In this document: positions 1-26,486 of the stretch, piece after piece | Layout of the letters: each line of letters starts with the position of its first letter | Numbering within the stretch: position 1 is the stretch's first letter | IMG/VR virus record: IMGVR_UViG_3300031673_000408 | Coordinates: 1 to 26,486 of that record | Direction: 5' to 3' (one strand) | Length of the DNA stretch: 26,486 nt | Origin: a virus | Translations under genes and position numbers: made by a program | The notes under the pieces: model-generated | The model's database searches: none | Seen by the model: only the letters and a program-made list of their open reading frames with translations | Told to the model about the DNA's origin: nothing

Positions 1-1031
1 ATGAGGGTTTCTTGAACTTCGATGACAGTGTCAATGGTGTTGTCCTCATCGAAGAGATCATGCTCGACCTCAGGGTCATTCGCTTCGGTCTCACGTAGCA
101 CCGATTCTTCAATCTCGGACAGGTCAACGACGAGGTCCATCCCCGGTGCCCGGACAAATTGCTGCACGAAGGAGTAATCCTCGATGGGGAAGTTCTCAAA
201 GACCGCTTGGTTGCAGAGGTCAAACGGCCAGAGCGGACCCATGTCGAATTTGCTCTCCCGCCAGTCGGTGTGCTGACTCATACGGTCGGGGTCTAAACGC
301 TGCGTAGCCGCCGCACAGAGTCGTTTCAGCTTGATGTTGGTGATGACCTGTTCCCAGGTGTAAGGCTGCATGTGCGTCGCCCCCCGGAAGGGAACTTCGA
401 GATCGGTCGGGGGCTGGGCTTGGATAAGCTTCTCGGGGATTTTGCCGGCCCAGTATTTCCAAGACCCCTTGGAGAAACGAACAGTCAGGGCGTTGACCAT
501 CTCCACGTGGATGCCGTCACCGTTACGCTTGGGCTCACCCCAACAACCGTCCTCAATCTTTACCAAGTAAAACGGCGTGCCGTCAGGGAAGATCACAAAG
601 TGCGTGGAAGCCCCCGCGAGGCCCGTCCAGGTGACGATGAACTTATCGCCCTTCTCCTTGACGGTCCCCTGGCGATGCCGGGCATACGCGTTGGCCGCAG
701 CTTTAGAGGCTAACTTGCGCGCATGTTTACGCGGCGCCGAGGAGAACCACATCAGGGTGCCCCACCCGTTAATGCCAGCGGTCGCGTGGTCCACCCACCA
801 CAGGTTCTGGCCCTTGCTGAGGCGCCCCGGGTAGCACTGCTTGGTGGGGAAGTACTTCGCCACCGCGGGGTTGTGCTCCAGGATGTCCAGGTGTGACCGC
901 TGCCACAGCAGTTCCAACATCTCCTTGGCGATGACCGGGGAGATCGCCGTCTCACCTACAGCTTGCCAGAGCGGCGTGTACTGCGCACGAATCACATCCG
1001 CGTTCTTTTTTAGATCACCCATGAAGCTCAT
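1..1031 (-). CDS. N-acetylmuramoyl-L-alanine amidase (endolysin-like), C-terminus cut by window edge
   Basis: The frame is open from an ATG at 1031 to the left edge, giving 343 codons with no stop. The protein resembles the Amidase_2 zinc-amidase fold, which cleaves the bond between N-acetylmuramic acid and L-alanine in peptidoglycan. Visible blocks are WWVDHATAG (about residues 78-86, first zinc His near 82), ASTHFVIFPDGTPFYLV (about 141-157), GIHVEMVNA (about 173-181) and QHTDWRESKFDMGP (about 253-266), which matches the GHxD..DPG-type block carrying the second His and the Asp/Cys zinc ligand. About 75 residues precede the catalytic domain and an acidic stretch follows it. The start is supported by AGGAGAC, whose first bases overlap the TAG stop of the upstream nuclease gene, so translation is probably coupled. 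No signal peptide is seen, so export would need a holin. The zinc-ligand assignment is by motif only. Confidence 0.8.
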   Translation of the reverse strand, partial: MSFMGDLKKNADVIRAQYTPLWQAVGETAISPVIAKEMLELLWQRSHLDILEHNPAVAKYFPTKQCYPGRLSKGQNLWWVDHATAGINGWGTLMWFSSAPRKHARKLASKAAANAYARHRQGTVKEKGDKFIVTWTGLAGASTHFVIFPDGTPFYLVKIEDGCWGEPKRNGDGIHVEMVNALTVRFSKGSWKYWAGKIPEKLIQAQPPTDLEVPFRGATHMQPYTWEQVITNIKLKRLCAAATQRLDPDRMSQHTDWRESKFDMGPLWPFDLCNQAVFENFPIEDYSFVQQFVRAPGMDLVVDLSEIEESVLRETEANDPEVEHDLFDEDNTIDTVIEVQETL

Positions 1032-1039
1032 GTCGTCTC

Positions 1040-1978
1040 CTAGACTTTCTTGCCGCGGCACAACCCAAAAAATCCACACCATTTGAGGCTGCAGCACCAC
1101 TCCGAGGGGTTACACGGCGGGAAGACCCCCGCCGAGATAGCTCTGGCAACGCCCTTGACCACGTACTTCAGCCACGCATGGTCCGACGCCTGGCGGATAG
1201 AGCTCATCTGCTTCAGCTTCGGGACCTTCTGGTTAAGCAGCTGGTCGAAACGCACAGACGGAATCTTCTCCGCATAAGAGTACAACGTCAACTGTAAAGC
1301 GTTGTCGACGTCCGCCTGTGACAGCGACTTGGCTTTGGTTTTGAAGTCGATGACGGACGTGCGCATGACCGCAGGGATCTCTTTACCCTGGTCCTGGAAC
1401 AGCTTCAGCTCTTCAGCGGACACGAGGCTCGTATCGTTCGTGTCGATCAAGTCGATGAATCCCAGGACCGGAATCCCCTCGATGTCCACGGTGAACTCCT
1501 TCTCGATACCGCGGACCTGCTCCTTCCCTTCGCCGATCACTTGGGGTTTGACCTGCGGCGCAATCTTCTGGTTGTAGAGGCTCACTAAGCGCACCCCGAC
1601 GTCCTTGATGGCCCCGGGGGTGGTCTCTTCTTTTTCCCAGTCGGCCTTCGGGATGTTCGGAACCCCCTTGTCGAAAGAAGCGGAGAAAGCGTCCATCACA
1701 AACTCGTTAGAGGCCGGAGCCCCACTGTCTACGATGTGGTGGTGGGTGAACTCCAAGGCGGCGTGCGCCCCGGTGCCGAGAATCATGGCGATGCCCGGAG
1801 GCCGCTTCTCGTCGCGCACGTAGCGGAAGTAGTATTGCCGCGGGCAGCGCAGGTACATCTCCACCTGCGAGTTGCTGAGGCGCTTCTTGGGGAGGTTGTA
1901 CGTCGAAGGTTTGAACTTGTCTGCCGCCTCCAGTTGAGCGGGGGTCGGGGTGAAATCTTCTACTCCTCGTTTGGCCAT
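1040..1978 (-). CDS. PD-(D/E)XK nuclease with Fe-S-type cysteines (RecB/AddB/Cas4-like)
   Basis: 312 residues. The N-terminal block LSNSQVEMYLRCPRQYYFRY (34-53) is typical of the RecB-like nuclease family. It is followed by GTGAHAALE (His72), GFIDLID with Asp176, VIDFKTK with Asp211 and Lys213, and the QLTLYSY motif (Gln229 to Tyr233). Together these form a complete PD-(D/E)XK active site. Cys45 plus the C-terminal cysteines (Cys289, Cys295/296, Cys301, Cys307) match the one-plus-three arrangement that binds a 4Fe-4S cluster in AddB and Cas4 nucleases. It probably trims or cuts DNA during phage recombination, repair or replication. It lies 5 bases downstream of a small CxxC gene and is in the same operon as a SNF2 helicase, which supports a helicase-nuclease pairing. 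Family membership is clear; the substrate (5' or 3' ends) cannot be told. Confidence 0.88.
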   Translation of the reverse strand: MAKRGVEDFTPTPAQLEAADKFKPSTYNLPKKRLSNSQVEMYLRCPRQYYFRYVRDEKRPPGIAMILGTGAHAALEFTHHHIVDSGAPASNEFVMDAFSASFDKGVPNIPKADWEKEETTPGAIKDVGVRLVSLYNQKIAPQVKPQVIGEGKEQVRGIEKEFTVDIEGIPVLGFIDLIDTNDTSLVSAEELKLFQDQGKEIPAVMRTSVIDFKTKAKSLSQADVDNALQLTLYSYAEKIPSVRFDQLLNQKVPKLKQMSSIRQASDHAWLKYVVKGVARAISAGVFPPCNPSEWCCSLKWCGFFGLCRGKKV

Positions 1979-1983
1979 CAGGG

Positions 1984-2496
1984 TTACCTCGGGGGCTTGG
2001 TGGATTCGCCGGGCAGACTCGTCGAGAAGCGCTGCCGTTTGCGTTTGTTGGTTTCTTGTATCTCGATACGTCGACTCTGCGCCGTTAACGCTGCCATCGA
2101 CGCCGCGGAATCATCATCACCATCACCGTCAGTAGCTGTCCTGGCCCCCGTGGGCGGCAACGTTGATTCACCCAGCTCTTCATCAATGGACACGAGCTCG
2201 GGGCGACCCTGCGCTTCCGGCATCTCATCCCCATCATCTGCGACGAAGTCGGAGGTGGGCTCGGGGATCACCGACGGCACTGTCGTCTCAGCGAGGTGAC
2301 TGTTGCAGAGCGGGCACTGCTCCAAGAGCGGCGCGGCCTCACACATCACCTCAACGCTGTACTCCACCTCCGCGCCCTTGGTGTGCTTACGCTTCTTGAA
2401 CTGGATGGCATCGACGGGCTTCATGCCTTGCACCGCCAGGAGCTTGCGAATGTAGGCGATGAGATCGTGGTGCTCAAACGTGATGTTGATCTTCAT
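1984..2496 (-). CDS. Hypothetical protein with a CxxC knuckle and acidic tail
   Basis: 170 residues from the ATG at 2496. This start is chosen because its ATGA overlaps the TGA stop of the helicase gene and a GAGG lies about 8 bases upstream; a longer frame to 2550 would add 18 unlikely residues. The first 60 residues look folded, beginning MKINITFEHHDLIAYIRKLL, with a basic patch FKKRKHTKG (33-41). A single CPLC (61-64) could be half of a zinc site. The rest is low-complexity: an acidic segment (DGDGDDD) and then a basic end. It sits between the helicase and the Fe-S nuclease, so an accessory role in that unit is plausible but inferred. No family was recognised. Confidence 0.7.
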   Translation of the reverse strand: MKINITFEHHDLIAYIRKLLAVQGMKPVDAIQFKKRKHTKGAEVEYSVEVMCEAAPLLEQCPLCNSHLAETTVPSVIPEPTSDFVADDGDEMPEAQGRPELVSIDEELGESTLPPTGARTATDGDGDDDSAASMAALTAQSRRIEIQETNKRKRQRFSTSLPGESTKPPR

Positions 2497-5435
2497 GAAA
2501 TAATCCTCGCTTTGGTGATGGCCCGCGTGACTCGGCGCTCGTGAATACACTCATCATCGAAGAGCGTCACACCTTGTACCGCGCACTCCTCGTGCTTAGC
2601 ACATCGCGCGCAGGCCAGGGCACACGTAATTGTCTGTGCCACCGTTTGTTTGAGGGTGAGGGCTCGCGCGATGTTCTCGTCCACCGTCCCCCCGCCGAGG
2701 AGACGGTAGATAACGGTGTCGCGCTCTTGACCCACACGGTAGTTGCGGTCCTTGGACTGCTCGTAGTCGCCCAGCTTCCACGGGAGGGAGTAGTAGATCA
2801 TGTAGTTGGCGGCGTTCAGGGTGATACCCACGCCCGTCGAGACCTGCCCGAGGTAGACGCGGCACGTCGGTTCGGCGTTGAAACGGTCGGCCAGCGTCTG
2901 CACCTTCCCCGTCACGCTCCCGTCCACCCGCACGTAGCCGATCTTCGCCGCTTTTAGGGCGTCTTCGATCAACGCGAGTTCAGGGAGGTACTGTGCCCAG
3001 ATGATGCACTTGTTAGTGGGCTCAGAGAGAATCGCTTCGAGCTGCTCCAAGAGCACCTCTAGCTTGCCGTTAGGGGTGAAGCGTTCGACCGCCGGGGGAC
3101 GCGGCTTCTTATCGACGTGACACGCGCGAGTGTAGGGCTTGATGTCCTCCATGACACAGTCGCGCAGGTGCTCACAGGTGTCGCAGAGGTCAGCGGCCTC
3201 CGTCTTGTAAACGAACCCACAGCTTATCTGGATGAGTTTGTTGAGCAGCACGGCCGCGTTGGGCACATCCACCGTCCCCGCCTCGGTCAAGAGCGTGGTG
3301 ATCTGCTCGTAGAGATCGTGGTACTCCTCCGAGAGAATCAAGGTGTTGTAGAACTGACGCTGCTTCTTCGCGAGGGTGACCGGAACGTCGTGCACCAAAC
3401 GCTTGGGCAGGTCGAGACACTCTTCTTTGGTCCGCCGCAGCGCTATCAGGTTGACCCGGTCGTTGAGCACGTCGAGGTTCTTGTAACCCAGCAGGATGTG
3501 CTTGTTGTGCGGCGCGAATGCACAGAACGTTTTCTGGTAGGTCCAGAAACTTTCGGATGCGAACGCGGGGGCGAGGAAGCGCAGCTGCGAGTACATGTCC
3601 CGGGGATCTCCCAGCGACGGGGTCCCGGACATAATGATGCGCCGACCAGCGCGTTGACTCAAAGCCAGCGTCATCTCCGTACGCGCACTTTGATGGCCTT
3701 TGATGTAGTGACTCTCATCGGCCACGATGGCGTTGTAAGGGACCTCTTGAATGATGTCATCGATCCAATTCCGGGTCGTATCGTAGGAGATGACCGTCCC
3801 AGCGTAGTCCTTCGCCTCGCGAAGTTGCTTCAACTTATTCTTCTTCGTCAGCGCATCGACGATGCGATACTCCTGGTCGATACCATGGACCTGGAGCTCT
3901 TTTGCCCACACCGGCATGACGACTTTGGGGCACAAGATGAGCGGCCGACAGCCCAGGGCGCGCTGCCAGTCGATGACGATCTTCGTGTTGTGCGTCACCA
4001 CACAATCAGACGTCAGAAAACACTCGTCAGGGGAGTCAACCGAGATACAAACCGTTGATCCGACCCCAGCGTCCTCTATCGTACAAATGCGACGATTCAA
4101 CCCTCGGGTCGGCGCGCGGTACCGCGTAGCTTTACGTGGTAGCAGGAAAGGGTTATACCCCGGAGGAAGCGTAAATGTTACACGCCACGCCGTCTGGCCA
4201 CTACGACGCTCACCTCGGTAGGTGTAGCTCGTTTCTTTACTGCGCATCCTGGCGGTGCCGCCCAGAGATTCAACGATGAAGACCACAGCTTCAGACAGCT
4301 TTTTCGAAACGCTCACGAACTCCGGCACCTCCCCGCTGTACCCATCGGTATCCATTAGTCCCTGCAGCAGCGCGAGGCGATGTTCGAGAGCGTTGAACAG
4401 GTAGAGGTCGGGTACGTGCTTATCGGCAGCCCGTGCCCCCCACACCCCTAACTTCTGTAGAATCGGTACCAGAGGATTCGAGTTCCAACGGGTCGTTCGT
4501 GGCCCGTGCAGCGTACCCTTACCGCAGATATGCCACACAGGGCAGGGATTCCCCGCGTACACACTGCGGTGAATGCGCACATTAGACGGCAGACGCGCCT
4601 TAACTTTTCTGCCGATCCAGTCGTCTTTCGAGCTGAAAGACGGCACTTGCCCGCGCCCCAGATAGCCGTCCCCGAGGAGCACGCCTAGCACGTACGCGTC
4701 GAGAGGGACGGCGCGTTTTGAGAACTGCACAGGTGCAGTCATCGGAATACTGTACGTGTAACGCTGCCAGTTTTTATTGGGGCCATACGGTTTGCCGTAG
4801 GTCAGTGAACCCTCCGCCAGGTCTCGCGTCGCCAGTACTTGCGCGGGGCGCCCATGGCTCTTTACGACCCACAAATGTGCGTCATCGCATGTCACCGCCG
4901 TACGATCCGTAAAACATACGCGATTCAAATGCTGATCGCCTTGTGGGTAGACCCCCGTCACACGGTGTGGCTTGCCGTCACCGCCAAAGACACGGTCGCC
5001 GACGTGGAGGGATCCAACAGACCGCCAACCCCGCGGCGTTAACACCGGGGCCTCCAAAGGCAAGCCCTTTCCCAGACCGCACGAGTAGAAGAGCGCACAC
5101 CGGTGAAAGTACAGGGCGTGGACGAGGCCCTCAAGCTGGTGCGCGTAAGGCTGCGTCTTGAAGGTGAAGCCTGCGGGCAGCTCCTGGTTCTTGATACGCT
5201 GCGCAAAAGCGTCGAGCTGTGTGACTGCGGTCTGGGCCGAGGGGGACAACTGGAAAGGGATCTTGAGCGCCCGCAGGTCCTGCAACACGATGGTGTACAC
5301 GGGGTAGAACGCGGGGTACACCCACGCCCCCGCCCGGAGTAGCGTCGCCCCGTAGACTTTCGAGAGGATGACTTCGAAACCCCCGATCACAAAAACCGGA
5401 GTCCCATTTAAGGTGGTAACTTTGACTTCGTGCAT
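2493..5435 (-). CDS. SNF2-family helicase/ATPase precursor containing an intein
   Basis: 980-residue precursor, about 620 residues after intein removal. SF2/SNF2 motifs appear in order: motif I CGLGK|T (Gly120-Lys123, then Thr484 after the intein), DESH (573-576), SGTP (603-606), LRRTKEECL (666-674), helicase-C motifs starting IIWAQ (811), and QSKDRNYRVGQ (893-903), the motif VI form typical of SNF2 proteins. The enzyme would translocate on double-stranded DNA using ATP. Two extra cysteine groups stand out: Cys751, 754, 760 and 772 inside the second half, and Cys938, 942, 945, 951 and 963 at the C-terminus, suggesting zinc or Fe-S sites. It is the first gene of a minus-strand operon; GGGAGA lies just upstream of the ATG. 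ATP binding is impossible until splicing restores the Walker A lysine-threonine junction. Confidence 0.9.
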   Translation of the reverse strand: MHEVKVTTLNGTPVFVIGGFEVILSKVYGATLLRAGAWVYPAFYPVYTIVLQDLRALKIPFQLSPSAQTAVTQLDAFAQRIKNQELPAGFTFKTQPYAHQLEGLVHALYFHRCALFYSCGLGKGLPLEAPVLTPRGWRSVGSLHVGDRVFGGDGKPHRVTGVYPQGDQHLNRVCFTDRTAVTCDDAHLWVVKSHGRPAQVLATRDLAEGSLTYGKPYGPNKNWQRYTYSIPMTAPVQFSKRAVPLDAYVLGVLLGDGYLGRGQVPSFSSKDDWIGRKVKARLPSNVRIHRSVYAGNPCPVWHICGKGTLHGPRTTRWNSNPLVPILQKLGVWGARAADKHVPDLYLFNALEHRLALLQGLMDTDGYSGEVPEFVSVSKKLSEAVVFIVESLGGTARMRSKETSYTYRGERRSGQTAWRVTFTLPPGYNPFLLPRKATRYRAPTRGLNRRICTIEDAGVGSTVCISVDSPDECFLTSDCVVTHNTKIVIDWQRALGCRPLILCPKVVMPVWAKELQVHGIDQEYRIVDALTKKNKLKQLREAKDYAGTVISYDTTRNWIDDIIQEVPYNAIVADESHYIKGHQSARTEMTLALSQRAGRRIIMSGTPSLGDPRDMYSQLRFLAPAFASESFWTYQKTFCAFAPHNKHILLGYKNLDVLNDRVNLIALRRTKEECLDLPKRLVHDVPVTLAKKQRQFYNTLILSEEYHDLYEQITTLLTEAGTVDVPNAAVLLNKLIQISCGFVYKTEAADLCDTCEHLRDCVMEDIKPYTRACHVDKKPRPPAVERFTPNGKLEVLLEQLEAILSEPTNKCIIWAQYLPELALIEDALKAAKIGYVRVDGSVTGKVQTLADRFNAEPTCRVYLGQVSTGVGITLNAANYMIYYSLPWKLGDYEQSKDRNYRVGQERDTVIYRLLGGGTVDENIARALTLKQTVAQTITCALACARCAKHEECAVQGVTLFDDECIHERRVTRAITKARIIS
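3987..5066 (-). mobile_element. Intein in helicase Walker A, class 3 type, with LAGLIDADG endonuclease
   Basis: 360 residues (helicase residues 124-483), inserted exactly between Lys and Thr of GLGKT. Block A reads LPLEAPVLTPRGW, and the first residue is Gly rather than Cys or Ser. The C-terminal junction is VVTHN followed by Thr484. The WCT signature of class 3 inteins is present: Trp189 in block B (DDAHLW), Cys463 in block F (VCISVDSPD) and Thr481 in block G (THN). In that class, block-F Cys replaces the missing N-terminal nucleophile. A homing-endonuclease domain is present, with motifs VLGVLLGDGYL (Asp256) and LLQGLMDTDGY (Asp364), both catalytic Asp residues retained. Class 3 inteins are known in SNF2 proteins (Deinococcus) and in phage helicases, so the location fits. 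Boundaries come from restoring the GLGKT motif. Confidence 0.88.
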
Positions 5436-5450
5436 GTTTATCTCCCCGAC

Positions 5451-5479
5451 ACACTACTCAACTTGCCAAGTAGCGTCAA
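5451..5479 (-). promoter_or_regulatory. Candidate sigma70-like promoter of the helicase operon
   Basis: Reading the minus strand, TTGACG (5479-5474) and TAGTGT (5456-5451) are 17 bases apart. The -35 matches consensus in 5 of 6 positions and the -10 only in 3 of 6. The ATG of the helicase gene lies 15 bases beyond the -10, leaving a very short leader that holds GGGAGA. Sequence inspection only. Confidence 0.35.
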
Positions 5480-5510
5480 GCAATCTCCAGGGGCGAGCCC
5501 GGAAAACGAA

Positions 5511-5523
5511 TTTACTCAGTAAA
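5511..5523. promoter_or_regulatory. Palindrome in the divergent intergenic region (possible operator)
   Basis: TTTACTCAGTAAA is a perfect inverted repeat with a one-base centre. It lies between the divergently transcribed helicase operon and portal gene, upstream of both candidate promoters. A symmetric site here could bind a dimeric repressor controlling the switch between the two units. No second copy was noticed in the window, so this is only suggestive. The rest of 5436-5597 holds candidate promoters and ribosome-binding sites but no gene. Confidence 0.3.
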
Positions 5524-5539
5524 CTAGGCCCCTAAGCGC

Positions 5540-5568
5540 TTGCGTTCATGTAGGCCGTGGCTTATCTT
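5540..5568 (+). promoter_or_regulatory. Weak candidate promoter upstream of the portal gene
   Basis: TTGCGT (5540-5545) and TATCTT (5563-5568) are separated by 17 bases and lie 30 bases before the portal ATG, which has AGGAGA in front of it. The hexamers match consensus only in 3 and 4 of 6 positions. The geometry is the same as the better candidates upstream of other plus-strand genes. Confidence 0.25.
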
Positions 5569-5597
5569 GATGTAGCGGTTAACCGCAGGAGACCCCG

Positions 5598-7313
5598 ATG
5601 TCCATCGACGATCCGTCTGTCCAAGACGTAGAGAGTTTGTACCGACACAACAGCGCTCATCCTAACCCCATGTTCGACTTCCTCACGGGCTTCGTGCCCC
5701 GCCGGTTACGCGACCTCTTCATCTGGATGGAGTACCTCTACTACAACTGCGCGCAGGTTTTCGCCGCCCTCAAGAAGTTCTCTGAGTACCCCATCACCGA
5801 AATCTCATACAAGACCACCAACCAGAATCTCAAGAAGCGCATCAAGACGCTCCTGGAGAAAACACTCAGGGTGAAGAGCACCCTCATCCTGGCCGGACGA
5901 GACCGGTGGGTCTACGGCAACGCCTTCCTCTCCCTCTACCAACCCTTCGCTCGCTTCTTGAAGTGCCCCCGCTGCGGCAAGATGGTCAACATCGAGCACG
6001 TCAACTATCGCTTCAGGTTCCAGAAGATGCAATTTGAGTACACCTGTCGCAAGTGCAAAAACCACGTCGCGGGCAAGGTCATTGACCGTAAGCTCACCGA
6101 CCCCAACCGCATCAACATCATTCGCTGGGACCCGAAGCAGATGGACATCGACTACAACCCCCTCACGGGTCAGTCGATCTACTACTACTCCATCCCCGCG
6201 GACATCAAGACGCGCCTGCGCCAGGGCAACAAACACCTCCTCAACTCGCTCCCGCTGCCCTTCATCAAGGCGGCCCGGGACAACAAGCTCTTCCGTTTTG
6301 CCGACGACTACATCTACCACATGAAGGTTGAAGCCCCGGCCGGCATCAATCAACAGTGGGGCTTCCCACCCCTCACCAGCGCCATGAAGCTCTTCTTCTA
6401 TGTCGCGGTCCTGCGAAAAGCTAACGAGGCCATCGCCCTCGATCATCTGGTGCCCTTCCGCATCGCCTCACCACGTCAAACCTCGGCGAACGCCGACCCG
6501 ATCCAAACCATCTCGCTCGCGACTTTCTTCGAGCAGTTCAAGGGGAACGTTCGTCGTTGGCGCCGCGACCCGCTGAACATCATGACGTCACCCATCCCCA
6601 TCGAACTGTCGCAGATGGGCGGCAATGGCCGCGCGATGCTCACGCTGGGGGAGGTCAAAGAAGCCGAGGACGGCATCATCGCCTCAATGGGGATCCCCCG
6701 CGAGTTCATCTACGGAGGGCTCTCCTTCACCGGCTCCGCCATCACGCTGCGCATGCTGGAAAACCAGCTCCTCACCTACACCTCCGAGCTGAATGAACTC
6801 CTGCAGTGGATCACTGACCGCGCTTGCCGCATCCTGGGCTGGGCCACGTGCGAGGTTGAACTGACTGAGTTCAAGCTCATCGACGATGTTCAGCAGAAGC
6901 AACTCCTCCTCCAGCTCAACCAGCAGAGTCAGCTCATCTCCAACACCACCATCGCCGAGCTCAACGACTTTGACCTCACCGAAGAGCGCGAGCGACGCAT
7001 GCAAGAAGCGCTGGACGAGGTGCGCTTCAATCAGGAACTCCAGACGCGCGTCCAGAAGCTTCAAATGTCGCTCGCGCAGCAAACGCAACAGCAAGCCATG
7101 ATGGGCGGCATGAGCTATGACCAGCAGCAGGTCATCTCCCAGGCCGACATGATCGTCGAACAGCTCATAGGCCTCGACGCCGGCATGCGCAAAAGCCAGC
7201 TCCACTCCTTGCAAGTCGAGGATATGGTGATGTACGCCGTCGTCATTCAGCGCCTTGAAGAACGTCAGAATGCCATTGCACAGCAAAGCAAATCACAACA
7301 AGCTGCGGGGTAG
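5598..7313 (+). CDS. Portal protein with embedded zinc ribbon
   Basis: 571 residues. The fold-level pattern is that of large-phage portal (head-tail connector) proteins, which form the dodecameric ring through which DNA enters the capsid. Support includes an early hydrophobic/aromatic region, a central stretch starting IRWDPKQMDIDYNPLTG, the segment EAEDGIIASMGIPREFIYGG (about 353-372), which is characteristic of portal proteins, and a Gln-rich helical C-terminus (about 430-571) matching the crown or barrel. Unusually, CPRCGK (Cys123, 126) and CRKCKNH (Cys150, 153) form a clear zinc ribbon inside the N-terminal half. The start is fixed by AGGAGA seven bases before the ATG. An unknown gene begins 2 bases after the stop. 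No terminase gene is visible next to it. Portal assignment is by motif and composition, with no homology search done. Confidence 0.78.
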   Translation: MSIDDPSVQDVESLYRHNSAHPNPMFDFLTGFVPRRLRDLFIWMEYLYYNCAQVFAALKKFSEYPITEISYKTTNQNLKKRIKTLLEKTLRVKSTLILAGRDRWVYGNAFLSLYQPFARFLKCPRCGKMVNIEHVNYRFRFQKMQFEYTCRKCKNHVAGKVIDRKLTDPNRINIIRWDPKQMDIDYNPLTGQSIYYYSIPADIKTRLRQGNKHLLNSLPLPFIKAARDNKLFRFADDYIYHMKVEAPAGINQQWGFPPLTSAMKLFFYVAVLRKANEAIALDHLVPFRIASPRQTSANADPIQTISLATFFEQFKGNVRRWRRDPLNIMTSPIPIELSQMGGNGRAMLTLGEVKEAEDGIIASMGIPREFIYGGLSFTGSAITLRMLENQLLTYTSELNELLQWITDRACRILGWATCEVELTEFKLIDDVQQKQLLLQLNQQSQLISNTTIAELNDFDLTEERERRMQEALDEVRFNQELQTRVQKLQMSLAQQTQQQAMMGGMSYDQQQVISQADMIVEQLIGLDAGMRKSQLHSLQVEDMVMYAVVIQRLEERQNAIAQQSKSQQAAG

Positions 7314-7315
7314 TC

Positions 7316-7741
7316 ATGGGTAAAGGCAACGACTCAGAAAGCATCGCTTCCACCATCACGCGCGCCTCAGAGCTGCCCGACGATACTGGCGGCGCGAGCC
7401 CAATTCTCCCCAACCTCTTCGGTAGCAACTTCCCCATCCCGCCTGGCGATGAGATTGTGGAAAACATCCCACAAACCCAACGTCATGATGAGCAAATCCC
7501 GGGAGTCCCTAAGTTTCACTTGGAAGCGCACGTGTGTCGTTTCGTCATTGGCGAAGACACCGACGACTCAGCAGCGTACGAGAAGCTGCTCAACGAGATG
7601 CTCACCGGCAAATCCATCCCCCGCTGGGAAGAAAAAGCCACCCTCCGTGACGGCACGTTCATCGTGACCGTCTGCTACTTCACCAAAAAAGACTCCGAAC
7701 CGAAAAAGAAAACAACACCCCTCTACGATATGAAATCGTAG
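7316..7741 (+). CDS. Hypothetical protein following the portal gene
   Basis: 141 residues, starting 2 bases after the portal stop with a GGGG just upstream, so probably translationally linked to it. The N-terminal 65 residues are polar and Pro/Gly-rich, probably disordered. The C-terminal half (about 66-127), starting PKFHLEAHVCRFVIGEDTDD, looks like a small alpha/beta domain. The end is lysine-rich. No family is recognised. Its stop codon lies inside the hairpin at 7717-7747. A virion or packaging accessory role is suggested only by its place next to the portal. Confidence 0.65.
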   Translation: MGKGNDSESIASTITRASELPDDTGGASPILPNLFGSNFPIPPGDEIVENIPQTQRHDEQIPGVPKFHLEAHVCRFVIGEDTDDSAAYEKLLNEMLTGKSIPRWEEKATLRDGTFIVTVCYFTKKDSEPKKKTTPLYDMKS

Positions 7742-7747
7742 AGGGGT
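7702..7747 (-). terminator. Strong intrinsic terminator between convergent genes
   Basis: Positions 7717-7729 and 7735-7747 form a perfect 13-bp stem (ACCCCTCTACGAT with its complement) around a 5-base loop. On the minus strand the stem is followed by TGTTGTTTTCTTTTT, a proper U-rich tract, so it should end the minus-strand unit that begins at 8423. On the plus strand the stem overlaps the stop codon of the gene ending at 7741 and lacks a clear U run, so plus-strand termination is less certain. Confidence 0.8.
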
Positions 7748-7761
7748 TAGAGGCGTCGAGC

Positions 7762-7803
7762 CTAGAGCAGTACTGCCAAGACAATCAGTGCTGAAATAGT
7801 CAT
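7762..7803 (-). CDS. Possible 13-residue hydrophobic peptide
   Basis: A 13-codon frame, MTISALIVLAVLL, starts at 7803. Its ATG overlaps the TGA stop of the 207-residue gene (ATGA), and AAAGGGA sits about 8 bases upstream. It ends 14 bases before the terminator stem. Almost all residues are hydrophobic, though the run is shorter than a normal membrane helix. It could be a micropeptide or chance; the coupling and ribosome-binding site are the only support. Confidence 0.3.
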   Translation of the reverse strand: MTISALIVLAVLL

Positions 7804-8423
7804 GTTCGTATCCCTTTCTCCACTGCTAGTGGACGGTGAGTCCGTGCGCACACCTGACAGAGTTTATGCGGACGAAACGGCTTATCTAATTCGATGAGGC
7901 GGTGGCGACGTATGGTCCTGGCTGCTTGGTCCACGGTCGTCACGACTCGGTTACTACAGCCCGGGACGCGACACAGGGTGGTTTCGACTGGAGATTGTCG
8001 CACCCTTTTGAGCTCAGCTTCATCTGCGACGTCGGCGAGAAAGCACCCCTGGTAGACGGCTAGGAGGCCCTTCAACGCCTCCCGGTTCTCGTAGGGATGA
8101 TACGTACGCGCCATGGCGCGCTTCACGATGGTGGGCAGATCATGTGGGTGGTAGCGTTCCGGAACCCGGGCCGGATCGCAGGGAAAAACATCGTGGGTCT
8201 TCCACTGGTGCTCCATGGCGTCCGCGAACGCGTAACAACGTTCGGGGATGAGCTCGATACCGCGGGGCTCGTCGGCGAGCTCCGCGATAAGAGATGGGAC
8301 CGTCATCAGTTTGACGTTCCCAAAGACCCGGAATAGTTCATCAGGAATGAGGACTGTCTTTTGCTCGTCGTAGAACTCAGATGGGATAACCCACCCGCCA
8401 GTGGTCTCCAACACTGCGTGCAT
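7800..8423 (-). CDS. Hypothetical protein with C-terminal C4 zinc site
   Basis: 207 residues from an ATG preceded by TAGGAGAC. No family was recognised. The N-terminal 150 residues look alpha/beta and contain VIPSEFYDEQKTVLIPDELF and an YHPYENREALKGLLAVYQGC segment. Near the C-terminus, LCRVPGCSN (CxxxxC) and KLCQVCARTH (CxxC) are about 35 residues apart, a plausible four-cysteine zinc finger. It is the only sizeable minus-strand gene between two plus-strand blocks and is transcribed away from the RNA polymerase gene. A small DNA-binding or regulatory protein is possible, but that is inferred from zinc site and position alone. Confidence 0.72.
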   Translation of the reverse strand: MHAVLETTGGWVIPSEFYDEQKTVLIPDELFRVFGNVKLMTVPSLIAELADEPRGIELIPERCYAFADAMEHQWKTHDVFPCDPARVPERYHPHDLPTIVKRAMARTYHPYENREALKGLLAVYQGCFLADVADEAELKRVRQSPVETTLCRVPGCSNRVVTTVDQAARTIRRHRLIELDKPFRPHKLCQVCARTHRPLAVEKGIRT

Positions 8424-8469
8424 TCTGTCTCCTAAATGGTATGAAGGTCGTACTAAAAAGGGGGAGAAT

Positions 8470-8499
8470 GGAGGTCTGCATCACAAGATACAAACCTCC
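8470..8499. promoter_or_regulatory. Inverted repeat in the divergent region before the RNA polymerase gene
   Basis: GGAGGT (8470-8475) and ACCTCC (8494-8499) are inverted arms 18 bases apart; a TG/CA pair extends them beyond one mismatch. The repeat is in the leader of the minus-strand gene and upstream of the RNA polymerase promoter. It may be an operator or an RNA hairpin. No gene was found in 8424-8583. Confidence 0.25.
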
Positions 8500-8509
8500 G
8501 GGGCACACT

Positions 8510-8538
8510 CTTATACCAAAACCTTATCGATCTTTAGA
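8510..8538 (-). promoter_or_regulatory. Weak candidate promoter for the C4-zinc protein gene
   Basis: On the minus strand TCTAAA (8538-8533) and TATAAG (8515-8510) are 17 bases apart. The -10 matches consensus in 5 of 6 positions and the -35 in 3 of 6. Its -35 occupies the same bases as the -35 of the oppositely oriented RNA polymerase promoter candidate, so the two could exclude each other. Confidence 0.25.
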
Positions 8539-8561
8539 TTCCGTCGACGCTGGCCTATACT
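8533..8561 (+). promoter_or_regulatory. Candidate promoter of the RNA polymerase fusion gene
   Basis: TTTAGA (8533-8538), 17 bases, TATACT (8556-8561). The -10 matches sigma70 consensus in 5 of 6 positions and the -35 in 4 of 6. The -10 is shared with the candidate at 14104-14109. Transcription would start near 8568, leaving a leader of about 16 bases that contains AAGGAA. Confidence 0.45.
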
Positions 8562-8583
8562 TTCGACAACCAAAGGAACCCCG

Positions 8584-11500
8584 ATGCCCCTGACGCCCAT
8601 CCTGATCGACGCTGAAACTCGGCGTGACCAAATCCACCGCAAGGCTGTGGAAGGCGTCACCGACGTTTTCCCCCTGGCCGTCAAGGACCACACCATCGAA
8701 GTGGCCAACTTGCGTGTCGATCCTCGCGCCTACTCCTCACGGCAGCAGAAAGAAGCCATCCTGCACGGCCGCACCCTCCAAGAACCCCTCAAGGGTGATC
8801 TGGTGCTGAAGAACTCCGCCGGTAAAACGGTGCAGCAACGCAAAGACACGACCCTCGCGCAGCTCCCCTACTTCACCCAGCGGCACACCTTCATCGTCGA
8901 TGGCAATGAGTACAGCGTCGCCAACCAGCGTCGTGTTCGTCCCGGCGTCTACACCCGTATACGCGGTAATGAGGAGCTCGAAGCCGCGTTCAACCTCGGC
9001 AAGGGCGAGAACTTCCGCGTCAACATGGACCCGGCGAAGGGCCACATGTTCCTGCAGTATGGCTCGACCAACATCCCGATGTATCCCGTACTGAAACGCC
9101 TGGGGGTGAGTGACAAAGAACTCGACCGGGCCTGGGGGCACGGGGTGGTCGCGCAGAACCGCACCGCCTTCGCCAAGAAGGAAGAGCAGTCGCTTGATAA
9201 GCTCTACACCCGCCTCGTCCCGGAGTTTCGTCGCGAAGCGACGACCCTCGACGAGAAGGCTGACGCCATCAAGGCGAGCTACCGCGACACCATGATGGAT
9301 CCGTCCGTCACGGCACGGACCCTCGGGACTCCGTACGAGCACGTCACGCCAGACACGCTGGTCAAAGCCTCCCAGAAGTTGCTCGACGTCCACCGTCAAG
9401 GCATCGATACTGACGACCGTGATAGCCTAGCTTATCAATCTCTCCACAGCGTCGACGATTTCGTCAAAGAACGCCTGCAACTAGAAGGCCGCAACCTCGC
9501 CCGCAAGGTTCGCCTCAAGAGCGGGCAAACGCTCGACCTCGACAAGCTCGTGCCCGGCTCGCCCTTCACCAAAACGCTGCGCAACTTTGCGACCACGAGT
9601 TCGCTCGCGTCTATCCCCACGCAAATCAACCCCATCGAAATCCTCGACAGCGCCGTGCGCATCACCTCGCTCGGAGAGGGTGGCATCGGTTCGGAGCGCG
9701 CCGTGCCCCGCGAGGCGCGACGTTTGCACAACACCCACTTCGGCGTCATCGACCCCAGTCGTACGCCAGAGTCGTATCGCGCTGGCATTGACCTGCGCGC
9801 CTCGTTGTTCACCAAGCGCGACGCCGCCGGGCGTTTCCACACCGTGATGCGCAATGCCAAGACCGGCCGCCTGGTGGACGTCCCGGTGCATGACTTGGAG
9901 AAGGCCACCATCGCTTTCCCCGGTGAGAGCAAAAAGAGCCGCGGCATTTCTGCCATGCGGGAAGGGCAACTGGTCTCGGTTGGCTCTAAGCAAGTCGACT
10001 ATGAGTTGCCCCACCCCTCCTACATGTTCAGCCCCGCCACCAACACGGTGCCGATGCCCGAGAGCATGCAAGGAAACCGTCTCATCATGGGCTCGAAGAT
10101 GGCTACCCAGGCGTTGCCCCTGGTGGACCGTGAGGTGCCCCACATCCAGGTGGAGTCCTACAACCTCGGGCGCAGCTTCGAGCAGGAGCTGGGGCGCCTC
10201 GTCTCCCCGCACGCCCCGGTGGACGGCATCATCAGGAAGATCGACGAGGACTACATCTACCTGGAGCCCACCAGCACCAAGCGGGCCAGCGCCGACGACG
10301 AGCCTGAGCTCCTGCTTATGGCGCCAGTAGAGCACGTGCTCATGGAGAAGACGGCGGGGGCCGCACCGCTCATCAAGATCCACTACGACACGGACTTCCC
10401 GCTGGCGTCCAAGACCTACCTCAACAACGACATCACCGTGAAGGTCGGCGACAAGGTCAAGGCCCACCAACCCCTCGCCGAATCCAACTTCACGCGCAAC
10501 GGCACGCTCGCCCTCGGGAAGAACCTCAACGTCGGCATGCTGGCCTACTACGGCATGAACTCCAACGATGCGGTGGTGGTCTCAGAGAGCGGCTCGCAGA
10601 AGCTCACCAGCGAGCACATGTACAAAGAGGCGATGCCCCTCGACGATGACATCGTCCTCAACAAGAACAAGCATCGCGCCCTCTTCGGTAACCGCTGGAC
10701 CGCCGCTCAATACGACGACCTCGACGAACGGGGCATCGCTAAGCCGGGAGCCAAGGTGATGCCTGGAGACCCCTTAATTGTGGCTCTCCGGAAGACCGCG
10801 CCGAGTCCCGAACAGCAGATGCTAGGACGTCTCCACAAGACCTTGGCCACGCCGTTCCGCGAGCAGGTCACCACGTGGGAACACCGTAACGGCGGCACGG
10901 TTATCGACGTCGTGGTCACGCCTCAGCGCGTGTTGCTTACCGTCAAAACCAGGGAGGCGGCGGGTATCGGGGACAAACTATGCTTCTCCGAAGACACCGA
11001 AGTGCTCACTAAAGATGGCTGGAAAGACGTCGCTGACATCACCATCAACGACGTGCTGTACACCCTGCGCGACAACCACATTGAGCTGCACGAAGCCCAA
11101 GAGGTTCATCACTACCCCACCGCAGGGGAAGTCTACGAACTCAAGTCCCAACAAGTGGACCTGCGCGTCACCCCCAACCACCACCTCTACGTACAACTAC
11201 GCGGTGCGGATAAGCACACCCTTCTCGAAGCTCGGGAGGTCATCGGCAAACGCTGTCGTCACCAGAAAAACGGACACTGGCACGCGGAGACCCCCGCGGT
11301 GTTCTCACTGCCAACCCTCGACGCCGCGGACACGGGTAAGGGCTGTAAGCGGCAACAAGCAGCGGCAGATCGACACGTACCGATTCCCACAAAAGCATGG
11401 CTACGGTTCTTGGGCGCCTACATCGCCAACGGCAGTTACCTCATACATGACCGGAAGAGCCGTCCAGGTACCGTAGATTACCGCGTAAACCTCCACACCA

Positions 11501-14088
11501 TCCGCGGCATCACCCATTCCGTATCCGGAGACCAACACACCTGGATACAGGGCATCCTTGATGAGTGCGGCTTCGCTTACACTACCCGCGATGATCGCCT
11601 CGTCATCAACTCCAAACAACTCACACAGTACGTGGCTCAGTTCGGACACGCCAAAGATAAGCACGTTCCGACCGTGTGCTTTACGTGGGGCGCTGTCGCC
11701 GCGCAGTGGCTGTTGGAGGGTTTACTCGGGTGCGATGGATACCTCACCGCCAGCAACAGCCTTGGGTACACCACCGTTTCTCCGCAACTAGCCGATGACG
11801 TGCAGCGTCTCGCCCTCCATCGCGGATGGTCGGCCAACATCAAAACCTATCAACCATCGAACCCACGCTGGTCGCTGCGTTATACCGTACACATGGTGCA
11901 GTCCAAAAACACGCCCCAGGTGAACCACGGACACAGTGCCACACAAAAAGCCCAAAGCGAACGTATCATACGCTCCAACGAACCCGTCTACGGCATCACC
12001 GTTCCCAACAGCATCCTTTACGTGCGCGTCAACGGTAAGCCCGTCTGGACAGGCAACTCCGGGCGTTTCGGCAACAAGGGCGTCATCTCAAAAATCATCC
12101 CCGACCAGCAGATGATTCAAGATCAAAGCGGTAAGCCCCTCGACGTGCTGATGACTTCGGCCGGCGTGGTAAGCCGCGTCAACCCGGTCCAAATCATCGA
12201 GATGGCCGCCGGCAAAGTGGCTGCCAAAACCGGTAAACCCATCATCATCCCCTCGATGTCGGGACGCAACAACGTCAAGTGGGCGCGGGGCCTCCTCAAG
12301 GAGCATGGTCTCACTGACAAAGAAATCGTCTACAACCCCGTCACTGACAAAGTCATCACCGGCCCTGACGGTAAGGGTGTGATGGTCGGGCCGCAGTACA
12401 TCTACAAGCTATTCAAGAGCACAGAGACCAACTACTCCGCCCGTGGCGTCGAAGACTACGACGTCAACTTGCAACCCGCGAAGGGCGGCGCCACGGGCGC
12501 GAAAGCCCTCGGACGCATGGAAATCAACGCGCTGCTCGCGCACGATGCCCGCAACGTCCTCAAGGAAGCCGGCAGCATCAAGAGCTCCCGTAACGATGAG
12601 TGGTGGCGAGCCTATCAACTAGGATTGCCCCTTCCACCCATGCGGCAATCTTTCGTCGCCGACAAGTTCGCCAATATGCTCCAGGGTGCGGGCATCAAGA
12701 TGGACAAGAGCAATGAGCAGGTCCGCCTCGGGCCGCTCACCGACCAGGACATCACCAAGCTCTCCAGCGGTGCCATCCGCAAATCTACGATGGTGCGGGA
12801 GAAGGACCTGGCTCCGGAGAAGGGAGGCCTTTTCGACCCCATCATCACTGGCGGCACCAGTGGCACGCGCTGGAGTCACGTGGACCTAGCTGAACCCATC
12901 GTCAACCCCACCTTCGCCGATCCCGTGCGACGCCTGCTGAACTTGAACAACACGCAGATGCGTCAGGCCATACGCCAAGGCGGCAAAGGCATTCAAAAAG
13001 AACTCCGCGCCATCGACATGCCTCAGCGACGCCGCGAACTCGAAGCAGAAATCCGTGAAGCCAACGGCAGCCGCCTCGATGATGCCCTCAAACAACTCAA
13101 GACCATCAAAGCCTTGGAACGGGAAAACCTCACGCCTGACAAGGCGTACATGATGTCGAAGCTTCCCGTCGTGCCCCCTGTGGTGCGGCCTATTCTGCCC
13201 TCACGTGGACGCCGTGACCTGCTGGTCTCCGACGCCAACTACCTCTATCGCGATAACATCCTGGCCAATGACGCGTTGACCGACGCCAAGAAATCGCTCC
13301 CCGACAAGGAGGTAGGCGACGCCCGGATGCAGCTCTACGACGCGACCCGCGCGACGTTCGGCCTGGCCGACCCGGTGAGTCCCCAGCTCCAAGGACGTAA
13401 AGCCAAGGGCTTCATCACCACCATCGCTGGGCAGGGCTCCCCCAAGCACGGCTTCTTCCACGGAAAAGTGCTCTACCGTCCCCAGGACCTTTCCGGTCGC
13501 GGCACCGCCATCCCTGACCTCAACCTCAACATGGATGAGATCGGCCTCCCGGAGGAGATGCTGTGGACCACCTACGCCCCCCACATCATGCGCCGCTTAG
13601 TGCAGGGCGGCCACAAAGCTGTCGATGCAAAGAAGCTCATCGAGGACCGGCATCCCGCTGCGCAAGAGGCCCTGCGACGTGAAACCAAAGAGCGGCCCGT
13701 ATTTGTCAACCGTGCCCCCACGCTACATCGCTATAGCATCATCGGAGCGTATCCAGTGCCCGTTCCCGGCAAGACCATCCGCGTCAACCCCTTCATCGAA
13801 AAGGGCATGGGATTAGACTACGATGGGGACGCGTTGCAAATCCACTCCCCCGTCACGCCCAAGGCAGTCGAGGAAGTCAAGGCGATGACCCTCTCCAACC
13901 TCTTGTTCGGTGACAAGACCAAGTCCGACCTGCTAGTCTTCCCACAGCACGAGGCGATCATGGGCATCCACCATGCGAGTAAGGCGGGCAAGGGCAAAAC
14001 CAAGCACCGCTTCAAGAACCAAGCTGCAGCCCTGGAAGCGTACAAGCAAGGAAAGATCGGTCTGACTGATTTCGTACAGATTGGCTGA
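8584..14088 (+). CDS. RNA polymerase beta / beta-prime N-terminal fusion, intein-containing
   Basis: 1834-residue precursor, 1475 after splicing. The beta part shows the fork/rifampicin region (QINPIEILDSAVRITSLGEG, 347-366, then GIGSERAVPREARRLHNTHF), the catalytic block GDKL (796-799) | intein | SGRFGNKG (1159-1166), carrying equivalents of E. coli Lys1065 and Lys1073, and the C-terminal GRMEINALLAHDARNVLKE block. Beta-prime begins near EKGGLFDPIITGG, then SHVDLAEPIVNP, LPVVPPVVRP, LYRPQDLSGRGTAIP and NRAPTLHR. The metal-binding GLDYDGDALQIH has Asp1745, 1747 and 1749 in place of DFDGD. It ends at LEAYKQGKIGLTDF, near E. coli beta-prime residue 550. The N-terminal zinc ribbon of beta-prime is absent. 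The ATG at 8584 is chosen because AAGGAA precedes it; the open frame extends upstream to 8401 but overlaps the promoter and another gene. The remainder of beta-prime is at 18273. Confidence 0.95.
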   Translation: MPLTPILIDAETRRDQIHRKAVEGVTDVFPLAVKDHTIEVANLRVDPRAYSSRQQKEAILHGRTLQEPLKGDLVLKNSAGKTVQQRKDTTLAQLPYFTQRHTFIVDGNEYSVANQRRVRPGVYTRIRGNEELEAAFNLGKGENFRVNMDPAKGHMFLQYGSTNIPMYPVLKRLGVSDKELDRAWGHGVVAQNRTAFAKKEEQSLDKLYTRLVPEFRREATTLDEKADAIKASYRDTMMDPSVTARTLGTPYEHVTPDTLVKASQKLLDVHRQGIDTDDRDSLAYQSLHSVDDFVKERLQLEGRNLARKVRLKSGQTLDLDKLVPGSPFTKTLRNFATTSSLASIPTQINPIEILDSAVRITSLGEGGIGSERAVPREARRLHNTHFGVIDPSRTPESYRAGIDLRASLFTKRDAAGRFHTVMRNAKTGRLVDVPVHDLEKATIAFPGESKKSRGISAMREGQLVSVGSKQVDYELPHPSYMFSPATNTVPMPESMQGNRLIMGSKMATQALPLVDREVPHIQVESYNLGRSFEQELGRLVSPHAPVDGIIRKIDEDYIYLEPTSTKRASADDEPELLLMAPVEHVLMEKTAGAAPLIKIHYDTDFPLASKTYLNNDITVKVGDKVKAHQPLAESNFTRNGTLALGKNLNVGMLAYYGMNSNDAVVVSESGSQKLTSEHMYKEAMPLDDDIVLNKNKHRALFGNRWTAAQYDDLDERGIAKPGAKVMPGDPLIVALRKTAPSPEQQMLGRLHKTLATPFREQVTTWEHRNGGTVIDVVVTPQRVLLTVKTREAAGIGDKLCFSEDTEVLTKDGWKDVADITINDVLYTLRDNHIELHEAQEVHHYPTAGEVYELKSQQVDLRVTPNHHLYVQLRGADKHTLLEAREVIGKRCRHQKNGHWHAETPAVFSLPTLDAADTGKGCKRQQAAADRHVPIPTKAWLRFLGAYIANGSYLIHDRKSRPGTVDYRVNLHTIRGITHSVSGDQHTWIQGILDECGFAYTTRDDRLVINSKQLTQYVAQFGHAKDKHVPTVCFTWGAVAAQWLLEGLLGCDGYLTASNSLGYTTVSPQLADDVQRLALHRGWSANIKTYQPSNPRWSLRYTVHMVQSKNTPQVNHGHSATQKAQSERIIRSNEPVYGITVPNSILYVRVNGKPVWTGNSGRFGNKGVISKIIPDQQMIQDQSGKPLDVLMTSAGVVSRVNPVQIIEMAAGKVAAKTGKPIIIPSMSGRNNVKWARGLLKEHGLTDKEIVYNPVTDKVITGPDGKGVMVGPQYIYKLFKSTETNYSARGVEDYDVNLQPAKGGATGAKALGRMEINALLAHDARNVLKEAGSIKSSRNDEWWRAYQLGLPLPPMRQSFVADKFANMLQGAGIKMDKSNEQVRLGPLTDQDITKLSSGAIRKSTMVREKDLAPEKGGLFDPIITGGTSGTRWSHVDLAEPIVNPTFADPVRRLLNLNNTQMRQAIRQGGKGIQKELRAIDMPQRRRELEAEIREANGSRLDDALKQLKTIKALERENLTPDKAYMMSKLPVVPPVVRPILPSRGRRDLLVSDANYLYRDNILANDALTDAKKSLPDKEVGDARMQLYDATRATFGLADPVSPQLQGRKAKGFITTIAGQGSPKHGFFHGKVLYRPQDLSGRGTAIPDLNLNMDEIGLPEEMLWTTYAPHIMRRLVQGGHKAVDAKKLIEDRHPAAQEALRRETKERPVFVNRAPTLHRYSIIGAYPVPVPGKTIRVNPFIEKGMGLDYDGDALQIHSPVTPKAVEEVKAMTLSNLLFGDKTKSDLLVFPQHEAIMGIHHASKAGKGKTKHRFKNQAAALEAYKQGKIGLTDFVQIG
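10981..12057 (+). mobile_element. Intein in the RNA polymerase beta active-site motif (class 1, degenerate endonuclease)
   Basis: 359 residues (800-1158), inserted between GDKL and SGRFGNKG. Cys800 begins block A (CFSEDTEVLTKDGW). Block B is RVTPNHHLYV (Thr863, His866). The C-terminal junction is KPVWTGN followed by Ser1159, so the nucleophile, terminal Asn and +1 Ser of a class 1 intein are all there. The penultimate residue is Gly rather than the usual His. The LAGLIDADG endonuclease motifs are LGAYIANGSYL and LLEGLLGCDGYL; the first has Asn949 where a catalytic Asp is expected, the second keeps Asp1051. Homing may thus be impaired while splicing must persist, because the unspliced enzyme would have its two active-site lysines 359 residues too far apart. 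Confidence 0.93.
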
Positions 14089-14109
14089 CCACCGCAGATA
14101 CTCTATACT
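14081..14109 (+). promoter_or_regulatory. Candidate sigma70-like promoter after the RNA polymerase fusion gene
   Basis: TTGGCT (14081-14086), 17 bases, TATACT (14104-14109). The match is 4 of 6 and 5 of 6. The -35 overlaps the last codons and stop of the polymerase gene. The next start codon, at 14133, has AAAGGAG in front. This would allow the small proteins, ligase, SET protein and downstream genes to be expressed separately from the polymerase fusion. Confidence 0.5.
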
Positions 14110-14132
14110 TGACCCACACAAAGGAGACGCAC

Positions 14133-14357
14133 ATGGCTCATCTCGATACCGCTTACAAGATTGGCGCCGCGCAGGCCGTCGAAGACTTCAACATCGAACT
14201 CCAAAAGGTCGCTGTTGGCATCCCGGGCGTCCCTGGCGTTCAGGCGGGCAAAGCTCCGGTAGGACAAGCGATCCCGCCCCCGAAGAACATCGTGCCCCCG
14301 ACTCCGGCCGCGCCCGCGCAACCGCCCATGCGACAGCCAGCGCGTCCCATTCTGTAG
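14133..14357 (+). CDS. Small tag-bearing Pro-rich protein 1
   Basis: 74 residues. The start at 14133 is favoured over an in-frame ATG at 14109 because AAAGGAG lies 7 bases upstream and the earlier ATG is inside the promoter -10. The N-terminus (MAHLDTAYKIGAAQAVEDF) forms a short predicted helix nearly matching that of the next protein, which begins MRPLDVAYKLGADAATRDF. The rest is a Pro/Ala/Gly-rich, probably disordered tail. Function is unknown. The paired helix suggests both proteins dock on a common partner, perhaps a capsid or core component; that is inference. Confidence 0.7.
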   Translation: MAHLDTAYKIGAAQAVEDFNIELQKVAVGIPGVPGVQAGKAPVGQAIPPPKNIVPPTPAAPAQPPMRQPARPIL

Positions 14358-14372
14358 GCTCTGGGAGACTCC

Positions 14373-14810
14373 ATGCGCCCACTCGATGTCGCCTACAAGC
14401 TGGGGGCAGATGCGGCTACCCGTGACTTCGTGTACGCGGTAAAAGAGGCCCAGACGCCGGTCCCGCTGCCGGCACAGCCCAACGCGCCACCGTCACCGTT
14501 GACGCCGCCGCCAAAGCCCACCCCGGCACTACCCCTTGGTGCCGCCCCGGCGGTGAAGGGCGCCTCGTTGGCCAGCGATTTCACCACCTGGGCTGACGAC
14601 GCCGCCTACGACAATCCCACGGCGCCGCTGCCGAAGTTCGCCTCCTCAATAGCGGTGGCCAAGGTGTTGGAAAAGCTCGGGGCACCCCGCCGCAAGAAGC
14701 GTGCACCCGCATCGCGGCCACCTGTCGGTAGTGGTGGACGCTTCCAATCCCTCAAGAAGAAGCTCGCCAAGGGGAAGGGCCGGAGCCAGCGTTCGGCCAC
14801 CCGTAAGTAG
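14373..14810 (+). CDS. Small tag-bearing protein 2 with basic tail
   Basis: 145 residues, starting after GGGAGA, 15 bases downstream of the preceding stop. Three zones are visible: an N-terminal helix with the AYKLGADAATRDF signature, a Pro-rich linker (about 27-60), and a lysine/arginine-rich C-terminus (about 105-145) with RRKKR and KKKLAKGKGR, which could bind DNA or RNA. No family is recognised. The N-terminus is similar to the preceding protein, suggesting duplication of the tag segment or two proteins sharing a docking site. The ligase gene begins 9 bases after its stop. Confidence 0.7.
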   Translation: MRPLDVAYKLGADAATRDFVYAVKEAQTPVPLPAQPNAPPSPLTPPPKPTPALPLGAAPAVKGASLASDFTTWADDAAYDNPTAPLPKFASSIAVAKVLEKLGAPRRKKRAPASRPPVGSGGRFQSLKKKLAKGKGRSQRSATRK

Positions 14811-14819
14811 TGACGGTGG

Positions 14820-16940
14820 ATGGCTTCACCCCCCAACAACTACGGTCGAGACCTCATCCTCGCCGCGCTGGATCGCTACAAAGAAGCAGCCACGCGCGCT
14901 GAGTCTGAAGCCTACCAACGTAAAATCGAACAGCGCTTCGGTCGTTTCCGCAAGGCCCTCAGCCGCTACGGCAAGAAAACCGGCACCGGGCACAAGCGCA
15001 TCCTGGTCCCCAAGAAACTCCTCAAGCGTCGCGACTTGAAGCGGTTGGGCTTTGTCCCCGTCACTGCCGCCATACCTGAAGCTGGCCAAATTCGCATGCG
15101 CAGCTTCCGCCATCCTGACCACAACTACCATCTCCACGAGCATCGACGTAACTGGACGATGCATCGTGACAGTAGTCCCGCATCGTCGATGCTGGCGCTA
15201 CGTGAAGCGCAGAAGCCAGACGGCAGTGGTCTAACCCCAGATGGACTGTCTCTGTGGAACCGCGTAAAGACGACCTTCACCGGCCTCCCCCACACCCTCA
15301 CCGAGGGCGTTCCGGGGATGGCTTACTACCTCAGTGGCCGCCTCATGGGGGCGCCGGGCATGAAGACCAAGCTCGAAAAGGCGCTCCCCTCCGCCTATTT
15401 CGACAAGATTGACGACTGGAAGGTCTACAAGGGCGTTGCCCCCAAGAAGACCGAAGAGCTGCTCACGCCGCCGCCCGCCCCCGTGCCCGACCTGCCGCCC
15501 CCTGCGACTATCGAAGCACCACCCCTGGCGAAAGCTGCCGCGGAGTTCGCCCCCGGCATCCCCCCGCAGCGGCCCATCTCACGGTTGCCGCGCATCACTG
15601 AAAAGACGATGAATCGGTGGATGCTAGCGGTGCAGGACCATGACGCTGCCAGGGCCGGAAAACACTTTGACCTGAGGTTGGTTGACCCCGACGCCGGCAA
15701 GGCACACTCCTGGGCGATACCAAAAGCCCGGCTCCCTGCGCCCGGCGAGAAGCTGCTGGCGGTGCAGACCTTCACGCATACGCCGGAGTACGCGCTGCAC
15801 TTCGGCGACAAGAAGCCTGGAATCATCGGCCAAGGCTACGGTAAAGGTCGTGTCCGCATGGCGCTCAAGGAGCCCACGGACATCATCGAAGCCAACAACG
15901 ACAAGGTGCGCTTCAACACCTACCGTGGTCGCGAGCTGAGCGAGTATCTGCTGCGCCGTACCAAAAACGACAAGTGGCTCCTACAAAACACGACCACCAC
16001 ACGTGAGAAACGTCCCGACCTCCCTGACAGCAAACCGAAGTACCGGGAGGTCACGCCCGACGCTGTTGATGTGGCTGACAATTCTCAACTCATGATGGCA
16101 AAGGTGGACGGTGCTCACAACACATTCGTCCTGGACCGAGACAACCCCGTACGTGTGTTCTCATATCGTCCAACTGAACGTGACACGGGCGTCATCGAAC
16201 ACACTCACCGATTCCTCCCAGGTCTACGGACACGAGTACCCAAGGAACTCGACGGCCTCATCCTGCGGGGAGAACTGGCTGCGAGTGATCCGCATACCGG
16301 GCGCATCCGTGACTCAGTCGATACGGGCGCCATCCTCAACTCCGGAGTCTGGAAGAGCCGCGAAGCGCAGCAGCACTCGCCGCTCCGTGCCGTCATCTTC
16401 GATGTGGCACGCCGCGCCGGTGAAAACGTCGAGAAGCTCCCTTATCGTGAGAAGCTCAAGATCCTTGAACGCGTCACCAAAAAGCTTCCGTTCCTCGAAA
16501 TGCCACCGCTGGCTCGCACTGCAAAGGAGAAAGTGAACCTCCTGAACCGTATCCGTACCGGGCAGGAGCCCATCACCTCTGAGGGCGTAGTGCTGTGGCC
16601 GATGGACGGCGGGGCTCCAATTCGGTCAAAGTTCCGTCCCGACCACGACGTCTACGTGCGCAAAATCTACCCCGAAGAGGGGAAGCGCGAGGGCCTCGCG
16701 GGCGGCTTCTCCTACTCCTGGACCCCTCAGGGTAAAATCCAGGGCAACGTCGGCACGGGCCTCAAGCACGAGCTCAAGCGTGACATGCTGGAGAATCCCC
16801 GCGAGTACCTCGGCCGCGTGGCGCGAGTCCAAGCTCAGGGGGTCTACCGGGACAAGAGCAATCCGAAGAAGCCAGGGGCGTTGCGCGCTCCCGCCTTCCG
16901 CGACTGGCATTTGGACAAAAATCTCGGGAAAGTGAGCTGA
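14820..16940 (+). CDS. LigD-like 3'-phosphoesterase plus ATP-dependent DNA ligase
   Basis: 706 residues. Residues 1-250 are unrecognised, ending in a Pro-rich linker. Residues about 265-350 form a LigD-type 3'-phosphoesterase domain, which trims 3'-phosphate or ribonucleotide ends. His274, His282, Asp284, Arg286, His320 and Tyr324 match the six catalytic and metal residues of Pseudomonas LigD (H42, H48, D50, R52, H84, Y88), with two extra residues between the first two. Residues about 420-620 are the adenylation domain: Lys428 in KVDG, GEL (484-486), EGVVL (588-592) and Lys604/Lys615. An OB-fold follows (GNVGTGLKHEL...LRAPAFRDWHLDK). This is an end-processing plus sealing enzyme without the LigD polymerase domain. 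Its stop overlaps the next start (TGATG). Start support is moderate (GGTGG upstream). Confidence 0.9.
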   Translation: MASPPNNYGRDLILAALDRYKEAATRAESEAYQRKIEQRFGRFRKALSRYGKKTGTGHKRILVPKKLLKRRDLKRLGFVPVTAAIPEAGQIRMRSFRHPDHNYHLHEHRRNWTMHRDSSPASSMLALREAQKPDGSGLTPDGLSLWNRVKTTFTGLPHTLTEGVPGMAYYLSGRLMGAPGMKTKLEKALPSAYFDKIDDWKVYKGVAPKKTEELLTPPPAPVPDLPPPATIEAPPLAKAAAEFAPGIPPQRPISRLPRITEKTMNRWMLAVQDHDAARAGKHFDLRLVDPDAGKAHSWAIPKARLPAPGEKLLAVQTFTHTPEYALHFGDKKPGIIGQGYGKGRVRMALKEPTDIIEANNDKVRFNTYRGRELSEYLLRRTKNDKWLLQNTTTTREKRPDLPDSKPKYREVTPDAVDVADNSQLMMAKVDGAHNTFVLDRDNPVRVFSYRPTERDTGVIEHTHRFLPGLRTRVPKELDGLILRGELAASDPHTGRIRDSVDTGAILNSGVWKSREAQQHSPLRAVIFDVARRAGENVEKLPYREKLKILERVTKKLPFLEMPPLARTAKEKVNLLNRIRTGQEPITSEGVVLWPMDGGAPIRSKFRPDHDVYVRKIYPEEGKREGLAGGFSYSWTPQGKIQGNVGTGLKHELKRDMLENPREYLGRVARVQAQGVYRDKSNPKKPGALRAPAFRDWHLDKNLGKVS

Positions 16941-17362
16941 TGCTCTTCAACAAGAACGCAGAGATCAGCGGCACCGTCATCGGCCCCTCCCAAACCCACG
17001 GCCTGGGCCTCTTCGCCACCCGTGAGTTCGTGCCGGGGGAGATCGTCGGGGCCGCCGTGGATTGCGTACCGTCCGGAGGAGACCTCCGTGAAGACCTCCT
17101 CCAAACCGGCGAGGGGCGCTACGTCAACCACTCAGACCACCCCAACACCGAAGTCGTCCCCATAAGCTCTGCTCAATACGGTCTCAAGGCCCTGCGCCTC
17201 ATCCAGACCGACGAAGAAGTCACGGTCAGCTACGAACAGGGTATGGAATGCTTCCCCGGTGCCAACATAGTCGTGCCGGATAGCCTTGAGGAAACCAAGC
17301 AGGCAGCCTATTATGCTGGAGTAGACGCCGCCCTTTACCGGGTAAACCTCCAAAGGAGATGA
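16940..17362 (+). CDS. SET-domain protein (putative lysine methyltransferase)
   Basis: 140 residues. SET motifs are evident: THGLGLFATREFVPGEIVG (19-37), the GxG-containing cofactor segment; GRYVNHSDHPNTEVVPI (59-75), the NHS..PN motif; and LIQTDEEVTVSYEQ (87-100), the E-E-x-T-x-x-Y motif with Tyr98. SET proteins use S-adenosylmethionine to methylate lysines on proteins. There are no pre-SET or post-SET cysteine clusters, so it is a minimal form. The C-terminus (QAAYYAGVDAALYRVNL, 121-137) carries the short helix signature seen at the N-termini of neighbouring proteins. The start overlaps the ligase stop. The target is unknown; the phage RNA polymerase, ligase or virion proteins are candidates by proximity only. 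Confidence 0.85.
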   Translation: MLFNKNAEISGTVIGPSQTHGLGLFATREFVPGEIVGAAVDCVPSGGDLREDLLQTGEGRYVNHSDHPNTEVVPISSAQYGLKALRLIQTDEEVTVSYEQGMECFPGANIVVPDSLEETKQAAYYAGVDAALYRVNLQRR

Positions 17363-17364
17363 CG

Positions 17365-17979
17365 ATGACTACTCTACGCCGCGCCCGCGTTTCACTCTAC
17401 CTCGGTGCCTTCCTATGCCTGACCTTCATCGGCATCACCGCCTTCACCCCTATGGTCGTGTGGGCACTCGACGCCGCCGCCAGTCAGCCGGTCATGGCCG
17501 CCTCTCAGCCCGCCGTAGTGGCGCCGGTGGTGACTGCCGTTGCGGAGCAAGCGTGGTGGCAAGCCGCCCTGATGCCGGTGCTGTCAGTGGTCGGCCTCTT
17601 CCTCGCCTCGTTTCTCTCCCTCGGCCTCCTCAAGCTGGTCAAGCTCATCGAGAAGAAGTGGAACGTCGACATCCCCGACAGCCTTGAGCGTATGATGGAA
17701 GACAAGGCCAAGCTACTCGTCGCCTGGTTGGAGGAAGAGGCTGAAAACCGTCTGCTTAACGGGGATGGCAAGAAAAGCGACAAGGCTGAAAATGTAGCCA
17801 AGATTAGCGACCAACTACTCGCCTACGCCAAGAAGCTCGGCTACGGCGAAGAGTGGAGCGCAGAGAAGATCGACGTTTTGATCAAGGGCATCCTGCATCT
17901 CAACCGCGCCGGCAGTGAAGGCGTCATCGGCAGCGAAGGTGCCCGCGCCGAAGCCCTCGCCAAGAAGACCCCCGCGTGA
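17365..17979 (+). CDS. Two-membrane-segment protein, holin-like
   Basis: 204 residues. The ATG at 17365 is preferred over 17359 because AAGGAG is 7 bases before it and only 1 base before the other. It has a basic N-terminus (TTLRRAR), a hydrophobic segment (about 10-33) ending in an ALDAAA-like site, and a second hydrophobic helix (about 70-93) followed by KLIEKKW. The cytoplasmic or periplasmic remainder is helical and charged (about 100-190), with LAYAKKLGYGEEWSAEKIDV resembling the C-terminal part of LLH-type phage holins. A role in membrane permeabilisation at lysis is plausible, but the amidase is in a different, distant operon. An alternative is a virion membrane-interacting protein. 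Confidence 0.5.
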   Translation: MTTLRRARVSLYLGAFLCLTFIGITAFTPMVVWALDAAASQPVMAASQPAVVAPVVTAVAEQAWWQAALMPVLSVVGLFLASFLSLGLLKLVKLIEKKWNVDIPDSLERMMEDKAKLLVAWLEEEAENRLLNGDGKKSDKAENVAKISDQLLAYAKKLGYGEEWSAEKIDVLIKGILHLNRAGSEGVIGSEGARAEALAKKTPA

Positions 17980-18269
17980 GCACCATCTTCTACAAGCTAG
18001 GCGTACGTAACGCCCTACGGCAGCTGAGTATTTCCCCGGACGAGTCAAACCGCAAGGGCACGCCTTTTCCGGAGAAGAACCCGGCCATCGGAGCCGAAGC
18101 GTTGGCACGTCTGTTCCAAGAACAGGACGACGAACCCAACTCAGTCGGCTCCGAAAACGGCTCGCACACGAACAACCTCGACCGTGCCGTGTCGTGGGGC
18201 TCGTCCGCCAACATCGACGACAATCAAACCAACGCAGGGATGATGCTACCCGGCAATCCCCGAGGCTAA
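17976..18269 (+). CDS. Small tag-bearing protein, GTG start
   Basis: 97 residues. The GTG start overlaps the upstream stop (GTGA), so it is probably translationally coupled; no strong ribosome-binding site is seen. The N-terminus, MSTIFYKLGVRNALRQL, carries the YKxGxxxAL signature. The rest is polar, rich in Asn, Ser, Asp and Gly (ENGSHTNNLDRAVSWGSSAN), and likely unstructured. No family is recognised. It ends 3 bases before the beta-prime C-terminal gene. Confidence 0.6.
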   Translation: MSTIFYKLGVRNALRQLSISPDESNRKGTPFPEKNPAIGAEALARLFQEQDDEPNSVGSENGSHTNNLDRAVSWGSSANIDDNQTNAGMMLPGNPRG

Positions 18270-18272
18270 AAC

Positions 18273-20072
18273 GTGGCCACGACCACCACGCTGGGACGCC
18301 TCCTCCTCAACGACGCTCTCCCCTCAACGCACCAAATCAAACAAGAGGTCTCCAAGAAAGACCTCAACACCTTGATGTCTGACCTGGCACGTAAAGATCC
18401 CACCCGTTACGTGACCACCATCGCGGAGATGAAGCGCATCGGAGACGCTGTCGCTACCGATACCGGCATCACCGTCGGCTTGGACGACATCGAGCCGGAC
18501 TACGCCGTCCGCGACCGGGTGCTCGAACCGTATCTCGCCAAGGTGAAACAAACCGCGGACCCGCAGAAAAAGCGCGCTCTTATTGAAGAAGCTCAGCGCA
18601 AGATGATCGAGCTGACCAAAAAACACCCCGGTCAGATGACCACCATGGCGCTCAGCGGTGCCCGGGGCAGCGTGGCCCAGCTGATGCGCAGTGTTACTTC
18701 GCCCGTCGCGGCGGAGGATGACCGTAATCAAACCATCCCGTGGATCATCAGTAAGAGCTACGCCGAGGGTCTGAAAAGTCCCGACGCCTGGATCGCAATG
18801 GCAGAAGCCCGACGCAACGCGGTCGAGACCTACACCGCCGTCGCGGCTCCCGGCGAAGTCAGCAAGCTCCTCGTCGGTAACATGAGCGACCAACTCATTA
18901 CGATGCCGGACTGCGGCACGACTAACGGCGTACCCATGCGCGCCGACGACACGCAAGTCATCGACCGCTACCTCGCCCAAAGCGTCAAGGGCTTCCGCGC
19001 TAACACCCTCGTCACCTCGCAGGTAGCTTCGCAGCTCCAACAGAGCCAAGTCATCGTGCGCTCACCCATGACATGCGAAGCCCCAGACGGCATCTGTCAG
19101 CGTTGCTACGGCTTGTCCACCAAGGGCCAGTACCCGCAAATCGGCGCCAACGTCGGCATGCTCGCCGCCCATGCTATGGGTGAGCCGCTGACCCAGATGG
19201 CGCTGAATGCGAAGCACGCCACGCGCACCACGGACTCCAACAAGGCTATCCTCAGTGGGTTGGCGGGCTTCAAGCAGTTGACTGAGATTCCGCAGAGCTT
19301 CTTCAACAAAGCCACCTTGTCGAATCGTGAGGGCACCGTCGGCACCGTTAAGGCGGCCCCGCAAGGTGGCAACTACGTCTGGGTAGATGACAATGAACAC
19401 TATGTCCCACCAAATCTCGCCGTTCACGTTAAACCGGGACAACACGTGGACGCAGGCGACGCTCTTTCTGATGGCATTCCCAAACCCGATGAAGTCGTGC
19501 GTTTCAAAGGTCTCGGGGCAGGGCGCAAGTACCTCGTGGATGAGCTCCAAAACATCTACCAACGAAACGGTCTCGACATCGATAAGCGGCACCTGGAGCT
19601 CCTCGCCAAGACGGACCTCAACTACGTAAAAATGACCGACCAAGATAGCCCTGAGTTCGGCTTCATGCGGGGCGACATCGTCGACTACAATCGGTTCCGT
19701 CTCGCTGCGGCCAAGAATGCCCAGACCGTGGCCATCAAAGACAGCGTCGGGCATTCCTTAGGCGATACCACTCTGCACTACACCGCGGGCACCACTATAA
19801 CGCCAACCGTGGCGCAAGACCTGACCAATAGTGGCTTCACCAAAGTACCCGTCGTCATGAACATGCCCCGCCACGAGCCCATCATGAAACCGATCAGTCG
19901 CACGCCGTTGCTGCATCCCGACTGGTTGGCGAAGATGGGCCACCGTAACCTCAAGAACACCATCCTCGAAGGCGCAGCCTTCGGTGAACCTTCAAATATC
20001 CATGGCACCCATCCGATACCAGCCTTCGTGATGGGTGAAGAATTTGGCGCCGGCCCAAAAGGACGGTACTAA
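18273..20072 (+). CDS. RNA polymerase beta-prime, C-terminal part
   Basis: 599 residues with a GTG start supported by GAGG 7 bases upstream. It begins at the TTxGR block (TTTTLGRLLLNDALPS), near E. coli beta-prime residue 611, so it continues almost exactly where the fusion protein at 8584 stops. Conserved parts: SGARGSVAQL (128-137), the bridge helix (SYAEGLKSPDAWIAMAEARR, 162-181), Cys214, Cys268, Cys275 and Cys278 of the second zinc site, and the trigger-loop region VGMLAAHAMGEPLTQMALNA (294-313) with His315 matching E. coli His936. Leu311 replaces Met932. It ends with a LKNTILEG..GEPSNI segment. At 599 residues it is much shorter than the matching part of E. coli beta-prime, about 800 residues, so large insertions are absent. 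It would assemble with the spliced fusion protein into the catalytic core. Confidence 0.95.
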   Translation: MATTTTLGRLLLNDALPSTHQIKQEVSKKDLNTLMSDLARKDPTRYVTTIAEMKRIGDAVATDTGITVGLDDIEPDYAVRDRVLEPYLAKVKQTADPQKKRALIEEAQRKMIELTKKHPGQMTTMALSGARGSVAQLMRSVTSPVAAEDDRNQTIPWIISKSYAEGLKSPDAWIAMAEARRNAVETYTAVAAPGEVSKLLVGNMSDQLITMPDCGTTNGVPMRADDTQVIDRYLAQSVKGFRANTLVTSQVASQLQQSQVIVRSPMTCEAPDGICQRCYGLSTKGQYPQIGANVGMLAAHAMGEPLTQMALNAKHATRTTDSNKAILSGLAGFKQLTEIPQSFFNKATLSNREGTVGTVKAAPQGGNYVWVDDNEHYVPPNLAVHVKPGQHVDAGDALSDGIPKPDEVVRFKGLGAGRKYLVDELQNIYQRNGLDIDKRHLELLAKTDLNYVKMTDQDSPEFGFMRGDIVDYNRFRLAAAKNAQTVAIKDSVGHSLGDTTLHYTAGTTITPTVAQDLTNSGFTKVPVVMNMPRHEPIMKPISRTPLLHPDWLAKMGHRNLKNTILEGAAFGEPSNIHGTHPIPAFVMGEEFGAGPKGRY

Positions 20073-20086
20073 TCGATCTGTATCAC

Positions 20087-20115
20087 TTGGCAAAACGTGG
20101 CTGTTGACCTATATT
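20087..20115 (+). promoter_or_regulatory. Candidate sigma70-like promoter of the virion-protein operon
   Basis: TTGGCA (20087-20092), 17 bases, TATATT (20110-20115). Each hexamer matches consensus in 5 of 6 positions, the best pair in the window. It lies in the 95-base gap after the beta-prime C-terminal gene. The ATG at 20168 follows GGAGG. The -35 closely matches the candidate at 14081-14086. Confidence 0.55.
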
Positions 20116-20167
20116 TGGTTGAACTTTCAAAGACCGCCACACCAACCCGCCAGGGTGGAGGAAAAGA

Positions 20168-21586
20168 ATGTCACTGTTCAAGCACGCATACGCACGAGGA
20201 ATCAACGATGAACTGATTCGTCACGGAATCGTTCGTTACGCCAGCAAGGTAGCGGCCGACGAAATCGCTGACGCCGTGGGTGATCAGATGCCGGTTGACC
20301 CTGCGGCTGAGGAGATGGCTCCCGAAGGTGGCGGGGCACCCGTCTCCCCCGAGACCGCGGCCGAAGTCGCCGCCACCCTGGTCGAATCCGCCAACAAGCT
20401 CATCGAAGAGACCGCCGGTGCTGGACTCGCCGAAGAAGGCGTGCCGCCGATGGAGGAGGAGGCCGAGGTCAAGACTTCGGCCGCGCAAGACCTCAGCACC
20501 CGCGCCCACAATCAAGGGTACGCGGTGATGGTCAAGAGTGCCGAAGAGGCCAAGCACGCCATGGGCTCCACCATTGAAGGTGGTGACAAGGGCAATACGA
20601 TGGCCGACGCCACCGCAGCCGAGACCGCGATGGAAGCCAGGAATCGCCCCCCAGGTGAGTACGTCAAGGGCGTCACCGGTGTCGGTCAGACCTCGTCCCC
20701 CGCTGGTCGCGGTACGGGCGTGGTCGGTTCGGAACAAGTTCCCGCCCCCGACGCCCCGGGCGAAAGCCCTGCCGGCTCCAACACCGTCATCCAGCAGTCC
20801 AAGATGGGCGCCCTCCAGTCGATCATCCAGAAGGTCGCCATGGGCTCCACCATCGAAGGTGGTGACAAGGGCAACACGATGGGTGAGGCGCCCGCTGCGG
20901 AGACGCAGATGGAAGCCACCAACCGTCCCGAAGGGTACGCCACGAACAGCCTCGGCATGACCCAACTGCCCGTCACCCCAGCCGCGACGGTCGGTACCGA
21001 ACAGCCCCAGCCCGAGGCGCCCAAGGCGTCGCCTCCCGGATCCCTCCCTGGCGAGGGCGGCAACTCGGTGGTCGATTTCTCGGCCGAAGCCAAGACCGGC
21101 GGCGCCGACCCCTTCATCGCCCTCTTCAAGAAGACGGCAGATGAGGTGGCGCAGTTCCTCCCCACCAACTGCAGCGACGAGCAGAAGATCGCCCACGTGC
21201 GGCAGATGATGGGGCTCACGGAGTCCGAGCGGAACAACTACATCGGCCTCCTGCAGAAGGAAGCCGGAGCCACGAACGACGAAGCCGTCGCCATCGTGGA
21301 GAAGCACGCCGCCTGCAGCCGTCGGACCCGGCACAGTGGCAACCCGGGCCGCCAGGACCGCACCAAGGCCAACCAGAAAACGGCCATGAGCGACAACCAG
21401 GAGAAACTGCCTCCGGCGCTCAAGGCCGCCATCGAGAACAAGAAGGCCGATGACAAGGGTGAGGTCGGTGCCGAAGAGTCCGTCGCGCCCTCGAAGGACA
21501 AGAAGGACAAGGACGACGACGAAGCCAAAGAAGGCGCCGATCTTCTGTCACGCATCCGGACCATCAGCCAGAGCGTGCGGGCCTAG
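20168..21586 (+). CDS. Putative virion protein with internal repeat
   Basis: 472 residues, with GGAGG 6 bases before the ATG. The N-terminus, MSLFKHAYARGINDELIRHG, carries the tag-like signature AYxxGxxxEL. Much of the rest is Ala/Glu/Pro/Gly-rich. A 15-residue element, AMGSTIEGGDKGNTM, occurs twice (about 131-145 and 224-238), each followed by a variant of AAETxMEAxNRP. A compact helical region (about 315-385) starts DPFIALFKKTADEVAQFLPT and includes a Cys. The C-terminus is highly charged (KDKKDKDDDEAKEG). The composition suits a scaffold, core or decoration protein, but no family is recognised. It is the first gene of the last operon. Confidence 0.65.
   Translation: MSLFKHAYARGINDELIRHGIVRYASKVAADEIADAVGDQMPVDPAAEEMAPEGGGAPVSPETAAEVAATLVESANKLIEETAGAGLAEEGVPPMEEEAEVKTSAAQDLSTRAHNQGYAVMVKSAEEAKHAMGSTIEGGDKGNTMADATAAETAMEARNRPPGEYVKGVTGVGQTSSPAGRGTGVVGSEQVPAPDAPGESPAGSNTVIQQSKMGALQSIIQKVAMGSTIEGGDKGNTMGEAPAAETQMEATNRPEGYATNSLGMTQLPVTPAATVGTEQPQPEAPKASPPGSLPGEGGNSVVDFSAEAKTGGADPFIALFKKTADEVAQFLPTNCSDEQKIAHVRQMMGLTESERNNYIGLLQKEAGATNDEAVAIVEKHAACSRRTRHSGNPGRQDRTKANQKTAMSDNQEKLPPALKAAIENKKADDKGEVGAEESVAPSKDKKDKDDDEAKEGADLLSRIRTISQSVRA
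20558..20882 (+). repeat. Direct repeat pair inside the 472-residue protein gene
   Basis: Two 46-base copies (20558-20603 and 20837-20882) start 279 bases apart and differ at only 2 positions, both synonymous. Weaker similarity continues for about 45 more bases. This marks an internal duplication of a peptide motif. Confidence 0.85.
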
Positions 21587-21615
21587 TACATCGTCTCCCT
21601 GCCCGGTATAGGCAG

Positions 21616-21651
21616 CGGCTCATAGCGCGCCACGCCCACCGGGCGGAGCCG
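21616..21651 (+). promoter_or_regulatory. Leader hairpin before the 68-residue gene
   Basis: CGGCTC (21616-21621) pairs with GAGCCG (21646-21651), and CGCCC (21633-21637) pairs with GGGCG (21641-21645) around an ACC loop. The 3' strand is continuous and the 5' strand has an 11-base bulge. No U tract follows, so it is more likely an RNA-processing or translation-control element than a terminator. The ribosome-binding site AAAGGGG follows directly. Confidence 0.3.
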
Positions 21652-21665
21652 ATGAAAGGGGCGCT

Positions 21666-21872
21666 ATGAGAATCCCACAGCTAGCCTTCAAAATTGCAGC
21701 GCAACTCATCGAAGAATCGCTCATGCCGCAAGGTACTGAGCCCGCCGACGTCCCGACAGCAGCCCCCCGTGGACGCTCCGTCCTGAGTTTACTCGGTAAA
21801 GACGACCGCGTTACCGCAAAGGAGCCCGCTCCCAAGGTCGTCACCGACTCCGGAAAGCAGGTCGGCCAATGA
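21666..21872 (+). CDS. Hypothetical small protein with tag-like N-terminus
   Basis: 68 residues, with AAAGGGG before the ATG and an ATGA overlap with the next gene. The N-terminus (MRIPQLAFKIAAQLIEESL) is a short amphipathic helix resembling, with Ala in place of Gly, the AYKxG signature of nearby proteins. The remainder is Pro/Ala/Lys-rich and probably disordered. No family is recognised. Confidence 0.6.
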   Translation: MRIPQLAFKIAAQLIEESLMPQGTEPADVPTAAPRGRSVLSLLGKDDRVTAKEPAPKVVTDSGKQVGQ

Positions 21873-22474
21873 TGACGCTGGCCGATCTCGCCCAACCCAC
21901 GGGCATCGCGCACCTCGTCGAGGTCACGGGCGGCACCCAGAGCTTCTACAATCAGCCCTCCCGTGCAGGAGGGGTTATGCAGGTCGCCCAAGCCGCCATC
22001 AAGGATAACCCCAACGCGGCTCACCTCAAGGTCCGCATCGTCCCCAACCTCCCCAATGCGTACTGGAACAGTGACCGCAACGAGATCATCCTCGGCCTTG
22101 TGAATCCCGACGCTTTGGCTCACGAGCTGGGCCATGCCAATAACGTGAAGCAAGACGGACTCTACAAAAAAGTCCTCAACGCGGCCAACGGTGTGGTTCG
22201 CCTCAACAACCTGGCAGCCATCCCGACCGTCCTGGCTTTGCGCGCCTTCATCCAAGACAAAGAAAAACGCGACGACATCCTCAAGGTCCTCGCCATGGCA
22301 GCCAGCGCCGCGGCGGCGCCCGGCATCATGGAAGAAGCGACGGCGAGTACCAAAGCGTTGTACAATGCTCCTGACAAAGCTCAGGCAATCAAGACGCTAC
22401 TGCCCGCGTTCTTGTCACATACCGCAGTCAACATGGCATCGCCTATGATTTTCCAGGCGGGAAGGCTTCTATGA
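21869..22474 (+). CDS. Putative zinc metallopeptidase (HELGH)
   Basis: 201 residues, beginning with two adjacent ATG codons; either could be used. LAHELGHAN (83-91) holds the HExxH zinc motif with His85, Glu86 and His89. A downstream glutamate in GIMEEATASTKAL (Glu155 or Glu156) could be the third ligand, as in M48-like gluzincins. The preceding segment, beginning LKVRIVPNLPNAYWNSDRN, fits the edge strand of such proteases. Hydrophobic helices at about 115-150 and 175-199 may contact membrane or capsid partners. Overlaps on both sides (ATGA start; ATG of the next gene in its stop) tie it to the virion operon. It may mature head or virion proteins, or act on the host; neither is shown by the sequence. 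Confidence 0.72.
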   Translation: MMTLADLAQPTGIAHLVEVTGGTQSFYNQPSRAGGVMQVAQAAIKDNPNAAHLKVRIVPNLPNAYWNSDRNEIILGLVNPDALAHELGHANNVKQDGLYKKVLNAANGVVRLNNLAAIPTVLALRAFIQDKEKRDDILKVLAMAASAAAAPGIMEEATASTKALYNAPDKAQAIKTLLPAFLSHTAVNMASPMIFQAGRLL

Positions 22475-25137
22475 TGGAAAAGCACGCACAGCCCATGTCC
22501 CCCCGGACGCAAGCGTTCTCGCAGATGCCGTCGGGTGACGATGAGGAGAAGCTCTTCGAAGAGGGACTGAACCAGATGGCGTACAACGTCCTGGTCAGCA
22601 AGTTCCCCGACCTGATCCAACAGGTCATCACCTTCAAGATCCTCGACACCGACGTCGATAAAGGTGCGGGTGTAGGTGCCTTCGTGCTGCAACACGGCAG
22701 CGAAATCATCTACGTCCCGGTGGTCATGGCTGACAACCAGGTCAAACCCCTGGACCTCTTCTACCACAAGGGCCTCAACGTCTTCTTGCCCCTCAACAAC
22801 GAGTGGCTCGACGAGGTCAGTCAGCTCACGGTGGACGAGATGGGTGAGCCGGTGCAGCGCCCCAAGTCTCTTCGCCGAGACATGGACACGCGCAACATCC
22901 TCATCCCCCCGACGACCGGCCGCTATGCCTACGCTGCCGCGCCGCAGACTGACGCCAGCATCACTGACGACTTGATGGAGATGTGCCGCAAACTCCAAAC
23001 CCAGGAAAAGACCGCGGACGAAACCCACGGTCTCGTCGCCTTCCTGCACGGCGCCCCCAACGCCATCAAAGAAGCCTTCGCCAACGTCTTGCAAAGTCGC
23101 CCCAAGCTGGCCGCGCAAGTCACGCTGATGTACGGCCTCGATGACGTCTGTGACGCGTTGCGGAAAACAGCCGCCGACACCACCGTCGATGACGAGGGTG
23201 AGCTCAACGTCGCTGACCGCACCACCACCTCAGACGACTTCAAGCGCATCTTCGGCGCGCGTGCCCCAGAAGCGTTCCAAGGCATGCTCGCCAAGGGCTA
23301 CGTCGCCAAGGACAACCGCAAGGGTCTCAACGACGCCATCCAGGTGCAAGAGCCGCGCGACCTCATCACCCCCGACAAGAGCGGCTTCTATCGGGTGTTC
23401 ACCACCGATGGCCGCATCCTGCCCGCCTTCGTCGCCGTGGAGCCCCGGGAAATCCTCAACCGACGTCCCAACAACGGTCCCGAAGGTCGCAACGGGAAGC
23501 GCCACGCCGGGCGTGCCCCCACGAGCTTCGGCAACTACAGCTCCGAGAAACGCTTCTTGGCGATCACCAGAGGGGGCACCTGGGTCCGCTGCAAGGCGCT
23601 CATTGCCGAGCCCGCCTGGGCCAGCAGCGGCTACCGTCCTGACAAGGAGCACACGGACGTCTTCAACAAGCTGCTCGGTCAGCAGCAAGGTGACCGCCCC
23701 AAGGTTGGCGACAAGGGCGTCTTCGTCGTCCGCACCGGCCAGACGTTTGCGACCACCGAACCCTTCGGCATCAAGCGCGTCTCCACGGACAGCCAAGGAG
23801 TGCGGCGCATCATCTGCGACGATTACGACAACACGGTGCTTGTCACCGACCCCAACGGTCCGAAGAACGGCCTCCATCAACCCAAGGGTGAGCCTCTGGT
23901 CTACGTCCCTCGGGACGCGCGCTTCATCCGCTTGAAGAAGTATGAGAACGATGATGACTGGGGAGCCCCCGAGGGCGGAGCGCATGCACGCATCACGCTG
24001 CTCAGCAACCCCACCGATGTGAGCCGATGGTTTACCGGCAAGTTCGACGCCATGGGCGCTGCCAACGTCGCCGTGAAGAACGCCAGCGCCGGACAGTTCT
24101 CCGTCGATGGTGCCCCTGCGATTAACAAGGTGGCGGCGATGGTCGAGGTGGCGCGTAAGTATCGCATCCCCTTCTCCGCCGCGGAGAACCTCGTCAAGCA
24201 GGCGGAAGCGAAGCCCAACGGACGCGTGACCGCACGCGTCGCGTCCCCCACAGACATCGCCAAAATCGGCATGGCAGACCCGTCCATGGCGGGAGGAGCT
24301 GTTCCTCCTTCCGGCGACCCCGCCATGGGCGGTGCTCCTCCACCCGGCGACCCCGCCATGGGCGGTGCTCCTCCACCCGGCGACCCGGCCGCAATGGGCG
24401 CCGCACCGCCGCCACCCCCAGCGATGCCGTCGCCCCTCGACATCGCGATGGGTGAAGCCCAGACCCAAATGCAGCAGCAAGCCTCAGATCTGCAAATGCA
24501 GCAGATGGCCCTGCAAGATAAGTCGCAGACGCTCTCCACGGTGCAACAGCGTGCCCAGGAAATCGCCATGGGCGGCGCCGAAGCCGTGCAAATGGGCGCC
24601 CCACCGATGGCCATGCCCGGGATGGGTGGCCCCGAAGGAATGCCCCCCGAAGGCGCGATGCCCCCTGGCGGCGCGATGCCGCCTCAAGGAGCGCCCCAAG
24701 GTCCGATGCCTCCCGGCGGTGGCGGGATGCAGGCTCCGGCACCTGACGCCGCGATGCCCGGTGGCATGGGCGCCGTGATGCAAACGGAGAGCCCCTCTGC
24801 CTCGGAAATCCAGCAACAGGTCAATCCCCAGTTCCTGGAGCAGGCCGCGGGCCTCAACGACACGCAGGCGTTCGATGCCGCCGCTATCTCCAGCATGGCG
24901 CAGTCGCCTAGTTTCCGCGACATGGTCGTCGACTACGTGCCCACTCTGGAGCGCGCACTGGACAACCTGGGGCGCATCATGCTGACCCTCTGGATGCAAG
25001 AAGGCGAGCTGCAGCAACAGCTGGGGGATGAAGATTACTCCCAACTGGAGGATAATATCCGGGCCGTCTTCGAGGGCCTCGGTGAACTCGTCCTGCAGAT
25101 GAACCGCCAAGCCATCGTGATGGGCACGGGAGAATAA
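22471..25137 (+). CDS. Large putative virion protein with Gly/Pro/Met-rich segment
   Basis: 888 residues. Residues 1-150 include a segment starting FKILDTDVDKGAGVGAFVL followed by beta-rich sequence. Residues about 210-540 look folded and contain many aromatic and beta segments such as GFYRVFTTDGRILPAFVAVE. Residues about 600-780 are low-complexity, with repeated PPPGDPAMGGA and Gly-Met-Pro runs interrupted by a Gln-rich coiled-coil-like stretch (QMQQQASDLQMQQMALQDKS). Residues about 790-888 form a helical C-terminus. No family is recognised; length, composition and operon position suggest a structural or baseplate-type protein. Its ATG overlaps the peptidase stop (ATGA). Confidence 0.65.
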   Translation: MMEKHAQPMSPRTQAFSQMPSGDDEEKLFEEGLNQMAYNVLVSKFPDLIQQVITFKILDTDVDKGAGVGAFVLQHGSEIIYVPVVMADNQVKPLDLFYHKGLNVFLPLNNEWLDEVSQLTVDEMGEPVQRPKSLRRDMDTRNILIPPTTGRYAYAAAPQTDASITDDLMEMCRKLQTQEKTADETHGLVAFLHGAPNAIKEAFANVLQSRPKLAAQVTLMYGLDDVCDALRKTAADTTVDDEGELNVADRTTTSDDFKRIFGARAPEAFQGMLAKGYVAKDNRKGLNDAIQVQEPRDLITPDKSGFYRVFTTDGRILPAFVAVEPREILNRRPNNGPEGRNGKRHAGRAPTSFGNYSSEKRFLAITRGGTWVRCKALIAEPAWASSGYRPDKEHTDVFNKLLGQQQGDRPKVGDKGVFVVRTGQTFATTEPFGIKRVSTDSQGVRRIICDDYDNTVLVTDPNGPKNGLHQPKGEPLVYVPRDARFIRLKKYENDDDWGAPEGGAHARITLLSNPTDVSRWFTGKFDAMGAANVAVKNASAGQFSVDGAPAINKVAAMVEVARKYRIPFSAAENLVKQAEAKPNGRVTARVASPTDIAKIGMADPSMAGGAVPPSGDPAMGGAPPPGDPAMGGAPPPGDPAAMGAAPPPPPAMPSPLDIAMGEAQTQMQQQASDLQMQQMALQDKSQTLSTVQQRAQEIAMGGAEAVQMGAPPMAMPGMGGPEGMPPEGAMPPGGAMPPQGAPQGPMPPGGGGMQAPAPDAAMPGGMGAVMQTESPSASEIQQQVNPQFLEQAAGLNDTQAFDAAAISSMAQSPSFRDMVVDYVPTLERALDNLGRIMLTLWMQEGELQQQLGDEDYSQLEDNIRAVFEGLGELVLQMNRQAIVMGTGE
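24313..24378 (+). repeat. 33-base tandem repeat in the 888-residue protein gene
   Basis: Two exact copies of a 33-base unit (24313-24345 and 24346-24378), encoding GDPAMGGAPPP, followed by a partial, degraded third copy. The exact identity suggests recent slippage or unequal exchange. Confidence 0.9.
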
Positions 25138-25138
25138 C

Positions 25139-25831
25139 GTGGTTCAAGACCCTCACCACCGCATCCACACCGCCATGGCAGTGATGGACAAGAAGAAAAC
25201 CTCCACGGACCAAAAAGTCCTGGAGCTCCTCAAGGTGATGCAGGGCAAGTCCACCTTTACGGACTTGATGTACGCGCTCGACAAGTTCAAGAGCGACCGG
25301 GCGCGCATCATTCTGGACAGCTTCCTGTTGGCCAACACCCCCCACGATGTGATTCGTCGCGCCACGGACGTGCCCCCGGCCGTGATCCAAGCCTACCGCG
25401 ACTACATCTTCGACGTCTCCGTCTTCCGCGACCACCTCGACAAGATCGACTACGTGAGTCACTCCAAGCAGTACCTCCCCCGGGACCAGCAGGCTTTCTA
25501 CGAAGCCGCGCTGAACCAAGGTGGGGAGTACATCACGTGGCTCCTCAACCGCGGTTCCGGACGCCCACCCAAAGAGGCGCTGGAAAACATCATGACGGAA
25601 GGCCTCTTCATGGGGCAGTCCCATCGCGGCTCCGACCCGACATCGGAGCGGGCACGGCAAGCACGGTCATGGTTCCAACTAGCCGCCCAAGCCGCAACCA
25701 ATCTTCAACGGCTTGATCCCAGGGACGATGTGGATGCTCTGGAAGAACTGCGGTTGGCGTTGACGAAGGATAACAGCGTCCAGACTGCCGACGATAAAGA
25801 CGCGCCTCAACCCGACACGATTCTCCACTAA
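25139..25831 (+). CDS. Hypothetical protein with helix-turn-helix-like segment, GTG start
   Basis: 230 residues. GTG at 25139 is chosen over an internal ATG because GGGAGA lies 6 bases upstream and the gap from the preceding stop is 1 base. After about 25 polar residues, residues 28-100 are helical. ANTPHDVIRRATDVPPAVIQ (65-84), followed by AYRDYIFDVSVF, looks like a helix-turn-helix element seen in some phage proteins. A Trp-containing, Arg-rich helix appears near residues 165-185 (ERARQARSWFQLAAQAA). Function is unknown. A DNA-binding packaging or virion role is a guess from the operon context. Confidence 0.6.
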   Translation: MVQDPHHRIHTAMAVMDKKKTSTDQKVLELLKVMQGKSTFTDLMYALDKFKSDRARIILDSFLLANTPHDVIRRATDVPPAVIQAYRDYIFDVSVFRDHLDKIDYVSHSKQYLPRDQQAFYEAALNQGGEYITWLLNRGSGRPPKEALENIMTEGLFMGQSHRGSDPTSERARQARSWFQLAAQAATNLQRLDPRDDVDALEELRLALTKDNSVQTADDKDAPQPDTILH

Positions 25832-25841
25832 GGAGTCGACG

Positions 25842-26486
25842 ATGGCACTGTTTGACGAACGTAAACTCGAAAAAAGGGCCACGAAAGTGGTCGATGATTT
25901 CTTCAACGAGAAGCGCGCCCTGACGGAAGGCGTCACCGACGTCGCCGAACAGGACAACCTGAATCCTGAACAGGTCAAGCGCCTCACCGAGGCCGTCAAC
26001 AATGCGGCCTTTCTGCGTAAATTCGAAGGCGCAAATGACCGCATGGAGGCTTCGCAGTTCGAACCCGCCGACGCGCAAGCCGCCCTCGGGCGCATGCTCG
26101 ATGCAGCCAAGGACCTTATGGTAGTCACCGAAGGTCAGGGCGAAATGCCCGACACAAGCGGCGAAGAACTGCCCATAACACGCCCCGAGGTCGAGCCGCT
26201 GAACCCCGCTTCCGCAGAGGAGATGGCTGCGGTGCAGCACGAGCCCAAACTGAGTAGCGCCGTCATGACCATGCGTCTGCGCAAAACGGCACAAGAGCTC
26301 AGCGACCAAACGTACCAAGCCAAGTACGCTTTCACTGAAGAGTTCGAAAAGCTGGTCACAGGCTTCACCAAGGTGGGCTGTACCGACTTCAGTTCTTTCG
26401 AGCTCGACGCGTTCTACAAGTGGGGCGACGACGCGGTGGCCCCGCTGAAGATGCTACGGCAGAGTCTCCGCATGCCCGCGATGGAC
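25842..26486 (+). CDS. Partial gene at right edge, putative virion operon
   Basis: 215 codons open from an ATG with AGGAG 6 bases upstream to the end of the window; the C-terminus is missing. The N-terminus is charged and helical (MALFDERKLEKRATKVVDDF). A middle segment (about 95-125) is acidic and Pro-rich. The last part (about 140-215) is helical and aromatic, with YQAKYAFTEEFEKLVTGFTK. No family is recognised. It follows the preceding gene by 10 bases and continues the same operon. Confidence 0.65.
   Translation, partial: MALFDERKLEKRATKVVDDFFNEKRALTEGVTDVAEQDNLNPEQVKRLTEAVNNAAFLRKFEGANDRMEASQFEPADAQAALGRMLDAAKDLMVVTEGQGEMPDTSGEELPITRPEVEPLNPASAEEMAAVQHEPKLSSAVMTMRLRKTAQELSDQTYQAKYAFTEEFEKLVTGFTKVGCTDFSSFELDAFYKWGDDAVAPLKMLRQSLRMPAMD

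Follow-up and report, generated by a model that had tools for sequence, protein, structure and literature searches.

The two genes described here likely encode the core of a cellular-type, two-barrel phage RNA polymerase, composed of a fused beta–beta' chain of 1475 aa and a docked 599-aa chain, that is probably independent of alpha and packaged in the virion. Both genes lie in a 26,486-bp IMG/VR contig (hereafter ‘the window’, meaning the whole stretch of DNA that was analysed), where the reading frame at 8584–14088 (+) is stop-free over 1834 aa. The sequence AAAGGA, which resembles a ribosome-binding site, stands immediately 5' of the ATG at 8584, and this ATG lines up with the start positions of relatives in the alignment. 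The features are as follows.

8584..14088 (+): precursor, beta + intein + N-terminal half of beta'; 1834 aa, 1475 aa once spliced (predicted)
8584..10980 (+): beta, N-extein part (aa 1–799), the last residues being the catalytic GDK-L (profiles and alignment)
10981..12057 (+): intein, 359 aa, with a LAGLIDADG_3 endonuclease, Cys1 to TGN and then Ser+1 (Pfam, alignment with relatives)
12058..12717 (+): beta, C-extein part, from the GRFGNKG lysine motif to the beta C-terminal helix (QSFVADKFANMLQGAGIKMDKSNE)
12718..14085 (+): N-terminal half of beta', joined directly to beta, clamp helices present
13813..13830 (+): active-site motif LDYDGD, three Mg-binding aspartates, each >95% conserved across the clade
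18273..20072 (+): C-terminal half of beta', 599 aa, GTG start, with bridge helix, trigger-loop region, second zinc ribbon and the remaining beta' (Pfam Rpb1_5, NCBIfam, model)
18645..18671 (+): bridge-helix motif MALSGARGS
18909..19112 (+): second zinc ribbon, cysteines in DCGT and TCEAPDGICQRCYG, all four >95% conserved

The first-pass annotation had described a phage RNA polymerase in which beta is fused to the N-terminal half of beta', with beta' split in the same enzyme and a single frame running from beta motifs into beta' motifs, and both Pfam and NCBIfam agree with this description. All of the motifs that it named occur in order along the frame (GDK at aa 796–798, SGRFGNKG at 1159, GRMEINALL at 1310, SGRGTAIP at 1637, NRAPTLHR at 1709 and LDYDGD at 1744). 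Pfam places Rpb2_3, Rpb2_6, LAGLIDADG_3, Rpb1_1 and Rpb1_2 in this one frame and Rpb1_5 in the 599-aa ORF, while the top NCBIfam match of the longer ORF is PRK09603, a model of fused beta/beta' (E 4e-79), among RpoB/RpoC matches that are strong throughout (E 1e-56 to 1e-79). The two ORFs cover complementary stretches of the rpoC model TIGR02386, with positions 153–533 in the fusion and 549–1070 in the 599-aa ORF. Across the two ORFs the domains follow the order of RpoB and RpoC, with a bridge helix, a trigger-loop region and the second zinc ribbon all present, as well as the beta' DxDGD aspartates and beta GDK/GNKG lysines that mark a cellular-type two-barrel RNA polymerase. The active-site Asp and Lys, the residues of the bridge helix and all four cysteines of this zinc ribbon are conserved in more than 95% of the clade.

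Relatives of this enzyme occur in many phages. By tblastn, the same gene pair is found in Salmonella phage Arash (OQ632216; Gp206, 1525 aa, and Gp216, 606 aa) and in Vibrio phages D69, D181 and D148, where the proteins show the same beta–beta'N fusion and separate beta'C at ~30–35% identity to those of the window, but have no intein at the GDK site and are annotated only as ‘subunit beta’ or hypothetical. Queries made from alignments were needed to go further, as the 599-aa subunit alone found one relative only. From each IMG/VR scan the best 80 loci were kept; the last scan gave at least 559 matching stretches, a count that may include bacterial-like contigs since the pattern also fits bacterial sequences. 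Dereplication at 95% left 167 phage representatives with three layouts. More than half (85/167) carry beta, beta'N and beta'C in a single chain, with a median ORF of 2087 aa and a complete C part in 83 of them, and in one such example of 2090 aa the Rpb2 and Rpb1 Pfam domains follow end to end. Another 63 are two-piece like the window, with beta–beta'N and a separate beta'C encoded 459–5873 nt apart, and six more are probably two-piece, the beta'C being absent from the stretch fetched. The remaining 13 are three-piece, consisting of beta with the first ~140 residues of beta', the rest of beta'N, and beta'C. The combination of fusion and split in one enzyme stands as first described, but is far from unique to the window, being part of a large clade in which many members have beta and the complete beta' as a single polypeptide. 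Among 84,980 prokaryote genomes scanned, a single contig matched, binned as Thermotogota, which provides no evidence for a cellular home of the clade.

Several of these loci have features of their own. An apparent split of beta in D181 was rejected as a gene split, as a group I intron (Rfam RF00028; L005:5512-5792) interrupts the beta part there; a second group I intron lies upstream at 1715-1922. One single-chain relative (L256:4830-10901) yields an open frame of 2024 codons only when TGA is translated as an amino acid, since it contains 11 in-frame TGA, but no TAA or TAG before the TAA that follows it; this points to a phage with reassigned TGA. Large insertions occur in beta of L081 and L030, with weak matches to 2H phosphoesterase in both and to SET in L081, where the SET-like domain lies within the beta part of the polymerase itself. 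Between the two polymerase genes of the window lie a stand-alone SET-domain protein (16940–17362, +; Pfam E 7e-10), rare in relatives (2/32), and a fusion of an ATP-dependent DNA ligase with a LigD-type 3'-phosphoesterase domain (14820–16940, +), whose layout is the same in relative L006.

The closest published group to the fused clade is that of the mReC RNA polymerases (Weinheimer and Aylward 2020), phage enzymes that can be aligned with RpoB and RpoC and form a deep branch beside bacteria (PMC7481178). That the fused clade is, or overlaps with, this group is a serious possibility, though we would put it at somewhat below an even chance. The mReC sequences were mined from IMG/VR and selected for the motif NADxDGD (PMC7481178), criteria that can be passed by a single fused protein, and NADxDGD is found in 76/85 single-chain and 22/63 two-piece representatives; the GLDYDGD of the window, however, fails this filter. 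The major capsid proteins reported for mReC all belong to Gp23/PF07068 (PMC7481178), whereas this family occurs in 0/27 clade genomes, yet in three of three separate-gene phages (Carin-5, YerA41 and TM30); on the window itself no capsid gene was recognized. Further, the mReC polymerases were published as beta and beta' subunits, with fusion mentioned only for crAssphage (PMC7481178). In the open-access literature searched, a fusion-plus-split polymerase is not described.

It had been stated at first that the multisubunit polymerases of phages are split rather than fused, which holds for the phiKZ/AR9 enzymes (PMC7598289) but not for crAss-like phages, where fused ones are known (PMC7481178, PMC10770324). 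The vRNAP and nvRNAP of phiKZ/AR9 jumbo phages have no alpha or omega, neither of which was found in the large relatives of the window searched for them, and their beta' is split after the active-site barrel, as in the window. In these enzymes, for which the position of the beta' split has been described, beta too is divided and is in no case joined to beta' (PMC7598289); the window, in contrast, lacks the division of beta into two or more unfused chains that characterizes this type, and its sequence similarity to it is weak (PHROG E 1e-9 to 1e-19). The two-barrel RNA polymerases crAss-like gp66, YonO and P23-45 resemble the window in having both catalytic barrels in one chain, and some of these are virion enzymes. 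The single-chain enzymes of crAss-like phages and P23-45 are too divergent for RpoB/RpoC profiles (PMC7481178, PMC10770324), whereas the window departs from the profile-negative crAss/YonO type by matching such profiles strongly, and its clade keeps the full RpoB-/RpoC-like domain order. Among bacteria, Helicobacter and Wolinella carry beta–beta' fusions with the two subunits ordered as in the window. Wolbachia also has a natural beta–beta' fusion, and such bacterial fusions are cellular enzymes with a complete beta' that use alpha and omega. The window differs from them in that ~18 N-terminal residues and the first zinc domain of beta' are gone and beta' is split. This split has a parallel in cyanobacterial/plastid RpoC1/RpoC2, where beta' is likewise broken after the active-site barrel, but it lies slightly upstream in the phage, the last residue of the fusion corresponding to gamma residue 558 of 617.

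For the junction itself, Salmonella RpoB and RpoC placed end to end served as the reference for alignment. The C-terminus of beta, ...QSFVADKFANMLQGAGIKMDKSNE, aligns with that of RpoB, and the residues that follow match RpoC from about residue 19, in a seamless join without a linker. Of the features of bacterial beta', the window protein has lost the first zinc-binding domain, reading GLFD where Salmonella RpoC reads GLFC; Asp stands in place of this first zinc Cys in >95% of the clade. Six-frame ORFs searched with profiles for beta, beta'N and beta'C place the junction inside one ORF in 232/232 phage loci spanning it (locus L086, the sole other junction case, is cut off by the end of its contig), and cultured Arash, D69 and D181 share it. 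An open junction common to so many loci leaves no sign of a stop codon lost at this point, and shows the fusion to be neither chance nor sequencing error but a genuine character that a large group of phages has inherited. Separate genes for beta and beta' in close relatives would have undermined the original description; none of the relatives examined has them. A beta-only query of IMG/VR returned fused forms only in the best 80 of at least 559 matches, and a query built from the separate-gene phages TM30/Carin-5 returned only fused-clade or jumbo-phage-like matches.

As the window is a 26-kb fragment, partner subunits were counted in its large relatives, which may themselves be incomplete. 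Profile searches with positive controls in bacteria found alpha in 0/34 and omega in 0/22 of these. Sigma70 region 2 scores over the cut-off in 17/34 and sigma region 4 is found in 9/22; promoter recognition may therefore differ within the clade, as half of the larger relatives are without a region 2 over the cut-off. Mass spectrometry of Arash particles detected Gp206 more than any other protein (3516 spectra), together with Gp216 (1210) and the sigma factor Gp10 (467); its authors suggested a role in early transcription, but allowed that abundant enzymes may be carry-over from infection (PMC10585845). By analogy with these data, we infer that the window phage has a virion-packaged, alpha-independent RNA polymerase.

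Presence in virions also bears on whether the fusion is a polyprotein, translated as a single chain from which a phage protease would release beta and beta'N of the ordinary kind, such that the fusion would be irrelevant to the mature enzyme. Many virion proteins of tailed phages, among them many head proteins, are processed, the Arash enzyme is found in virions, and tryptic coverage alone does not prove an intact chain. We nevertheless consider such cleavage unlikely, as the junction is seamless without a spare linker and is never broken in the 232 loci, with gene splits, where present, falling elsewhere.

The split in beta' falls at a well-defined position, after the active-site barrel as in phiKZ/AR9-type enzymes. 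The last residues of the fusion chain, ...DFVQIG, lie near residue 551 of E. coli beta', and the split site corresponds to a linker of 4–5 residues in single-chain relatives (e.g. VMI-GGKK-MTLG; xGxK|TTLG), at which the window fusion ends with VQIG and a stop while the second gene opens with TTTTLGR. AlphaFold2 models of the two chains, folded separately from clade alignments without GenBank phage rows, have a pLDDT of 89.6 for beta'C and 86.9 for the post-intein beta-C/beta'N. In VIA-align comparisons the beta'C model matches S. aureus beta' 660–1184 (Z 34.7, 3.5 A over 467 residues) and cyanobacterial RpoC2 (Z 34.5). The beta-C/beta'N model matches bacterial beta' at Z ~23, mainly through its beta' part (residues 217–676), the beta part resting on sequence; its last residue falls on residue 551 of E. 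coli beta', or on residue 558 of the 617 in cyanobacterial gamma. The split might be genetic only, the two halves being rejoined into one chain, for instance by trans-splicing, given that relatives with a single chain exist and that inteins and group I introns are common in the clade. We regard this as very improbable: a normal stop codon follows ...VQIG, other genes lie between the two ORFs, neither end carries split-intein sequence, and Arash Gp206 and Gp216 were reported as two proteins.

The beta part of the fusion is interrupted between GDKL and SGRFGNKG by an intein, which the first-pass annotation had only hinted at with the word ‘spliced’ and which is now located, at 359 aa, in 10981–12057. 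The site is empty in relative L006, as it is in Arash, but is occupied by inteins in relatives L105 and L096, which end SGN|S and CGN|C. The penultimate residue of the window intein is Gly where His is usual; since L105 and L096 have this Gly in their inteins too, it is a family trait. Excision would leave the 1475-aa extein product. Inteins recur at catalytic sites across the polymerase clade, just after DxDGD (seven cases), at GDK (three) and also in the trigger-loop and zinc-ribbon regions, in loci that include L088, L113, L137, L084, L164, L203 and L221. In the window, a second LAGLIDADG intein lies within the Walker A motif of an SNF2-type helicase ORF (2493–5435, –; GLGK|GLPLEAPVL...THN|TKIV) and appears to begin with Gly rather than Cys. 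That the polymerase gene, metagenomic in origin and intein-interrupted, is a sequencing or assembly artefact with a stop lost at the junction, or a decaying pseudogene, is scarcely credible given the identical junction in 232 loci and cultured phages, the intact catalytic residues and the detection of the Arash counterpart in virions.

The history of these layouts was examined in trees rooted on bacterial RpoB+RpoC (FastTree on 173 taxa, IQ-TREE on 41). IQ-TREE recovers the fused clade as monophyletic (100), separated from bacteria by a long branch (1.35), with single-chain members (73) and split members (80) as sister groups and the three-piece form nested within the split group (84). A basal position of the single-chain forms, seen with FastTree in the first set, gave way to two weakly supported sister groups with wider sampling. 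As beta' is unbroken in bacteria, the shortest history is one fusion, one split and then a second split; outgroup parsimony thus suggests one fusion followed by one or two splits, on a weakly supported root. On balance we favour a single ancestral fusion of complete bacterial-type beta and beta', which would have given rise to an alpha-free, single-chain core in hundreds of tailed phages, later cut at the beta'N/beta'C linker in one branch and again in a sub-branch, the beta/beta' boundary never being a gene boundary anywhere in the clade.

These observations lead us to propose how the enzyme may work. Once the intein is out, beta and the N-terminal half of beta' would form the 1475-aa chain containing the two catalytic barrels, with their GDK/GNKG lysines and DYDGD aspartates. 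The 599-aa chain would add the bridge helix and trigger loop as well as the second zinc ribbon, completing the active site by docking non-covalently where single-chain relatives have a four-residue linker. Cellular RNA polymerases bring beta and beta' together with small subunits such as alpha. Joining the C-terminus of beta to beta' would instead make pairing of the barrels intramolecular, so that alpha would no longer be needed as an assembly platform. By analogy with cultured Arash, the polymerase would be packaged in the virion, injected and start early transcription, which may often be steered by a phage-encoded sigma70-like factor.

The fused clade would then represent a natural minimal form of the cellular enzyme, many members being one chain of ~2,090 residues that is still clearly RpoB/RpoC-like, and intermediate between the shredded polymerases of jumbo phages and the very divergent single-chain ones. 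Its three layouts would show, as a natural series, where the largest subunits tolerate a break, and alpha-independent assembly is testable with cultured phages (Arash, Vibrio D69/D181). As such, these phages may serve as a natural experiment on the minimal size of a cell-type RNA polymerase.

Follow-up and report, generated by a model that had tools for sequence, protein, structure and literature searches.

Is the 359-residue segment between two active-site lysines of a phage RNA polymerase (RNAP) β subunit an intein, and could its splicing delay or condition phage transcription, as a sequence-only reading of this locus had proposed? The locus lies in an IMG/VR virus record of 26,486 bases, called the window here, on which all positions are counted; labels such as L001, L013 or L131 denote contigs compared in the analysis. 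The ORF at 8401-14088 encodes RNAP β fused to the N-terminal half of β', as identified by β HMMs, with the intein in frame. The frame is open from 8401, and ATG 8584 is the start that relatives have in common, as seen by comparison with L001, making 8584 the likely real start of the polymerase gene. The features discussed below are as follows.

8584-10980, plus strand: N-extein, the N-terminal part of β, ending in GIGDKL (β HMMs)
10975-10977, plus strand: codon for the counterpart of E. coli β K1065 (mapping to E. coli β)
10981-12057, plus strand: intein, 359 amino acids, from C1 to G358-N359 (HMMs, alignment, model)
10981-10983, plus strand: Cys1, first nucleophile, block A (invariant in the 21-row alignment)
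11170-11181, plus strand: block B, T64-x-x-H67 (both invariant in the 21-row alignment; L131 has Ser at position 64)
11380-11910, plus strand: LAGLIDADG endonuclease domain, residues 134-310 (Pfam LAGLIDADG_3; I-DmoI, Z 14)
11428-11430, plus strand: Asn150 in LAGLIDADG motif 1, LGAYIANG (alignment)
11734-11736, plus strand: Asp252 in LAGLIDADG motif 2, LLGCDG, retained (alignment)
12052-12057, plus strand: C-terminal Gly358-Asn359, block G, with Gly replacing the usual penultimate His (invariant in 21 inteins)
12058-14085, plus strand: C-extein, comprising Ser+1, the remainder of β and the N-terminal half of β' including the catalytic DYDGD (HMMs)
12076-12078, plus strand: codon for the counterpart of E. 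coli β K1073 (mapping to E. coli β)
18273-20072, plus strand: C-terminal half of β', a separate gene (rpoC_TIGR, E 2.7e-63, profile positions 548-1070)

Between the two β' halves the phage carries a small SET-domain gene (16940-17362, E 7e-10). A single gene at 14820-16940 combines LigD 3'-phosphoesterase and ATP-dependent DNA ligase domains, and at the corresponding position L001 carries a gene with partial similarity.

The N-extein ends with Lys (10975-10977) and Leu (10978-10980), followed by the first intein residues CFSEDTEVLTKDGW. The intein terminates in VWTGN, the W-T-G-N codons occupying 12046-12057, and the C-extein opens with S+1 (12058) followed by GRFGNKG. Relatives without the intein read GDK[LVI]/[ASTC]xR.GxKG, where the slash marks the insertion point, and have no gap at this site; about 65 distinct empty homologues show that the insertion is exact and in frame. 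The site was mapped via the empty relative L003, whose residues 294-361 correspond to residues 1060-1127 of E. coli β in solved bacterial β chains. E. coli β 1063-1074, GDKMAGRHGNKG, includes both K1065 and K1073, and the insertion point falls between M1066 and A1067. Thus, the coordinates proposed for the intein, 10981-12057, proved exact, comprising 359 in-frame codons, and the proposed split of GDKL/SGRFGNKG between the equivalents of Lys1065 and Lys1073 is confirmed by the mapping from L003 to E. coli.

The segment matches Pfam LAGLIDADG_3 above the cut-off (E 5e-7) and intein_Nterm just under it (E 3e-4, 21.6 bits with a cut-off of 24.5 bits); by sequence, Hint_2 is found only below the cut-off (E 0.056), and searching the isolated intein by sequence against the PDB gave one marginal match, AceL NrdHF. 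An AlphaFold model based on 21 related inteins (mean pLDDT 92, pTM 0.90) consists of a Hint splicing domain and a LAGLIDADG endonuclease. Its best PDB matches are whole inteins with Z scores of 21-26, namely TliVMA (Z 26.3), intein endonuclease II (2cw7, Z 25.9), the Tko Pol intein and PI-SceI (Z about 21). The Hint fold is present, scoring Z 15-26 against solved inteins, and I-DmoI matches model residues 134-310 with Z 14.3. C1, T64, H67, R349, W356, G358 and N359 are invariant in the alignment of 21 inteins, which includes those of giant viruses, and the class 1 splice set is present with C1, T64 and H67 of block B, N359 and S+1. The usual penultimate His and the block F Asp/Cys are absent, their places being taken by Gly358 and Gly338; this His and Asp/Cys are usual in class 1 inteins, yet not required. 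These two glycines are non-canonical and could mark slow or inefficient splicing.

The HMM matches, the model with Z 26 and the junction pattern, all 20 matches of which carry an intein (see below), identify 10981-12057 as an intein far beyond chance. We also considered that the segment might instead be an inserted domain with a function in the polymerase, since large lineage-specific β insertions do exist in these phages, for example in L014 and L074. The intein fold, the complete set of splice residues, the exact and reversible insertion and the patchy presence among near relatives led us to reject this explanation, to which we assign virtually no probability. The insertions in L014 and L074 themselves are located in the N-terminal part of β, upstream of GDK, and do not resemble inteins (e.g. 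...KIELEKGDIRRG...GHIPKTRGHDGETVDIYL...).

In IMG/VR, an exact search with a degenerate DNA pattern of the C-terminal junction matched 20 viral contigs, all of which have the GDK site occupied by an intein. The C-extein profile retrieved 474 relatives, and among the best 80 of these 474 the site is occupied in nine and empty in 67, the remaining four not being scored. In the tree set, which was enriched for occupied members by the junction search, 16 of 81 distinct polymerases are occupied, and occupancy changes ten times on the tree, at least nine of these changes being forced by supported branches. The intein at the GDK site has thus been gained or lost about ten times, and within this uncultured phage lineage that site is a hot spot. 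The rarity that the sequence-only reading had assumed for bacterial and phage β therefore does not apply to these phages, while in cellular bacteria no case was found (see below). A second intein site exists in the same phage β, RTPE/S, which falls in the fork region and corresponds to TPEG 563-566 of E. coli. It is occupied in L007 (7376-8428), L094 (3820-4866) and L119 (3808-4857) as well as in L113; the inteins of the first three group together as a single clade (100/100). The window itself contains a second intein in a SNF2-type helicase (3987-5063, minus strand), located between the Walker A GLGK and a T. Cys1 is missing, block B has a Trp (HLWVV), block F a Cys (VCISVDSP), and position +1 is Thr. 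By sequence, these residues constitute the class 3 signature that the Snf2 intein of D. radiodurans is reported to have.

The eight polymerases nearest to that of the window (67-72% C-extein identity) are all empty, whereas more distant ones carry related inteins. The inteins of the window and L013 are 63% identical, with exteins at 54/47%; the intein of L131, a phage-like contig within an Eisenbacteria MAG, is 65% identical to that of the window, with exteins at 37/36%. Cases that look vertical show the opposite relation, with inteins at 56-68% and exteins at 75-94% identity in L025/L027/L032/L036, and 60% versus 85/81% in L028/L039. Because the inteins at this site as a rule change more rapidly than the genes that carry them, the window intein requires lateral transfer, for which these identities are clear evidence. 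In L131, β-β' is encoded in a single frame of >2,850 codons with the same-site intein, and the end of this frame resembles the start of another insert.

Taken together, we consider it very probable that the segment is a mobile LAGLIDADG intein of class 1 type that resides at the hyper-conserved GDK/(S or C) site of phage β and is spliced out constitutively. The β-β'N precursor would be translated with the intein inside, and Cys1, the block B Thr and His, Asn359 and Ser+1 would excise it and join GDKL to SGRFGNKG. Ligation would restore the segment with the active-site lysines, assembly would follow, and the polymerase could work only afterwards. From the known RNAP structure, an enzyme with 359 residues between the equivalents of K1065 and K1073 is expected to be inactive and hence dependent on splicing. 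The element would persist because the site is essential and imprecise loss impossible, and it would spread by homing, presumably driven by its own endonuclease, or by recombination between co-infecting phages, with empty alleles being common.

That the insertion necessarily disables the enzyme is also what makes a regulatory role conceivable, in which slow splicing, or splicing responsive to redox state, temperature or metals, times the activation of the polymerase. The non-canonical penultimate Gly would fit such a role, loss of the penultimate His being known to affect splicing in some inteins (PMC5874633). About 80% of the distinct relatives, including the eight nearest, nevertheless manage without the intein, and the Gly-Asn end is invariant in all same-site inteins, from phages and giant viruses alike, as well as in the second-site inteins, so that it looks like a trait of the family; Gly-Asn ends are also described for other RNAP inteins (PMC1635734). 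Moreover, the homologous β of phage Arash, gp206, is the virion protein with the most spectra (PMC10585845), which argues against delayed early transcription; its C-extein is 36% identical and its site is empty. If the case of Arash holds here, the enzyme for early transcription may already have been spliced in the preceding host cell, so that new splicing may not have to be awaited. We found no sign of conditional splicing, and the idea that the intein delays or conditions transcription is not borne out; we regard a regulatory intein as highly improbable and retain constitutive splicing as the probable mode.

The endonuclease of the intein is unusual. Active LAGLIDADG proteins have one acid in each motif. 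The window intein has N150 in motif 1 and D252 in motif 2; Asn150 corresponds to position 21 of I-DmoI by chain offset, and the other same-site inteins with an intact endonuclease have Asp or Glu at this position and Asp in motif 2, the L023 intein being Asp/Asp. Seven inteins (window, L001, L013, L026, L037, L039, L131) share the Asn/Asp combination, and both acids are lost in L028, which is S/S, and in the L025 group, which has K together with A or S. With Asn150 in place of a catalytic acid, double-strand cleavage by the intein's own endonuclease appears doubtful, even though the element has moved. A decayed, fixed intein, which splices but has a dead endonuclease and is now inherited only vertically or carried along by ordinary recombination, is a variant of the mobile intein described above that differs solely in the state of the endonuclease. 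Besides Asn150, full decay in the close relatives L028 and L025 group, the host clade of the latter having no empty members, speaks for this variant. On the other hand, N150/D252 is kept in seven divergent members, in which the endonuclease domain is about as conserved as the splicing domain (61% versus 59% identity), and the clearest lateral transfers (window, L013, L131) fall within this very clade. We consider decay a real possibility, though not the probable state of this intein. Conservation of the endonuclease domain was rejected as proof of activity, as the domain is equally conserved in the L025 group, where both acids are lost, and dN/dS values on the intein were saturated or based on too few changes.

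In the Asn clade, either the enzyme is dead and the element moved by ordinary recombination or before the change, or a half-active enzyme is enough. Gene conversion is stimulated by LAGLIDADG enzymes that were engineered to nick (McConnell Smith et al. 2009, cited in PMC3943268). Judged from its motifs, the N150/D252 clade might comprise natural half-site LAGLIDADG enzymes, such as nickases, that home into very divergent phage polymerases, a reading we think unlikely.

Giant viruses use the homologous site. In L121-L125, which are viral and encode eukaryote-type RPB2, and in L134, from a bacterial MAG bin, an intein ending in WTGN directly precedes SSRHGQKG, and where the N-terminal junction is covered (L121-L124, L134) it follows GDKF or GDKL. 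The RPB2 site GDKF/SSRHGQKG of giant viruses is homologous to GDKL/SGRFGNKG of the phages, and the inteins of the two groups align over their full length with roughly 26-34% identity. The intein tree, in which the deep forks are open, neither favours nor rejects a single clade of same-site phage and giant-virus inteins (AU p 0.35). L121 is a giant-virus-type RPB2 with two inteins (178-1527 and 2158-3192), at SYQ/CAMGKQ and GDKF/SSRHGQKG. In 84,980 bacterial species genomes the junction pattern, which is exact though degenerate and can miss cases, detected no same-site intein in rpoB. In a scan of bacterial genomes with an intein profile, which can likewise miss cases, the only copies at this site lay on two virus-like contigs of bacterial MAGs (L131, L134).

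These results document a site at the catalytic centre of phage RNAPs that many inteins occupy. Together with the homologous site in eukaryotic giant viruses, one DNA and protein target has apparently been struck in two groups of viruses that are separated by a deep divide. Homing at an essential gene becomes directly testable with these phages, which offer empty and occupied alleles in pairs and a clear record of lateral transfer. The Asn that is stably kept in one of the endonuclease active sites poses the concrete question of how such an element moves. Where phage RNAP serves as a phylogenetic marker, inteins must be removed first.

The open-licence literature yielded no report of inteins in phage β, so that use of the site in phages is apparently not reported, whereas the kind of intein is known and the homologous site is in use in giant viruses. 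By its β and β' HMM matches and its gene layout, the host gene fits the description of the multisubunit-RNAP-encoding Caudovirales, mReC (Weinheimer & Aylward 2020, PMC7481178), which are likewise uncultured tailed phages from IMG/VR and whose β and β' align readily with the cellular subunits; the main text of that paper does not mention inteins. Salmonella phage Arash and Vibrio phage D181 are cultured and encode fused β-β'N relatives with about 36% identity, but their site is empty and reads GDK[VI]/TGLHGNKG. The chloroplast rpoB of Stigeoclonium also has an intein in a bacterial-type β (She_RPB2, PMC1931444), a likeness at the level of the host subunit. According to Goodwin et al. 2006 (PMC1635734), the hybrid-binding domain of RPB2 harbours an intein in a P. 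ramorum virus and in E. huxleyi virus 163, where it ends in TGN; its site is probably homologous to the GDK site of the phages. The RPB2-type inteins of that paper resemble the window intein in residing in the second-largest subunit at conserved sites near the active site, in starting with C1 and often in ending with Gly-Asn; they occupy eukaryotic and NCLDV polymerases, whereas the host of the window intein is a bacteriophage β-β'N fusion.
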